Shown here in pieces: positions 1-64,000 of a DNA stretch of 64,000 nucleotides. The translations under genes were made by a program, and so were the position numbers. Numbering within the stretch: the stretch's first letter is position 1; every line of letters begins with the position of its first letter. This DNA comes from Cupriavidus gilardii (GTDB lineage Bacteria; Pseudomonadota; Gammaproteobacteria; Burkholderiales; Burkholderiaceae), in assembly GCF_008801915.1 (NCBI RefSeq), contig NZ_VZOV01000002.1:124001-188000 (forward strand), in the 5' to 3' direction. Below the pieces are notes generated by a model, which was not told the DNA's origin, made no database searches, and saw only the letters and a program-made list of their open reading frames with translations.

Positions 1-1
1 C

Positions 2-646
2 GTGGTCGCGCATTCGCAAATGATGGCCGACGAGCTGGCCGAGCTCTATGGCGTGCCGGAGGACCGGCTCGCGCTGCTCTATCCGCCGGTGGACATCGCG
101 CGCTTCCGCCCGATCGACGATGCCGCGCGTGCGGCATTGCGCCAGCGCTTCGGCTTCGGCGACACGCCGGTGTTCCTGTTCCCGTCGTCCGACCACTCCC
201 GCAAGGGGCTCGATGTGCTGGCCCGCGCGCTGGCCGACAGCGGCCTCGATGCAACGCTCGCCGTCGCCGGCCGGCCGGTCGGCAAGTCACTGCCCGGCGT
301 GCGCGAACTGGGCTACTGCGCCAACATGGCCGAGCTCTATGCCGCCGCCGATTTCACCGTGCTGGCGTCCAGCTACGAGCCGTTCGGGCTGGTCGGCATC
401 GAGTCGGTGCTGTGCGGCACCCCTGTGCTGCTCGCGGACAATATCGCCTGCCTCGAGGTGATGGACGATGCGGTGGCGCGGCGCTTCCCGCGCACCGACG
501 TGGCGGCGATCGCCGCCGCGATGCGCGAGGCCGTCGCCTGGTCGAAGGATGGCGGCGCGCGGATCGCCGAGCCGCGCCGTCATCTGCGCTACAACCCCGA
601 ACCGGCGGCGCATCTCGATGCGCTGCTGCGGCTGGGTGGCGCCTGA
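2..646 (+). CDS. Glycosyltransferase family 4, 5'-truncated by window edge
   Basis: C-terminal part (214 residues seen) of a GT-B fold glycosyltransferase that would use a nucleotide sugar to extend a surface glycan or LPS. The frame is already open at the first base, so the true start lies upstream. Support: the donor-binding E-x7-E pattern EPFGLVGIE followed by a GTPVL segment, typical of the GT4 C-terminal domain, and the preceding SSDHSRKGLDVL stretch matching the usual 'rKG.d.l..A' region. It is followed by a WaaL-type ligase on the opposite strand and a GT2 gene, so a role in LPS or O-antigen assembly is likely. Acceptor and sugar cannot be read from the sequence. Confidence 0.8.
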   Translation: MVAHSQMMADELAELYGVPEDRLALLYPPVDIARFRPIDDAARAALRQRFGFGDTPVFLFPSSDHSRKGLDVLARALADSGLDATLAVAGRPVGKSLPGVRELGYCANMAELYAAADFTVLASSYEPFGLVGIESVLCGTPVLLADNIACLEVMDDAVARRFPRTDVAAIAAAMREAVAWSKDGGARIAEPRRHLRYNPEPAAHLDALLRLGGA

Positions 647-682
647 GAGAATTCCGCCTCGGGTCCGGGACCTACGGTCCGC

Positions 683-1954
683 TCAGCGCTGCCTGGTGGC
701 AGCCGCGGCTTCCAGCTGCCGGGTGCGGTTGGCGATGATGCCCAGCAGCGTCGCCGACGTCAGCCCGAAGAAGGCGGTGTTCATCACCAGCGTGAAGACG
801 TCGATGGTCAGCCCGAACACCACCGTCCCCAGCGTCAGCACCAGGCCCATCGCGGCCGCGGTCGCGATGTCGGGATCCGGCGAATGACGATGGCGCCAGA
901 AATGGATCGTCGAGCCGTAGTACAGCAGCAGCAGTGCCGCCAGCCCCAGCAGCCCCATCTCGGCCAGCGTCGAGAACAGCTCGTTGTGCGCGTGCGGATG
1001 GACGATCGCCGGCGAAGCCTCGCCGCGCTCGGCCAGCACCTGCAGATTGTCCTTCAACGTGCCCTTGCCGACGCCCAGCGCCGGCTCCCGCTCGAACAGC
1101 GTCCAGGCCGCCTGCCACAGCTGCAATCGCAGGCCGATCGAGGTATCGGCGTCGCCGTGCGCCAGCCGCTCGAAGTCCGAGGTCGCCGCGGCAATCCGGC
1201 TCTGCACCACCGGCGTATTGAGCGCCGCCATCGCCCCCAGCGTCAGCGACGCGGCAAACACCAGCATCAGCCGGCGCGGGCGCACGCGCGCCAGGTCGAA
1301 GCGGCACAGCAGCACCCACAGCATCACCGGAATGGCGATCCAGCCGCCGCGGCTCTCCGACGCGTACGACGCATAGCAGCCGGCCGCCAGCCCCAGCAGG
1401 CGCAGCACCTGCTCCCAGCGCGGGCGCCCGCGTTCGGCCAGCGGAATCGCGCCCATGAAGCCGAGCACCAGCGCGGTGTCGCCGAACGGAATCGGATTGG
1501 TGAAGGGGTTGCCGGCGCGGCCGGACATCACCCACTCGGCCGGCGAGAACAGGATCAGCACGGACCAGAAGCAGGCGCCCAGCGCGCCGGCCACGCAGCC
1601 CCACTGGAACGGCCGCAGCCGCTCGGCCGGCACCGCGGCGAGCAGCAGGAAGATCGGCACGGACAGCAGCAGCCGCGATGGCGAGTCGAAGGCGCGTGAC
1701 GGCACCTCGCCGGTCAGCAGCGCCTGCAGGCCGATCGCCAGCGGATAGGCCGTCATCGCGACGACATACCACTTGTAGCGCAGCAACAGTTCGCGGCTTT
1801 GGCGGCGGTTCTCGGCCTGGCTCAGCCACAGCAGGCTGAAGGCCAGCACGACGAAGAAGCAGTAGCCGGTGCCGCCCTGCAGGGTCAGCATCAGCACAGG
1901 GGACAGCGCCGCGGCGATCGCCGCGACACCGATGGAAACACGATGCATGCTCAT
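683..1954 (-). CDS. O-antigen ligase family protein (WaaL/Wzy_C type)
   Basis: Polytopic inner-membrane protein of about 423 residues with roughly 10-12 hydrophobic segments and a larger periplasmic loop. Near residue 325 the loop contains HPHAHNELFSTLAEMG, the His/Asn-bearing signature of the O-antigen ligase/polymerase superfamily, which transfers undecaprenyl-linked glycan to lipid A-core (WaaL) or polymerises repeat units (Wzy). The neighbouring glycosyltransferases favour a surface polysaccharide role. I chose the ATG at 1954 (MSMHRVS); an ATG two codons on and one 15 codons earlier are alternatives, and none has a strong Shine-Dalgarno. Ligase versus polymerase cannot be decided from sequence alone. 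Confidence 0.8.
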   Translation of the reverse strand: MSMHRVSIGVAAIAAALSPVLMLTLQGGTGYCFFVVLAFSLLWLSQAENRRQSRELLLRYKWYVVAMTAYPLAIGLQALLTGEVPSRAFDSPSRLLLSVPIFLLLAAVPAERLRPFQWGCVAGALGACFWSVLILFSPAEWVMSGRAGNPFTNPIPFGDTALVLGFMGAIPLAERGRPRWEQVLRLLGLAAGCYASYASESRGGWIAIPVMLWVLLCRFDLARVRPRRLMLVFAASLTLGAMAALNTPVVQSRIAAATSDFERLAHGDADTSIGLRLQLWQAAWTLFEREPALGVGKGTLKDNLQVLAERGEASPAIVHPHAHNELFSTLAEMGLLGLAALLLLYYGSTIHFWRHRHSPDPDIATAAAMGLVLTLGTVVFGLTIDVFTLVMNTAFFGLTSATLLGIIANRTRQLEAAAATRQR

Positions 1955-2164
1955 GGGGTGAAATACGGATCGGCGCCGGAACGGCGTTGGCGGGCACATT
2001 GGCCATGAGCCGGAAACAAGGGGCGGCCAGGGCCGCCACGCGGCGCATTATACCGTTGCGCCTTGCGCCACCCTCCCTGCGAGGGGGGGGCCGGAGCGGC
2101 ATGGTATCGTTCGGCCTTGCCGCGATGGGGCCAAATGCGGGCCACGCGCGTGGCGAGCGCAAAT

Positions 2165-2210
2165 GCAAGCAGATTGGCAAGCGCAAGCGGATTGGCAAGC
2201 GGATTGGCAG
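2165..2210 (+). repeat. 12-bp tandem repeat before the GT2 gene
   Basis: Imperfect array GCAAGCAGATTG, a half unit GCAAGC, then GCAAGCGGATTG twice, ending 17 bp before the start codon of the GT2 gene and just before its Shine-Dalgarno. It may be slippage-derived; no function can be read from it. Confidence 0.7.
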
Positions 2211-2227
2211 GTAGAGAGGGAGCGAGG

Positions 2228-3298
2228 ATGAGCGGTACGGTGAATGGCGGCGAGGTGCGGGCGACGGCCGACACGGCCGACACGGCGGACGCGGCGGACG
2301 CGGCGAATGCGCGGGACCGCGCGTGGCCGTCCGCGACGCTGCTGCTGATCACCTACAACCAGCGACGCTTCATCGCCGACGCGATCGCCGGCGCGCTGGC
2401 CCAGGACTACCCGGACCTGGAGATCATCGTCTCGGACGACGCCTCGACCGACGACACCTTCGCCGCCGCGCAGCAGGCGCTGCAGGGCTACGCCGGCCCG
2501 CATCGCGTGACGCTGCGGCGCAATCCGGTCAACCTCGGCATCAGCGGACACCTGAGCCAGCTGGTCGAGCTGTCGCACGGCGAGCTGATCTTCGTCGCCG
2601 CCGGCGACGATATCTCGCTGCCGACGCGCTGCCGCGAGGTCGCCCAGGCCTGGCTCGCGCACGGCCGCAAGCCGGACCTGATCGCCACCGACCTGATCGA
2701 CATGGACTACGAGGGCATCGACCACGGCACCATCGCGCACAGCGAGCTCGGCATCTATGACGGCGTGGACCGCTGGATGGCCGAACCGCCGGTCGTCATC
2801 GGCGCCTCGCATACCTGGACCCGCCGGCAGTTCGAACGCTTCGGCCCGATCGCGCCGGGCATGATCTCCGAAGACCAGATCACCACGCTGCGCGCCGTGC
2901 TCGGCGGCGGCGCCATCACGCTGCGGCGGCCGCTGGTGCGCTATCGCCGCGGCGGCGTCTCGGGCAAGCGCAAGTGGCGCACGCCTGCCGACTTCGTCAG
3001 GCGAATCCAGCTGACCAACCGCAGCTCGCTGGCCGAGACGCTGCAATTCATCCAGGACGCCGAACTGGCAGGCGCCGGCGATGCGATGCGGCGCCACAAG
3101 GCCGGCAAGCTGGCGCGCGAAACCTTCACGCGGGACATCTTTGCCGCCACCAGCACCGGCGAGCGCCTGCGGCTGCTGTTCGGCTCGCGCGGCGTACGGC
3201 TGGGCCATCGGCTGCGGATGTTCCTCTATGCCGCCTGCCCCGGCGTCTATGCGCCGTTCTTCGCACTGGGGAATCTGGTGAAGGGGATGAAGGGATGA
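2228..3298 (+). CDS. Glycosyltransferase family 2
   Basis: Cytosolic GT-A fold transferase of 356 residues. Residues about 38-150 form the nucleotide-sugar domain: LLITYNQRRFI at the start of the fold, then IIVSDDASTDDTF (the conserved SDD.S.D pattern) and AAGDDIS as the DXD-like metal site. The start is the ATG preceded by gagggagcgagg, giving a good Shine-Dalgarno; the open frame continues upstream but without a plausible site. The first about 30 residues are a low-complexity run built from ADT/ADA units that is not part of the fold. With the ligase gene next door it probably builds a cell-surface glycan; sugar and acceptor are unknown. Confidence 0.85.
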   Translation: MSGTVNGGEVRATADTADTADAADAANARDRAWPSATLLLITYNQRRFIADAIAGALAQDYPDLEIIVSDDASTDDTFAAAQQALQGYAGPHRVTLRRNPVNLGISGHLSQLVELSHGELIFVAAGDDISLPTRCREVAQAWLAHGRKPDLIATDLIDMDYEGIDHGTIAHSELGIYDGVDRWMAEPPVVIGASHTWTRRQFERFGPIAPGMISEDQITTLRAVLGGGAITLRRPLVRYRRGGVSGKRKWRTPADFVRRIQLTNRSSLAETLQFIQDAELAGAGDAMRRHKAGKLARETFTRDIFAATSTGERLRLLFGSRGVRLGHRLRMFLYAACPGVYAPFFALGNLVKGMKG

Positions 3299-3333
3299 AG
3301 GGGTCAGGGGATGAAGCGCTGAGGGGCTTCGGT

Positions 3334-3457
3334 ACTCCTCTCTGCCGCGTGCGGGAGAGAGGCTTGGAGAGAGGAAGCGGGCGCTTCCTGTAACCCTCAA
3401 CGCTCGCTGAACCGCCCTGTTGGCTCTCCCCTACCCTCTCCCGCAAGCGGGAGAGGG
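3334..3457. repeat. Two related GC hairpins (REP-like), convergent intergenic
   Basis: Between the convergent GT2 and dnaE genes lie an imperfect hairpin at about 3337-3362 (tctctgccgc/gcgggagaga, one mismatch) and a perfect one at 3434-3457 (CCCTCTCCCGC, loop AA, then its complement). The two share the CTCTCCCGC/GCGGGAGAG core, so this looks like a dispersed intergenic palindrome present twice. Either could also stop transcription, although neither has a T tract. Confidence 0.55.
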
Positions 3458-3519
3458 AGCCGGTAACACCCGATATCGGGAAGGCACGCGTCCCGCCAGA
3501 TCGATGCCTCGCTGGCCCC

Positions 3520-6500
3520 TCACTCGTACAGCGTACTGACGCACTCCGGCGACAGCGCCGCGCGCAGCGCCGCCAGCGTGTCGTCCGACGGCACCACCTG
3601 CCAGGCCTGGCCCAGCACCGCCTCGCAGACCGCCGAGGCGCTCGCGTACTGGATGCAGACCGGCAAGCCCGCGCCGCCGGCGGATTGCGCCAGATGCGGG
3701 GTCAGCAGTTCGCGCAGCATCGCGGTCGACGAATTGCCGTTCAGCGACAGCTTCAGCGCGCGCGCATGGCGGATGCGGGCAGTGGTCAGATCCATCACCG
3801 TTTCCGCGGTGAAGCGCACGCCGCCGGTGAAGGTGTCGTGGCGCGCATTGCCCTGCGCGATCAGCAGTTCGTCCTCGCGGAACATGTGCCGGTTGGCGTC
3901 GAACAGCTCGTTGAACACCGTCATCTCGATCTGTCCGGTGCCGTCGTCGAGCAGCACGATCAGCATCTTGCCGCGCTGGGTCATCTGGGTGCGGATGCCG
4001 GTGATCACGCCGGCGACCATCTTGCCGCGCACGTCGCGGCCATAGCCGCCGCCGTTGCCCTGCACTTCCTTTTCCAGCGCGGCCAGCGTGCCCTTGACGA
4101 AGCGCCGCACCTCGTCGCGATAGGCATCGAACAGGTGGCCGGAGAAGTAGTAGCCGAGCGCCTGCTTTTCTTCCTGCAGCATGCGCTTGGGCGTCCACGC
4201 CGGCTCGTCGATCAGCTCGGGACGGTGCGCGTCGCCGTCGTCGGCCATCAGGTCGAACAGCGACACCTGGTTGGCCGATTCGGCCTTCTGCTCGGCCGCC
4301 TCCATCGCGCGCGGCACCGAGGCCAGCAGCTGGGCGCGGTTCGGATGCAGCGTGTCGAAGGCGCCGGCGCGGATCAGCGCCTCGATCGTGCGGCGGTTGA
4401 CCTGGCGGCGGTCGACACGCTCGCAGAAGTCGAACAGGTCGGTAAAGGGCCGTTCCTCGCGCGCGCGCAGGATGTCCTCGATCGCGCCCTGGCCCGAGCC
4501 CTTGATGCCGCCCAGTCCGTAGCGGATCGTCTTCGCATCGGTCGGGGCGAAACGGTATTCGCTGGCATTGACGTCCGGCGGCAGCACGCGCAGCCCGTTG
4601 GCGCGGCAATCCTCGTAGAGGATCTTGACCTTGTCGGTGTCGTCCATCGCCAGCGACATGTTGGCCGCCATGAATTCGGCCGGATGATGCGCCTTCAGCC
4701 ATGCGGTGTAGTAGGCCAGCAAGGCATAGGCGGCCGCGTGCGACTTGTTGAAGCCGTAGCCGGCGAACTTCTCCATCAGGTCGAAGATCTCGTCCGCCTT
4801 GTCGGCCGACAGCCCGTTCTTCGCGGCGCCCTCGCGGAACAGCTCGCGATGCTTGGCCATCTCCTCGGGCTTCTTCTTGCCCATCGCGCGGCGCAGCAGG
4901 TCGGCGCCACCGAGCGAGTAGCCGCCGATGATCTGCGCCATCTGCATCACCTGCTCCTGATAGACCATGATGCCGTAGGTCTCTTTCAGGACGGGTTCGA
5001 CGCGCGGGTCCGGATATTCCACCTTCTCGCGCCCGTGCTTGCGCGCGCAGAAACTGGGGATCAGGTCCATCGGACCCGGGCGGTACAGCGACACCAGCGC
5101 GATGATGTCCTCGAAGCGGTCGGGCTTGGCGTCCTTGAGCATGCCCTGCATGCCGCGGCTTTCCAGCTGGAACACCGCCACCGTGTTGGCGGACTTCAGG
5201 ATGTCGAAGGCGGCCGGATCGTCGAGCGGGATCTGGCTGCAGTTCCAGTCGGCCTTGCCCGGATCGAGCCGGCGGATATAGCGCTCGGCCCAGTCGAGGA
5301 TCGTCAGCGTGGTCAGGCCCAGAAAGTCGAACTTGACCAGGCCGGCGGCCTCGACGTCGTCCTTGTCGTACTGGCTGACCACGCCGCTCATGCCGTCGTT
5401 CTGGCCGCCCTGCGTGTACAGCGGACAGAAGTCCGTCAGCTTGCCCGGCGCGATCAGCACGCCGCCGGCGTGCATGCCGACGTTGCGGGTCATGCCTTCG
5501 ACGCGCTGCGCCAGCTCGAGCAGCTGGCGCACTTCCTCCTCGTTGTTCTCGCGCTCGGTCAGCAGCGGCTCTTCCTTCTTGGCCTCCTCGATCGTCACCA
5601 GCTTGCCGGGCTTGAACGGGATCAGCTTGGCCACGCCGTCGACGAAGTTGTAGCCCAGATCGAGCACGCGGCCGACGTCGCGCACCGCGGCCTTGGCCGC
5701 CATGGTGCCGAAGGTGGCGATCTGCGACACCGCGTCCTTGCCGTACTTCTCCTTGACGTACTGGATCACGCGATCGCGGCCGTGCTGGCAGAAGTCGATA
5801 TCGAAGTCGGGCATCGACACCCGCTCCGGATTCAGGAAACGCTCGAACAGCAGCGCGTATTTCAGCGGATCGAGGTCGGTGATGCCCAGTGCGTAGGCGA
5901 CCAGCGAGCCGGCGCCCGAGCCGCGCCCCGGACCGACCGGCACGCCGTTGTTCTTGGCCCAGTTGATGAAGTCGGCCACGATCAGGAAGTAGCCGGGGAA
6001 CCCCATCTTGATGATGATGCCGGTCTCGAACTCGAGCCGCGCGTAGTACTCGGGACGCTTGGCCTCGCGCGTCGCCTCGTCGGGGAACAGCACTTCGAGA
6101 CGGCGCTCCAGCCCTTCCTTCGACATGTGCACCAGATAGTCGTCCAGCGACATGCCGTCCGGCGTCGGGAACAGCGGCAGGCGCGGCTTGCCGAGCTCGA
6201 GCGTCAGGTTGCAGCGGCGCGCGATCTGCACCGCGTTCTCGAGCGCCGACGGGATGTCGGCGAACAACGCGGACATCTCGTCCTGCGTCTTGAAATACTG
6301 GTCGGTGGTGAAGCGGCGCGCGCGGCGCGGATTGGCCAGCAGCTCGCCCTCGGCGATACAGACGCGCGCCTCGTGCGCGGTATGGTCGTCGGGGGTCATG
6401 AACTGGACCGGATGCGTCGCGACCACCGGCAGCTGCAGCGCCGCGGCCAGCTGCACCGCGCGTTGCACATAGGCCTCGGTGCCAGGATGGCCGGCGCGCT

Positions 6501-7032
6501 GCAGCTCGATGTAATAGCGCTGCGGGAACACGGTCGCCCAGTGCCGCGCGGCGCGCTGAGCGGCCGCCTCGTTGCCGTTGGCCAGCGCCTGGCCGACGTC
6601 GCCGCCCATCGCGCCGGACAGCGCGATCAGGCCGCTCGACAGCGGCAGGCCGTCCTCGCCGGGTTCCTCGAACCACCCCGGCTCGAGCTCGGCGCGGCCG
6701 CGGTACTGGTTCGACAGCCAGGCGCGCGACAGCAGCACGCACAGGTTCAGATAGCCGCGCCGGTCCTGCACCAGCAGCAGCATGCGCGCGGGCTTGTCGC
6801 GATCGTCGGCGTTGGTCAGCCAGACGTCCGCGCCGACGATCGGCTTGACGCCGCCGCCGCGCGCCTCCTTGTAGAAGCGGATCAGGCCGAAGGCATTGGC
6901 CAGGTCGGTCAGCGCGAGCGCGCCCATGCCATCGGCGGCGGCGGCCTTGACCGCATCCTCGAGGCGGACGATGCCGTCGACGATCGAGTATTCGGAATGG
7001 AGACGGAGATGTACGAAGCGGGGCGAAGACAT
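3520..7032 (-). CDS. dnaE: DNA polymerase III alpha subunit
   Basis: Catalytic subunit of the replicative polymerase III core. About 1170 residues, the usual DnaE1 length. Order of domains: N-terminal PHP domain (starts FVHLRLHSEYSIVDG), the C-family polymerase palm with the catalytic PDFDIDF motif near residue 407 and GPGRGSGAGS just before it, fingers with the FNKSHAAAYALLAY segment, then the HhH and OB-fold region and a short C-terminal tail. The start at 7032 (MSSPRF) matches how DnaE usually begins; an in-frame ATG three codons upstream (7041) is equally open. It stands alone, convergent with the GT2 gene and divergent from trhO. Confidence 0.97.
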   Translation of the reverse strand: MSSPRFVHLRLHSEYSIVDGIVRLEDAVKAAAADGMGALALTDLANAFGLIRFYKEARGGGVKPIVGADVWLTNADDRDKPARMLLLVQDRRGYLNLCVLLSRAWLSNQYRGRAELEPGWFEEPGEDGLPLSSGLIALSGAMGGDVGQALANGNEAAAQRAARHWATVFPQRYYIELQRAGHPGTEAYVQRAVQLAAALQLPVVATHPVQFMTPDDHTAHEARVCIAEGELLANPRRARRFTTDQYFKTQDEMSALFADIPSALENAVQIARRCNLTLELGKPRLPLFPTPDGMSLDDYLVHMSKEGLERRLEVLFPDEATREAKRPEYYARLEFETGIIIKMGFPGYFLIVADFINWAKNNGVPVGPGRGSGAGSLVAYALGITDLDPLKYALLFERFLNPERVSMPDFDIDFCQHGRDRVIQYVKEKYGKDAVSQIATFGTMAAKAAVRDVGRVLDLGYNFVDGVAKLIPFKPGKLVTIEEAKKEEPLLTERENNEEEVRQLLELAQRVEGMTRNVGMHAGGVLIAPGKLTDFCPLYTQGGQNDGMSGVVSQYDKDDVEAAGLVKFDFLGLTTLTILDWAERYIRRLDPGKADWNCSQIPLDDPAAFDILKSANTVAVFQLESRGMQGMLKDAKPDRFEDIIALVSLYRPGPMDLIPSFCARKHGREKVEYPDPRVEPVLKETYGIMVYQEQVMQMAQIIGGYSLGGADLLRRAMGKKKPEEMAKHRELFREGAAKNGLSADKADEIFDLMEKFAGYGFNKSHAAAYALLAYYTAWLKAHHPAEFMAANMSLAMDDTDKVKILYEDCRANGLRVLPPDVNASEYRFAPTDAKTIRYGLGGIKGSGQGAIEDILRAREERPFTDLFDFCERVDRRQVNRRTIEALIRAGAFDTLHPNRAQLLASVPRAMEAAEQKAESANQVSLFDLMADDGDAHRPELIDEPAWTPKRMLQEEKQALGYYFSGHLFDAYRDEVRRFVKGTLAALEKEVQGNGGGYGRDVRGKMVAGVITGIRTQMTQRGKMLIVLLDDGTGQIEMTVFNELFDANRHMFREDELLIAQGNARHDTFTGGVRFTAETVMDLTTARIRHARALKLSLNGNSSTAMLRELLTPHLAQSAGGAGLPVCIQYASASAVCEAVLGQAWQVVPSDDTLAALRAALSPECVSTLYE

Positions 7033-7155
7033 GGGCGCCATTGTACCGGCGCGCGCTGGCCGCCGGGCCGCCGGCGGGTAACGAAATCCGCATGCGCAAG
7101 CGGTTGCGCGGCGATCCGCGCTTCAGGCACGGCGCCGCCCGCCTGCCCGAGCCGC

Positions 7156-7161
7156 TATAAT
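7156..7161 (+). promoter_or_regulatory. Candidate -10 box (TATAAT) upstream of trhO
   Basis: A consensus TATAAT lies 122 bp before the trhO start in the region between divergent dnaE and trhO. No convincing -35 box sits at the right distance, so this is only a candidate. Confidence 0.3.
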
Positions 7162-7282
7162 TTCGCGTTTCCAATCAGGCAGTTAATGGCGGCAGCGCGG
7201 CACGGTTCACGGACCGGCCCCGGCACCTGCGCGGGCACCGCCCGGCACGACCGGCATGCCGCCACGCCATCCTCCGCAGTCC

Positions 7283-8167
7283 ATGCAGATCGTCAATATT
7301 TCCGCCTACAAGTTCGTCACCCTGAACGACATCGACACGCTGCGCCCCGCCCTGCGCGAGCGCTGCGAGGCGGCCGGGCTCAAGGGCACCATCCTGCTCG
7401 CTCCCGAGGGGATCAATCTGTTCCTGGCCGGCGGCCGTGAAGGCATCGACGATGTGGTGGGCTGGCTGCGCGCCGATCCGCGCTTTGCCGACCTGGAGCC
7501 GAAGGAGAGCCTGTCGGAGACCCAGCCGTTCAAGCGGATGCTGGTGCGGATCAAGCGCGAGATCATCACGATGAAGATGCCGCTGATCCGGCCGGAGGAA
7601 GGCCGCGCGCCGTCGGTACGCCCCGCCGACCTGAAGCGCTGGCTCGACCAGGGCCATGACGACGAAGGCCGCCCGGTGGTGATGCTCGACACGCGCAATG
7701 CGTTCGAGGTCGCGGTCGGCACCTTCGAGCAGGCGGTCGACTACGGGCTGCAGAAGTTCAGCGACTTCCCGGCCGTGGTGGCGCAGCACAAGGACGAGTT
7801 CGCCGGCAAGACCGTGGTGTCGTTCTGCACCGGCGGCATCCGTTGCGAGAAGGGTGCGATCCATATGCAGCAGGCCGGCATCGAACGCGTCTATCAGCTC
7901 GAGGGCGGCATCCTGAAGTACTTCGAGGAGGTCGGCGGCAGCCACTATCGCGGCGACTGCTTCGTCTTCGACTACCGCACCGCGCTCAATCCCGAATTGC
8001 AGCCAGCCGGCCCCAGGCAATGCTTCGCCTGCCGTGCGGTGGTCACGCCGGAGGAGCAGCAGAGCCCGCACTACGTCGTGGGCGTCAGCTGCCCGCACTG
8101 CCATGCCGACCGTGCGGCGCAGCGCGATTCCGAATCGAAGCAGGAAGGGAAAGCGGCGCGGGCCTGA
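7283..8167 (+). CDS. trhO: tRNA uridine(34) hydroxylase, rhodanese family (TrhO/YceA)
   Basis: Cytosolic protein of 294 residues that in characterised homologues hydroxylates U34 of tRNA to 5-hydroxyuridine using oxygen. Layout: N-terminal UPF0176 domain ([11 protein letters not shown]... [16 protein letters not shown]), a central rhodanese domain with the catalytic-loop cysteine in [12 protein letters not shown] near residue 182, and a C-terminal cysteine-rich zinc-like tail (CFACRAVV and CPHCHADR). The start ATG gives MQIVN, the usual beginning; an in-frame ATG nine codons upstream would add a tail with no homologous look. It ends convergent with the NUDIX gene. Assignment follows family architecture. 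Confidence 0.9.
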
Positions 8168-8203
8168 TCGCCTGCACGCCGTCGCCAGGCATGCGCCCGC
8201 GCG

Positions 8204-8884
8204 CTAGGCCGCCAGCAGGTGGTACAGATTGCGCAGCATGCCCGCGGTCGCGCCCCAGATGAAACGATGCCCGCCGCCCTCGCGCGGATACGGCATCGCG
8301 TAGAACATCCGCTCGCCGTCGACCCAGCGGAACAGCCGCCGCTGATGGCGCGACGGATCCATCAGAAAGGCCAGCGGCACCTCGAACACATCGGCGACCT
8401 CGCGCGCATCGGGGCGCAGCGTGAAGCCATCGCGCACCAGAGCCACGACCGGGCTGACATGAAAGCCGGTGCCGGTGATGTAGTCCGGCAGCGCGCCCAG
8501 CACCTCGATGTAATCCCGCTCCAGCCCGATCTCTTCTTCGGTTTCCCGCAGCGCGGTGGCAACGCGATTGGCATCCTCGGGCTCCCAGCGGCCGCCCGGA
8601 AAGCTGATCTGTCCCGCGTGCGCGCTGAGGTTCGCGTTGCGCTGCGTCAGCAGCACGGTCAGGCCGTCGGCGCGCTGCACCAGCGGCACCAGCACCGCGG
8701 CGTCGCGCAGGCTCTGCCTGGGGTCGTAGGCGCGCGACTCGTCGGTCAGCTCGGGCTGCCAGGCCGGCGGGCTCAGGAAACGATGGCGGATGAAGTCGGG
8801 CCGCAGGCGCGGCTCGGAAAGCGGCGGGTGTTGGCTGTCGACCGAGACGATCGGCAGCGCTTCGGGATCGAAGGCGGGGCGCAT
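8204..8884 (-). CDS. CoA pyrophosphatase-type NUDIX hydrolase
   Basis: About 226 residues. The NUDIX box is at residues about 95-118: GGRWEPED followed by ALRETEEEIGL, with Asp at the first acidic position, the form seen in CoA pyrophosphatases (NudL/YcdT-like, Pcd1 family). The box is preceded by LTQRNANLSAHAGQISFPGG, matching the UPF0035 signature upstream of it. The likely reaction is hydrolysis of CoA or its derivatives to 3',5'-ADP and phosphopantetheine, acting in coenzyme turnover. I start at the ATG at 8884 (MRPAFDPE); the frame is open further upstream but that part runs through the rplS terminator and is not protein-like. Confidence 0.85.
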   Translation of the reverse strand: MRPAFDPEALPIVSVDSQHPPLSEPRLRPDFIRHRFLSPPAWQPELTDESRAYDPRQSLRDAAVLVPLVQRADGLTVLLTQRNANLSAHAGQISFPGGRWEPEDANRVATALRETEEEIGLERDYIEVLGALPDYITGTGFHVSPVVALVRDGFTLRPDAREVADVFEVPLAFLMDPSRHQRRLFRWVDGERMFYAMPYPREGGGHRFIWGATAGMLRNLYHLLAA

Positions 8885-8989
8885 AGCGGCACAAGTATGA
8901 CAGACCTCGCCGCGGCGCATCGGCCGCCGGGCGGCAGCCTGTCCACCATGCGGGCCATCGTCCATGGCCCGGGCAGAAGGGCACCAAGC

Positions 8990-9012
8990 AAAAAGGGCAC
9001 CCGAAGGTGCCC
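8990..9012 (-). terminator. Rho-independent terminator of the rpsP-rimM-trmD-rplS operon
   Basis: Stem GGGCACC / GGTGCCC with a 4-nt loop, followed on the minus strand by five T residues. It lies 63 bp past the rplS stop codon. Confidence 0.85.
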
Positions 9013-9074
9013 TCGAAGACGGGGCGCGAACCCCGTCCATGGCTCTGGCCGGCGTGCCGGCCAGGCGCTGCGTC

Positions 9075-9464
9075 TTACTCGGCAGCCGCGACCTTCGAGG
9101 CCTTGGTGACGAGCTTTTCCTTGATGCGAGCGGACTTGCCCGAACGCTGGCGCAGATAGTACAGCTTGGCGCGGCGCACATCGCCGCGGCGCTTGACTTC
9201 GATGCCGGCGATCAGCGGCGAGTACAGCTGGAACGTACGCTCCACGCCCTCACCCGACGAGATCTTGCGCACGATGAAGGACGAATTCAGGCCACGGTTG
9301 CGCTTGGCGATCACCACGCCTTCGTAAGCCTGCACGCGCTTGCGGTTGCCTTCGACCACGTTCACGTTGACGACAACGGTGTCGCCCGGCGCGAATGCGG
9401 GGATGGTCTTGTTCGCGGTCAGACGCGCGATCTCTTCCTTCTCGATCTGCTCGATGATGTTCAT
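9075..9464 (-). CDS. rplS: 50S ribosomal protein L19
   Basis: 129 residues, the normal L19 length with a short Ala/Lys-rich tail ([13 protein letters not shown]). It binds 23S rRNA near the interface with the 30S subunit. Conserved stretches: [55 protein letters not shown]. The start ATG ([12 protein letters not shown]) has AGGAG placed ideally upstream. Last gene of the rpsP-rimM-trmD-rplS operon, with a clear terminator behind it. Confidence 0.98.
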
Positions 9465-9539
9465 CGTTTCTTCTCCTGTGCCATCGTGACGGCGTTGCAT
9501 GCCTCGCCTGATGGCGCGGCCCCGACAGAGGATGGGGTT

Positions 9540-10322
9540 TCAACTGGCGGAGGCTTGCCCCCGCCCTTCCTTCGCCGCCCACTCCGACAAGAACTTCTCG
9601 TCGGCCTTGGTCAGCAAACCTTGGCGGCGCGCGGACTCGATCAGGTCGGGCCGCTTGCGCGCCGTATTGGCCAGCGCCTGACGGCGCCGCCATTTTTCGA
9701 TCTCGGCATGATGGCCGCCGAGCAATATCTCGGGGACCCGCACGCCTTCATATTCCTCGGGCCGCGTGTAGTGCGGACAATCGAGCAGCCCGTTGACGAA
9801 GCTGTCCTGCACCGCGGATTGCGCGTCGCCCAGCACGCCGGGCAGCAGCCGCACCACCGCGTCGATCAGCGCCATCGCCGGCAGCTCGCCGCCCGACAGC
9901 ACGAAATCGCCGAGGCTGATTTCCTCGTCGACACGGCGGTCGATCAGGCGCTGGTCGATCGCCTCGTAGCGGCCGCAGATCAGCACCAGCCCGGGGCGCT
10001 GCGCCAGCTCGACCACCTTGGCGTGCGTCAGCGGCGCGCCCTGCGGCGACATCAGCACCACGTGGGCAGCGCTGGCACCGGCGTCCGCCTGCGCCGCAAC
10101 CGCGGCGTCGATGGCGTCTTCCAGCGGCCTGGCCAGCATCACCATGCCCGGACCGCCCCCATAGGGACGGTCGTCGATGGTGCGGTAGTTGTCGGTGGTG
10201 AAGTCCCGCGGATTCCAGCTGCGCACCGTATAGCGCTGCTGCTTGGCAGCCCGGCTGGTGATGCCCCAGTCGGTCAGCGCGCGGAACATCTCCGGGAACA
10301 GCGTGATCACGTCGAACTGCAT
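9540..10322 (-). CDS. trmD: tRNA (guanine(37)-N1)-methyltransferase
   Basis: SPOUT-class (trefoil knot) enzyme that methylates G37 of tRNAs from SAM and prevents +1 frameshifting. 260 residues. The SAM-binding knot is seen as [16 protein letters not shown] and [11 protein letters not shown], followed by the tRNA-binding [12 protein letters not shown] segment. The ATG start ([13 protein letters not shown]) is the family start and has AGGAG upstream; a GTG three codons earlier is open but less likely. Third gene of the ribosomal operon between rimM and rplS. Confidence 0.97.
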
Positions 10323-10386
10323 CCGTCTCACTCCTGTTCCATTGCCGCCATTGCCTGCCGTTGCCTTGCCGCCCTTGCTGCCGCGG

Positions 10387-11097
10387 CTAGTAGTCCAGCC
10401 CCCAGTCCACCACGATGCGCCTGCCCTCGATATCGACGTGGCGCAGATAGGCGTCGACGAAGGGAATCAGACGCTCGCCGGGCTTGCCATCGGGCAGCAC
10501 GTAGGCAACCTGCAGGATCTGGTGGGCGCCGTTGTCGATCAGCCCGGCGACTTCGCCCAGGGCTTCGCCCTGCTCGTTGCTCACCGCGCAGCCGATCAGA
10601 TCGACCCAGTAAAACTCGTTCTCTTCGGGCGCGGGGAAATCCTCGCGCCGGATCCAGACGCGGCGCCCCTTGAGCGCCTCGGCCAGATTGCGGTCCGCCA
10701 CACCGGATGCCTGTGCCACCACCGTGCCGCTATGCTCGCGCGACTGGGCGATCTTCAGGCACAGCGGCTCCGACTCGCGCGCCGCGGACTGGGCCACCGG
10801 CCTCGAAGCCGGAGCCTCGGGCTGCAGCAGCCACCAGCGCCGCGCATGCAGCAAGGCACCGGCGTCCTGCGCATGGGGCTGGACCTTGATCCAGCCGCGC
10901 ACGCCATACGCGGCAGCCACATAGCCGACCTCGATCAGGTCTTCGGGCAGGGCTTGCGCATGCACCAGCGCGGCCGGGATACGGGCCTCGCGCACCTGGC
11001 GCACCTCGCGCGGCGTGCCGGTCCCTGTCCCTTTCCCGGTGGCACCGGGCGGCAGGTTCAACGGCCGCCGTTGCGTACCGCGCGCGGACGTGGCCAC
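10387..11097 (-). CDS. rimM: Ribosome maturation factor RimM
   Basis: Binds ribosomal protein S19 and helps 30S head maturation. 236 residues by the GTG start at 11097; the RimM core begins only at about residue 52 ([19 protein letters not shown]). The N-terminal part is Gly/Thr/Arg-rich and longer than in many relatives, so the start is uncertain and a shorter version is possible. The C-terminal PRC-barrel is visible ([18 protein letters not shown], then [19 protein letters not shown]). It sits between rpsP and trmD in the conserved order. Confidence 0.93.
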
Positions 11098-11132
11098 GGC
11101 AGACTAGCGGTAGCGAAATCGGACAGCGAAAA

Positions 11133-11384
11133 TCAGGCAGCGGCCTTGGCGCCCTGCTTGACCAGACGGGCAACGGTCGGCGACAGTTGGGCGCCAACGC
11201 CTTGCCAGTAGGTCAGGCGGTCTTGCGCCAGGCGCAGACCTTCTTCGCCTTGCGAAGCCAGCGGGTTGTAGAAGCCGATACGCTCGATGAAACGGCCGTC
11301 GCGGCGGTTGCGCGAGTCGGCTGCAACGATATTGAAGAACGGGCGCTTCTTGCTGCCGCCACGGGCCAGACGGATTACGACCAT
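11133..11384 (-). CDS. rpsP: 30S ribosomal protein S16
   Basis: 83 residues, typical S16. It begins [17 protein letters not shown] and contains [17 protein letters not shown], both hallmarks of the family. The start ATG has GAGGAA upstream. First gene of the rpsP-rimM-trmD-rplS operon; the operon promoter should lie in 11385-11550, next to the divergent quinoprotein gene. Confidence 0.98.
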
Positions 11385-11548
11385 GGGTGAATTCCTCGAA
11401 AAACGGGGTGTTCGAACACGAAACACAAGAGTATAGCCCAATTACTGAGGCCAAACAAACACTTAGGGTGTCTGACGGCGGTGCGGGCCGATTGACGGGC
11501 GCGCCACGCGTCGGCATCGTGGCAAAAACACCAATCGCAGGAGGGGTC

Positions 11549-12664
11549 GTGCGCTACTTCAGTCACTTTTCCACCGTCCTGGCCGGGCTTGCCGCCCTGC
11601 TGTCCCACGCGATCGCGCCGAGCGCGCAGGCCCAGTCGCTCGAGCAGATCCAGTTGCCGCCCGGGTTTCGGATCGAGCGCTTGACCGGGGACGTGCCGGA
11701 GGCGCGCGGCATGACGTTTTCTCCGGGCGGCACACTGTACGTCGGCAGCCGCGGCGCCGGCAAGGTCTACGCGGTGCAGGCGCCGCTGAGCGGCAAGCCC
11801 GTGGTTCATACGGTTGCCAGCGGCCTGACACTGCCGATCGGCGTGGCCTGGCGCGACGGCGCGCTCTATACCTCGTCGGTCTCGCGCATCCTGCGGCTGG
11901 ACGGCATCGAACAGCGCCTGTCCAATCCGCCCAAGCCGGTCGTCATCAACAACCAGCTGCCCAGCGAGACCCACCACGGCGGACGCTTCATCGCCTTCGG
12001 TCCGGACGGCTACCTGTACGTGCCGATCGGCGCCCCATGCAATGTCTGCACGCGCGACGAGGGGCGCTACGCCAACGTGATGAAGATGAAGCCGGACGGC
12101 ACGGACCTGCAGGTCGTGGCCAAGGGCGTGCGCAACACCGTCGGCTTCGACTGGCATCCAACCACCGGCGAGCTGTGGTTCACCGACAACGGCCGCGACT
12201 GGCTCGGCGACGACCAGCCGCCTGACGAGCTGAACCGCGCGCCGCGCGCCGGGCTGCATTTCGGCTTTCCCTATTGCCACGCCGGCAATCTGCGCGATCC
12301 CGAATTCGGCAAGCAGCGTCCGTGCTCGGCGTTCGAGCCGCCGGTGGCCCGCCTGGGTCCGCACGTGGCCGCGCTCGGCATGCGGTTCTACACCGGCACG
12401 CAGTTCCCCGCCGAATATCGCAACAACATCTTCATCGCCGAGCACGGCAGCTGGAACCGCAGCGAACGAATCGGCTACCGCATCACGCGCGTGGTGCTCG
12501 ACGACAGCGGCAAGGCGGTCCGGCAGGAGGTGTTCGCGCAGGGGTGGCTGCAGGACGGTCAACCGTGGGGTCGGCCCGCCGATGTCGAGGTCGCGCCCGA
12601 CGGTTCGTTGCTGGTCAGCGACGACATGGCCGGCGCAATCTACCGCATCCGCTATGCGCCATAG
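11549..12664 (+). CDS. Exported PQQ-type sugar/sorbosone dehydrogenase-like beta-propeller
   Basis: 371 residues from a GTG start preceded by an excellent AGGAGG. An N-terminal signal peptide of about 28 residues (hydrophobic core VLAGLAALLSHAIA, cleavage after AQA) sends it to the periplasm. The mature part is a six-bladed propeller of the glucose/sorbosone dehydrogenase family: LPPGFRIERL at the start, RGMTFSPGGTLYVGSRGAGK, then TVGFDWHPTTGELWFTDNGRD and FIAEHGSWNRS. Relatives use PQQ and calcium to oxidise sugars, but the family also includes non-enzymatic members. No pqq genes are nearby, so the substrate is unknown. Divergent from rpsP. Confidence 0.8.
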   Translation: MRYFSHFSTVLAGLAALLSHAIAPSAQAQSLEQIQLPPGFRIERLTGDVPEARGMTFSPGGTLYVGSRGAGKVYAVQAPLSGKPVVHTVASGLTLPIGVAWRDGALYTSSVSRILRLDGIEQRLSNPPKPVVINNQLPSETHHGGRFIAFGPDGYLYVPIGAPCNVCTRDEGRYANVMKMKPDGTDLQVVAKGVRNTVGFDWHPTTGELWFTDNGRDWLGDDQPPDELNRAPRAGLHFGFPYCHAGNLRDPEFGKQRPCSAFEPPVARLGPHVAALGMRFYTGTQFPAEYRNNIFIAEHGSWNRSERIGYRITRVVLDDSGKAVRQEVFAQGWLQDGQPWGRPADVEVAPDGSLLVSDDMAGAIYRIRYAP

Positions 12665-12861
12665 CGACGCCATCCACCGTCGAACGCCGCCCCGGACGGC
12701 GCCCGCGCAGGCGTCGCCGAAGATGAGAACAGACCGCATTCGCAGGCGAAACAATCCGTTACACCGGTAACGGGATTGGCATAGGCGCCTGCTGGCAGCG
12801 CTGCGTACCATGATCCCAATCTTCTCGATAACGACAGCAAGCGAAGGCTTTGGGATTCCGC

Positions 12862-13272
12862 ATGCTTTTCCGCTCTCTCCTGCGCGACGCCGCGGCCGCC
12901 ACCGTGCTGGTGGCGTCTGTGCTCGGCCTTGCGGCCCTGAGCCATGCTCAGGGCGGCTGGTCGCGGCAAGGTGCCGACATGCGGGACGGCTTCGGCTTCG
13001 GTGCACGCCTGCTGCCGACCGGCATGGAACGCACCGTGATGCGCGCGGAAAGCCCTGATCACGTACGTGCCCAGATCGAGCGGATGGAAGCGCGCGCCCG
13101 CGCCGACAGCCGGCTGAACGGGCGCCCGAACCCACCGGCCGAACGCGGCCTCCCCGAACGTACGCAGACTTCCGACCGCAGCGCGCAGAACGGCGGCGGC
13201 GTGTCCGGAGACAATCGGCCCGCCAATGTCGGACCGGGCTGGCAAGGCTCCGGACGCGAGACCACCCGCTAG
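12862..13272 (+). CDS. Small secreted protein of unknown function
   Basis: 136 residues starting at the ATG in gcATGCTTTTCCGC. Residues 1-30 form a signal peptide (RSLLRD, hydrophobic AAAATVLVASVLGLAALS, cleavage after SHA). The mature part is hydrophilic and Arg/Asn/Gly-rich, with a short helical stretch HVRAQIERMEARARADSR and a disordered C-terminal tail. No cysteines and no recognised domain. The ribosome site is weak. It lies alone between the quinoprotein gene and a gene-poor stretch. The signal peptide and host-like codon use argue it is real; function unknown. Confidence 0.6.
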   Translation: MLFRSLLRDAAAATVLVASVLGLAALSHAQGGWSRQGADMRDGFGFGARLLPTGMERTVMRAESPDHVRAQIERMEARARADSRLNGRPNPPAERGLPERTQTSDRSAQNGGGVSGDNRPANVGPGWQGSGRETTR

Positions 13273-13620
13273 TCCCCCGCGAACTTTCCCCGTCCGGATA
13301 CGATCGGCGACCGCGCCAAGGCGGTCGCCCTGACCTTTCGCGTTTGCCGGCGCCCCTTTCGCCCTTTCGCCCTTTCGCCCTTTCGCCCTTTCGCCGATCG
13401 CGATGGGCGCGGAATCCCGCACCGGAACTCCACCCGCCTTCCAACGGTCCAACAGCTTGTGGCGGCCGAAGCTGCGCCGCCACCAGGCTGCCGCCCGGCG
13501 CTGACCGGTGTTCAGCAGCGTGCCGTCGATCGCAGGCGGCGAACGCACACTGACATGCCCTCTCCTTCGGATCGTGTCGCGATGGGCGCGGCCTTCGTCC
13601 AACCAACCGACGAGGTTCGT
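13273..13620. other. Gene-poor stretch with a short tandem repeat
   Basis: Apart from the 8-bp array at 13352-13394 I see no supported gene here. The last part leads into the small membrane-protein frame at 13621, and an in-frame ATG at 13555 could extend that frame upstream. Confidence 0.5.
13352..13394. repeat. 8-bp tandem repeat (GCCCTTTC)x5
   Basis: Five consecutive near-perfect GCCCTTTC units in a non-coding stretch; the first has one extra C. It could vary in copy number by slippage. Confidence 0.85.
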
Positions 13621-13764
13621 ATGCTATCCATGCTGACCGACCTGGCTCGACACGCGGGCCAGCTCACTCTGACCGTATTGTTCATGGGAATTCTGGCTGC
13701 CGTGCTGTACGGCGAAACCAATCTCGGCGTCCTGCTGGGCGTCGTGTCGAACGCGCCGCGCTGA
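13621..13764 (+). CDS. Putative small membrane protein (47 aa)
   Basis: Short frame starting MLSMLTDLARH with a GAGG motif well placed upstream. One clear transmembrane segment (LTLTVLFMGILAAVLYG) follows an amphipathic N-terminus; the C-terminus is short and polar. No homologous family recognised. A start 22 codons upstream (13555) is possible but has no ribosome site. The hydrophobic segment and Shine-Dalgarno support it, but such a short frame could be chance in GC-rich DNA. Confidence 0.4.
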   Translation: MLSMLTDLARHAGQLTLTVLFMGILAAVLYGETNLGVLLGVVSNAPR

Positions 13765-13820
13765 CGGCAATCGGACGCTGCTGCAAGACAGGTCATTGCA
13801 GGTTTTGCACCAGCGCCCCG

Positions 13821-13851
13821 GGCCGGTGATCGGATCAACGATCCACCGGCC
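13821..13851. other. Strong hairpin without T tract
   Basis: GGCCGGTGATCG pairs with CGATCCACCGGCC (12 pairs, one bulged C) around a 6-nt loop. It lies between the small membrane frame and the TM2 gene. It may be a transcription stop or a structured leader; no poly-T follows on either strand. Confidence 0.5.
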
Positions 13852-13961
13852 TTCCAACGGGTCATCGAAGCGGGCGGTGCGGCGTACAATGTGCGCTGCA
13901 CTGCCCGCTTCTACCGTATGGCCGCGTCTGAGTCTGCTTCCTGGCAGATTCTCCCTTCCTC

Positions 13962-14480
13962 ATGTCCACGCCCATGTCCGCCGCTCCGTCCTCCGCCTCG
14001 TCCGCCTCTCCCGCCATTGCCGCCGGCATGGGCCGCGCGCCGATGCGCAAGTCCAAGCTGCTGACCGTTGCGCTGGCGTTCCTGCTCGGCAGCCTCGGCG
14101 CCCACCGCTTCTATCTGGGCGGGCTGCGCGACCGCTATGGCTGGCTGCACCTGCTGGCCACGCTGGCTGGCGCGCTCGGCATCGCTTCCATGGTGCTGCA
14201 CGCCGGCTCGCCGGCGCTGAACTGGACCTTCGCGGTCGCCGGCGGCGCCTCGGTGATCAGCGCCTTCCTGGCGGCCATCGTCTATGGGCTGCGGCCGGAC
14301 GAGCGTTGGGACGCGCGCTTCAATCCGGACGGCGAACCGACCCGCTCCGGCTGGCCCGTCGTGATCCTGGTGATCCTGTCGCTGCTGATCGGCACCGGCC
14401 TGCTGATGGCAGGACTGGCCATCAGCTTCCAGACCTTCTTCGAGTCGCAGGTCGAAGCGGCGCGCGAGCTGTCGCAATAG
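13962..14480 (+). CDS. TM2 domain-containing membrane protein
   Basis: 172 residues. An Ala/Ser/Pro-rich N-terminus of about 25 residues is followed by a TM2 domain: KSKLLTVALAFLLGSLGAHRFYLGG, read here as a first helix, then the conserved GAHRFYLG turn and a second helix. Two further hydrophobic segments follow (WTFAVAGGASVISAFLAAIVY and VVILVILSLLIGTGLLMAG), giving about four membrane spans, with a cytosolic-looking loop RPDERWDARFN between. TM2 proteins are membrane proteins of mostly unknown function. It stands alone; no operon partner is evident. Confidence 0.8.
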   Translation: MSTPMSAAPSSASSASPAIAAGMGRAPMRKSKLLTVALAFLLGSLGAHRFYLGGLRDRYGWLHLLATLAGALGIASMVLHAGSPALNWTFAVAGGASVISAFLAAIVYGLRPDERWDARFNPDGEPTRSGWPVVILVILSLLIGTGLLMAGLAISFQTFFESQVEAARELSQ

Positions 14481-14621
14481 CGCGGAACGACATTGCCGCG
14501 GCGGACATCGCAGCCGTGCGCGTGCGCCGTTCGTTTTGCTGATCCACGTCAACCCCATTGCGCCGTTCGTCGACCATACTGAACGCGATGTTTGCAAGGT
14601 CGGTGAACTCCAGGAGTGGAC

Positions 14622-14837
14622 ATGAACGTTCCCAGCTATGAAGTGGGCCGGGTGGCCGCGTTGACCGTCAGACTGATGCGCGCGTCCGGCCTGTCGCACG
14701 ACGACGCGGTCGCCGCGCTGGACCTGGCCTGCAGGATGATGGACGACGACATGGCGCCGCGATCGGCCGGCCCGGTGCGGGCAGGCGCGGTGCGGCCCCA
14801 TGCCGCGGCGAACCCTGTGCGGCCCGGCCGGCAATGA
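14622..14837 (+). CDS. Small hypothetical protein (71 aa)
   Basis: Starts at an ATG with AGGAG seven bases upstream, which makes translation likely. The first about 45 residues look like a compact helical protein (YEVGRVAALTVRLMR, then SHDDAVAALDLACRMM); the remainder is an Arg/Pro/Ala-rich tail that may reflect only base composition. It ends 1 bp before the convergent phaZ stop. No family recognised. Confidence 0.5.
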   Translation: MNVPSYEVGRVAALTVRLMRASGLSHDDAVAALDLACRMMDDDMAPRSAGPVRAGAVRPHAAANPVRPGRQ

Positions 14838-14838
14838 A

Positions 14839-16062
14839 CTAGGCCGCCGCGAGCCAGCGGCGCACCGCGGGATGCACCGTCTCGCGCCAGCGTGCGCCGC
14901 TGAACAGACCATAGTGGTCGCAACGTTCGATCGTCAGCCGTTCGCGGCATCGTGTCGGCAGGCCGCTGCACAGGCCCTGCGCAGCATGCGTCTGTCCGGG
15001 CCCGGAAATGTCGTCGCGCTCGGCCTCGACGGTCAGCAGGCGGGTTCGCCGCAGACTGTCGGGACGCACCATCTCGCCGGCAACCCGCCACGCGCCCTTG
15101 GGCAGCAGCATCTGCTGGAACACCACGCGCAGCGTGTCGAAGAAGAATTCCGCGGTCATGTCGAGCACGGCACCGTATTGCGCGACGGCACGCTCGATCT
15201 CGCGCGCGGTATCCGCATCCACGGCCTGGCGCCGGCATAGCCAGTCGAACATCAGCGTCGCGTGCCGGTCCGGCTGCGCCGCGACCAGCGCCGGATATTG
15301 CAGGAAGCCCGGATAGATGCGCCGCCCCGCACCGGCATAGCCGCTGGGCACCACATCGATCGCGGTCGCCTCGAGCCACGGCAGCGACAGCGTGGCGGCG
15401 ACGCGATCGAGCGTGGTGGGCCCGAGCCGCGGATCGATCGGCCCGCCCATCAGCGTCAGCGTCGCCGGCTCGGCGCCATCGGCTTGCGCGACGCGCGAGA
15501 CCGCGGCCAGCACCGGCACCGTCGCCTGGCAGACCGCAAGCACATGCAGACCGGCGGGATCGAGCTGACGGATGAAGCGCTCCACCAGCAGCACGTAATC
15601 GTCAAGGCCGAAGGCGCCGGCTTCACGCGGCACATCGCGCGCATCGGCCCAGTCGGTGACGTAGACGTCCGCATGCGGCAGCAATGCCGCGACGGTATCG
15701 CGCATCAGCACCGCGCGATGGCCGGCCAGCGGCGCGCACAGCAGCACGCGCGCGCGCGGCTTGCGGCGGGACGGCGAAGGACACTGGAATGCCCGCAGCG
15801 TGCAGAACGGCGTCACGGCTACCGTGCTCTCGCTGACCGGCTTGCGCATGCCATCTACCTCGATGTCATCGAAGTCGAAACGGGCCGTGCCGAACGGCGC
15901 GAGCCAGGTCTGGAACCAGCGGTAGCAGTGTTCGAAACGGCGGCGGTGCGTGGCCGCGGCCAGCGGATACGGCCCGGCAGCGAGCGCCTGCTGGGTCAGC
16001 TCGCCCCACATCACGACCGGATCGAAGGCCGCGCGGCCGCCGTGCTGCATCAGATGGATCAT
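14839..16062 (-). CDS. phaZ: Intracellular polyhydroxyalkanoate depolymerase
   Basis: About 407 residues, the usual length of the cytosolic PhaZ class that mobilises stored poly(3-hydroxybutyrate). Unlike extracellular enzymes it has no signal peptide and carries a cysteine nucleophile: LAVCQATVP near residue 177, in the place of the lipase-box serine. Candidate partners of the triad are the Asp in VEAERDDISGPGQ and the His in CDHYGLFSGARW, a stretch very characteristic of this family. The ATG (MIHLMQHGG) has GGGGAAG upstream. No phasin or PHA synthase gene lies in the window. Confidence 0.9.
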   Translation of the reverse strand: MIHLMQHGGRAAFDPVVMWGELTQQALAAGPYPLAAATHRRRFEHCYRWFQTWLAPFGTARFDFDDIEVDGMRKPVSESTVAVTPFCTLRAFQCPSPSRRKPRARVLLCAPLAGHRAVLMRDTVAALLPHADVYVTDWADARDVPREAGAFGLDDYVLLVERFIRQLDPAGLHVLAVCQATVPVLAAVSRVAQADGAEPATLTLMGGPIDPRLGPTTLDRVAATLSLPWLEATAIDVVPSGYAGAGRRIYPGFLQYPALVAAQPDRHATLMFDWLCRRQAVDADTAREIERAVAQYGAVLDMTAEFFFDTLRVVFQQMLLPKGAWRVAGEMVRPDSLRRTRLLTVEAERDDISGPGQTHAAQGLCSGLPTRCRERLTIERCDHYGLFSGARWRETVHPAVRRWLAAA

Positions 16063-16184
16063 GGCTTCCCCAAGGCGACGCCGAGATGGCCGGCAGCGCG
16101 ACCGCACCGCAGGCGGCGGCGGCGGGCGCGGCGGATCGAACAGCCATTATGGACAGCGGGTCGCACTTGTACAAACCCGCAGGT

Positions 16185-17447
16185 TCAGAACAGCGAACCT
16201 TGTGCGTCGTCCTGTTGCTTGCGGGGACCCCGTGCGCCGCGGCGCATGCCGGCGGGCGGCGCGGGCGGGACAAACTGCGAGGTATCCAGATCGAAGCGGT
16301 GATAGCGAAAGCCGAGGCGATCGGCGGCCTTGTGGAAGCGCTGGCGCATCAGGTCCGCCCAGACCCCGGTGCCGCGCATGCGGGTCGAGAAATCCGCATC
16401 GTAATCCTTGCCGCCACGCATCTCGCGGACGCGATTCATCACGCGCTCGGCCCGGTCGGGGAAATGCGCCTCCAGCCATTGCTGGAACAGTGGCGCGACC
16501 TCCCACGGCAGGCGCAGCACGATGTAGTTCGCATAGACCGCGCCGGCCTCGCGCGCCGCCTCCAGAATGCGCTCCAGATCGGGCTCGGTGATGAAGGGAA
16601 TGACCGGCGCCACGCTGACCGCGACCGGAATGCCGGCCTCCGACAGCGTGCGGATCGTCCGCAGCCGTCGCGACGGCGTGGCCGCGCGCGGCTCCAGCGT
16701 GCGTGCGATCTCGGCATCGAGCGTCGTGATCGTGATCGCGGCGACCGCGAGCCGCCGGGCGGCCATCGGCGCCAGCAGATCGATGTCGCGCTCGATCAGC
16801 GACGACTTGGTGATCAGCGCGACCGGATGGTGGCATTCGTGCAGCACCTCCAGCACCTGGCGCGTGATGCGCTGGGTCCGCTCGATCGGTTGATAGGCGT
16901 CGGTGTTGACGCCCAGCGCGATCAGCTCGCATCGGTAGGACGGCCGCGACAGCGTCTCGCGCAGCCGCTCGGCGGCATTGGCCTTGGCGAACAGCTGCGT
17001 CTCGAAGTCCAGCCCCGGCGACAGGTCGAGATAGGCGTGCGTCGGACGCGCGAAGCAATAGATGCAGCCATGCTCGCAACCGCGATAGGGATTCAGCGAG
17101 ACGCCGAACGGAATGTCCGGCGACGAATTCCGGCTGAGGATGGAGCGGGCCTGCTCCTGCGTGACGCGGGTGATCAGCTTCGGCGGGGCCGGTTCGGCGG
17201 CGGCGCCTTCCCGGCTCTCGCCACCCGCGGCGGCCTCGTGCTCGCCGATGTCGGCCGGACCCCAGCCATCGTCAAAGGGCTCGCGGGTATCCCGCTCGAA
17301 ACGCCCCTGCAGATTGCTGACGGCACCACGCCCCTTCAGCGGTCGAGGCGGTGGCCGCAGCATCGCCGGCTCGGCGGCGGCGTCATCCGCCGTCCGGCCC
17401 GCTTCGCGAGAGCCGGTGTGGCGTCCCTTGCGCGCGTTGTCCTTCAT
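16185..17447 (-). CDS. PA0069-family radical SAM protein
   Basis: 420 residues. The N-terminal about 100 residues are polar and probably flexible, then comes a radical SAM domain with the cluster motif C-x3-C-x2-C (CEHGCIYC) near residue 123, in the context NPYRGCEHGCIYCFARPTH. This places it with the spore-photoproduct-lyase-like/PA0069 group, whose substrate is not known to me. Its start is 1 bp from the lrp stop on the same strand, so the two are probably co-transcribed. A DNA repair role has been suggested for relatives only by resemblance. Confidence 0.85.
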   Translation of the reverse strand: MKDNARKGRHTGSREAGRTADDAAAEPAMLRPPPRPLKGRGAVSNLQGRFERDTREPFDDGWGPADIGEHEAAAGGESREGAAAEPAPPKLITRVTQEQARSILSRNSSPDIPFGVSLNPYRGCEHGCIYCFARPTHAYLDLSPGLDFETQLFAKANAAERLRETLSRPSYRCELIALGVNTDAYQPIERTQRITRQVLEVLHECHHPVALITKSSLIERDIDLLAPMAARRLAVAAITITTLDAEIARTLEPRAATPSRRLRTIRTLSEAGIPVAVSVAPVIPFITEPDLERILEAAREAGAVYANYIVLRLPWEVAPLFQQWLEAHFPDRAERVMNRVREMRGGKDYDADFSTRMRGTGVWADLMRQRFHKAADRLGFRYHRFDLDTSQFVPPAPPAGMRRGARGPRKQQDDAQGSLF

Positions 17448-17448
17448 C

Positions 17449-17952
17449 TCATGCAGGCTGGCTCTTCTCGTCGACGGGGATGGCCAGCGTCTCCTTGATC
17501 TCTTCCATCACGACATAACTCTTGGACTGGGCGGCACCTGGTAGTTGCAGCAGGATGTCGCCGAGCAGCCGGCGATATTCGCCGATCTCGCGGATGCGCG
17601 CCTTGATCAGGTAGTCGAAATCGCCCGACACCAGATGACACTCCATCACCTCGGGAATGCGCAGCACCTCGCGCCGGAACTGCTCGAACATGTTGCCGGC
17701 CTTGTTGTTCAGCGTGATCTCGACGAAGACCAGCAGCGCGCTGCCCAGCAGGGCCGGATTCAGGCGGGCGTAATAGCCCATGATGACACCGTCGCGCTCC
17801 ATCCGCTTGACCCGCTCGATGCACGGCGTGATGGTCAGCCCGACCGCCTCGGCGAGGTCTTTCATCGAGATGCGGCCATCGGCCTGCAGCACGGCGAGAA
17901 TGCGGCGGTCGAGGCGATCCAGGCCGCGTACCGGCTGGCGGGTCGTTCTCAT
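17449..17952 (-). CDS. Lrp/AsnC family transcriptional regulator
   Basis: 167 residues: N-terminal winged HTH (LDRLDRRILAVLQADGRISM, then the recognition region TITPCIERVKRMERDG) and a C-terminal RAM ligand-binding domain (VFVEITLNNKAG, VSGDFDYLIKARI). Such proteins form octamers and sense amino acids. It is divergent from dadA across 108 bp, the usual arrangement of an Lrp-type regulator with the D-amino-acid dehydrogenase it controls, so activation of dadA by alanine or leucine is a good guess (inference). A clear AAGGA lies before the ATG. Confidence 0.93.
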   Translation of the reverse strand: MRTTRQPVRGLDRLDRRILAVLQADGRISMKDLAEAVGLTITPCIERVKRMERDGVIMGYYARLNPALLGSALLVFVEITLNNKAGNMFEQFRREVLRIPEVMECHLVSGDFDYLIKARIREIGEYRRLLGDILLQLPGAAQSKSYVVMEEIKETLAIPVDEKSQPA

Positions 17953-18060
17953 GATTTTTTCCTTTTTTGGGGAAATTTTCGGTAATTATGACTGGTTTGA
18001 TTGCAATACCATAGCGGATATACCTTCATAAAACCGACATCCTGGTTGGGGTCCATCGCA
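17953..18060. promoter_or_regulatory. AT-rich divergent control region lrp/dadA
   Basis: Markedly A/T-rich compared with its surroundings (runs of T and A, ggaaattttc), as expected of Lrp binding sites. A candidate dadA promoter is TTGATT at 17997-18002 and TATACC at 18019-18024 with a 16-bp spacer. Confidence 0.55.
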
Positions 18061-19353
18061 ATGCGTGTTCTCGTTCTTGGCAGTGGCGTGATCGGCGTGA
18101 CCAGCGCCTGGTATCTGGCCCGTGCCGGCCATCAGGTCACCGTGATCGATCGCGAAGCGGCGCCGGCGCTCGGCACCAGCTTTGCCAATGCCGGCCAGAT
18201 CTCCCCCGGCTATGCCTCGCCGTGGGCGGCGCCCGGCGTGCCGCTGAAGGCCATCAAATGGATGTTCCAGCAGCATGCGCCGCTGTCGATCCGGCCCGAC
18301 GGCACGCTGTTCCAGCTGCAATGGATGTGGCAGATGCTGATGAACTGCAGCGCCGACCGCTACGCGGTCAACAAGGAGCGCATGGTGCGGCTGGCCGAAT
18401 ACAGCCGCGACTGCATCCGCGCGCTGCGCGCCGAAACCGGCATCGCCTACGAGGGCCGGCAGCAAGGCACGCTGCAGGTGTTCCGCACCGACGAGCAGCT
18501 CGAAGGCGCGGCCAGGGACATTGCCGTGCTCGAGGAAGCCGGCGTGCCCTATCAATTGCTGTCGCGCGAGGATCTCGCCGCGAGCGAACCGGCGCTGGCC
18601 GCGGTCAGCCACAAGCTGACCGGCGGCCTGCGCCTGCCCAACGACGAAACCGGCGACTGCCAGCTGTTTACCCAACGGCTGGCGGCCATGGCCGAGGGCC
18701 TGGGCGTGCAGTTCCTGTACAACCGGTCGATCGACAGCCTGATGACCCAGGGCACCGCGGTGACCGGCGCCATCGTCGGCGGCGAGCCGATCTTCGCCGA
18801 TGCCGTGGTGGTCGCGCTGGGCAGCTGGTCGACGCCGTTCATCAAGGACTTCGTGCGCATTCCGGTCTATCCGCTGAAGGGGTTCTCGATCACCGTGCCG
18901 ATGACCGACGCCGCGCGCAGCCCGGTGTCGACGGTGCTGGACGAGACCTACAAGGTCGCGATCACCCGCTTCGACGACCGCATCCGCGTCGGCGGCATGG
19001 CGCAGATCGTCGGCTATGACCGTTCGCTCGATCCGGCCAAGCGCCGCACGCTGGAACACGTGGTGACGGACCTGTTCCCGGGCGCCGGCGACGTGGCGCG
19101 CGCCTCGTTCTGGACCGGCCTGCGCCCGATGACGCCGGACGGCACGCCGATCGTCGGCCCGACGCCGGTCAAGGGGCTATGGCTCAATACCGGCCACGGC
19201 ACGCTGGGCTGGACCATGGCCTGCGGCTCCGGCAAGCTGCTCGCCGACCTGGTGTCCGGCGCCTCGCCCGCGATCCGCGCGGACGATCTGTCGGTGGCGC
19301 GCTATCTGCAGCAGACGGCCCGGCAGCCGGCACCGCGTCCGGCCACGGCCTGA
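18061..19353 (+). CDS. dadA: D-amino acid dehydrogenase
   Basis: 430 residues, FAD enzyme that oxidatively deaminates D-amino acids (chiefly D-alanine) at the inner membrane and passes electrons to the quinone pool. The Rossmann motif is right at the N-terminus ([20 protein letters not shown]), followed by [17 protein letters not shown], a DadA signature, and near the C-terminus [15 protein letters not shown] and [17 protein letters not shown], the C-terminal FAD contacts. Start: the ATG directly before RVLVLGSG; open frame upstream is AT-rich non-coding. A terminator follows. Controlled probably by the divergent Lrp-type gene. Confidence 0.95.
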
Positions 19354-19366
19354 GAAAAGACTGCGC

Positions 19367-19400
19367 AAAAAAAAGACGGCCACCCGGCCGTCTTTTTTTT
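19367..19400. terminator. Bidirectional terminator between dadA and acyl-CoA dehydrogenase
   Basis: Stem GACGGCC / GGCCGTC with loop ACCC, preceded by eight A and followed by eight T, so it can act on both convergent transcripts. Confidence 0.92.
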
Positions 19401-19419
19401 GCCTCCACCTCCGCCGCCG

Positions 19420-21204
19420 TCAGAACTGCGCCTCGCTCAGTGCCAGCGCCGCCGGTGCGCCGGCCACGATCGCATCGCGAATGCCGCCGGCCTGCGACAG
19501 CACGTGCTCGGCGAAGAAATGCGCGGTAGCGATCTTGGCCTCGTGGAAGGCCGGGTCCTCGGCACGCCGCGCGTCGGCGGCCAGCATCGCGCGCCCGAGC
19601 TGCCAGCCCGAGAACACGATGCCGCACAGCTTCAGATACGGCACGCTGCCGGCAAATGCCGCGTTGGGATCGGTCTTGCCATTGGCCACGATGAAGTCGA
19701 GCGCCTGCTCCAGCGCGGCACGGCCCCTGGCCAGCTGCGCCTGCATCGCGGCGAACGGCGCGCCGCCGTGCGCGGCCAGCGCGGCCTCGGTCTCGGCAAT
19801 TCGCGCGCAGATGCCGCGCGCGACCGCACCGCCATCGCGCACCGTCTTGCGGCCGACCAGATCGTTGGCCTGGATCGCGGTGGTGCCCTCGTAGATCGGC
19901 AAAATGCGCGCATCGCGATAATGCTGCGCCGCGCCGGTCTCCTCGATGAAGCCCATGCCGCCGTGGACCTGCACACCCAGGCTGGTCACGTCGATCGACA
20001 GCTCGGTGCTCCAGCCCTTGATCACCGGCACCAGGAATTCGTAGAACGCCTGGTGTTCGCGGCGTACCGCCTCGTCCGGATGCTGGTGCGCGGTATCGCA
20101 GGCCGCCGCGCCGACGTAGGCCAGCGCCCGCGCCCCTTCGGTCAGCGCGCGCATCGTCATCAGCATGCGCCTGACGTCCGGATGATGGATGATCGTGACC
20201 GCCTGCCGGGCCGAACCGTCGACCGGGCGGCTCTGCACGCGCTCGCGGGCATAGGCCACGGCCTGCTGATAGGCGCGCTCGGACACCGCGATGCCCTGCA
20301 TGCCGACCGAGAAGCGGGCCGCATTCATCATGATGAACATGTACTCGAGGCCGCGGTTCTCCTCTCCGACCAGCGTGCCGATCGCGCCGCCGTGGTCGCC
20401 GAACTGCAGCACCGCGGTCGGGCTGGCCTTGATGCCCAGCTTGTGCTCGATCGACACGCAATGCACGTCGTTGCGCGCGCCCAGCGAGCCGTCCTGGTTG
20501 ACCAGGAACTTCGGCACGATGAACAGCGAGATGCCCTTGACGCCTTCCGGTGCATTCGGCGTCCGCGCGAGCACGAGATGGACGATGTTCTCGGCCATGT
20601 CGTGCTCGCCGTAGGTGATGAAGATCTTGGTGCCGAACAGCTTGTAGGTGCCGTCGCCCTGCGGCTCGGCGCGCGTGCGCACCGCCGCCAGGTCCGAACC
20701 GGCCTGCGGCTCCGTCAGGTTCATCGTGCCGGTCCACTGGCCCGAGATCAGCTTGGGCAGGAAGACCTGGCGCTGCGCGTCGCTGCCGGCGGTCAGCAGT
20801 GCCTCGATGGCGCCGTCGGTCAGCAGCGGGCACAGCGCGAACGACAGGTTGGCCGAATTCAGCATCTCGTTGCAGGCGGTGGCGATCAGCTTGGGCAGAC
20901 CCTGGCCGCCGAATTCCTGCGGATGCAGCACGCCCTGCCAGCCGCCCTCGCCGAACTGGCGGAACGCCTCGCGAAATCCCGGCGTGGTGGTGACCGCGCC
21001 GTCCTTCCAGCTGCTCGGCTCGATGTCGCCGGCGCGGTTCAGCGGCGCGATCACCTGCTCGGTGAACTTGGCCGCTTCCTCGAGCACCGCCTGCGCGGTG
21101 TCGGCCGTCGCTTCCTCGAAGCCTGGCAGCTGGCTGATGGCATCCAGCCCGGCCAGTTCGTTGATCGCGAACAGCATGTCCTTGAGCGGGGCGCGGTAGG
21201 TCAT
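19420..21204 (-). CDS. Acyl-CoA dehydrogenase (large, C-terminal AcDH domain type)
   Basis: 594 residues, longer than the 380-residue classical enzymes because of an added C-terminal helical domain, as in the AidB/DmdC-like and long-chain groups. Oxidises acyl-CoA to enoyl-CoA with FAD. Motifs: an N-terminal extension ([18 protein letters not shown]) specific to this class, [19 protein letters not shown] and [13 protein letters not shown] of the central beta domain, and the catalytic glutamate in [13 protein letters not shown] near residue 437. It lies upstream of nothing on its strand but directly next to etfBA, which carry its electrons, so the block is a beta-oxidation unit. Confidence 0.92.
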
Positions 21205-21383
21205 CGAAGTCTCCGTTATCGCAATGGGTCGCTGCAGCCTGCTGACTGCGACCGTTCGATGCAGCGTATAAAAAAGCCGCTCGCGGGCGGGCCCGGAACG
21301 GCTTGTCTTGGCTTTTCCTTTTTCTTGTGCTGGCCGGCTTCGTCCTGCCGCGGCACCGGGCGGCGCCGCGGCAGGGCCTGCGA

Positions 21384-22319
21384 TCAGCCCAGCGCCGCCA
21401 CCAGCTCCGGCACCACGGTGTTCAGGTCGCCCACCAGGCCGTAGTCGGCGACCGAGAAGATCGGCGCCTCGGCGTCCTTGTTGATCGCGACGATCACCTT
21501 GGAGTCCTTCATGCCGGCCAGATGCTGGATCGCGCCCGAGATACCGACGGCGATATACAGCTGGGGCGCGACGATCTTGCCGGTCTGGCCGACCTGGTAG
21601 TCGTTCGGCACGAAGCCGGCGTCCACCGCCGCGCGCGAGGCGCCCAGCGCGGCGCCCAGCTTGTCGGCCAGCGGCGTCAGCACCTTGGTGTAGTTCTCGC
21701 CCGAGCCCACGCCACGGCCGCCCGACACGATGATCTTGGCGGCGGTCAGTTCGGGGCGATCGCTCTTGGTCACTTCACGCGACACGAATTGCGAGATGCC
21801 GGCATCGGCCACGGCGGGCACGGTGTCGACCGAGGCCGAACCGCCTTCCGCGGCGGCCGGATCGAAGGCGGTGCCGCGCACGGTGATCACCTTGGTCTTG
21901 TCCGACGACTTGACCGTGGCGATCGCGTTGCCGGCATAGATCGGGCGCTCGAAGGTGTCCGGGCCGTCGACCTTGGTGATGTCCGACAGCTGGGCCACGT
22001 CCAGCTTGGCGGCGACGCGCGGCAGCACGTTCTTGCCGTAGGCGGTGGCCGGCGCCAGGATGTGGCTGTAGTCGCTGGCGATCGCCAGCACCTGCTCGGC
22101 GACGTTCTCGGCCAGGCCTTCGCCGAAGTACGGCGCGTCGGCCAGCAGCACCTTGGTGACGCCGGCGATCTTCGCGGCGGCCTCGGCGGCGGCCTGGGCG
22201 TTGGCGCCTGCCACCAGCACGTGGACGTCGCCGCCGCACTGGGCCGCGGCGGTCACGGTATTCAGGGTCGCGCCCTTGATCGATTGATTGTCGTGTTCAG
22301 CAATGACGAGTGCAGTCAT
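21384..22319 (-). CDS. etfA: Electron transfer flavoprotein, alpha subunit
   Basis: 311 residues. Takes electrons from acyl-CoA dehydrogenases and passes them to ETF-ubiquinone oxidoreductase. The N-terminal domain has the adenine-nucleotide hydrolase-like fold; the C-terminal FAD domain shows [35 protein letters not shown] and the [15 protein letters not shown] stretch, the family signature. The ATG start ([11 protein letters not shown]) has AGGAG upstream and lies 20 bp after etfB, so the two form an operon. The open frame continues into etfB sequence but that is not part of the gene. Confidence 0.97.
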
Positions 22320-22339
22320 GTTCGTATCTCCTGGCGCGC

Positions 22340-23089
22340 TTAGATGACCTTGGCTTCGTTCTTGAGCTTCTGCACCAGCGTCGCGACGTCCGGCACCATC
22401 ACGCCCGCGCTGCGCTTGGGCGGCTCGACGACCTTCAGCGTCTGCAGACGCGGCGCCACGTCGACGCCCAGGTCTTCCGGCTTCACGGTTTCCAGCGGCT
22501 TCTTCTTGGCCTTCATGATGTTCGGCAGCGTGACATAGCGCGGCTCGTTCAGGCGCAGGTCGGTGGTCACCACCGCCGGCAGCTTGACCGACAGCGTTTC
22601 GAGGCCGCCGTCGACTTCGCGGGTCACCGAGGCCTTGCCATCCGCGATCACGACCTTCGAGGCGAAGGTCGCCTGCGGCAGGCCGGCCAGCGCGGCCACC
22701 ATCTGGCCGGTCTGGTTGGAGTCGTCGTCGATCGCCTGCTTGCCCAGGATCACCAGCTGCGGCTGCTCCTTGTCGATCAGCGCCTTCAGCAGCTTGGCCA
22801 CGGCCAGCGGCTGCAGGTCTTCGCTGCTCTCGACCAGGATGCCGCGGTCGGCGCCGATCGCCATCGCGGTGCGCAGCGTTTCCTGGCATTGCGCCACGCC
22901 GCAGGAGACCGCCACGACCTCGGTGGCCACGCCGGCTTCCTTCAAGCGGACCGCCTCTTCCACGGCGATCTCGTCGAACGGGTTCATGCTCATCTTCACG
23001 TTGGCCAGGTCGACGCCCGAGCCATCGGACTTCACACGGACCTTGACGTTGTAGTCAACCACGCGCTTGACTGCGACGAGTACTTTCAT
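22340..23089 (-). CDS. etfB: Electron transfer flavoprotein, beta subunit
   Basis: 249 residues, AMP-binding partner of EtfA. It begins [19 protein letters not shown] and contains [19 protein letters not shown] and the signature [30 protein letters not shown] (given here as two joined family motifs around residues 165-195). A GGAG motif precedes the ATG. First gene of the etfBA pair; promoter expected in the AT-richer 23090-23190 stretch. Confidence 0.97.
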
Positions 23090-23196
23090 GCGCTCACTCC
23101 ACTGATTGTCAGAAATTTGGTTCGCTCGCCATTATAACCACCGGGTCGGCGGCGCCCGGAATTTTCGAACGACCGTACTATTTTATAGGCAAAGAA

Positions 23197-23217
23197 TTGC
23201 CGGGCATAGCCCGGCAA
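23197..23217 (-). terminator. Probable terminator of metNIQ
   Basis: Nine-bp perfect stem TTGCCGGGC / GCCCGGCAA with a 3-nt loop, followed on the minus strand by the T-rich TTCTTT. It lies 107 bp past the metQ stop. Confidence 0.5.
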
Positions 23218-23324
23218 GCGATCTGGTGACCCGTATTGTGCCGCAGAAAACCCATCGCGGCACAGCGCCAGCGGCCGGATTCGAGGTTTTGTTCGATACC
23301 CGGCCGTGACGCCCGGCTCGCGGC

Positions 23325-24122
23325 TTACCAGGCCGTGATCACCGAATCCTTGAAGGTCGTGGTCACGTACTGCTTGATCTCCGGCGAGTGATAGGCCTTG
23401 ATCAGCTTGGCGACCCAAGGCTTGTTCTTGTCGGCCTCGCGCACGGCGATCAGGTTGGCGTACGGACCCTTCGGGCCTTCCATCGCGATCGCGTCCTTGG
23501 TCGGCGACAGGCCGGCCGATTCCGCGTAGTTGCCGTTGATCGCTGCGGCATCCAGGTCGTCCAGCGAGCGCGGCAGTTGCGCGGCGTCCAGTTCGACGAT
23601 GCGCAGCTTCTTCGGATTCGCGACGATGTCCAGCGGCGTGGCCTTCAGGCCGGCGTCCGCGCGCAGCTTGATCACGCCCTTGCTCTGCAGCAGCAGCAGG
23701 CCGCGGCCGCCGTTGGTCGGGTCGTTGGGCACGCCGACGCGCGCACCTTGCTTGAGCTGGTCCAGCGACTTGATCTTCTTCGAGTAGACGCCCATCGGGA
23801 ACGTGACGGTGTAGCCGACGTTGGCGAACTTGTAGCCGCGGTCCTTCATCTGGGCTTCGAGGTACGGCAGGTGCTGGTAGCTGTTGGCATCGAGATCGCC
23901 CGCAGCCAGCGCGGCGTTCGGCTGGATGTAGTCGCTGAACTCGACGACCTGGATATTGAGACCATCCTTGGCGGCGACCTTCTTGACCTGTTCCATGATC
24001 TGGGCGTGCGGACCACCGGTCACGCCGATCTTGATCGGCTTGTCCTGCGCCACCGCGGCGGTGGCGAGGCTGGCGCCGAGCGCGGCGCCGATGATCCATT
24101 GCAGCAGGCTACGACGTTGCAT
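23325..24122 (-). CDS. metQ: Methionine ABC transporter substrate-binding protein
   Basis: 265 residues with a signal peptide (RRSLLQWIIGAALGASLA, cleavage after VAQ). The mature protein is a NlpA-family binding protein: PIKIGVTGGPHAQIMEQVKK, FSDYIQPNAALAAGDLDANSYQHLPYL region and the ligand-pocket stretch VPNDPTNGGRGLLLLQ. Unlike the E. coli protein there is no lipobox cysteine after the signal peptide, so it is probably a soluble periplasmic protein. Start at the ATG with AAGGAAG upstream. Last gene of metN-metI-metQ. Methionine is the probable ligand (D- and L-), by family. Confidence 0.93.
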   Translation of the reverse strand: MQRRSLLQWIIGAALGASLATAAVAQDKPIKIGVTGGPHAQIMEQVKKVAAKDGLNIQVVEFSDYIQPNAALAAGDLDANSYQHLPYLEAQMKDRGYKFANVGYTVTFPMGVYSKKIKSLDQLKQGARVGVPNDPTNGGRGLLLLQSKGVIKLRADAGLKATPLDIVANPKKLRIVELDAAQLPRSLDDLDAAAINGNYAESAGLSPTKDAIAMEGPKGPYANLIAVREADKNKPWVAKLIKAYHSPEIKQYVTTTFKDSVITAW

Positions 24123-24217
24123 GTCTGACTTCCTTTGCGATGCGTTCTGGGTTGAGTCTGGGGTAAAGCAAAAATGAAACGGAAAACGAAACGATCCCGG
24201 CCGGTGCGACATGGCGC

Positions 24218-24871
24218 TCAGCGATGGCTGATCCGGCGGACCAGCCAGTCGCCGAAGCTCTGCACGGCCTGCACCAGCACGATCAGGATCAGCACCACGG
24301 CCACCATCACCTCGGTGATGTAGCGCTGGTAGCCATAGCGGATGCCGAGGTCGCCCAGGCCCCCGCCGCCGATCGCGCCGGCCATCGCCGAGTAGCCGAC
24401 CAGGCTGACGAAGGTGATGGTCAGGCCGGCGACGATGCCGGGCATCGCCTCGGGCAGCAGCACCTTCCAGACGATCTGGCCGGTGCTGGCGCCCATCGAT
24501 TGCGCCGCCTCGACCAGGCCCTTGTCGACCTCGCGCAGCGCGCTCTCGACCAGCCGCGCGATGAACGGAATCGCGGCGATCGTCAGCGGCACCACGGCCG
24601 CCGCGGTACCGATCGACGAGCCGGCGAGGAAACGGGTAAACGGAATCACCACCACCAGCAGGATGATGAACGGGATCGAGCGCACGGCGTTGACGACCAC
24701 GCCGATCAGCCGGTTGAACAACGGGTGCGCCAGCGGGCCGCCGCGGTCGGTCAGATGCAGCACCACGCCGAGCGGCACGCCCAGCAGCGCGCCGATCACG
24801 CCCGAGATGCCGACCATCACCAGGGTCTCGCCCAGCGAGGTCACAAACAGGTCGAACAGCTCAGACCACAT
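24218..24871 (-). CDS. metI: Methionine ABC transporter permease
   Basis: 217 residues, typical MetI length with five membrane segments. Starts [19 protein letters not shown]. The EAA loop that contacts the ATPase is seen as [24 protein letters not shown]. Its start overlaps the end of metN by 11 bp, indicating translational coupling; metQ follows after 95 bp. Confidence 0.95.
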
Positions 24872-25895
24872 GCTCGTACTCCTCCACCACCACGCCCTGC
24901 TGCTGCAGGAATGCCATTGCCGCCCGGACGTTGTCGGTCTCGCCGGTGGCCATGATGGCCAGCGAGCCGAACGCCTGTCCCTGGATCTCGTCGATATGCC
25001 CGTGCAGGATGTTGAAGTCCAGCCCGTAGCGGCGGATCGCCTGCGCCAGCACCGGCTGGTCGACGCCCTCGCCGGTGAACGCGAGACGATAGACGTGGTC
25101 ACGCCCGTTGCCGAGCCGGCTCTCGACGCGCTTGAGCACGCTCGGCGGCAGCTCCTGCGAGATCACGTCGCCGATCATTGCGCGCGTGACCGCATGCTGC
25201 GGCCGCAGGAAGACGTCGATGACCTGGCCCTGCTCGACCACGCAGCCGGCGTCGAGCACCGCGACGCGATCGCAGACCTGTTTGATGACCTCCATCTGGT
25301 GCGTGATCATCACGATGGTCAGCCCCAGGTCGCGGTTGATCTGCTTGAGCAGATCGAGAATGGAGCGCGTGGTTTCCGGGTCGAGCGCCGAAGTGGCCTC
25401 GTCCGACAGCAGCACCTTGGGCTTGCTGGCCAGCGCGCGCGCAATGCCGACGCGCTGCTTCTGCCCGCCGCTGATCTGCGCCGGATAACGATCCTTCAGC
25501 GCCGACAGGCCGACCAGGTCCAGCAGCGGCAGTACCGTCGCGGCGATCTCGTCGCGGCTCTTGCCGGCCAGCTCCAGCGGCAGCGCCACGTTGTCGTAGA
25601 CGGTGCGCGAGGACAGCAGGTTGAAATGCTGGAAGATCATGCCGATGTCGCGGCGCGCCAGCCGCAGCGCCGACGCGTCGAGCGCGGTCAGGTCCTGCCC
25701 GGCGACGATCACGCGGCCGGCGGTCGGACGGTTCAGCAGATTGATGGCGCGCACCAGCGTACTCTTGCCGGCGCCGCTGCGGCCGATGATGCCGAAGACT
25801 TCGCCGGCCGCGATGGACAGGCTGACATCCCGCAAAGCGTGCACATCCCCGGTCGCACCGGGGAATCGCTGCGAGAGACCTTGCAGTTCGATCAT
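24861..25895 (-). CDS. metN: Methionine ABC transporter ATP-binding protein
   Basis: 344 residues. ATPase domain: Walker A GRSGAGKS (residues about 38-45), Q-loop in [11 protein letters not shown], signature ISGGQKQR, Walker [14 protein letters not shown] and switch His in MITHQ. The C-terminal about 80 residues are the NIL domain, through which methionine inhibits transport when the cytosolic pool is full. First gene of metNIQ. The leader upstream shows no SAM riboswitch that I can recognise. Confidence 0.96.
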
Positions 25896-26072
25896 GAGAC
25901 AGAGCGAAAAGAAAACGGCAACAGCCGGGACGGGGTCTCCAGCGCTGCTGCCGCATTTATCGTTTTTGGATTAACGGGCTATTTTAAGCGATCCGCTTCT
26001 TACCAGAAACGACTTTTTGCCGATGTCTTTAGACGAAAAGGGAATAAGGCGCCCGCTCGGAGTGCCGGTATA

Positions 26073-26879
26073 TCAACTCGAGCGCCAGGCCGGCGGCCGC
26101 TTGTCGATGAACGCCTGCACGCCCTCCAGCGCCGACTCGTCCATCATGTTGCACGCCATGGTCTGCCCGGCCAGCTGGTAGGCGGCCTCCACGCCCATTT
26201 CGAGCTGGCGGTAGAACAGGCCCTTGCCCGCGGCGATCGCCGCCGCGGGCTTCGCGCAGATGCTGGCGGCCAGCTTCGCCACCTCGCCGTCCAGCTCGGC
26301 GGCCGGCACCACACGGTTGACTAGGCCGCGTGACTGCGCTTCGTGGGCGCCGATCATCTCGCCGGTCAGCAGCATCTCCATCGCGTGCTTGCGATGCAGA
26401 TTGCGCGACAGCGCCACGCCGGGAGTCGAGCAGAACAGACCGAGGTTGACGCCCGAGACCGCAAAGCGTGCGTCGTCGGCCGCGACCGCGAGGTCGCACA
26501 TCGCCACCAGCTGGCAGCCGGCCGCGGTGGCGATGCCGTGCACGCGCGCGATCACCGGCTGCGGCATGCGCTGGATCGCCAGCATCATGCGCGTGCAGCG
26601 GTCGAACAGCCGGCGGTAGTAATCGTGGGAAGGCTGGGCGCGCATCTCGCGCAGATCGTGCCCGGCGCAGAAGGCCCGGCCCGCGCCGGCGAGCACCACG
26701 ACCCGCACGGCGGGATCGGCGGCGATGCGGGTCAGCGCCTCGGTCACCGCGTCGATCAGCGCCTCGGACAGCGCATTGAAGGCGTCGGGACGTTGCAGCG
26801 TCAGGCGCAGCACGCCCGGGGCATCTTCGCTTTGCCTCAGCAGTACGCCGGCGGCTTGCGCGTGTTCCGATTCGGCCAT
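26073..26879 (-). CDS. Enoyl-CoA hydratase/isomerase family protein
   Basis: 268 residues of the crotonase fold. Oxyanion-hole segments: FCAGHDLREM (first) and AAGCQLVAMCDLAVAADDARFAVSG (second). It resembles the ECHDC3-like group in the NLGLFCSTPGVALSR region. Typical catalytic Glu positions are not obvious, so it may not be a classical hydratase. An AGGAG lies before the ATG. It is 57 bp downstream of the HDAC-like gene on the same strand and may be co-transcribed. Confidence 0.85.
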   Translation of the reverse strand: MAESEHAQAAGVLLRQSEDAPGVLRLTLQRPDAFNALSEALIDAVTEALTRIAADPAVRVVVLAGAGRAFCAGHDLREMRAQPSHDYYRRLFDRCTRMMLAIQRMPQPVIARVHGIATAAGCQLVAMCDLAVAADDARFAVSGVNLGLFCSTPGVALSRNLHRKHAMEMLLTGEMIGAHEAQSRGLVNRVVPAAELDGEVAKLAASICAKPAAAIAAGKGLFYRQLEMGVEAAYQLAGQTMACNMMDESALEGVQAFIDKRPPAWRSS

Positions 26880-26936
26880 GATGGTCTCCTGGTTTGCTGA
26901 TCTGACATTGTCGTGCCGCGGTGGCCCCGCCGCGGC

Positions 26937-27860
26937 CTATTTCTCCAGCAGCACCTTCAGATGCGCCAGCACGCTGCGGCCCAGCGCGCTGAGGTTGTAG
27001 CCGCCTTCGAGGCAGCTGACGATGCGCCCCTGCGCGTGCTGCCGCGCCAGCGCCATCAGCTCCGTCGTGATCCAGGCGTAGTCCTGCTCCACGAGCCCCA
27101 TCTGGCCCAGGTCGTCCTCGCGATGCGCGTCGAAGCCCGCCGAGATGAACAGCATCTGCGGGCGGAAGGCCTGCAGCCGCGGCATCCAGATCGTCTCGAC
27201 CACCTCGCGCACCGCCATGCCGTTGGTATAGGCCGGCAGCGGAATATTGGCCATGTTGTTGGCGACGTGCTCGGTGCCGCTGTACGGGTAGAACGGATGC
27301 TGGAAAAAGCTGCACATCAGCACACGCTCGTCGCCGCGGAAGGCGGCCTCGGTGCCGTTGCCGTGATGCACGTCGAAGTCGATGATCGCCACGCGCTCGA
27401 GCCCGTGGGCGTCGAGCGCATGGCGGGCGGCGATCGCGACGTTGTTGTAGAAGCAGAAGCCCATCGCGCGATCGGGCTCGGCGTGGTGGCCGGGCGGCCG
27501 CACGCAGCAGAAGGCGTTCTCCAGTTCGCCGGCGATCACCGCGTCGGTCGCGGCCACCGCGGCACCCGCCGCATGCGTGGCCGCGGCCAGCGTATGCGCG
27601 TTCATCGCGGTATCGGGATCGATCGCATGGTAGCCGCTGGCGGGACTGGCCTGGTGCAGCCCGTCGACATAGCCGGGCAGGTGCACGCGCTCGATCTGCT
27701 CGCGGCTGGCGGCCGGCGCCTCGCGGCGGTCCAGCAGGCCGTCGATGCCGTGCGAGATCAGATGGTCTTCGATGGCGGTCAGACGTTCCGGGCACTCGGG
27801 ATGGAAGTGACCCATCTCGTGCAGCAGGAATTCGGGATGCGTGTAGTAGCCGGTCGGCAT
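26937..27860 (-). CDS. Histone deacetylase-family zinc amidohydrolase
   Basis: 307 residues, class II-like HDAC fold found in bacteria as acetylpolyamine amidohydrolase or AcuC. Zinc and active-site motifs are complete: RPPGHHAEP (His-His dyad), IIDFDVHHGNGT (Asp and His ligands), and SAGFDAHREDDLG (third ligand). It begins MPTGYYTHPEFLLHEMGHFHPE, the family start; the frame is open further upstream but runs into non-coding DNA. Substrate unknown: acetylated polyamines or proteins are both possible. It is divergent from mltB. Confidence 0.9.
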   Translation of the reverse strand: MPTGYYTHPEFLLHEMGHFHPECPERLTAIEDHLISHGIDGLLDRREAPAASREQIERVHLPGYVDGLHQASPASGYHAIDPDTAMNAHTLAAATHAAGAAVAATDAVIAGELENAFCCVRPPGHHAEPDRAMGFCFYNNVAIAARHALDAHGLERVAIIDFDVHHGNGTEAAFRGDERVLMCSFFQHPFYPYSGTEHVANNMANIPLPAYTNGMAVREVVETIWMPRLQAFRPQMLFISAGFDAHREDDLGQMGLVEQDYAWITTELMALARQHAQGRIVSCLEGGYNLSALGRSVLAHLKVLLEK

Positions 27861-28062
27861 GGGATGTTTCAGCGCGTTTATCGAGGCGTTGTTGGGCGCG
27901 TGGCGGGCACGCCGTCGGGGCGCGCCGCTGTCTCCATCCCCGTACGTTAGCACAGCGGATGGCCCGGCAACGCGGGCCCGCCTTCGCCGCCGGGTCGTAT
28001 CGTCCCGTGATGTTTTGCGTCGGATGCGTCCGCTATACTCGGTCCGACTTGCAAAGGACACC

Positions 28063-29175
28063 ATGACCGAACACACGCGTAACCTGCGCCGTCCGCTGCT
28101 GGGCGCCGCGCTCTGCTCCGTGGCGCTTGGCCTGTGCGGCGCCACCCCCTCGCTGCTGGCGGCCGGCAAGCGCCGCGTCAGCCTTCAGGAAGAAGAGATC
28201 GATCCCGGCCGCTATCGCAACGGCAGCAACCCGCAGGCGGCCGCCTTCATCGACGAGATGGTCGCCAGGCACGGCTTCTCGCGCGCGACCCTGAACGACT
28301 GGTTTGGACAGGCCGTCTACTCGGCCACGGTGGCGCGGCTGATCATGCCGCCGACCACGCCGGGCCGCAAAAGCTGGCGCGCCTACCGCTCGCGCTTCAT
28401 CGAACCGATTCGCATCAATGCGGGCGTGCGCTTCTGGCAGCAGCACCGCGACACGCTGCGCCGCGCCGAAAGCGAATTCGGCGTGCCGGCCTCGGTCATC
28501 GTCGGCATCATCGGCGTCGAGACGATCTACGGACGGGACATGGGCAACTTCCGCGTGCTCGACTCGCTGTCGACGCTGGCCTTCGACTATCCCGATACGC
28601 CCAACCGTGCCAGCCGCTCGGCCATGTTCCGCGCGCAACTGCAGGACTACCTGCTGTGGTGCCGCGATACCCGTACCGACGTGTTCTCGGTGCTCGGCTC
28701 GTACGCGGGCGCGATCGGCATTCCGCAGTTCATGCCGACCAGCCTGCGCGAATACGCGACCGACTACGACCGCGACGGCCATATCGACCTGCGCAACAGC
28801 CCGGTCGACGCGATCGGCAGCGTCGGCCGCTTCCTGCAACTGCACGGATGGGAGGCCGGCCGGCCGGTGGTGTGGCGCCTGGCGCAGGACGAAGGCAGCC
28901 GCGGCATCGCGGCGGCCGCGGCGGACGGCGAACCGTGGCCGACGCGCACGCTCAATCAGCTGACGCGCGCCGGGCTGCGGCTGGACGAGCCGATCGACGT
29001 GGCGCGCGAAGGCGAGACCGGGGTGCTTGTGGTGGACCTGCCGACGCCCGATGCGCCCACCGACTACATGCTCGGGCTGCGCAACTTCTACGTGCTGACG
29101 CGCTACAACCGCAGCTTCTTCTACGCGCTGGCGGTCTATCAGCTGGGCGAGGCCGTCAAGGCGGCGATGGTGTAA
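28063..29175 (+). CDS. mltB: Lytic murein transglycosylase B
   Basis: 370 residues. Cleaves the MurNAc-GlcNAc bond with formation of 1,6-anhydromuramic acid. An N-terminal signal region (RRPLLGAALCSVALGLCG) contains two cysteines, but neither lies in a clear lipobox. The catalytic glutamate is in IIGVETIYGRDMGNFRV, followed by FDYPDTPNRASRS, SYAGAIGIPQFMPTS and DYDRDGHIDL, all SLT_2 family motifs. The ATG is preceded by AAAGGA. Convergent with cysM. Confidence 0.93.
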   Translation: MTEHTRNLRRPLLGAALCSVALGLCGATPSLLAAGKRRVSLQEEEIDPGRYRNGSNPQAAAFIDEMVARHGFSRATLNDWFGQAVYSATVARLIMPPTTPGRKSWRAYRSRFIEPIRINAGVRFWQQHRDTLRRAESEFGVPASVIVGIIGVETIYGRDMGNFRVLDSLSTLAFDYPDTPNRASRSAMFRAQLQDYLLWCRDTRTDVFSVLGSYAGAIGIPQFMPTSLREYATDYDRDGHIDLRNSPVDAIGSVGRFLQLHGWEAGRPVVWRLAQDEGSRGIAAAAADGEPWPTRTLNQLTRAGLRLDEPIDVAREGETGVLVVDLPTPDAPTDYMLGLRNFYVLTRYNRSFFYALAVYQLGEAVKAAMV

Positions 29176-29241
29176 GGACCAATGGTCGGGTCGGCGCCTG
29201 CCCCGCTTCTGGCGGACGGCGCCGGCCCTGGCCGACTCGGT

Positions 29242-30144
29242 TCAGGCGGGGAAAACGCCGGTCGACAGATAGCGGTCGCCGCGATCGCAGACGACAAACA
29301 CGATCGTTGCGTCGCGGACCTCCTCGGCGATCCGCAGCGCCACGCACAGCGCGCCGGCGGCCGAGATACCGCAGAAGATGCCTTCCTCGCGCGCCATCCG
29401 GCGGGCCATGTGTTCGGCGTCGGCCTGGCTGACCGGCTCGGTGCGGTCGATATGGCGCGGATCGTAGATCTTCGGCATATAGGCTTCCGGCCATTTGCGG
29501 ATGCCCGGAATACGCGAGCCTTCGGCCGGTTGCGCGCCGACGATCTGGATCGCCGGGTTCTGTTCCTTCAGATAGCGCGACACCCCGGTAATGGTGCCGG
29601 TGGTGCCCATCGCCGAGACGAAATGCGTGACGCGTCCTTCGGTGTCGCGCCAGATTTCGGGACCGGTGGTCTCGTAGTGGGACTGCGGATTATCGGGATT
29701 GGCGAACTGGTCGAGGATGATGCCCTTGCCGTCGCGCTCCATCGAATCGGCCAGATCGCGCGCGTATTCCATGCCGCCCTTGACCGGGGTCAGGATGATC
29801 TCGGCGCCGTAGGCCGCCATGCTCTGGCGGCGCTCCATGCTGAGGTCCTCGGGCATGATCAGCACCATCTTGTAGCCGCGGATCGCGGCGGCCATCGCCA
29901 GCGCGATGCCGGTATTGCCCGACGTCGCTTCGATCAGCGTGTCGCCGGGCTTGATGCGGCCGCGCGCTTCGGCACGCGCGATCATCGACAGCGCGGGGCG
30001 GTCCTTGACGGAGCCGGCGGGATTGTTGCCTTCGAGCTTGCCGAGAATCACATTGCCGCGCTCGGCGTTGGCGGCTCCGGGAATACGCTGCAGTTGCACC
30101 AGCGGCGTATTGCCGATGGTGTCTTCGATCGTCTTGTAGGCCAT
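29242..30144 (-). CDS. cysM: Cysteine synthase B (O-acetylserine sulfhydrylase)
   Basis: 300 residues. PLP enzyme making cysteine from O-acetylserine and sulfide or thiosulfate. PLP-binding lysine in NPAGSVKDRPA, phosphate/substrate loop EATSGNTGIALAMA and the GTTGTITG phosphate-binding loop. SMGT... equivalents and length favour CysM over CysK (IIVLDQFANPDNP-like segment and MEYARDLADSM are CysM-typical). Starts MAYKTIEDTIGNTPLV. Stands as a single gene between mltB and the permease. Confidence 0.93.
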   Translation of the reverse strand: MAYKTIEDTIGNTPLVQLQRIPGAANAERGNVILGKLEGNNPAGSVKDRPALSMIARAEARGRIKPGDTLIEATSGNTGIALAMAAAIRGYKMVLIMPEDLSMERRQSMAAYGAEIILTPVKGGMEYARDLADSMERDGKGIILDQFANPDNPQSHYETTGPEIWRDTEGRVTHFVSAMGTTGTITGVSRYLKEQNPAIQIVGAQPAEGSRIPGIRKWPEAYMPKIYDPRHIDRTEPVSQADAEHMARRMAREEGIFCGISAAGALCVALRIAEEVRDATIVFVVCDRGDRYLSTGVFPA

Positions 30145-30255
30145 GATGGGGCGAGTCCAAATGTCGGCGCCCATTGTAATGCAGTCGTCATGACCCTGCC
30201 GCCAGCGCGGCGGCAAGCGCGGCGAGGCAGCTTGCGCGTGCCCCGCCCCGGTTCA

Positions 30256-31554
30256 TCAGGCGCGCGCGCGCCCCTTGCCGAGCAGGTGATACAGCAGGAT
30301 CGCGCCGAAGGTGGCGGTCCCGATGCCGCCCAGCGTCATGCCGCCGAAGCGCAGCGTCAGATCGCCGGCAGCGACCGTCAGCGTGGCGCCGACGGTGATC
30401 AGATTGCGCGAATCGGAGAAGTCGACGCGGTTCTCGACCCAGATCCGGCCCGCGGTGGCCGCGATCAGGCCGAACACGACGATGGTCAGGCCGCCGATCA
30501 CCGGACCGGGAATGGTCAGGATCAGCGCACCGAACTTGGGCGAGAAGCCCAGCAGGATCGCCACCAGCGCGGCGACCACGAAGATCAGCGTCGAATAGAT
30601 GCGCGTCACTGCCATCACGCCCATGTTCTCGGCATAGGTCGTCACGCCGGTACCGCCGCCGGCGGCCGACAGCATCGTCGCGACGCCGTCGCCGATAAAG
30701 GCGCGGCCGATATACGGGTCCAGATTGCGGCCGGTCATCACGCCGATCGCCTTGATATGGCCCAGGTTCTCCGCGACCAGCACGATCGCCACCGGCGCGA
30801 TCAGCAGCATCGCGTTGAGCTCGAACACCGGCGTGGTGAAGGCCGGCAGGCCGAACCAGCTGGCGCTGGCGACGCCGGAGAAATCGATCGGCTTGCCCAG
30901 GCCGAACGCATTGGCGCAGACCCAGTAGGCCAGATAGCCGATCAGCCCGCCGATCAGCACGGGCAGCCGGCCGATCATGCCGGGCGCGCGCACCGCCACC
31001 AGCCCGACCGCGACCACCGTCAGCAGGCCGATCCAGGTATCGAGCGCGGCGGCGCTGACCGCCTTGACCGCAACCGGCGCCAGGTTCAGCCCGATCGCGG
31101 CGACGATGGCGCCGGTCACCACCGGCGGCATCAGCCGTTCGACCCAGCCATAGCCGGCGGCCTGCACCACCAGGCCGATCACGGTGTAAAGCAGGCCGGC
31201 GGCGATGATGCCGCCGAGCGCCAACGGAATATTCGGATTCGGGCCGCTGCCGGCATAGCCGGTGGCCGCGATCACGACGGCGATGAAGGCAAAGCTGGAA
31301 CCGAGGTAGCTCGGCACGCGGCCGCGCACGCACAGGAAGAAGATCAGCGTGCCGATGCCCGAGAACAGGATCGCGATATTGGGGTTGAAGCCCATCAGGA
31401 TCGGCGCGATCGCGGTCGAGCCGAACATCGCCACCACGTGCTGGATGCCGGCCAGCACGGTCTGCCCCGCGGGCAGCCGTTCATCGGGCGCGATCACGCC
31501 TTCGGTCTTCAGTGTCCAGCGCGGCAGGAATCCCGCCTCGTCGCCATTCGCCAT
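30256..31554 (-). CDS. Uracil/xanthine permease family (NCS2)
   Basis: 432 residues with about 14 hydrophobic segments, length as in UraA/RutG. Proton-coupled nucleobase uptake. N-terminus PAGQTVLAGIQHVVAMFGST is the family opening; substrate-site segments are AENLGHIKAIG and SAAGGGTGVTTYAENMGVM, the latter containing the conserved glutamate. The GVTTYAEN form and lack of further marks fit uracil carriers (UraA/RutG) more than xanthine ones. GGGAG lies before the ATG. No rut or pyr genes nearby to fix the substrate. Confidence 0.9.
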   Translation of the reverse strand: MANGDEAGFLPRWTLKTEGVIAPDERLPAGQTVLAGIQHVVAMFGSTAIAPILMGFNPNIAILFSGIGTLIFFLCVRGRVPSYLGSSFAFIAVVIAATGYAGSGPNPNIPLALGGIIAAGLLYTVIGLVVQAAGYGWVERLMPPVVTGAIVAAIGLNLAPVAVKAVSAAALDTWIGLLTVVAVGLVAVRAPGMIGRLPVLIGGLIGYLAYWVCANAFGLGKPIDFSGVASASWFGLPAFTTPVFELNAMLLIAPVAIVLVAENLGHIKAIGVMTGRNLDPYIGRAFIGDGVATMLSAAGGGTGVTTYAENMGVMAVTRIYSTLIFVVAALVAILLGFSPKFGALILTIPGPVIGGLTIVVFGLIAATAGRIWVENRVDFSDSRNLITVGATLTVAAGDLTLRFGGMTLGGIGTATFGAILLYHLLGKGRARA

Positions 31555-31900
31555 CGTTGAGCTCCCGTTCTGAGGTGGCCGCTGGCGCGCCGCGCCCGGC
31601 CGTTTCTGGTGATGTGTTGGTGATGTGTTGTGGCCGGCAGCGCTTGCCGCGGCGGCGCGGCATGCGTTCCCCGGTGGCTCCCGGTCCGCGCATCGCGCGC
31701 CGCCAGCCCCCTTCGCTCTCCATCGAGAGACGAACGAGGCGCCCTGCCGCAGCGCCCGCATCATACTCCCTGGCCCAGGGCCTGCGAAGCGCCGCGGGAT
31801 CCGATTGGCGGCGCCGCGACATTGCCGTGCCGCTCAGGCGTTAGCACGAGCCATACCAGCACAGGATGGCGGCATCGGCCGACGGCGGCCGCCAGGCCGC
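31555..31900. other. Gene-poor region upstream of the permease
   Basis: No supported gene. It should hold the permease promoter (minus strand) and ends at the comEA stop. An 11-bp tandem duplication TGGTGATGTGT occurs at 31607-31617 and 31618-31628 in the permease leader; no terminator or riboswitch was recognised. Confidence 0.5.
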
Positions 31901-32287
31901 TCAGTGCGCGGCCTTGCTGGTCTTGCCGGAACCCTTGCCGGCCGGCGGGACTACCGCCGCGGTCGGTGCGGCAGCGGGCTGCTTGCCGCCCTTTGCCGCG
32001 GGAAGCGCCCCACCCTTGCCGATGTTCAATCCCTCGCCCTGCAGACGCACCACCGACTTCGGCCCCAGGCCCTTGACCCGCTCGACCAGATCGTTGGCGT
32101 CCTTGAACGCGCCCTGCTTGCCGCGCTCCTCGACGATGCGGCGCGCCATCGCCGGTCCGATTCCCTTGACCGTGGTCAGCGCCGCCTCGTCGGCACTGTT
32201 GACGTCGACAGCGGCCAGCGCGCTGCCGGCCGGCGCCATCGACATGCCCAGGCAGCATGCCAGCGCCAGCAAGGTTTGCTTGATCAT
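31901..32287 (-). CDS. ComEA-like helix-hairpin-helix DNA-binding protein
   Basis: 128 residues: signal peptide (LLALACCLGMSMAPAG, cleavage after ALA), then AVDVNSADEAALTTVKGIGP and a double helix-hairpin-helix, MARRIVEERGKQGAF ... DLVERVKGLGPKSV, then a Pro/Ala/Lys/Gly-rich tail. Such proteins bind double-stranded DNA in the periplasm during uptake; small versions like this one are common in this group and not proof of competence. AAGGAG precedes the ATG. Downstream end of the gyrA-to-hldD block. Confidence 0.88.
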   Translation of the reverse strand: MIKQTLLALACCLGMSMAPAGSALAAVDVNSADEAALTTVKGIGPAMARRIVEERGKQGAFKDANDLVERVKGLGPKSVVRLQGEGLNIGKGGALPAAKGGKQPAAAPTAAVVPPAGKGSGKTSKAAH

Positions 32288-32518
32288 GAACAGGCTCCTT
32301 CTCCGGTGACCGGAGTTCGGCTTCGTTGGCGATGCCCGGACGGGCATGCCGCCCCGCCGTCGCGACGGGGTAGGCCGAGAATAAGAGCCAGGGAGACAGG
32401 CGGCGCGCCGTGCAACAAAAGTTGACGCGATTCGAGCGGAAAGCGCGGCGCCGGTTTGCGGGGAAACGACAGCGGGGAAGCGGCCGCCGCCCGTCACAGA
32501 GTCGGGCGGCCGCCGGCT

Positions 32519-33514
32519 TCAGCCGCCGCGCTCGAGCAGCCAGCGGCAATAACGCGCGACGCCTTCCTCGACCGTATAGAACGGCGCGGTATAGCCGGCG
32601 CCGCGCAGGCGCGAGACGTCGGACTGCGTGAAGCACTGGTACTTGCCGCGCAGCGCATCGGGGAACTTGATGTATTCGATCAGCCCTTCCTGCTCCATCT
32701 CGTCCAGCGTCAGCGGCGGCTTGCCTTCCGCGCCGCGCAGCGTGTTGACCACGGTGGTCGCGATGTCGTTGAACGGCTGCGCGCGCCCAGTGCCGAGATT
32801 GAAGATGCCAGACTTCTCGGGATGATCGAGGAAGAACAGGTTGACCTTGACCACGTCCTCGACCGAGACGAAATCGCGGCTGTGGCCGCCCGGGCCATAG
32901 CCGCCGTATTCGCCGAACAGCTTGACGGTGCCGTCGGCGCGGAACTGGTTGAAGTTGTGGAAGGCCACCGAAGCCATGCGGCCCTTGTGCGCCTCGCGCG
33001 GACCATAGACGTTGAAGTAGCGGAACCCGACGATCTGCGAGTGGGCGTTCGGCAGCGTGCGCCGCACCAGCTGGTCGAACAGGAACTTCGAGTAGCCGTA
33101 GACGTTCAGCGGCTTCTCGTATTCGCGGTCTTCCTTGAAGGTCTGCGAGGCGCCGTAGGTCGCCGCCGACGACGCATAGAGAAACTGCACGCCCTGCTCC
33201 AGGCACGCTTGCATCAGCGCCTTGGTGTAGCGGTAGTTGTTCTCCATCATGTAGCGGCCGTCGGTCTCCATCGTGTCCGAACAGGCGCCCTCGTGGAAGA
33301 TCGCGCGGACCTTGCCGAATTCGCCGCGCGCGAAGCGGTCCAGGAAGTCGGTCTTGTCCAGGTAGTCGGCGATCTCGCAATCGACCAGGTTGTGGAACTT
33401 GTCGGCGCGGGTCAGGTTGTCGACCGCGATGACGTTGTTCTCGCCGCGCTCGTTCAGCCCCTTGACGAGGTTGCTGCCGACGAAACCGGCGGCGCCGGTG
33501 ACGATGATGGTCAT
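32519..33514 (-). CDS. hldD: ADP-L-glycero-D-manno-heptose 6-epimerase
   Basis: 331 residues, short-chain dehydrogenase fold with NADP. Last step in making ADP-heptose for the LPS inner core. Motifs: [16 protein letters not shown] (nucleotide binding), SSAATYG, catalytic YGYSKFLFD (Tyr-x3-Lys), [10 protein letters not shown]. The specific signature [17 protein letters not shown] is characteristic of HldD. It follows hldE by 26 bp on the same strand, so they are co-transcribed. Confidence 0.96.
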
Positions 33515-33540
33515 GGTGAATCCAGCAGTGATAAGGGGCG

Positions 33541-34491
33541 TCAGCCTTGCGCCGCGCCGAACAGTTCGGGGTAGCTGACCACGGCCGTGCCCAGCTTGCC
33601 GACCACGATGCCGCCGGCGCGGTTGGCATGCTGCACCGCTTCCTTCAGCGGAATGCCGGCGCCGAGCATGGTGGCCAGCGTTGCGATCACGGTGTCGCCG
33701 GCGCCGGACACGTCGTAGACCTCGCGCGCCTGCGCGGAGACGTGCAACACTTCGGCCTCGGTGTACAGCGTCATGCCTTCCTCGGAGCGCGTCAGCAGCA
33801 GCGCTTCGAGCCGCAGCGCGCGGCGCAGGTTCTGCGCGCGGATGGTCAGGTCGGCCTCGGTCTTCCAGGCGCCGACCACATGGCGCATCTCGGCGCGGTT
33901 CGGCGTGATCAGCGTGGCGCCGCGATAGCGCGAATAGTCGTCGCCTTTCGGGTCGACCAGCACCATCTTGCCGGCGGCGCGGCCGCCCTCGACCATGCGC
34001 GCGACATGGGTCAGTCCGCCCTTGCCGTAGTCGGACAGCACCAGCACCTGGTAGTCGCCGATCAGCGCCTGGAAACGGTCCTGCACCGACAGCAGCACCT
34101 CGTGCGCCGGCGGGTTCTCGAAGTCGACGCGCAGCAGCTGCTGCTGGTGCGCGACCACGCGCAGCTTGATCGTCGTATTGACGCTGCGGTCGCGGTAGAG
34201 AAACGGCTGCACGTGCTCGGCGGTCAGCAGGTTCTCCAGCATGCTGCCGGGTTCGTCGTCGCCCACCACCCCCAGCATGCCGACCGTCGCGCCCAGCGCG
34301 GCGGCGTTGCGCGCCACGTTGGCGGCGCCACCCAGGCGCTCCTCGCTGCGCTTGACCTGGACCACCGGGACCGGGGCCTCGGGCGAGATCCGTTCGACAT
34401 CGCCGAACCAGTAGCGGTCCAGCATCATGTCGCCCACCACCAGGATGCGCGATTGCCGGATCTGTTCGCGAGAGATCGGGTTCCTGTTCAT
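33541..34491 (-). CDS. hldE: D-glycero-beta-D-manno-heptose-7-phosphate kinase (kinase domain only)
   Basis: 316 residues: a single PfkB/ribokinase domain. Phosphorylates heptose 7-phosphate at C1 in the ADP-heptose pathway. Motifs: [37 protein letters not shown], and the anion-hole ASDP-type [15 protein letters not shown]. coli HldE has a second, cytidylyltransferase-type domain; here that domain is absent, so this is the HldA/RfaE1 form and a separate HldC/RfaE2 gene must lie elsewhere. Start: ATG after AGGAAGCTG. Between ugd and hldD. Confidence 0.93.
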
Positions 34492-34542
34492 CAGCTTCCT
34501 TTTGGCCGGCGCGCCGCCCGGCGGCCGCACCGGCATGTTGCG

Positions 34543-35916
34543 TCAGGCCGCCGCCGCGGGCCGGCCGATCGCGTGATACTCGATACCGGCCTCCTGCATC
34601 GCGGCCGGCTCATACAGATTGCGCCCGTCGAACACGACCGGCGTCTTCAGGCGGCGCCGGATCTGCGCGAAGTCCGGGCTGCGGAACACCTTCCATTCGG
34701 TGACGATCGCCAGCGCGTCGGCGCCGTCCAGCGTCTCCATCTGCGCATCGCAGAACGTCACGCGCTCGAAGCCGCCTTCGATGCCGGCCAGGTCCTGCGC
34801 CAGCGCGCGCCGCGCCTCCTGCATCGCGACCGGATCGTGCACCCGCAGCGACGCGCCGCGCGAGACCAGATCGCGGGCCAGCACCCGCGACGGCGCCTCG
34901 CGCATGTCGTCGGTATTGGGCTTGAACGCCAGGCCCCAGATGGCGAAGGTGCGCCCGCTCAGATCCTCGCCGAAGCGCCGCACGACCTTGTCGCCGAGCA
35001 CGCGCTTCTGCGCCTCGTTGACCGCCTCGACGGCCTCCAGCACCCGCATCGCCTTGCCGCTCGCGGCGGCCGTGCGCATCAGCGCCTGCACGTCCTTCGG
35101 AAAGCACGAACCGCCGTAGCCGGCGCCGGCATAGAGGAAACTGTAGCCGATCCGCGGATCGGAACCGATTCCCAGGCGCACCAGCTCGATATCGGCGCCG
35201 ACCTCGTCGGCCAGGTTGGCCAGTTCGTTCATGAACGAGATCCGCGTCGCCAGCATCGAGTTGGCCGCGTACTTGGTGAACTCGGCCGAGCGCACGTCCA
35301 TATAGAAGGTGCGCTCGTGATTGCGGTTGAATGGCGCGTACAGCGCCCGCATGATCGCCTTGGCATGGCGGCCGGCGGCGTCGTTGTTGCAGCCGAGCAC
35401 GATGCGGTCGGGCCGCATGAAGTCCTCGACCGCGGCGCCTTCCTTCAGGAATTCGGGATTGGAGACCACCGAGAACTGCAGGTCCTCGAGCCCGCGCGCG
35501 GCGAGCTCCTCGCGGATCACCGCGGCGACGCGGTCGCCGGTCCCGACCGGCACGGTCGACTTGTCGACCACGATCTTGAAGCCGGTCATGTGCCGGCCGA
35601 TATTGCGCGCGGCCGCCAGCACATACTGCAGATCGGCCGAGCCGTCCTCGTCCGGCGGCGTGCCGACCGCGATGAATTGCACGTCGGCGTGGTCGACCGC
35701 CGCGGCGACGTCGGTGGAGAACACCAGCCGTCCCGCTTCGCGGTTGCGCTGGATCAGGTCCTTCAGGCCGGGCTCGTAGATCGGCACGCCGCCATCGTTG
35801 AGCAGCGCGATCTTCTCTTCATCGACGTCGAGGCAGAACACATCGTTGCCGAGCTCGGCCAGGCAGGCGCCGGTGACCAGGCCGACATAACCGCTGCCGA
35901 TGATGGTGACTTTCAT
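34543..35916 (-). CDS. ugd: UDP-glucose 6-dehydrogenase
   Basis: 457 residues. NAD-dependent four-electron oxidation of UDP-glucose to UDP-glucuronate for surface polysaccharides or lipid A modification sugars. Motifs: [19 protein letters not shown] (NAD), [14 protein letters not shown], the catalytic cysteine in [13 protein letters not shown] (near residue 262), and [13 protein letters not shown]. In the same run as hldE/hldD and lapAB, it makes this a surface-polysaccharide and LPS section. Confidence 0.96.
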
Positions 35917-35960
35917 GAGGACGACTCCGTGAGACGGGGCGGATCAGGCTGGACGCAGGC

Positions 35961-37208
35961 TCAGCCGAGCGCTTCGGTGCGCCGCGGCGCGTAGGATTCC
36001 CAGCGGTTGCAGCCGGGGCACTGCCAGTAGAACAGGCGCGCGCGGAAGCCGCACTCGCGGCAGGTGTAGCGCGCCAGATTGCGGGTGCGCAGCTGCAGCA
36101 GGTCGCGAATGGCGGCGTCTTCCTGTGCGGTCGCGTCGGCCGGCGTCGCATCGGCGGCGGTTCCATCCGCGGCAGGCGCGCCATTGCCTTCGGCGACATC
36201 GGCCGTCGCCGGCGCCGGCGCGGCCAGCGCGGCGCGCGCATCGAAATAGCGCGTCAGCGCCTGCAGCGACGGCTGCCGGCGCAGCTGGTCGCGCATCAGC
36301 GCGGCCGCGGCGGCGGGACCTTCGAGTTCGAGTTCGGTGCGATAGGCGGTGTCGAGCAGCTCGGCCGCGAGGCCCGTCTTCAGCAGGCCGCGCAGCCATT
36401 CGAGCGCCTTGCCCTGCTCGCCCAGTTCGCGATATGCCTTGACTACGCGATCGGCGACAAGCGGCAGATAGCTGGCATCCTGGCGTTCGATGCCGAGCCA
36501 GTGGCCCAGCGCCGCGCCGAGATCACCCGACGCCATCGCGACATCGCCGAGCAGGATCGGCGCGCGCACGTTCTTCGGGTTCTCGCGCAGCGCCTGCTCG
36601 AGCCAGCCGACCGCCTCGTCGGGCTGCTTGCGCTGCAGCGCATCCTGCGCCAGTTCGCAGCAGAACTGCGCAATCTGCACGCTGTAGTCCTGCTGGGTCG
36701 CGCTCTGCAGCTCGCGCGCGGCGTCGATCGCCTTGCGCCATTCCTTCTCGACCTCGTACAGCTCCAGCAGCACGCGCTTGGCCGATGCGGCATACGGGCC
36801 GGACATCAGCGCACGCAGCGCGTCCTCGGCGCGGTCAAGCAGGCCGGCGCGCAGATAGTCCTGGCCCAGCTCGTACAGCGCATGCTCGCGCTCGGTGTCG
36901 GGCAGATCGGGGCGCGTGGCCAGATTCTGGTGCACGCGGATCGCGCGTTCGGTCTCGCCGCGGCGGCGGAACAGCGCCCCGAGCGCGAAGTGCAGCTCGG
37001 TGGTTTCCGGGTCGAGCCGCGCGACCTCGATGAAGGCGTCGATCGCCTTGTCGGGCTGCTCGTTGAGCAGGAAGTTCAGGCCCTTGAAATACGAGCGCGG
37101 CAAGGCGCCCTGCTCGCTGATCGCCTGCCGCAGGTCGAGGCGGGCCGCCATCCAGCCGAGCCCGAATACGAGCGGAAGGGCGAGCAGCCACCAGGTTTCA
37201 AAATTCAT
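35961..37208 (-). CDS. lapB: LPS assembly protein LapB (YciM)
   Basis: 415 residues. An N-terminal membrane anchor (WWLLALPLVFGLGWMAARL) is followed by a cytosolic array of TPR units (first: LNFLLNEQPDKAIDAFIEV; others at PETTELHFALGALFRRRGE and TEREHALYELGQDYLRAG) and a C-terminal rubredoxin-type zinc module with two CxxC knuckles (CRECG and CPGCN). In E. coli LapB links LPS assembly to LpxC degradation by FtsH. Between TPRs and the zinc module is an extra low-complexity linker of about 35 residues (GAPAADGTAADATPADATAQ core). Partner gene lapA is upstream, 3 bp apart. Confidence 0.93.
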   Translation of the reverse strand: MNFETWWLLALPLVFGLGWMAARLDLRQAISEQGALPRSYFKGLNFLLNEQPDKAIDAFIEVARLDPETTELHFALGALFRRRGETERAIRVHQNLATRPDLPDTEREHALYELGQDYLRAGLLDRAEDALRALMSGPYAASAKRVLLELYEVEKEWRKAIDAARELQSATQQDYSVQIAQFCCELAQDALQRKQPDEAVGWLEQALRENPKNVRAPILLGDVAMASGDLGAALGHWLGIERQDASYLPLVADRVVKAYRELGEQGKALEWLRGLLKTGLAAELLDTAYRTELELEGPAAAAALMRDQLRRQPSLQALTRYFDARAALAAPAPATADVAEGNGAPAADGTAADATPADATAQEDAAIRDLLQLRTRNLARYTCRECGFRARLFYWQCPGCNRWESYAPRRTEALG

Positions 37209-37211
37209 TGC

Positions 37212-37535
37212 TTAGACTTTCGGGCCGATTACGTTGTAAGGCGCCACGGCCTTGGAAGAAGACGCGCCGGCGCCGTCCTCGGCCGGCGTGCGCGCGTTGC
37301 CGACCGCACGGCGCAGCCGCGCGATCTCGAGCCGCTGCCGCATCAGGCCCGGCGCCACCGAGATCAACGCCGCCAGCGCGCCCAGCACGAAGGCGGCCAG
37401 CAGGATCAGGATCAGCGGCGCGCGCCACACCGCGTCGAAGAACAGCTGCAGCGACACATCGGCGGTATTGCGCAGGGCGAGCACGAACAGCAGCGCGAAC
37501 AGGACGATACGGATAATCCAGGCGACAAGTTTCAT
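37212..37535 (-). CDS. lapA: LapA family inner-membrane protein (DUF1049)
   Basis: 107 residues with two membrane segments (LVAWIIRIVLFALLFVLAL and APLILILLAAFVLGALAAL) and a coiled cytosolic tail starting RQRLEIARLRRAVGN. DUF1049 proteins adjoin lapB and in E. coli help regulate LPS production. Start at the ATG of MKLVAWIIR; the frame is open upstream but not protein-like. Only 3 bp separates it from lapB. Confidence 0.9.
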   Translation of the reverse strand: MKLVAWIIRIVLFALLFVLALRNTADVSLQLFFDAVWRAPLILILLAAFVLGALAALISVAPGLMRQRLEIARLRRAVGNARTPAEDGAGASSSKAVAPYNVIGPKV

Positions 37536-37873
37536 GCGATTGACGAAGTGTCTGCGGCGGCGTGGCGGCAAAAAGGGGCGAAAGGACGAGGACGCGCCAT
37601 GCGGGTGCCGGTTGCCGGGTATCTCGAACGGCAGGCCGGCCGCGGGCGGCGGCTCCCCGGCATTGTAGCGGAATCGATTGGCGCACACGGCGCGATCGGG
37701 GCTGGCGCCGCAGGCAAATTGGCAAGTCCTATGGGGATACGGAGAGGTCACTCAGACACCCGCGCCCGCGCCGCGGTTCCACGCCTGCGGATGCGCCAGG
37801 CATAAAAAAAAGCGCTCCTTGCGGAGCGCCTTTTCGATTCCGTAGCCGGCTTCGTCGCCGAAGCGGCCGGGAT
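37536..37873. other. Gap between ihfB and lapA
   Basis: Contains the ihfB terminator (37804-37833). The lapA/lapB promoter should lie between it and 37535. No supported gene seen. Confidence 0.5.
37804..37833 (-). terminator. Rho-independent terminator of ihfB
   Basis: Stem GCGCTCC / GGAGCGC with loop TTGC, flanked on the minus strand by eight T residues. It lies 41 bp after the ihfB stop codon and separates the rpsA-ihfB transcript from lapA. Confidence 0.9.
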
Positions 37874-38383
37874 TCAGGACTGCGCCAGATTCAGGCCGGA
37901 GCCTTCCTGCTGGACGCCAGGCATCGCGGTGCCATGCGTCAGCGAGCCGCGTTCACCGCCGAGCGGGACATGCCCGTTGGCGGCGGCGCCGCCGCCGTTG
38001 CCGTTGCCGTTGCCATGCAGGCCCAGCGCGGTGCCATCGACACCATTGCGGCCGTTGCCGTTGACGCCGTGATCGCCGTTGCCGCCGCCATTGCCGGCCG
38101 CCGGGTTGCGGTCGACCCGCTCGCGCAACTCCTTGCCCGCCTTGAAGTGAGGCACCCGCTTCTCGGGCACCAGCACCCGTTCACCGGACTTGGGATTGCG
38201 CCCCACGCGCGGCGGCCTGCGATTCAGGCCGAAGCTGCCGAACCCGCGGATCTCGATGCGATGGCCATCGGCCAGCGCATCGGACATCGCGTCCAGGATC
38301 GTTTTGACCGAGATGTCCGCGTCCCGCAGCAGCAACTGCGGAAAGCGGGCAGCCAGCTTTTCGACGAGCTCGGACTTGGTCAT
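37874..38383 (-). CDS. ihfB: Integration host factor beta subunit with long C-terminal tail
   Basis: 169 residues, against about 94-110 for most IHF-beta. Residues 1-94 are a normal HU/IHF fold: [44 protein letters not shown] and [19 protein letters not shown], including the DNA-bending proline arm. Residues from about 95 to 169 form an unusual Gly/Asn-rich tail ([22 protein letters not shown]) encoded by repeated GGC/AAT-type codons. IHF bends DNA in recombination and transcription. It follows rpsA by 39 bp, the conserved order, and a strong terminator follows it. Confidence 0.94.
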
Positions 38384-38422
38384 GGCATCCGCGCGTGAGT
38401 TGGACGGTCGCGATGGACGCGA

Positions 38423-40117
<1,695 letters not shown>

Positions 40118-40283
40118 AAACGTAAGTTAGCAATCCGCAATACCGTGGCCGGCGCGACGATCGCGCTCAGTCTGCCAGGGCAGCGGGGTCAGGTTGAACC
40201 ATGCCGGCGGCGCGCTCCGCTTGCGGCGCGATCGTTGTCGCGTTCGCCGCGGCCGGCTGCCGGCGCCTCGTGGCGCTGCGCGG

Positions 40284-40958
40284 TCACCCCTGGGTCAGCG
40301 GACCCAGCTCGGCGTGCCACGCCAGCACCTGCGCCACCGCCTGATCCACCGTCATGTCGGAGGTATCGAGCAGCCGCGCATCTTCCGCGGGACGCAGCGG
40401 CGCGGCGGCACGGGAACGATCCCGCGCGTCGCGTGCTTCCAAATCACGCAAAAGGTTTTCGATACTAGCAGAAATTCCCTTATCAATCAATTGTTTATAG
40501 CGTCTGCGAGCGCGCGCCTCGACGCTTGCGGTCAGGAACACCTTCAGCCGCGCGTCCGGGAAGATCACCGTGCCCATGTCGCGACCGTCGGCCACCAGGC
40601 CGGGCAGTTTGCGAAAGCCCCGTTGCAGTGCCGTCAACGCATCGCGAACCGGCTGATGGACCGCCAGCGCCGAGGCCCGGTTGCCGATCGCCTCGGCGCG
40701 GATCGCCAGGCTGACCTCCTCGCCGGACAACCAGACCCGGTCCGGGCCGAACTTCACATCGAGGCGGCTCGCCAGATTTGCAAGGGCCGGCACGTCCCCT
40801 TCATCGACGCCGGCCCGTTCGCTGGCCAGCGCCACCAGACGGTACAACGCCCCGCTGTCGAGCAGATGGAAGCCCAGCGCGTCGGCGACCTTGTGCGCCA
40901 CGGTTCCCTTGCCGGAGGCCGTTGGCCCGTCGATGGTGACGACTTCAGCGATAGTCAT
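40284..40958 (-). CDS. cmk: Cytidylate kinase
   Basis: 224 residues, phosphorylates CMP and dCMP. P-loop [20 protein letters not shown] (residues about 7-25), [32 protein letters not shown] and an Arg-rich lid near RARRRYKQL. Start ATG ([11 protein letters not shown]). First of the cmk-rpsA-ihfB run. The Fur-like box in the divergent region is 43 bp upstream of its start. Confidence 0.96.
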
Positions 40959-41000
40959 TTCTTATCAAAACGAAAGCAACGATCAATTTCTCGATCTAAT

Positions 41001-41015
41001 TGAGAACCATTATCA
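41001..41015. promoter_or_regulatory. Fur box (TGAGAACCATTATCA)
   Basis: Matches the 7-1-7 Fur consensus TGATAAT-N-ATTATCA at 12 of 14 arm positions, with the right arm perfect, in an AT-rich stretch between divergent cmk (start 40958) and the DUF2061 gene (start 41078). It predicts iron control of one or both genes. Confidence 0.6.
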
Positions 41016-41077
41016 TTCTTCCATCGGTAGGGAGCGCGTCGATCCGCGGCTCCCGCAGACCAACGAGGCAATCTACC

Positions 41078-41338
41078 ATGGCAAAAACCCTGTCGTTCGG
41101 CATCATGCACCTTGGCATCGCGTTCAGCGTGACCTATGCGCTGACGGGCAGCATTGCCATCAGCGGTGCCGTCACCTTCATCGAACCGGCCGTCAACACG
41201 GTGGCCCACTACTTCTTCGACCGCTACTGGGAGCAGCGCGAACGGCGCAAGGCGGCGCAGGCCGCCGCACCGGACTCCCCGCAGCATTCCGCACGGCACG
41301 ACGCCGGCATGGCGATGACCCCGGCGCCGGCCCGATAA
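41078..41338 (+). CDS. DUF2061 family membrane protein
   Basis: 86 residues. Two membrane segments, KTLSFGIMHLGIAFSVTYAL and SIAISGAVTFIEPAVNTVAH, then a basic amphipathic stretch YFFDRYWEQRERRKAAQAA and a polar tail. DUF2061 is a family of small predicted membrane proteins of unknown role. It is the only plus-strand gene inserted in the gyrA-to-ihfB block, and it lies behind a Fur-like box, so it is probably an accessory, iron-regulated gene. GAGG lies before the ATG. Confidence 0.8.
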   Translation: MAKTLSFGIMHLGIAFSVTYALTGSIAISGAVTFIEPAVNTVAHYFFDRYWEQRERRKAAQAAAPDSPQHSARHDAGMAMTPAPAR

Positions 41339-41362
41339 GCCGGGCGTGCTCGCGGCCAGTAC

Positions 41363-42667
41363 TCAGCGGACCACCTGGCCGAACACGTCGAAATAGTCGG
41401 GAAAGGTCTTGGCCACGCAGCGCGGATCGTTGATGCGGATCGGCAAGGGACCAAACGTCGCCAGCGAGAAGCACATCGCCATCCGATGGTCATCATAGGT
41501 ATCGATGCCGTCTGCGGGCGTGCGCCACTGCGCCGGCGGGGCGATACGCAGATGGTCCTGGCCCGCCTCGATGTCGGCGCCGAGCTTGCGCAGCTCGGCC
41601 GCCATCGCGTCGATGCGATCGGTCTCCTTGACGCGCCAGCTGCCGATGTTGGTCAGCGTGGTCGGGCCATCCGCGAACAGCGCCGCGACCGCCAGCGTCA
41701 TCGCGGCATCGGGAATATGGTTGCAGTCCAGCGTGATGCCGTTCAGCCGGCCGTCGTCGCGGTCCACGCCGCGCACCTCGATCCAGTTGGCGCCGGCCAT
41801 CACGTTGGCGCCCATCCGGTTCAGCGCATCGGCGAACTGCACGTCGCCCTGGATGCTGGCCAGTCCCACCCCTTCGACCCGGACCGGACCGCCGCCGATC
41901 GCGCCCGCGGCCAGGAAATACGATGCCGACGAGGCATCGCCTTCGACGAAGATCTCGCCCGGCGAGCGGTAACGCGCCCGAGCCGGCAGCACGAAGCGCG
42001 ACCAGCCGTCGCGCTGGACCTCGATGCCGAAGCGTGCCAGCAGATTCAGCGTGATCTCGATATAGGGCTTCGAAATGAGCTCGCCCACCACCTCGATCTC
42101 GATGCGGCCGCCCGGCGCGTCGGCCAGCGGCAGCGCCATCAGCAGCGCGGTCAGGAACTGGCTGGACACGTCGCCGCGCACGCGGATCGGGCCATCGATG
42201 CGGATCGCCGACGGCTGCAGGTGCAGCGGCGGGTAGCCCTCGTTGCCCAGGTAGTCGATGCGCGCGCCGACCTGTCGCAGGCCGTCGACCAGGTCGCCGA
42301 TCGGCCGCTCGTGCATGCGCGGCACGCCCGAGAGCCGATAGTCGCCGCCCTGCAGCGCCAACGCCGCGGTCAGCGGACGGATCGCGGTACCGGCATTACC
42401 CATGAACAGCTCGGCCGCCTTGACCGGAAAACGGCCGCCGGCGCCGGTGACCAGATGATCGTCGCCGTCCTTGCGCCACGCCACGCCCAACGCCTTCAGC
42501 GCGTCCAGCATCACGCGCGTGTCATCGGAATCGAGCAGGTCGCGAACCCAGGTCTCCCCCTCGCTGAGCGCTGCCAGCAGCAGCACGCGGTTGGAGATGC
42601 TCTTCGAGCCGGGAAGACGGACCGTGCCAGCGGCACGGGTGAAAGGGCCAAGCGTCAGATGTTCCAT
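41363..42667 (-). CDS. aroA: 3-phosphoshikimate 1-carboxyvinyltransferase (EPSP synthase)
   Basis: 434 residues. Transfers enolpyruvyl from PEP to shikimate 3-phosphate. Motifs: [20 protein letters not shown] (shikimate 3-phosphate site), [18 protein letters not shown] (the PEP-site loop; G-N-A-G-T-A-x-R is the glyphosate-sensitive class I form), [10 protein letters not shown] near the C-terminus. Starts MEHLTLGPF. Directly after tyrA (61 bp), with the DUF2061 gene beyond. Confidence 0.97.
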
Positions 42668-42728
42668 GGTCGGGCTGCGGTCGGTAGGGCTTGCAAGGGG
42701 CGGCAAGTGATCGCCGGCTCGGCGCAGA

Positions 42729-43625
42729 TCACGACTCGACGTCGGCCGCGGCGGCACGCTCGGCGCCCCACTGCAGCCGGGCCTGGCTGGCGCGCGCGAA
42801 CACGCGCTCGAGCGCGTCGCCATTGCCGGCCTCGATCTGCGCCTTCAGGTGCGCCAGCACCGATTGATAGGTATTGAGTTCGCGCAGCAGCGCGTCGCGG
42901 TTGGCCAGGCAGATGTCGCGCCACATCTCGGGCGACGACGCGGCGATCCGCGTGAAGTCGCGAAAGCCGCCGCCCGCGCAGGCGAGCTTGAGCGCCGCGT
43001 CCTCGGCATTCGCAACCTGCGCGACCAGCGCGTACGACAGCAGATGCGGCAGGTGGCTGACCGCGGCGAACACCGCGTCGTGCTGCACCGCGGACATGAT
43101 CTCGCAGACGCCGCCGGCAGTCTCCCACATCGCGCGTACCGCCGCGACATCGGCCCGGCTGTTCTCCTGCAGCGGGCACAGCACCACCTTCTTGCCGTCG
43201 TACAGATCGTCGAGCGCCGCTTCCACGCCGTTCAGTTCGCGTCCCGCGATCGGATGAGCCGGCACGAACTGCGCGACCTTGTCGCCCAGCGCGGTCTTGG
43301 CCGCCATGATCACGTCGGACTTGGTGCTGCCCGCGTCGGTGACGATGGTGCCGGGCTGCAGGTGCGGCTCCAGCGCGTGCAGCAGCGCGAAGGTCTGCGC
43401 GACCGGCGCGCACAGCACGATCATGCTGGCGCCCTGCGCGGCGTCTTCCAGCGAGGCAGCCCGGTCGATCACGCCGAGGGCCAGTGCCCGTTCCAGCGAG
43501 GCGGGCGAACGGCCGACACCGACCACTTCGCCGACAACGCCGGCGCGCTTCAGGGCTCGAGCGAGGGAACCGCCGATCAGGCCGACGCCGACGATCACGA
43601 CACGGGAAAAATGCAGGGCACTCAC
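42729..43625 (-). CDS. tyrA: Prephenate dehydrogenase
   Basis: 298 residues from a GTG start ([15 protein letters not shown]). NAD-dependent decarboxylation of prephenate to 4-hydroxyphenylpyruvate. Rossmann motif [40 protein letters not shown] and the helical domain [12 protein letters not shown] all match TyrA. No ATG exists near the N-terminus in this frame, so GTG is the only sensible start though no Shine-Dalgarno is visible. Between hisC and aroA. Confidence 0.94.
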
Positions 43626-43791
43626 GACAGTACGCCGAGACCGGCGGCGGAAAGGAGAAAACCGGCATTGTAGCCGCTCGCTGCACGGCGGCGGGCGCGA
43701 TCGGTACACGCGGGCCGGATATGGCAAACAGGGCGCCAGCGGCGCCCCGTCGAATGTTCAACCACGGCGCCGCCGCCGCACGGCGGCAACC

Positions 43792-44907
43792 CTATTGCAG
43801 CGCGCGCTCGAGCGCCGCGATAAACGCGGCATTTTCATCCGGCAACCCGATCGTCACGCGCAGCCACTGCGGCAGCCCGTAGCTGCCGACCGGACGCACG
43901 ATCACGCCCTGCTTGAGCAGCGCGAGATTGACGCGCGCGCCGGCCTCGTCATCGTCGCCGACGCGGACCAGCACGAAGTTGCCGTACGAAGGCACATACT
44001 GCAGCCCGAGCCGCTCGAAGGCCGCCACGAGCTGCGCCTTGCCCTCGCGATTGAGCGTCGCGCTCCTGCGCAGGAAGGCCTCGTCGCCCAACGCCGCCAC
44101 CGCGGCCGCCTGCGCCAGGCTGTTGACGTTGAATGGCTGGCGGATGCGGTTCAGCAGATCGGTCAGCGCGGGCTGCGCGACCGCATAGCCGACCCGCAGC
44201 CCGGCCAGCCCATAGGCCTTCGAGAACGTGCGCGAGACCATCAGGTTCGGATGCTTGCGTACCCACTGCACCGACTCGTACTGGTCCTCGGGGTCCAGAT
44301 ACTCGTTGTACGCCTCGTCGAGCACCACCGCCACATCGGCCGGCACCTTGGCCAGAAACGCTTCGATCTGCGCGGCAGGCAGGAAGGTCCCGGTCGGATT
44401 GTTGGGATTGGCGATGAAGACCAGCCGGGTATCGGGCGCGATCGCCGCGGCCATCGCGTCCAGATCGTGGCCGTAGTCGCGCGCCGGCACCTCGATCGCG
44501 CGCGCGCCGATTTCCTGCGTCGCCAGCGCGTAGACCGCAAACGAATACTGCGCATAGACGATCGACTCGCCCGGCTTGACCAGCGCATGCGCGGCCAGCT
44601 CGAGGATGTCGTTGCTGCCATTGCCCAGCGTCAGCCAGTCGGCCGGCACATCGTAGCGCGCCGACAGCGCGGCCTTCAGTTCGAAGCCGTTCGAATCGGG
44701 ATAGCGGCCGAGCTCGGCCACCGCGGCGGCCATTGCCGTCCTGGCCGAGTCGGGCATGCCGAGCGGATTCTCGTTGGAGGCCAGCTTGACGATGCCGGCC
44801 TCGTCCAGGCCGAACTCGCGCGCGACCTCGGAGATCGGCTTGCCTGCCACGTAAGGAGAAATCGCCCGCACATATTCCGGACCGAACTGCCTGCCCTGCT
44901 CTGCCAT
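43792..44907 (-). CDS. hisC: Histidinol-phosphate aminotransferase
   Basis: 371 residues, fold type I PLP enzyme. Motifs: LASNENPLGMPDSA, NGSNDILELAA, the aspartate in VVLDEAYNEY, the PLP lysine in SRTFSKAYGLAGLRVG. Paralogues of this kind, placed between pheA and tyrA, may act as aromatic aminotransferases on phenylpyruvate or 4-hydroxyphenylpyruvate; sequence cannot decide. AGGAG before the ATG (MAEQGRQFGP). Confidence 0.92.
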   Translation of the reverse strand: MAEQGRQFGPEYVRAISPYVAGKPISEVAREFGLDEAGIVKLASNENPLGMPDSARTAMAAAVAELGRYPDSNGFELKAALSARYDVPADWLTLGNGSNDILELAAHALVKPGESIVYAQYSFAVYALATQEIGARAIEVPARDYGHDLDAMAAAIAPDTRLVFIANPNNPTGTFLPAAQIEAFLAKVPADVAVVLDEAYNEYLDPEDQYESVQWVRKHPNLMVSRTFSKAYGLAGLRVGYAVAQPALTDLLNRIRQPFNVNSLAQAAAVAALGDEAFLRRSATLNREGKAQLVAAFERLGLQYVPSYGNFVLVRVGDDDEAGARVNLALLKQGVIVRPVGSYGLPQWLRVTIGLPDENAAFIAALERALQ

Positions 44908-44977
44908 ATCGACTCCTGATTGCTTTGCCTCGGCCCGCTGCGGGCCGATGTTCGTGTTGCCGCTGCCCGCCAGCTTG

Positions 44978-46129
44978 CTACTTGCTCGACGGATACGAGC
45001 CCAGCACCTTGAAGTACGCCGCGTTGGCGCGCAGCTGCTGCAACGCCCGCTCGACGGCGGCATCGCGCTGATGGCCCTCGATATCGACGTAGAAGTAGTA
45101 CTCCCAGGCCCCGCTGCGCGCCGGCCGGGATTCGAAGCGGCACATCGACACGCCGTTGTCGGCCAGCGGCGCCAGCAACTGGTACACCGCGCCCGCCTTG
45201 TTCGGCACCGACAGGATCAGCGAGGTCTGGTCGCTGCCCGAGGGCTCGGTCTCGTAGCGGCCGATCACCGCGAAGCGCGTCCGATTGTGCGGATCGTCCT
45301 GGATATGCGAGCGGATGATGTGCAGGTGATAGCGATTGGCCGCGGTCTCGGCGGCAATCGCGGCCACGGTCGGGTCTTCGCTGGCCATGCGCGCCGCCTC
45401 GCCGTTGCTCGACACCGCCTGCCGCTCCAGATGCGGATAGTTGGCGGTCAGCCAGTGCTGGCACTGGGCCAGCGCCTGCGGATGGGCGCGGACCACGGTC
45501 ACGCCCTTCATGTCCGGCGACGACGCCATCAGGTTGTGATGGACCTTCAGCGCGATCTCGCCGCTGATCTTCAGCGAGGTCTGCAGGAACAGATCGAGCG
45601 TGCGCGACACCGCGCCCTCGGTCGAATTCTCGACCGGCACCACGCCATACTCGACGGTGCCGGCCTCGACCGCGCGAAACACCTCGTCAATGCTCGGGCA
45701 CGGCACGCCGGCGACCTCATGGCCGAAGTGGGCGTACAGCGCCTGCTCGGAGAAGGTGCCGGCCGGGCCGAGGAAGGCGACTTCCAGCGGCTTCTCCAGG
45801 CCACGGCAGGCCGACATCACCTCGCGCCAGATCGCCGCGACGCTGTCGCCACGCAGCGGTCCCGGGTTGTTGCCCTGGACCTTGCGAATGACCTGCAGTT
45901 CGCGCTCGGGCCGGAACACCGGCGCGCCGAATTTCTTCTTGACCTCGCCGACGTCCAGCGCCAGCTGCGCGCGGCGGTTCAGCATGGCCAGCAGCTCGCG
46001 GTCGACGGCATCGATCTGCTCGCGCAGCGGTGCCAGCTCCACGGACAGCGCGCGCTCCTGCTCCTCGGTCGGCATGGTCGGCTGCTGGCCCTGGGCTGGG
46101 GCCGCAGCGTCTTTATCTTGTGTCGTCAT
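44978..46129 (-). CDS. pheA: Bifunctional chorismate mutase/prephenate dehydratase (P-protein)
   Basis: 383 residues in three parts: chorismate mutase (residues about 20-115; LREQIDAVDRELLAMLNRRA), prephenate dehydratase (from AFLGPAGTFSEQALYAHFG, with VPVENSTEGAVSRTLDL) and a C-terminal ACT domain with MCRFESRPARSGAWEYYFY, the ESRP motif of phenylalanine feedback inhibition. Start ATG MTTQDK; a Gln/Ala-rich N-terminal stretch precedes the mutase domain. 82 bp after serC. Confidence 0.96.
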   Translation of the reverse strand: MTTQDKDAAAPAQGQQPTMPTEEQERALSVELAPLREQIDAVDRELLAMLNRRAQLALDVGEVKKKFGAPVFRPERELQVIRKVQGNNPGPLRGDSVAAIWREVMSACRGLEKPLEVAFLGPAGTFSEQALYAHFGHEVAGVPCPSIDEVFRAVEAGTVEYGVVPVENSTEGAVSRTLDLFLQTSLKISGEIALKVHHNLMASSPDMKGVTVVRAHPQALAQCQHWLTANYPHLERQAVSSNGEAARMASEDPTVAAIAAETAANRYHLHIIRSHIQDDPHNRTRFAVIGRYETEPSGSDQTSLILSVPNKAGAVYQLLAPLADNGVSMCRFESRPARSGAWEYYFYVDIEGHQRDAAVERALQQLRANAAYFKVLGSYPSSK

Positions 46130-46211
46130 GATGAAAATCCCGATTCGCCATCGAACGGCAGACCGCGCCCACGCAGGGCGATCGCGCCGCCGATGGTGCA
46201 ATGGCCGCCGC

Positions 46212-47366
46212 TCAGGCGGCGCTGCGCTCGAACTCGCGCATGTAGTCGATCAGCGCGGTGACGCCCTCCAGCGGCATCGCGTTATACAGGCTGGCGCGCA
46301 TGCCGCCCACCGACTTGTGGCCCTTGAGCTGGACCAGGCCGTTGGCGCGCGCGCCGGCCAGGAAGGCCTCGTTGCGCGACTCGTCGGCCAGGAAGAACGG
46401 CACGTTCATGCGCGAGCGGCAGCTCGGATCGATCTCGTTGCGATAGAAGGCGCTCTGGTCCAGGAAGTCGTAGAGCGCGCGCGCCTTGGCGATATTGCGC
46501 TGCTCGATGCCCTCCACGCCGCCCTGCCGCTTCAGCCATTTGAACACCAGCCCGGCGATATAGATCGCATAGGTCGGCGGCGTGTTGTACATCGAATTGT
46601 TGTCATTGACGATGCGCCAGTTGAACGCCGACGGGCACAGCGGATGCGCGTGGCCAAGCAGGTCTTCGCGCACGATCACGATGGTGACGCCGGCCGGGCC
46701 GATGTTCTTCTGCGCGCCGCCATAGACGACCTGCACGCGCGACCAGTCGATCGGCCGCGACAGGATATGGCTCGACGCATCGGCGACCACCACGCGGCCG
46801 CGGTTCTGGCCGATATCCGGCACCTGCTGGAATTCGACGCCGACGACCGTCTCGTTGGTGCACAGATGCACATAGGCGGCATCGTCGGACAGTTGCCAGG
46901 TCGCCGGATCCGGGATGCGCGCGAAGCGCTGCTCGACGCTGCTGGCGGCGACATGGCTGGCGCCGTAGCGGCGCGTTTCCTGCTCCGTCTTGACCGACCA
47001 GGTGCCCGTCACGACGAAGTCGGCCTTGGGCCGTTCCGGGTTCAGGCGCCCGATCAGGTTCAGCGGAACGATGGCGTTCTCGCCGATCGCGCCGCCCTGC
47101 AGGAACAGGATGCGGAATTCCTTCGGCACCTTCAGCAGGTCGCGCAGATCGGCCAGCGCCTCGTTGTGGATCCCCTCGAACTCCTTGCTGCGGTGGCTCA
47201 TCTCCATCACCGAGATACCGGTGCCGTGCCAGGAGAGCATTTCCTCGGCTGCCTGTTGCAGCACCTCGGCCGGCAGCGTCGCGGGACCCGGGGAGAAGTT
47301 GTAGACACGTTCGGCCATGGCGCGCTGCATCATGGCGGCAAGGGCGGGATTCTGGGGATCGTTCAT
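46212..47366 (-). CDS. serC: Phosphoserine aminotransferase
   Basis: 384 residues. PLP enzyme making 3-phosphoserine, second step of serine synthesis. The family core starts at [17 protein letters not shown]; the 17 residues before it are extra, so a shorter start at 47318 ([10 protein letters not shown]) is a real alternative. PLP lysine in [18 protein letters not shown] large hairpin sits 14 bp before the chosen start. First gene of serC-pheA-hisC-tyrA-aroA. Confidence 0.95.
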
Positions 47367-47380
47367 GAACGGAAAGAAAA

Positions 47381-47410
47381 ATGGCTGCTTGGGATAGCCC
47401 AAGCAGCCAT
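47381..47410 (-). terminator. 13-bp hairpin between DUF2059 gene and serC
   Basis: Perfect stem ATGGCTGCTTGGG / CCCAAGCAGCCAT with a 4-nt loop, followed on the minus strand by TTTTTC. It looks like a strong terminator for the gyrA/DUF2059 transcripts, but it ends only 14 bp before the serC start, so it may instead be a serC leader attenuator or a ribosome-site block. Confidence 0.75.
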
Positions 47411-47480
47411 TATTACCTAAAGACGCATTTCGTTGGCGTCCCGGCGTCGCCGAGGTGGCGCACCGGACGCCGCGCCCGGC

Positions 47481-48044
47481 TTACTTCGATGCCGCGGTGA
47501 CTTCCTTCTCGGCGGCGTCGCGCATCGACTTGCCCACTTGCGGGCCGTACTTCTGCATCATCGAGCCCCAGATCTCCTGGGTCGCCTTGCCCTGGTTGGC
47601 CATGAACTTCTGGCCGGTCGGCGACTTCAGGAAGGTCGTCAGGTCGCGGATTTCCTGCGCGGTGTAGTACTTGCCGAAGGCGTCGTAGTGGGCCTTGATC
47701 GCGTCGTTCTTGAACGCATCGGTGCCGAACTGCTTGCCGGCGCCGTCGACCATGCGCTGCACCGCGCCGTTCTTCTTCAGCTTCTCGACCGCGGCCTGCT
47801 TCTGCGCGTCGCTCAGCGTCTTGTTCTCGACCAGCACCTGTTCGAGCACCAGCGGCGCTTCCTGCTTGGCGCCGGCCTGCCAGTTCTCGGCCTGGCCCTT
47901 GACGGCCTGGTCGGCCTGCATCACGGACAGCAGTTCCTTGATCGCCGCGGTCTTGTCCGCGTCCTGCGCGCGCGCATGCTGCGCGACCATCAAGGCCGGA
48001 ACAAAAGCAGCCAGCACAGCAATACGTCGAGTGGTGTTGAGCAT
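47481..48044 (-). CDS. DUF2059 family exported protein
   Basis: 187 residues with a signal peptide (RRIAVLAAFVPALMVAQ, cleavage after ARA). The mature protein is helical and contains the DUF2059 stretch FGKYYTAQEIRDLTTFLKSPTGQKF. Function of the family is unknown; many copies are predicted periplasmic. Between gyrA and serC on the same strand. Confidence 0.85.
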   Translation of the reverse strand: MLNTTRRIAVLAAFVPALMVAQHARAQDADKTAAIKELLSVMQADQAVKGQAENWQAGAKQEAPLVLEQVLVENKTLSDAQKQAAVEKLKKNGAVQRMVDGAGKQFGTDAFKNDAIKAHYDAFGKYYTAQEIRDLTTFLKSPTGQKFMANQGKATQEIWGSMMQKYGPQVGKSMRDAAEKEVTAASK

Positions 48045-48125
48045 TATGACTCCCTGATGAATTCGTCCGGTTTAGTCCGGTAGCGACTGGCCTAGTTCCA
48101 GCGGCCGCGCCATTGTTGCATCTGA

Positions 48126-50849
48126 TTACGATTGAGCGCCATTGTCACCATTTGCGACATCATCGGCGCCATTGCCGGCACCATTGTCGTCGCCGTTGGT
48201 AGCGGCATCGGTGGCGGCATCGTGATCGCCATTCTCGCCGCCCTCGCTGCTCTCGCCGTTTTCGCCATTATCGGCATCGCTTTCGACAATGCGCTGCAGG
48301 CCCGAGAGCTTGGTGCCCTCGTCGACGTTGATCAGCGTGACGCCCTGGGTCGCGCGGCCCATCTCGCGGATTTCGGCCACGCGGGTGCGGATCAGCACGC
48401 CGCCGGTGGTGATCAGCATGATTTCGTGCTCGGGCGCGACCAGCGCGGCGGCGACCACGCGGCCGTTACGCTCGCTGGTCTGGATCGCGATCATGCCCTT
48501 GGTGCCGCGGCCGTGTCGAGTGTATTCGGTGATCGGCGTGCGCTTGCCATAGCCGTTCTCCGTGGCGGTCAGCACGCTGCCGACCGAGCCGGCATCCTCG
48601 GCGTTCTCGGCCGGCGCGACCAGCATCGCGATCACGGTCTGGCCCTCGTCGAGGTTCATGCCGCGCACGCCGCGGGCCTGCCGGCCCATCGGACGCACGT
48701 CGTTCTCGTCGAAGCGCACCGCCTTGCCGGCGTCCGAGAACAGCATCACGTCGTGCTGGCCATCGGTAATCGCCGCGCCGATCAGATAGTCGCCCTCGTC
48801 GAGGTCGACCGCGATGATGCCGGCCTTGCGCGGGTTCGAGAACTCGGTCAGCGCGGTCTTCTTGACGGTGCCGCGAGCGGTCGCCATGAAGATGAAGTGC
48901 TCGGCGTCGAACTGGCGCACCGGCAGGATCACCGTGATCTTCTCGCCTTCCTGCAGCGGGAACATATTGACGATCGGCCGGCCGCGCGAGGTCCGCGAGC
49001 CCTGCGGCACCTCATAGACCTTCAGCCAGTACAGCCGGCCGCGGTTCGAGAAGCACAGGATGTAGTCGTGGGTATTGGCGACGAACAGCGTATCGATCCA
49101 GTCGTCTTCCTTGGTCGCCATCGCCTGCTTGCCGCGGCCGCCGCGCTTCTGCGCGCGGTACTCCGAGATCGGCTGGCTCTTCATATAGCCGCTGTGCGAC
49201 AGCGTGACCACCATGTCCTGCGGCGTGATCAGGTCCTCGGTGTCGAGTTCGGTCGCGTTCAACTCGATCTGCGAACGGCGGTCGTCGCCGAATTCGGCGC
49301 GGATCGCGCTCAGTTCGTCGGTGATGATCGTGGTAATGCGCTCCGGGCGGGCCAGGATGTCGAGCAGGTCGGTGATCGCGGCCATCACGTCGCGATATTC
49401 CTGCACGATCTTGTCCTGCTCCAGGCCGGTCAGGCGCTGCAGGCGCATCTGCAGGATTTCCTGGGCCTGCGAATCGGACAGGCGGTACAGGCCGTCGTCC
49501 TGCATGCCGAACACCGGCGGCAGGCCGTCCGGCCGGTAGGCCGCCCGGCCGCCCGGGGTATCGGTCTCGGCGCGCGCCAGCATCTCGCGCACCAGCTGCG
49601 AATCCCAGGACTTGGCCATCAGTTCCTGCTTGGCGATCGGCGGGGTCGGCGCGGCCTTGATGATCGCGATGAACTCGTCGATGTTGGCCAGCGCCACCGC
49701 CAGGCCTTCCAGCACGTGGCCGCGCTCGCGGGCCTTGCGCAGCTCGAACACGGTGCGGCGGGTCACCACCTCGCGCCGGTGCGACAGGAAGCACTCCAGC
49801 ATCTGGCGCAGGTTCAGCAGGCGGGGCTGGCCGTCGACCAGCGCCACCATGTTCATGCCGAAGGTGTCCTGCAGCTGGGTGTTCTTATATAGGTTGTTGA
49901 GGACGACCTCGGGCACCTCGTTGCGCTTCAGTTCGATGACCACGCGCATGCCGGACTTGTCGGACTCGTCCCGGATGTCGGAGATGCCTTCGATCTTCTT
50001 CTCGGTGACCAGCTCGGCGATGCGCTCCAGCAGCGTGCGCTTGTTCACCTGGTACGGCAGCTCGTCGATGATGATCGCCTGCCGCTGGCCGCGGTCGATG
50101 TCCTCGAAGTGGGTACGTGCTCGCATCACCACACGGCCACGGCCGGTGCGGTAGCCTTCGCGAACACCCTGGATGCCGTAGATGATGCCGGCGGTCGGAA
50201 AATCGGGCGCCGGAATCAGCTCGATCAGCTCGTCGACCGTCGCCTGCGGGTTACGCAGCAGATGCAGGCAGCCGTCGACCACTTCATTCAGATTGTGCGG
50301 CGGGATATTGGTGGCCATGCCGACCGCAATACCCGACGAGCCGTTGATCAGCAGATTCGGAATACGGGCCGGCAGGATTTGCGGCTCGTTTTCGGAGCCG
50401 TCGTAGTTCGGTACGAAATCGACGGTTTCCTTGTCGATGTCCAGCAGCATTTCATGCGCTATCTTGGACAGGCGGATTTCCGTATAACGCATGGCCGCGG
50501 CATTGTCGCCGTCGACCGAACCGAAATTGCCCTGGCCGTCGACCAGCATATAACGCAGCGAAAAATCCTGCGCCATGCGGACGATGGTGTCGTAGACCGC
50601 GGTGTCGCCGTGCGGGTGATATTTACCAATCACATCGCCGACGATACGCGCCGACTTCTTGTAGGGGCGGTTCCAGTCGTTGTTCAGCTCGTGCATCGCA
50701 TACAGCACTCGCCGGTGGACGGGCTTCAGGCCATCCCGTACATCGGGAAGCGCGCGCCCGACAATCACGCTCATCGCGTAATCCAGGTACGAGCGACGCA
50801 TTTCCTCTTCGAGGGAGACCGGAAGGGTTTCTTTGGCGAATTGATCCAT
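48126..50849 (-). CDS. gyrA: DNA gyrase subunit A
   Basis: 907 residues, slightly longer than E. coli GyrA (875) because of an acidic Asn/Gly/Asp tail. Introduces negative supercoils. The active-site tyrosine is in [12 protein letters not shown]. The quinolone-resistance region reads [13 protein letters not shown]: Thr at the Ser83 position with Asp at the 87 position, the normal wild-type form in several proteobacteria and not by itself a resistance change. The GyrA box is seen as QKRGGRG. Start ATG ([10 protein letters not shown]). The tail from about residue 859 is [10 protein letters not shown]... rich in Asp/Asn/Gly/Glu. Divergent from ompA. Confidence 0.97.
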
Positions 50850-51285
50850 TGCGGCGTGGCTTATGCGGTTGAAACGCCCGCAAGCGGCGGTCGGCACGGA
50901 ATGAATCGGTGCTGCCGGCGCGGCGGGTAACATGGCATTCTAACATGCGGCGCACCGGCTCCCGGCAGCCCGCCAGCCACCCTCGACGCAGCCTCCCCGG
51001 CTCAGGGGCGATGCCCTGGAACCCAAGCCGGACAAGGGTTTGCGGGCATCGCAAGGGCCATGTTGCACAAACACCACAGGCCCCGAAGCCATGGATTGAA
51101 TCGCATATATTTACTTCTTAGGAAACGAGCCTTGTGGCACAATTCCCCAGCGAAGAGCCAGACATTGTTCGAAGTGGAGCATTCGTCACCTCGAGCGAGA
51201 AGGTTATACTCCGAAGAATGTATGACTTGTTTTCGTCCATTTGCTCGCAGTAACCCTGCGGTGATCTCATCCTGAGAGGAGAAAT
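50850..51285. promoter_or_regulatory. Divergent control region gyrA/ompA
   Basis: 436 bp without a supported gene. It must hold both promoters. For ompA a candidate -10 TATACT lies at 51205-51210, 76 bp before the ATG, with a weak TTCGTC 17 bp upstream; AGGAG lies before the ATG. The stretch from about 51085 on is more AT-rich than its surroundings. Confidence 0.45.
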
Positions 51286-51948
51286 ATGAAAAAATTTGCC
51301 AAGCTCGCGCTCGTTGCAGCTACCGCAGTAATGGCCGCATCCGCTCAAGCCCAGACCGCGTCGGTCCCCTACGAAAAGAAGGCGGTCAACGACAACTGGG
51401 GTAACGGTACGAGCGAGTACGTGTGGAAGAATGGCACGAACGAGCTCTGCTGGCGCGATAGCTCCTGGACCCCGGCCACGGCCAATGCTCAGTGCGACGG
51501 CGCGCTGGCTCCGGCTGCTGCCCCGGCTCCGGCTCCGGCTCCGGTCGCTCCCCCGGTGGTCTCGAGCGAGAAGGTCACCTTCGCCGCTGACACGCTGTTC
51601 GACTTCGACAAGGCTGTGCTGAAGCCGGAAGGCCGCGCCAAGCTGGACGACCTGGTGTCGAAGCTGTCGGGCATCACTCTGGAAGTGATCATCGCCGTCG
51701 GCCACACCGACTCGTTCGGTACCGATCGCTACAACGATCGCCTGTCGATCCGCCGCGCCGAAGCCGTCAAGGCCTATCTGGTGAGCAAGGGCGTGGAAGC
51801 CAACCGCGTCTACACCGAAGGCAAGGGCGAGCGTCAGCTGAAGGTCGATCCGAAGTCGTGCAAGGGCAACCGCACCGCTCAGATCGCCTGCCAGCAGCCG
51901 AACCGCCGCGTGGAAGTCGAAGTGGTCGGTACCCGCAGCGCTCGCTGA
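51286..51948 (+). CDS. ompA: OmpA family outer-membrane protein
   Basis: 220 residues: signal peptide ([16 protein letters not shown], cleavage after AQA), a short N-terminal domain of about 70 residues with [17 protein letters not shown] (two cysteines), an Ala/Pro hinge ([11 protein letters not shown]) and a C-terminal OmpA peptidoglycan-binding domain ([50 protein letters not shown]). The N-terminal part is too short for the 8-strand barrel of E. coli OmpA, so this is the short betaproteobacterial form that may anchor to the outer membrane otherwise. Followed by a strong terminator. Confidence 0.92.
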
Positions 51949-51967
51949 TCGGTCCCGCTCCACGGCG

Positions 51968-51997
51968 AAAAAGCCCAGCGCAAGCTGGGCTTTTTTT
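51968..51997 (+). terminator. Rho-independent terminator of ompA
   Basis: Stem AGCCCAGC / GCTGGGCT with loop GCAA, five A before and seven T after. Confidence 0.92.
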
Positions 51998-52151
51998 CGT
52001 CCCGCGTTTTCGTTCGACTTCCTGGTACTGCCCTCCTGCCCCACTCTCTTGTCCATCGGACAACCCGCCGCCCGGCTCGCCTCGCGGGACGCATTTTGTT
52101 AGAGTTGCCCCAATTCCTAATGTCCCGCGCTGCCAGGCGCGCGCCAGATTC

Positions 52152-52901
52152 ATGACGCCGACTTCCCCCGTGATTCACCCGACCGTCGACACCCGCCAGA
52201 TTGCGCGCAACGCCGATCTGAAGGAAATCGACAAGTTCAGCGAAATGGCCCACCGCTGGTGGGACCCGAACAGCGAATTCAAGCCGCTGCACGAGATCAA
52301 TCCTCTGCGGCTGGGCTGGATCGACAGCATCGCCGACCTGCGCGGCAAGAACGTGGTGGACATCGGCTGCGGCGGCGGCATCCTGTCCGAGAGCATGGCC
52401 CGCGCCGGCGCCACCGTGCGCGGCATTGACCTGTCGACCAAGGCACTGAAGGTCGCCGACCTGCACAGCCTGGAATCGGGCGTCGCCGTAACCTACGAGG
52501 AAATCGCGGCCGAAGCGCTGGCCGCGCGCATGCCGGCCAGCTTCGACGTGGTCACCTGCATGGAGATGCTGGAGCACGTGCCGGACCCGGCCTCGATCGT
52601 GCGCGCCTGCGCCACGCTGGTCCGGCCCGGCGGACACGTGTTCTTCTCGACAATCAACCGCAATCTGAAGGCGTATCTGCTGGCCGTGCTCGGCGCCGAA
52701 TACGTGCTCAACATGCTGCCGCGCGGCACGCACGACTACGACAAGTTCATCAAACCCGCCGAACTGGCCCGCTTCGCCCGGCAAGCGGGCCTCGACCTGA
52801 TCGAGCTGCGCGGCATGGTCTACCGTCCGCTGTCCCAGGTCTACGAGCTGAGCCGCGATACCGACGTCAACTACATGATGGCCCTGCGCCGGACCGCCTG
52901 A
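52152..52901 (+). CDS. ubiG: Ubiquinone biosynthesis O-methyltransferase
   Basis: 249 residues. Makes both O-methylations of ubiquinone. N-terminus [20 protein letters not shown] and [13 protein letters not shown] are UbiG signatures; SAM site [20 protein letters not shown], then [15 protein letters not shown]. The ATG at 52152 follows a leader with no strong Shine-Dalgarno. gph follows after 2 bp. Confidence 0.96.
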
Positions 52902-52903
52902 GC

Positions 52904-53578
52904 ATGCCCACCTTCGACGCTGTTTTCTTCGATCTGGACGGCACGCTCGCCGACACCGCGCCCGACCTGGCCGCCGCCGCCAACCGCCTAGTGGTCGAGC
53001 ATGGCCGCGAACCGGTGGACTACGCGCTGCTCCGCCCGGTCGCCTCGCATGGCGCACGCGGGCTGATCGGTGCCGCCTTCGGCAAGACGCCGGACGACCC
53101 CGATTTCCCGGCGCTGCGCGATGCCTTCCTGAACTACTACGAAGCCGATATCGCGGTGCGCACACGCCTGTTCGACGGCATGGAAGAGGTTCTGGGTGCG
53201 CTCGAATCCGCCGGCATCCGCTGGGGCATCGTCACCAACAAGATTGCCCGTTTCACCACCCCGCTGCTCAATGCGATCGGCCTGGCGCCGCGCGCCGCCG
53301 CGGTGGTCAGCGGCGACACCACGCCCTATCCGAAGCCCCACCCGGCCCCGCTGCTGCACGCCGCGCAGCTCAGCGGCGTCGACCCGCTGCGCTGCGCCTA
53401 TGTCGGCGACGACCTGCGCGATATCCAGGCCGGCAAGGCGGCCGGCATGGCGACCATCACGGCAGCCTACGGCTACTGCGGCGAGGGCGAGCCGCCCGAG
53501 CGCTGGGGCGGCGACCATCTGGTACGCCATCCCAGCGAGTTGATTCCGCTGCTCACCGCGGGCGTTGCCGCTCTCTAG
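52904..53578 (+). CDS. gph: Phosphoglycolate phosphatase
   Basis: 224 residues, HAD superfamily. Removes phosphate from 2-phosphoglycolate. Motif I FFDLDGTLADT, motif II GIVTNK, motif III lysine in PYPKPHPAPL, motif IV VGDDLRDIQAG. Starts 2 bp after the ubiG stop, so co-translated. The ubiG-gph pair is typical. Confidence 0.93.
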   Translation: MPTFDAVFFDLDGTLADTAPDLAAAANRLVVEHGREPVDYALLRPVASHGARGLIGAAFGKTPDDPDFPALRDAFLNYYEADIAVRTRLFDGMEEVLGALESAGIRWGIVTNKIARFTTPLLNAIGLAPRAAAVVSGDTTPYPKPHPAPLLHAAQLSGVDPLRCAYVGDDLRDIQAGKAAGMATITAAYGYCGEGEPPERWGGDHLVRHPSELIPLLTAGVAAL

Positions 53579-53632
53579 GGAACCGACACGCACGCCCGGC
53601 GTCGAAAGCGAGTACAATCCGTTTTCCTTACT

Positions 53633-53991
53633 GGGGCCGACCTGGTTTCGACGTGGGTTGCAAAGCAGTAGAGGGCATACCGAGGACCCGTCACCTCGTA
53701 AATCAATGGGAACGCAATAACTGCTAACGACGAACGTTACGCACTGGCAGCCTAAGGGCCGCCGTCCTCGCACTGGCTCGCTGACGGGCTAGGGTCGCAA
53801 GACCACGCGAGGTCATTGACGTCAGATAAGCCCTGCGGGTGTCACGACCTCAGGGACGAAAACCAAGTGACTCGCCGTCGTAGAGCGTGTTCGTCCGCGA
53901 TGCGGCGGTTAAATCAAATGACAGAACTAAGTATGTAGAACTCTCTGTGGAGGATCTGCGGACGCGGGTTCGATTCCCGCCGGCTCCACCA
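53633..53991 (+). ncRNA. ssrA: Transfer-messenger RNA (tmRNA)
   Basis: Rescues stalled ribosomes. It begins GGGGCCGACCTGGTTTCGAC and ends with a T-arm GGGTTCGATTCCCGCC and GGCTCCACCA, the ends pairing as a tRNA-like acceptor. The tag frame starts GCT at 53723 and reads ANDERYALAA followed by TAA (53753-53755). The tag ends in ALAA as needed for ClpXP. Mobile elements often insert into the 3' end of ssrA; the phage-like region starts right after it. Confidence 0.97.
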
Positions 53992-53997
53992 ATAATG

Positions 53998-54028
53998 AAA
54001 CCCCAACCGTTCTCGGTTGGGGTTTTTT
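53998..54028 (+). terminator. Rho-independent terminator after ssrA
   Basis: Stem CCCCAACCG / CGGTTGGGG with loop TTCT followed by six T. Confidence 0.93.
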
Positions 54029-54431
54029 CTTGCCCGATCGCGCCGGTTCCCGCGTGTTGTTGGGGGCTCCTGCGGAAGCCTGCGGACTTCGCCGGTCAGC
54101 CTCCCAGCCCGTTCCGGGCCACATTCCACTCTCTCTTAGCCATTCCTCGCTCCGACCTCGCTCCCTGAAAGTTGCCCGAAGTCCGCAAGGGCCACAAGTC
54201 AGCGCCATACAGATCAAAGGGTTACGCGCGGACGAATCAAGCGGTTGGATTGCAGCATCGGGTGGCGAAGGACACGCTGCGGGTGCGTTTCGTCGGTAGT
54301 TATCGAGAACTACCGACATGTCGCAACGCGAAAGTACGTGCTTGGATGGTGGCTAAGATAAGGAACCTCTTGTCAGGACAATGTCCGGACGAGTACAATA
54401 AAGGAATCCAATATCAGTCCGGAGGGGCACC
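54029..54431. other. Gap after ssrA: island junction and TA promoter
   Basis: About 400 bp with no convincing gene. A 10-bp perfect inverted repeat GTCGGTAGTT/AACTACCGAC lies at 54292-54317 around a 6-nt loop, and the toxin-antitoxin promoter lies at 54370-54399. The island must begin somewhere from the ssrA 3' end to here; I see no second copy of the ssrA end in the window. Confidence 0.5.
54370..54399 (+). promoter_or_regulatory. Promoter of the toxin-antitoxin operon with operator-like palindromes
   Basis: -35 TTGTCA (54370-54375), 18-bp spacer, -10 TACAAT (54394-54399). The spacer holds overlapping palindromes GGAC-AAT-GTCC and GTCCGGAC, and TCCGGA recurs at 54418-54423 after the promoter. 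This is where a DUF1778 RHH antitoxin would repress its own operon. Confidence 0.65.
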
Positions 54432-54710
54432 ATGAGCACCCTGAATCTTTCCAAGACCGAACGCATTGACGTTCGTGCCAGCACGCCGGTCAAGCAGCTG
54501 CTTCAAGAAGCCGCACGCGCCTGCCACAAGAACGTCAGCGAGTTCCTGCTCGACGCGGGCGTGACGGCGGCCGCGCAGACGCTGGCGGATCGTCGCCAGT
54601 TCGTGCTGGACGACACACAGTGGCAGGCCTTCCAGGAGGCGCTGGACCGCCCGGTGCAAAGCAAGCCGCGTCTGAAGAAGTTGCTGCGTGAACCTGGGGT
54701 GCTGGATTGA
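54432..54710 (+). CDS. DUF1778 antitoxin (RHH, AtaR/TacA type)
   Basis: 92 residues. N-terminal ribbon-helix-helix (KTERIDVRASTPVKQLLQEA, CHKNVSEFLLDAGVTAA), then the toxin-wrapping C-terminal tail ending in KKLLREPGVLD. Such proteins neutralise the GNAT toxin and repress the operon. The ATG has GGAGGGG upstream, and the gene overlaps the toxin gene by 4 bp. First gene of the mobile region after ssrA. Confidence 0.9.
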   Translation: MSTLNLSKTERIDVRASTPVKQLLQEAARACHKNVSEFLLDAGVTAAAQTLADRRQFVLDDTQWQAFQEALDRPVQSKPRLKKLLREPGVLD

Positions 54711-55210
54711 GCAATGACTACTCGCCCGTTCGCAAGCTGGCTGCAACGGATCAGGTCGATGCGTTCGACTGCGGCCAGGCCGCGCTGAACCAGTTCCTGC
54801 AGCGCTACGCGCTCGTCAACCAGAAGGCCAACAGCGCGCAGACCTATGTCTGCTGCCAGGGTGACGTGGTGGTCGGCTTCTACAGCCTAGCCGTTGGTAG
54901 CGTCGATCCGGAAGCCACGCCGTCGAGAGTGATGAAGGGGCTGGCGCGCCACCCGGTGCCGGTCATGATCCTGGCCCGGCTCGCCGTGGACAAGGAGCAT
55001 CAGCGTAAAGGTCTGGGCCAGGCCTTGCTCAAGGATGCACTGCTGCGCACCGCACAGGCCGCCGACATTGCGGGTATCCGCTGCCTGTTGGTCCATGCCA
55101 AGGACGACGCAGCACGGCAGTGGTACGAATCGTGGGAATTCGACCCCAGCCCGACTGATCCGTACCATCTGTTCCTGATGCTCAAGGATCTCAAAGGCAT
55201 GTTGAGCTGA
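54707..55210 (+). CDS. GNAT-family acetyltransferase toxin (TacT/AtaT type)
   Basis: 167 residues from a TTG start that overlaps the antitoxin stop, so translation is coupled. GNAT fold with acetyl-CoA loop LAVDKEHQRKGLGQALL and the C-terminal LLVHAKDDAARQWYESWEF, including the tyrosine that is catalytic in AtaT/TacT. Known members acetylate the amino group of charged tRNAs and block translation. Start DYSPVRKLAATDQVDAFDCG matches family members. Convergent with the next gene. Confidence 0.88.
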   Translation: MSNDYSPVRKLAATDQVDAFDCGQAALNQFLQRYALVNQKANSAQTYVCCQGDVVVGFYSLAVGSVDPEATPSRVMKGLARHPVPVMILARLAVDKEHQRKGLGQALLKDALLRTAQAADIAGIRCLLVHAKDDAARQWYESWEFDPSPTDPYHLFLMLKDLKGMLS

Positions 55211-55228
55211 GGTGGTGTCTCCACCTCA
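55208..55228. other. Hairpin carrying the two convergent stop codons
   Basis: TGAGGTGG / CCACCTCA with loop TGTCT. The toxin stop is the first three bases and the facing gene's stop (reading minus) the last three. No T tract. Confidence 0.55.
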
Positions 55229-55657
55229 GAGTCCGACTCTCTCCCGCTGCTCATCCCACAGCGCTGGCGGATCAACCGCCAGATCAAACAGCGTGACGTG
55301 GTTCGGCAATTCGTCGTCCAGGATGGCCGCCACGATGTCGGGTGCCAGCGTGGTCAGGTTGACCATCCGGCTGACGTAGCTGTTGTCGATCCCCTCCCGC
55401 GTGGCGATTTCCTTCAAGGACTTCGCTTCCCCCGATTCCAGCATCGCCAGCCAGCGGTGACCCCTGGCCAGCGCCAATTGAATGGAGGTCGGTGCCACGT
55501 CCCATGGTCTGACCGGTGCAGTCTCACCGTTCGGGAGAGTGACCAGCTTGCGGCCGCTGCGCCGCTTGATCTGGATCGGCACAGACAGAGTTAGCCGGCC
55601 ATCACTCGCCTCAACGATGTCCGGCTCGCCAGTTTTCTGGATGCGGATGTCGCTCAT
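55226..55657 (-). CDS. ParB-like HTH protein of a recombinase cassette
   Basis: 143 residues. A helix-turn-helix is suggested by SLKEIATREGIDNSYVSRMV, followed by APDIVAAILDDELPNHVTLF as in ParB/KorB-like DNA-binding proteins; the N-terminal part (LSVPIQIKRRSGRKLVTLPN) is basic. Proteins of this kind commonly accompany recombinase plus DUF2924 genes on islands. Its start overlaps the recombinase stop by 4 bp (ATGA). Role unknown; perhaps a partner for recombination direction or regulation (inference). Confidence 0.7.
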   Translation of the reverse strand: MSDIRIQKTGEPDIVEASDGRLTLSVPIQIKRRSGRKLVTLPNGETAPVRPWDVAPTSIQLALARGHRWLAMLESGEAKSLKEIATREGIDNSYVSRMVNLTTLAPDIVAAILDDELPNHVTLFDLAVDPPALWDEQRERVGL

Positions 55658-57009
55658 GCCAACGCCTCCGCTTGTTGCTCGACCGGCTCGGGACGCAGTT
55701 CAAGCACCAGCCGCTCGATGCCGTTGGCGCGCAATCGCACCTCGAGGTCATTGGGCGACACGATCACCTTCTCGACCAGCAATTTCACGATCCGGGTCTG
55801 CTCCGCCGGGAACAGTTGATCCCAAATCGCGTCGAGTCGGGTCATGGCCACGGTGATCTTGGCCTCGTCCAGCGTTGGGTCGAGCTTGATCGCTTGCGGC
55901 AGCATGTCGCCGAGCAGATTCGGGGCACGCAGGATGGCACGCAGTTGGTCGAGCACCGCCGATTCGAGTTCTGCGGCAGGCAGTCGCGGCAGACCCGAGG
56001 CGCCCGCGTGTTCCTTGGCGTCGCGCTGGGGCACGTAGTAACGGTAGCGTCGGCCATTCTTCTTGGTGGTGTGCCACGGCGACAGCGCACGGCCGTCGTT
56101 GCCGAACACGATGCCCTTGAGTAGATAGGGAACCTTGGCCCGCGTCGTGTTGCCCCGCACCCGGCCGTTGGTATCGAGGATCGCGTGGACGCTGTCCCAC
56201 AGTTCGCGGCTGATGATGGGCGGATGCTCGGCCTGGTACCACTGGTCCTTGTGCCGCAACTCGCCAAGGTAGGTTCGGTTGCTCAGGAGCTTGTAGATGT
56301 GACCCTTGTCGATCGGCCTGCCATCGCGGGTCTTACCGTCTTGCGTGGTCCACGCCTTCGACGTCACGCCATCCAGTTTTAGCTCTTTAACCAGTGCGGT
56401 GCTGGACCCGAGTTCGACGAAGCGCTGGAAGATGTGCCGGATCAGCTTGGCCTCACGCTCGTTGGGCACCAACCGCCGGTTCTCGACGTCGTAGCCCAGC
56501 GGCGGCACGCCGCCCATCCACATGCCCTTGCGCTTGCTGGCGGCGATCTTGTCGCGGATGCGCTCGCCAGTGACCTCGCGCTCGAACTGCGCGAAGGAGA
56601 GCAGGATGTTCAGCATCAACCGGCCCATCGAGGTCGTAGTGTTGAACTGCTGGGTGACCGACACGAACGACACGCCGTAGCGCTCGAACACCTCGACCAT
56701 CTTGGAGAAGTCCGCCAGGCTACGCGTCAGGCGGTCGATCTTGTAGATGACGACCACGTCAATCTTGCCAGCTTCGATGTCCGCCATCATGCGCTGGAGC
56801 GCCGGGCGCTCCATGTTGCCGCCAGAAAAGGCGGGATCATCGTAATCGTCGGCGACCGGAATCCAACCCTCCGCGCGCTGGCTGGCGATGTAGGCGTGAC
56901 CGGCATCGCGCTGAGCATCGATGGAGTTGTATTCCTGGTCCAGCCCTTCATCGGTGGATTTGCGCGTGTAGACCGCGCAGCGCATGCGGCGCTTCAAGAC
57001 TTCGCTCAT
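55654..57009 (-). CDS. Large serine recombinase
   Basis: 451 residues. Resolvase catalytic domain: serine nucleophile in AVYTRKSTDEGL (residue about 18), VVVIYKIDRLTRS (Asp/Arg active-site segment) and LLSFAQFEREVTGERIRDK. It is followed by a Recombinase domain (GGVPPLGYDVENRRLVPNER to LLSNRTYLGELRHKDQWY), and then a coiled C-terminal region. The zinc-ribbon part is reduced: the expected cysteines are absent, as in the short PinR-like group. Likely the element's own integrase, although direction of integration is not shown. Confidence 0.9.
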   Translation of the reverse strand: MSEVLKRRMRCAVYTRKSTDEGLDQEYNSIDAQRDAGHAYIASQRAEGWIPVADDYDDPAFSGGNMERPALQRMMADIEAGKIDVVVIYKIDRLTRSLADFSKMVEVFERYGVSFVSVTQQFNTTTSMGRLMLNILLSFAQFEREVTGERIRDKIAASKRKGMWMGGVPPLGYDVENRRLVPNEREAKLIRHIFQRFVELGSSTALVKELKLDGVTSKAWTTQDGKTRDGRPIDKGHIYKLLSNRTYLGELRHKDQWYQAEHPPIISRELWDSVHAILDTNGRVRGNTTRAKVPYLLKGIVFGNDGRALSPWHTTKKNGRRYRYYVPQRDAKEHAGASGLPRLPAAELESAVLDQLRAILRAPNLLGDMLPQAIKLDPTLDEAKITVAMTRLDAIWDQLFPAEQTRIVKLLVEKVIVSPNDLEVRLRANGIERLVLELRPEPVEQQAEALA

Positions 57010-57512
57010 CGACCACCTCTCTTCTTGGTGGCGGGCTTGGCCTTGGCGTTGGACGGTGGCTTGAGGCCAAAGAACAGCGGACCCGACCAGCGCATGCCTG
57101 TGATTTCGCGGGCGATCATCGAGAGGCTCGGGTACATGCGGCCCTGGAAGTCATATTGGCCGTCGGCGGTCGCGATCACGCGGTACTCGACGCCTTTGTA
57201 TTCACGGACCAGCACCGTGCCTGCGGCCGGACGGTAGTCGCGGTCGCGCTTTTTCACCTTGCCAGTTTCGACCAAAGATTGGATGCGACGCTGATTGCGA
57301 TCCAGCAGATTGGCGTTGACCTTGCGGAACTCAAGCTCCTGCAGTCGGTAGGCAATCCGGCGTTCGAGGAACTGGCGGTTGTGGGTGGGTGTGTCGCCAC
57401 CGACCAGCTTCTGCCAGAGTGCCCGGATCTCTGCCATCGGCATCTCGGGCAGCCTGGCGATCTGCGCCGCCACCGACGGCGGCGTGGAAAATAATGGTGT
57501 TTGTGTACTCAT
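57006..57512 (-). CDS. DUF2924 domain protein
   Basis: 168 residues. Family core: VAAQIARLPEMPMAEIRALW, FLERRIAYRLQELEFRKVN, then a small barrel-like portion (GTVLVREYKGVEYRVIATAD, SLSMIAREITGMRWSGPLFF). DUF2924 genes travel with serine recombinases on islands and phages; role unknown, possibly a recombination accessory factor. Overlaps the recombinase start by 4 bp (ATGA). Confidence 0.88.
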   Translation of the reverse strand: MSTQTPLFSTPPSVAAQIARLPEMPMAEIRALWQKLVGGDTPTHNRQFLERRIAYRLQELEFRKVNANLLDRNQRRIQSLVETGKVKKRDRDYRPAAGTVLVREYKGVEYRVIATADGQYDFQGRMYPSLSMIAREITGMRWSGPLFFGLKPPSNAKAKPATKKRGGR

Positions 57513-57727
57513 TTGGACTCCGTAGTTGTCTTGTTGACGGGGTCTGCATGAACGCGCTGGTTGCCAGAGAAGCCAAGCTCAAACTCGCTCGCTTCTGTCC
57601 TGGCTGCGGACTGTTCTGTGCCGGTGATACGCAGGCGTGCCAGGCCGTTGGCCAGCAACGACGCGATCTCGTGGCGACGCTGTTCCGGCGTCATCCGCTC
57701 CGGTGGTAGATGGTTGATTTGATGCAT
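57509..57727 (-). CDS. Small accessory protein of the recombinase cassette (72 aa)
   Basis: Starts MHQINHLPPERMTPEQRRHE and continues IASLLANGLARLR, resembling small proteins next to DUF2924 genes; the C-terminal part is polar. GAGGA lies before the ATG. It overlaps the DUF2924 start by 4 bp, so four genes in a row are coupled. Function unknown. Confidence 0.65.
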   Translation of the reverse strand: MHQINHLPPERMTPEQRRHEIASLLANGLARLRITGTEQSAARTEASEFELGFSGNQRVHADPVNKTTTESK

Positions 57728-57852
57728 TGGTGGCGGTCCTCTCGGTCAAACTCACATGCAGTGAAATTGTCCGGATGGACTGCCGCCGACACCATGAGGG
57801 AGTTTCGGAGCCGTGCGAACCGATGCGGGTTGCTGCGAAAAGCAGGTCCCTT

Positions 57853-59067
57853 TTAGCTCGCCAGATGACGGGCGAGGATGGTCTTCATCAACGAATTGCC
57901 TGGCTGGGTGCTGGCGATCATGTCCCGGATCTGCTCGTTGACCTGCTGGGTTGGCAACCCAGCGTTCTCCGCCGCCTGCGTGACTGCCGAATAAGCATCG
58001 AGCACATCAGCGCCGGTGATCTCATAGCCGTGTCCAAGAGAGATCCAACGCAACGCGGCGAGGCCTGCGGCGAGCGCGAATGCTGGCTGCTTCTCGGCGT
58101 AGTCACGGGCAGCGCGCGTCAGCGTGCGTGGATCGGTCGGGCTGCGCGTGCCCAGCTCGATCGCCGCATTGAACAAACCCGCATCCTTGGCAGCGGCGAA
58201 CCACTTGCCCTCGGCGCCAGGCGTGCTGGCTACCAGGTCGCGTAGGATCTCTTCCGGCTGCTTATGGGGATACTTCTTGGCAATGGCGCGAAACGTCGCC
58301 AGGTTCGTTGTGCCCTGATTCGCCTCGATGGCGTAGCGGCGGTAGGCCTCGTCGAGCAAGCCCGAGGACAACAGGATTTCTTCGCAGGCCTGGGCAATCT
58401 GCCAGCCAGGATCATTGAGACCGCGCGACTCCTCGGCATAGCGGATCGCCTCCGCCTTCCTGCCCATCGCTGCCAATGCCTTCACGCCCCAGCGCCGATC
58501 GTGCCACCACTTGAACCGCGCCTTGTCGAGTAACGCCAACAGTTCCTGGTGGCGGCCCGCCGCGTACATCGATGCTAGGCAAGCGCTGGTGCCTTTGAAA
58601 AATCCATGTCCGGAAGCCTTCGGGCTCCACACGCTCTCGACGACCGGCAAAAACTCATCGGCCCAGTGCGACGCCAGTTCCGGCGTCACGCATAACTCTC
58701 CCCAGTAATCGCCGAGCACTTCGATGTAGGGTATCTCGTCTTCCTGCAGCGCTTGCCACAAGCGTCCGAGCCAGCGTAGTCGCAGCTTCGGCTCGACATC
58801 GGCCTTGGCAATGATCGGCACCAGTGCGTCGATGGCCTTGTTGACCGCCGAGCCCAGGGCACCCGAGGAACTATCAACCTGCTCGAGCGCCGGGGACAAC
58901 TTTTCGAGGAGTTGCACCGCACCCTCGGCCGCGAGCAGCGGCTCCTTGCGCGCGACCTGCTTGATTTCCGCGAGGGCTTCCTTGATACGCTGAATTGGCG
59001 TATCGGATCGCCAGCCGAAGGCGTGACGACGGAAGCGGGAACTGAACTGCCATTTGTGCGCGCTCAC
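57853..59067 (-). CDS. Helical protein of unknown function (404 aa)
   Basis: Starts at a GTG (SAHKWQFSSRFRRHAFGWRS) with GAGGA seven bases upstream; a TTG two codons before is too close to that site. Entirely alpha-helical in appearance, with repeat-like pairs such as LRLRWLGRLWQALQEDEI, ELLALLDKARFKWWHDRRWG and FALAAGLAALRWISLGHG, which suggests a TPR/HEAT-like solenoid. No catalytic motif, membrane segment or signal peptide. It begins 17 bp after the ImmA/IrrE gene on the same strand. I cannot assign a known family. Confidence 0.75.
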   Translation of the reverse strand: MSAHKWQFSSRFRRHAFGWRSDTPIQRIKEALAEIKQVARKEPLLAAEGAVQLLEKLSPALEQVDSSSGALGSAVNKAIDALVPIIAKADVEPKLRLRWLGRLWQALQEDEIPYIEVLGDYWGELCVTPELASHWADEFLPVVESVWSPKASGHGFFKGTSACLASMYAAGRHQELLALLDKARFKWWHDRRWGVKALAAMGRKAEAIRYAEESRGLNDPGWQIAQACEEILLSSGLLDEAYRRYAIEANQGTTNLATFRAIAKKYPHKQPEEILRDLVASTPGAEGKWFAAAKDAGLFNAAIELGTRSPTDPRTLTRAARDYAEKQPAFALAAGLAALRWISLGHGYEITGADVLDAYSAVTQAAENAGLPTQQVNEQIRDMIASTQPGNSLMKTILARHLAS

Positions 59068-59084
59068 GACCAATTCCTCATGAT

Positions 59085-59996
59085 CTATCGCACAGGGTAC
59101 TGGCCGTTGCGGATGAATCGATCAAAGGTATCCTCCTCTGCCTCTTCATCATCATGCCGAGGCCGTTGCCATTCGGCGTCGGGCATCAACAGCAGCGTCA
59201 GAGTGTAGTCGTACTGCCCCGCCACCCGGGTCATTTCAGTGACGGGCATGCTGGTGGGTTCGCGTGGAAACCAGTCCTGTGCTCGGCCCGTCTGTTGATC
59301 GCCTGCATCCCAGCCGTTGTAGCTGTGAGCCAACGCTTGTCGAGGCAACTCGATGGTGTTCTTGCGGGTGGCGAAGTAAGCGCCGGACCGTAGTGCCGCC
59401 TCGTTCGACTTGGCCCACAGCATGTGATCATCACGACTGGCCACCAACACGGCGCGCTTCGGGGCGATTTCGGTCCAGCGCAAGGCTGCAGCCGTCAGCG
59501 AAACGCCGTAGCGATCCGCGCAGTGACTCAGCAGATCGAAGCTGATCGACTGCCCATCCACCTGGCGCCGGAAGTCGTCCAGCGGCATCAGCAGGGTCGA
59601 AGCAAACAAGTCCGCTTCTGACTCGATGTCGCGCTCGTTGTTGTCGCCCGTTTCGATGTCGCCGTCGCCGCACTCGAATAGGTCCCGCTGGTGGCGGTGC
59701 AGGATGTAGTGGCCGAACTCATGCGCGATCGTGAAGCGCTTGCGGCCCTCCGAAGGGGTGGCACTGTTGTATAGGAGCAGCCACTTCGAGCGCGCCTTAT
59801 TGGCTTTCAGCAGACCATCGAAACCGTCGAGATCTTCGCCCTGGACCTTGTCGATCGGCGAGTCTGAAAAGCACTGGCGGGAATACTCCAGCGCCAGCTC
59901 GTCAACCTTGACCGGAAAACGATCCGCACCGAGCACCGTGTTGAGCATGGACGAGATGCGATTGGCCTCGGCCATGGGCTTCTTCGCCTCCGTCAT
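59085..59996 (-). CDS. ImmA/IrrE-family metallopeptidase
   Basis: 303 residues. Zinc-peptidase signature TIAHEFGHYILH (H-E-x2-H) near residue 95, with downstream ESEADLFASTLLMP supplying the third ligand. In ICEBs1 and in Deinococcus the relatives ImmA and IrrE cleave an XRE repressor after DNA damage. The N-terminal 90 residues and the C-terminal stretch (ending NGQYPVR) are extra to the domain. Overlaps the XRE gene by 4 bp (ATGA), a standard repressor/protease pairing. Confidence 0.92.
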   Translation of the reverse strand: MTEAKKPMAEANRISSMLNTVLGADRFPVKVDELALEYSRQCFSDSPIDKVQGEDLDGFDGLLKANKARSKWLLLYNSATPSEGRKRFTIAHEFGHYILHRHQRDLFECGDGDIETGDNNERDIESEADLFASTLLMPLDDFRRQVDGQSISFDLLSHCADRYGVSLTAAALRWTEIAPKRAVLVASRDDHMLWAKSNEAALRSGAYFATRKNTIELPRQALAHSYNGWDAGDQQTGRAQDWFPREPTSMPVTEMTRVAGQYDYTLTLLLMPDAEWQRPRHDDEEAEEDTFDRFIRNGQYPVR

Positions 59997-60313
59997 TCAT
60001 CTTCCCAGGCATCGAGGATCTTGCGGATCTTCTTTTTGTCCGGCTCCGACATGGTTTTGTACTTGCGGAAGAAGGCCTCGTCGAGCACTTCCTCGTCCGG
60101 GGTGGTTGCCGACTCGGTCAGCAGGAACTCCGTGGTGACCTCAAGGACGGCGGCGATCTTGCCGATCTTCTCGGCCGATGGCTTTGGGTCGTCTTTGTTT
60201 TCCAGTTCCCAGATGTAGCTCTTGCTGGAGTCGGTCAGTTCGGCCAACTGTTCCAGGCTGAGCTTCTTTTGCTTCCGCAGTGCGCGGATCTTGTCCCCCA
60301 GGGGCGATGGCAC
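59993..60313 (-). CDS. XRE-family repressor
   Basis: 106 residues from a GTG start with GAGGA upstream. HTH_XRE: LGDKIRALRKQKKLSLEQLA, ELTDSSKSYIWELENKDDPK, IGKIAAVLEVTTEFLL. The C-terminus (TTPDEEVLDEAFFRKYKTMS) is the likely target for the co-encoded protease. Should bind the palindromes in 60358-60434. Confidence 0.9.
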   Translation of the reverse strand: MPSPLGDKIRALRKQKKLSLEQLAELTDSSKSYIWELENKDDPKPSAEKIGKIAAVLEVTTEFLLTESATTPDEEVLDEAFFRKYKTMSEPDKKKIRKILDAWEDE

Positions 60314-60357
60314 CGGTATTTCCTCATTTGTTGGCTTCAATCCTAAAATAATACCAC

Positions 60358-60434
60358 TGTACCGAACGAATTCGTACCTGCTTGACAAACCTATAACCGC
60401 TCCGCGACAATCTAAATCGTTCGGTACACCGAAC
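60358..60434. promoter_or_regulatory. Operator-promoter region of the XRE switch
   Basis: Plus-strand promoter: consensus -35 TTGACA at 60382-60387, 18-bp spacer, -10 GACAAT at 60406-60411. Palindrome ACGAATTCGT at 60366-60375 lies just before the -35 and GTTCGGTACACCGAAC at 60419-60434 lies just after the -10. A 10-bp inverted pair TGTACCGAAC (60358-60367) and GTTCGGTACA (60419-60428) spans the whole promoter. Confidence 0.75.
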
Positions 60435-60517
60435 TTCATCGGTCTGCACACCCCAACAAGAAGAAGGGGCCGTCGAGGCTGATACCAAGCCGATCCAAAC
60501 CTTTGAGGGGTATGTAG

Positions 60518-61747
60518 ATGAACGATGCAGAAAACCTGAGCAAGCTCCTGGGCCACCTGCCACCGGCGGTGTTCCGTGAATTTATGGTGGATGAATTCGG
60601 CCTGGCCATGCCGGACGCGGACGCCAAGAAGCCCAAGAAAGAACAGCGTGAGCAGATGGAGGCTGTGCTCGCGGCTCTTGGGGTGGGCGAGCGGCAGCGG
60701 ATCGAAGAAGTGGCCGAACGGATCGTGCTGCTGTCGGACGGCGCCGGCCAGGACGTCATCGACGGCTTTAAGGACGACATCTTCGATGACGCGGCCCGGG
60801 AAACCTTCGCAGCGATTCCGAACCAGTACGAGCGGGCGCTGTGGCTGCACGTCCATGAACCCGTGATCTTCGAGGAAGCCCTCAACGCCCGACAGGCCGA
60901 CGTGTTCCGGCAAAGCGCCTCCTGCTACTCCGGTTTCATGGCACCTGCCAATCTGGCGGTACTCGACGACGCGACGGCCAAGGCGGCATTCCACCAAACC
61001 GTCGCCCAGCAACTCGGGTGCTCCGATGACGCGGTCGCGATCCAGATCTTCAAGCGTCTGCGGCCCGACACGCAGACCGGCGAGGATGTGGATCTGTACC
61101 AGATCAGCATCCATCACAACCGCCCACCGGAAATCATCGACTGCGTGCAGGCGAGCGAATTGGTGCCCCAGAAAGTGATCCGGGCGGTGTCTTCGCACAT
61201 CACATACGAGCCGGCCAATGGGCACCTGGAGGTGCTGTCGAAAGATACGGCTGGCCGGGAAGCATTGGCGCGCATCGTGGCCGACTCCCTGCTGCAATCG
61301 CCCATCACCGGCGAGAAGATCCCGCTCAAACAATACGACTACCAGAGCTTGGCGGCGCCGCGAAATTTCGATTTGTCCGGCGAGCCGGTAGCGTTCGTCA
61401 AGGTCGTCGAGCTCGGTTACGCCGCCGGAAATGGGCGGTCGCTCCTGGTGAAGATCTGGACCAAGGACGTCGATGACATCTATGCGGCCGCCCGGTCGTT
61501 GATCGGCCCCGCCTTCGACTTCCGCGATCACCACCTCAACTACGCCAAGCTGTCCATCAAGCTGAAAAAGGTCGGCAAGGACCGCGCACGGACGATTACC
61601 GTGATCCTGCGTGACGACAACAAGTGCAACATCAAGACCAAGCGGGAAAAGGACCGGGCGCTGTGCGACCGACTGCTGGCCAAATGGCATCTTGTGAAGG
61701 AGATCGGCCATGTCGTCGAAGCCCCTGCCGACACAGTCGCTGCTTGA
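60518..61747 (+). CDS. Unrecognised island protein, first gene of the divergent pair (409 aa)
   Basis: Starts MNDAENLSKLLGHLPPAVFR with GAGGGG upstream. The N-terminal about 110 residues are helical and charged (VGERQRIEEVAERIVLLSDG); the rest mixes strands and helices (VFRQSASCYSGFMAPANL, VDLYQISIHHNRPPEIID, AFVKVVELGYAAGNGR), ending KKVGKDRARTITVILRDDNK and a basic stretch. No domain that I can name, no signal peptide or membrane segment. The next gene starts 38 bp before its stop, with its own AAGGAG, so both are made from the promoter at 60382. Confidence 0.7.
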   Translation: MNDAENLSKLLGHLPPAVFREFMVDEFGLAMPDADAKKPKKEQREQMEAVLAALGVGERQRIEEVAERIVLLSDGAGQDVIDGFKDDIFDDAARETFAAIPNQYERALWLHVHEPVIFEEALNARQADVFRQSASCYSGFMAPANLAVLDDATAKAAFHQTVAQQLGCSDDAVAIQIFKRLRPDTQTGEDVDLYQISIHHNRPPEIIDCVQASELVPQKVIRAVSSHITYEPANGHLEVLSKDTAGREALARIVADSLLQSPITGEKIPLKQYDYQSLAAPRNFDLSGEPVAFVKVVELGYAAGNGRSLLVKIWTKDVDDIYAAARSLIGPAFDFRDHHLNYAKLSIKLKKVGKDRARTITVILRDDNKCNIKTKREKDRALCDRLLAKWHLVKEIGHVVEAPADTVAA

Positions 61748-62714
61748 ACTGATCGACCTGTTCGAGCAGTCTGGGCAGCCGATTGCCGACGGCGACGGAC
61801 TGCGGCTTCGTGGGGTGCCCGGGTGGAGTGTCCTTGGACGGACATCTTTGACGCCGAAGCTGCTGGAGCAGTGGACCGACTGCGTCGGCTACGCCGGGAG
61901 TTACCCTGCATCGCTCGACGACGAACTTGTCAATGCTGACCTGACCGAAGATGAGCAGGCTGATCGGTATCGCTACCGCTGTCCTCAGACTTTTCGGTGG
62001 AAGTTTGTCCCCGCCGCCGAAGTCGCCGTCTACAGCGTTCGACCAGCAGCAATCCTGAGCACCATCGCCGATCTCCTGGGTATCGCGCAGGCTCTGCGAA
62101 AAGGGATCGATGCGCCGCTGCTGGACGATGCCCTCTGGCATTTGGGGAAGGCACGAATCGGCCCCGCGCTGACAGACGTCTGGCTCGTTCGCGGCTTGGC
62201 GCACTCCGTCGAAGAGGTATTTCGCCACTTCAGCCAGACAAGTCTTCCTGACCAGGGTCTGATCTTGTCGTCTGGCGGTGTATTGCCGCAGTTTGTGCGC
62301 CCACCTCGCAGTTACCGATTCGCATCGCTACGAGCTGCAATCGTCGACTACGTCGCCACGCCGTGCATCGACATGGATCTCCTGCATCGCATCCTGGCCG
62401 CTTCGCCCGATGGCGCGATCCGCCCCGTGTTGCCGGTGCACTTCGACGAGTACACCAACACGCTGACCATCCGCACCAAGACCAAGCCCTGGACGATCAA
62501 AGGAGAGCGTCAGGCTGCGGCAGTCCGCTACATGTTCGAACAGGCCATCAACGACAGGTGGATTCTGTCAGCCGCTGAAATTCTCGACGCAGCCTATGCA
62601 GATAAGAAGACGGCGCGCAGCCAGCGCATGCAGAACCTGTTTAGCGGCAACACGGAGTGGGAGGACTACATCGACAACCCTGAGAAGGGAAAGTATGGCT
62701 TCCGCCGAGATTGA
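61710..62714 (+). CDS. Unrecognised island protein, second gene of the divergent pair (334 aa)
   Basis: Starts MSSKPLPTQSLLELIDLFEQ with AAGGAG seven bases upstream, within the last codons of the previous gene. The C-terminal about 75 residues (LTIRTKTKPWTIKGERQAAA to KGKYGFRRD) look like a winged helix of the response-regulator kind, ending in a GY-type hairpin; this is a pattern-level guess. The middle carries helices around LLGIAQALRKGI. A terminator follows 28 bp after the stop. No known family. Confidence 0.7.
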   Translation: MSSKPLPTQSLLELIDLFEQSGQPIADGDGLRLRGVPGWSVLGRTSLTPKLLEQWTDCVGYAGSYPASLDDELVNADLTEDEQADRYRYRCPQTFRWKFVPAAEVAVYSVRPAAILSTIADLLGIAQALRKGIDAPLLDDALWHLGKARIGPALTDVWLVRGLAHSVEEVFRHFSQTSLPDQGLILSSGGVLPQFVRPPRSYRFASLRAAIVDYVATPCIDMDLLHRILAASPDGAIRPVLPVHFDEYTNTLTIRTKTKPWTIKGERQAAAVRYMFEQAINDRWILSAAEILDAAYADKKTARSQRMQNLFSGNTEWEDYIDNPEKGKYGFRRD

Positions 62715-62742
62715 CCGGCCACCAGTTGGCAGCAGCACGCAC

Positions 62743-62764
62743 AACCGCCTTCGGGCGGTTTTTT
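62743..62764 (+). terminator. Rho-independent terminator after the divergent pair
   Basis: Stem AACCGCC / GGCGGTT with loop TTCG, then four more T. It closes the 60518-62714 operon and separates it from the AlpA-like gene. Confidence 0.9.
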
Positions 62765-62896
62765 GCTTTCTGGCCCCCGCTTTTCCCCGCAGAAGCTGCG
62801 CCCGTACATCAGCCCGTACATGGCGGCGGCAGACGCCCGCACAGGCCGACTTCGAAACTGACCTCATGAATTCGCAACAACCAGAAGGAGTGCATC

Positions 62897-63109
62897 GTGA
62901 GTGTCAAACATCTGAATCAAGGCCAACTGGCCGAACGCTGGGGAGTCAGCGAAGCCACGCTTGAGCGCTGGCGTTCCGAGGGAATCGGTCCGGTATTTCT
63001 GAAGCTGCAAGGTCGCGTCGCCTATCGCATCGAGGACATCGAAGCCTACGAGGCAGAGAGCCTGCGCAAGAGCACCTCTGAACGCGTCAATGCTGGAGGT
63101 GCGGCATGA
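62897..63109 (+). CDS. AlpA/excisionase-type HTH protein (70 aa)
   Basis: GTG start with AAGGAG upstream. A single winged HTH of the MerR-like/AlpA class: LNQGQLAERWGVSEATLERW, RVAYRIEDIEAYEAES. Such small proteins in phages and islands act as excisionase or early activator. Overlaps the next gene by 4 bp (ATGA), so they are co-translated. Confidence 0.85.
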   Translation: MSVKHLNQGQLAERWGVSEATLERWRSEGIGPVFLKLQGRVAYRIEDIEAYEAESLRKSTSERVNAGGAA

Positions 63110-63576
63110 ACCGTATCTCTCCCGATCAGGCATTGGCCACCCCAGCCGGTGAACTGGCTGAGCTTGCCAGCGAATCGCTGTTCCAGCTCAAAAACGACGC
63201 GACTGATCTTCTTTCCATGGCCAAGGCGATCGTCGAGCACGTCGATCGCGCACTGGACCTCAAGTACGCCGGCCGCGCTCACCAGCTGCGCCTGGCAGCC
63301 GGCAAAGACACCGGCGTCGTCCATTTCGACGACGGCCATGTCCGCATCACCGCCGATCTGCCCAAGAAAGTCGACTGGGACCAGAAGCGGCTCGCCGAGA
63401 TCACCCGGCGCATCGCCGCCAACGGTGACGACCCGTCCGAGTACGTGGAGATCAGCTATCGGATCTCGGAAACCAAGTTCAACGCGTGGCCCGAGTCGCT
63501 CAAGAGCGCCTTCGCTCCGGCACGCACCCTCAAGACCGGCAAGCCGGGCTTTCGTCTCGCTCTGCTTCAGGAGTAA
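63106..63576 (+). CDS. Phage-like hypothetical protein (156 aa)
   Basis: Starts MNRISPDQALATPAGELAEL. N-terminal half helical (LKNDATDLLSMAKAIVEHVD), then VVHFDDGHVRITADLPKKVD and RISETKFNAWPESLKSAFAP. No domain assigned; the gene order (HTH, this, small gene, P-loop ATPase) resembles early or recombination regions of temperate phages and islands. Confidence 0.7.
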   Translation: MNRISPDQALATPAGELAELASESLFQLKNDATDLLSMAKAIVEHVDRALDLKYAGRAHQLRLAAGKDTGVVHFDDGHVRITADLPKKVDWDQKRLAEITRRIAANGDDPSEYVEISYRISETKFNAWPESLKSAFAPARTLKTGKPGFRLALLQE

Positions 63577-63581
63577 TCGCC

Positions 63582-63896
63582 ATGAAAACCAAACCTACGC
63601 TGCTCGAACTGCTGCGCAAGCAGCCGGAAATGTATCTCCGTGATCTGCCGGAAAACATCCGCATCCCGGCACTGGACGGCAATCGCCCCGACGAAGTCGT
63701 GCGTCGCATCGAAGACGCCACCATTGATGACTTGGCATTCGCGATCCAGGGCATGGAGTCGGAATCCCGTCTGATCCATCGCCGTCTGAGCGGTCTGCGC
63801 GACCTGTACGAAATGGCCCGCAAGCGCGGCGCACTCGGCGTGACCACCGTCGCTGACGCGTTCGCCAGCATCAGCGCCGAGGAGGCCGGCAAATGA
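63582..63896 (+). CDS. Phage-like hypothetical protein (104 aa)
   Basis: Starts MKTKPTLLELLRKQPEMYLR with AGGAG upstream. Mostly helical, with a likely coiled stretch (SRLIHRRLSGLRDLYEMARK). No family recognised. It overlaps the ATPase gene by 4 bp (ATGA). Confidence 0.65.
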   Translation: MKTKPTLLELLRKQPEMYLRDLPENIRIPALDGNRPDEVVRRIEDATIDDLAFAIQGMESESRLIHRRLSGLRDLYEMARKRGALGVTTVADAFASISAEEAGK

Positions 63897-64000
63897 GCCT
63901 CCCCATCATTACTGCAGACCAGCGCCTGGCCGAGCGCCGTGGCGTGAAGGGTGTGCTCGTCGGCAAGAGCGGCATCGGCAAGACGTCACAGCTCTGGACG
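63893..64000 (+). CDS. Phage-type P-loop ATPase, 3'-truncated by window edge
   Basis: First 36 residues only: a Walker A motif KGVLVGKSGIGKTSQLWT beginning at about residue 19. This fits the AAA_24/'phage nucleotide-binding protein' class that usually precedes recombination functions in temperate phages. The rest is outside the window. Confidence 0.75.
   Translation, partial: MSLPIITADQRLAERRGVKGVLVGKSGIGKTSQLWT

Follow-up and report, generated by a model that had tools for sequence, protein, structure and literature searches.

A CapH/CapP-type repressor and protease and a divergent two-gene operon as a probable induction switch in a Cupriavidus prophage

Introduction

CapH and CapP reportedly were described by Lau et al. 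in 2022 as regulating immune operons, those of CBASS among them. SetR is the repressor that acts over SetCD, and activators of the SetCD type are related to FlhC/FlhD. In work on the SXT/R391 elements, SetCD is presented as a two-subunit activator that binds near −35 of promoters elsewhere in the element (PMC4344509). The literature on ICEBs1 and TnSmu1 depicts ImmR/ImmA as an XRE repressor and an ImmA protease with which the mobile element is derepressed after DNA damage (PMC10233336). Control of immune operons, including CBASS, is assigned to CapH/CapP (PMC13373217, PMC10904395), and lambda RexA is described as driving the phage switch toward lysis (PMC11077077).

Here a locus was analyzed within a 64,000-nt window of Cupriavidus gilardii (assembly GCF_008801915.1, contig NZ_VZOV01000002.1, positions 124,001 to 188,000) in which a CapH/CapP-type pair faces two genes for 409- and 334-aa proteins. 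The locus probably is an induction switch of a temperate siphophage that is built as a two-step cascade.

Results

The preliminary description of this DNA proposed five genes, each of which was found at its claimed coordinates and strand, and the five frames are genes rather than chance occurrences because the long frames are conserved in many relatives. The minus strand carries a 404-aa accessory gene (57853–59067, or to 59073 with the longer start), a gene for a CapP-type M78 protease (ImmA; 59085–59996; Pfam M78, 3.7e-18) and a gene for a CapH-type XRE repressor (59993–60317, the frame being open to 60343; HTH_3, 3.5e-12), with a 4-nt overlap or spacing of 11–17 nt. The GTG at 60317, which is preceded by GAGGA, probably is the capH start codon. 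The genes for the 409-aa (60518–61747) and 334-aa (61710–62714) proteins are located on the plus strand and overlap by 38 nt. Prophage backbone genes on the minus strand (55226–57512) encode a 143-aa protein, a large serine recombinase (55654–57009) and a DUF2924 protein (57006–57512), and the plus-strand early operon opens with genes for an HTH_17 protein (62897–63109) and a phrog_2480 protein (63106–63576; first genes together, 62897–63576). Genes for Sak4, helicase, primase, terminase, portal, major head protein, tape measure and tail proteins follow downstream. The five-gene block sits inside a siphovirus-type prophage that extends past the window. The idea of a self-contained cassette survives in part: the block belongs to this larger prophage, but the CapP-CapH and 409/334 genes invert as a unit, being reversed relative to the phage backbone in L209, L213 and L246.

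CapH and CapP matched their PADLOC models at 1.9e-31 and 1.2e-73, respectively. CapP also matched the solved structure 7t5t at 6.8e-74 with the HExxH motif aligned, and CapH matched 7t5u at 8.5e-16; the latter entry names a helix-turn-helix protein only, which we take to be CapH. The matches to these models and structures support the earlier proposal that the XRE and ImmA proteins form a derepression switch. From the recombinase to the last tail gene identified, CapH provided the only HTH_3 match. No immune operon (CBASS, BREX and others) lies beside capH/capP, where the neighbors are prophage genes, an absence that bears on the role of CapH/CapP and not on membership of the protein families.

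CapH/CapP guard immune operons in other settings (PMC13373217), and the block is invertible as a unit, which would fit a self-contained defense cassette under CapH/CapP control that became lodged in prophages and has the plus-strand pair as its effector. This reading nevertheless is very improbable: a PADLOC search matched the 409-, 334- and 404-aa proteins to no defense family, phage early genes accompany the pair in 51 of 52 loci, and the 334-aa protein has regulatory features. The pair, first viewed as effector-like and possibly defensive, instead looks regulatory.

The 404-aa gene was not upheld as a fixed member of the unit. Of the 35 viral loci with sufficient flanking DNA, 19 carry it; the gene also was found apart, as neither the recombinase nor CapP was in the DNA covered at 46 of 80 genome loci, some contigs being short (L115 and L137, two of the 46 loci, fell out of this survey). 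The gene is best viewed as an optional, separable passenger in the lysogeny operon. The 334-aa gene adjoins the 409-aa gene in 55 of 56 loci, in keeping with these two forming one unit. Findings regarded at the outset as weighing against an undescribed module were encountered in part: the 404-aa gene occurs separately, and the 409-aa protein matched a phage family, phrog_37634 (4.1e-33).

The divergent operons were thought to share a control region, and the interval between them does contain a predicted promoter and a capH-linked palindrome. The promoter of the 409/334 operon is predicted at 60382–60411 on the plus strand (TTGACA-18-GACAAT), and the predicted CapH operator, GTTCGGTACACCGAAC (60419–60434), has the form GTTCGGN4CCGAAC; a conserved operator half-site, CCGAAC, is located at 60362–60367. 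The exact palindrome was present in 55 of 58 distinct regions with CapH, with a 4-base core that varies among 11 forms. The palindrome was missing in L046–L048, in which capH has been exchanged while the 409-aa gene remains. Conversely, it was kept in L076 and L078, in which CapH is 97–98% identical and the 409/334 pair has given way to another (20% identical in L078). The palindrome therefore appears to track capH and not the pair, and is a candidate CapH operator. The lack of a CapH match for L017 in this survey is due solely to the contig ending there.

The predicted fold of the 409-aa protein is remotely of the RdgC/RexA/CENP-N type and may be shared with CENP-L as well; the protein had no match in Pfam, and neither RdgC nor RexA chains emerged from profile searches of solved structures. 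A search of 398 Pseudomonadota genomes found the family in 30, counting that of the window. The 409- and 334-aa proteins occur as a single fused protein in some phages, and gp6 of Acidithiobacillus phage AcaML1 is a relative of this fused form, at 68.6% to that of L171. An intrinsic terminator stands behind the pair at 62743–62764 on the plus strand, and was present in all 62 distinct regions.

The C-terminus of the 334-aa protein is an OmpR-type winged helix, and no receiver domain was matched in Pfam either in this protein or in 45 family members. OmpR/PhoB-type regulators bind tandem direct repeats ~11 bp apart. Three direct repeats with ~11.5 bp phasing (62800, 62812 and 62835; 62800–62843, plus strand) lie between the terminator and the early replication genes, and are the predicted target of the 334-aa protein. 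The pattern search required a 2-nt spacer and a second spacer of 10–16 nt. In 29 divergent loci (31 were named; L018 and L057 were left out), perfect 8-mer direct repeats were found at offsets of 11, 12, 22, 23, 33, 34 and 35, the sole other offset being 9, which occurred once; 21 of the 29 possess a perfect 8-mer direct repeat. In the inverted loci L213 and L246 the repeats remain ahead of the early genes, and on one plasmid an array precedes a multiubiquitin operon. A winged helix together with phased direct repeats would suit an iteron-binding initiator too, and replication genes come next, but it is decidedly unlikely that the repeats are origin iterons bound by the 334-aa protein as a winged-helix replication initiator: the arrays are positioned ~50–105 nt from the early-gene start codon in the loci inspected, inverted blocks included (53 nt in the window), and the plasmid array stands before the multiubiquitin operon.

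Concerted changes in the repeats arose twice. Among six proteins tested, matching changes were found in the 334-aa protein only, mostly in the winged helix: 13 columns covaried with the repeats in this protein compared to none in the 409-aa protein, HTH70 and p156, and CapH and p127 had just two altered rows each. Residue 312 of the 334-aa protein changed to lysine in both origins. When loci were split by repeat type, this residue was basic in 0 of 8 versus 11 of 13 (Fisher, 2.2e-4), 21 of the 29 loci with an assigned repeat type being counted. The test omits L246, whose stretch has no 334-aa gene, and L212, L078, L085, L088, L110, L111 and L210, in which either the repeat core or the helix alignment could not be compared clearly. 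By eye, L078, L085, L088, L110 and L111 combine a basic residue with C-type repeats, L212 is an exception to the rule, and L210, with a basic residue and a T-rich repeat, may contradict it. The 334-aa proteins of L216 and L218 are 95% identical over 257 residues with 13 of 14 differing columns in the last 50 of these, and their repeats differ.

This covariation of the pair with repeats at the early promoter also bears on whether the 409/334 proteins are an excision directionality factor for the large serine recombinase that is made first on induction. The pair accompanies the recombinase and DUF2924 genes and runs in the same direction as these genes in L209, L213 and AcaML1. However, a distinct HTH_17/excisionase-like gene exists and the plasmid pair lacks a recombinase of this family in the scanned DNA, which together with the covariation makes such a factor highly unlikely.

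Discussion

In the proposed cascade, for which the coupling of operator and capH and the terminator can be read from the sequence, CapH, bound to GTTCGGN4CCGAAC at the rightward promoter start, would keep the 409/334 operon silent. DNA damage would yield single-stranded DNA that activates CapP, which would then cleave CapH, as we infer from the CapH/CapP precedent. On loss of CapH the 409- and 334-aa proteins would be produced, with transcription halting at the terminator behind the pair. The second step draws on gene orders, on the repeats and on their coupling with the 334-aa protein, which likewise are evident from the sequence. Here the 334-aa winged helix, probably with the RdgC-fold 409-aa protein, would bind the phased repeats before the early operon, and the bound 334-aa protein would activate this operon (HTH_17 gene, phrog_2480, Sak4, helicase and primase) in trans.

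The covariation from which binding is deduced would fit either sign of regulation, and proteins of the RexA fold can affect the switch of a phage in that they weaken its repressor (PMC11077077). The pair might then be a Cro-like or autoregulatory repressor, with the 334-aa protein on the repeats shutting off or timing the early operon. This is unlikely. Between the pair and the early genes stands the conserved terminator, and the derepressed promoter faces away from these genes in L213 and L246. Thus, the early promoter needs a starter and a repressor alone would be insufficient.

If the cascade is correct, CapH/CapP, familiar from the guarding of immune operons, doubles as the lysogeny switch of the phage itself, and the executive step falls to an activator pair of undescribed kind. 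Two orphan families (409 and 334) would acquire a likely function, and a phage regulator would be linked to a bacterial ubiquitin-like operon. As the reading predicts the DNA sequence that is read by each variant, it is directly testable. No published account of CapH/CapP as a prophage switch was present among the matches listed in the open-licence literature, nor one of the 409/334 pair among those listed in the open-licence CENP-N/CENP-L/RdgC literature, including PMC4080450 and PMC11077077. On a wider proposal our judgment is evenly divided: the 409/334 pair would found a hitherto undescribed class of trans-activators that combines an RdgC fold with a receiver-less OmpR-type winged helix, would form the second switch tier of a large prophage family below exchangeable repressors with recognition largely read from helix positions 309 and 312, and would have been borrowed with its array by at least one plasmid for the control of its ubiquitin-like (Bub) immune operon.

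The 409-aa protein remotely resembles RexA and RdgC in predicted fold, and, as RexA does, may push a phage switch toward lysis. However, it is encoded in an operon that faces the repressor, carries additional helices at its N-terminus, has a winged-helix protein instead of RexB as partner, and showed no sequence similarity to RexA/RdgC. Phage AcaML1 shares the recombinase backbone and the 409+334 relative gp6, but there the protein is fused and located on the integrase side without adjoining CapH/CapP in the stretch viewed. As with ImmR/ImmA, an XRE repressor and ImmA protease would act as a derepression switch after DNA damage, but here a dedicated regulator pair would be released first, and by sequence the repressor and protease belong to the CapH/CapP branch. 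When regulatory logic alone is compared, the locus would parallel SetR/SetCD in placing a two-part activator under a repressor and directing it to promoters elsewhere in the element; it differs in the combination of an RdgC-type fold with an OmpR-type winged helix beneath a CapH/CapP-type repressor and protease. The likeness to CapH/CapP systems extends to protein families that are the same by sequence and to a repressor and protease that face a divergent operon across an operator-like palindrome, whereas the operon under control here would be the phage's own regulatory pair rather than an immune effector.

The five-gene block is part of a prophage

The preliminary description placed five genes at 57853-62714 of the window, and both the observation and the coordinates were confirmed. 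From left to right, genes for a 404-aa protein, an ImmA protease and an XRE regulator on the minus strand face genes for proteins of 409 and 334 aa, the pair, on the plus strand. The block is part of a prophage. A large serine recombinase and a DUF2924 protein are encoded to its left. Past the window end on its right are genes for Sak4, a helicase, a primase, a ParB-methyltransferase, and the small and large terminases, followed further rightward by those for the portal, major head, tape measure and tail proteins. A search of 40 genomes, made up of the window's own, 23 from its genus and 16 from its order, found the 409-aa gene in two, the window's own genome and one from its order; the element therefore seems to have arrived recently. 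By profile search, 30 of the 398 Pseudomonadota genomes covered carry the family, the window's own counted. Viral contigs, several of them 40-50 kb long, yielded 56 distinct loci encoding relatives of the 409-aa protein (66-100% identity).

Several features of the element and its relatives can be added. Among named phages, the closest large terminases to that of related locus L003 (5522-7486) belong to Rhodobacter phages (55%) and to Wolbachia phage WO (53%), and DUF2924 also seems to figure in papers on Wolbachia prophages. Two plus-strand genes (92 and 167 aa; window 54432-55210) between tmRNA and the recombinase module form by eye what we take to be a DUF1778/GNAT-like toxin-antitoxin arrangement. 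A related prophage in a Burkholderiaceae MAG (L068) bears a Fic-domain gene on its control side (6227-7351), and its CapP match spans only half of the protein. In AcaML1-like phages (L169-L173, L237) a 409/334 protein on the integrase side replaces CapH/CapP; in L171 it is preceded by a PIN-domain gene.

The palindromic site follows capH

The XRE and ImmA genes were named CapH and CapP by PADLOC. CapP matched the solved CapP 7t5t (6.8e-74) with the HExxH motif aligned, and CapH, which matched 7t5u (8.5e-16), is the sole HTH_3 match from the recombinase to the last identified tail gene. In described systems, single-stranded DNA activates CapP, which cleaves CapH (PMC13373217, PMC10904395). The earlier interpretation of the block as a derepression switch with a possible defence role was right in its switch half, owing to the CapH/CapP matches, whereas the defence half was not supported.

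The palindrome GTTCGGTACACCGAAC (60419-60434), the predicted CapH operator, starts 8 nt past the -10 hexamer of a predicted promoter (TTGACA-18-GACAAT) and occurs once in 112 kb; it was also listed among minus-strand terminator-like sequences (1 found vs 0.5 expected). CapH was present in 58 of 62 distinct upstream regions, with exact palindrome arms in 55 of these, the half-site CCGAAC in all 58, and 11 forms of the four central bases. Regions without a CapH match were L017, whose contig ends there and in which the site is present, and L046-L048, where a different regulator is encoded and the site is missing, even though the 409-aa protein is still 74-76% identical. In L076 and L078, CapH is 97-98% identical and the site is retained despite a distant version of the pair (409 part 20% identical in L078; no intact long frame listed in L076). 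Lost with capH in one set and kept with it in the other, the site, judged by sequence, thus follows capH and not the pair.

The 404-aa gene is a passenger

Among the 43 viral loci in which the 409 gene is preceded by 1500 nt or more, 40 have CapH and CapP. The 334 gene was present in 55 of 56 viral loci and, where the flank sufficed, the early-operon proteins HTH70 and p156, with Sak4, in 51 of 52. The 404-aa gene occurred in 19 of 35 viral loci with enough flank as a clean presence or absence: capP and a 72-aa gene are 1348-1384 bp apart in the 19 loci that have it and 136-171 bp apart in 17 that do not, with 527 bp in L031, which also lacks it. Its relatives are numerous, with 306 of 359 pattern matches coming from genome contigs. 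Among the best 80 genome loci, recombinase and CapP were both unseen in the retrieved DNA of 46, some on contigs of just 3-5 kb, and the neighbours in 44 of those 46 included no partner common to more than five loci. The gene also is plasmid-borne, e.g., adjoining Tn3 transposase and integrase genes. It is a passenger.

Phased repeats lie beyond a conserved terminator

An intrinsic terminator is located downstream of the 334 gene in all 62 distinct intergenic regions, and therefore relief from CapH should yield transcription of the pair alone, barring read-through. Beyond the terminator are the direct repeats GCCCGTACAT, 2 nt, GCCCGTACAT, 13 nt, GCCCGCACA (62800, 62812 and 62835), the predicted target of the 334-aa protein. 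A search pattern that demanded the 2-nt spacer fitted 86 of 94 rows, duplicates included, with a second spacer of 13 nt in 86/86; seven of the eight other rows were viewed and show the same array in variant form. Among 29 divergent loci, in many of which the repeat sequences are unrelated, 21 had a perfect 8-mer direct repeat upstream of the early gene (shuffle mean 0.07 per offset). Offsets were 11, 12, 22, 23, 33, 34 and 35, the sole other being 9, once. L213 and L246 lacked a perfect 8-mer, yet 7-mers are visible at offset 12. The start assumed for L110 and L111 was too far downstream, and a repeat lies further up at offset 21 or 23. The other four loci that lacked a perfect 8-mer, L167, L171, L237 and L228, show no repeat.

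The CapP-CapH|409-334 block is inverted relative to the backbone in L209, L213 and L246 (the stretch being cut at one end in L209 and L246). The repeats remain before the early genes in L213 and L246, and in L213 the 334 gene is ~2.4 kb from them, across CapH/CapP. The pair as leader gene of the early operon fails to account for this layout, which a trans-acting regulator explains.

Residues of the 334-aa protein covary with the repeats

The repeats are altered in concert from GTAC to CCAC at four distinct loci (L018, L057, L157 and L172). Thirteen alignment columns of the 334-aa protein have residues confined to these loci, and none does in the 409-aa, HTH70 or p156 proteins; CapH and p127 also had none, but with just two altered rows each. 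Two origins of the change are needed on the tree, where L052, sister of L057, keeps GTAC. Position 312 in the winged helix is K in both CCAC lineages and S (one A) elsewhere. The three-row clade with L057, although that is the longest branch, has two shared and 13 confined columns, vs at most one shared and seven confined when paired with any other row. Position 312 was basic in 0/8 loci with TAC/TAA-type repeats vs 11/13 with CAC/CAG/CCC-type repeats (Fisher 2.2e-4; 7e-4 without near-copies), the classes having been assigned by eye and the loci taken without kinship correction. That two ~50% identical allele classes of the 334-aa protein have the same repeats counts against a simple recognition rule, though position 312 is S in both.

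Loci L216 and L218 present a natural helix swap: across 257 aligned residues their 334-aa proteins share 95% identity, 13 of the 14 columns that differ in the shared part fall within the last 50 residues, mainly near the recognition helix, and the repeats differ to match (TCCTACC and TCCTCAG, respectively). The 334-aa protein also is swapped between the two ~50% identical allele classes when the window (61710-62714) is compared with L006, L008, L010, L017 and L020, yet the 409-aa protein remains 93-98% identical and the repeats are unchanged.

A distant pair precedes a Bub-like operon

A plasmid of Candidatus Tenderia electrophaga carries a distant pair (409-aa part 28.9% identical) directly upstream of multiubiquitin, JAB-like and ThiF genes (L179:8812-13493, equivalent to CP013100.1 4862-9543). 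When 21 prophage proteins were compared with 99,909 of the plasmid's 106,908 bases, only the 409-aa protein matched. Three TTCACAC copies lie between pair and operon at 0, 12 and 33, an arrangement that arose in 0/20000 shuffles and 6/20000 first-order resamplings, and in 2/2123 overlapping windows of the plasmid. In the plasmid 334-type protein, R aligns with position 312, in agreement with the rule's prediction for CAC repeats. The plasmid pair possibly is a new regulator type for Bub (multiubiquitin-JAB-ThiF) operons.

A proposed two-step switch

The block is best read as a phage switch that works in two steps, is triggered by a protease and includes an activator pair not previously described. 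Relief from CapH would allow the pair to be made, which would then act in trans on the early operon. Activation by the pair, a part for the 409-aa protein in the switch and, by analogy with described systems, cleavage of CapH by CapP are all predictions. In regulatory logic the pair is akin to SetCD, in whose system SetR is the repressor. SetCD is an activator of two subunits that binds close to -35 elements (PMC4344509).
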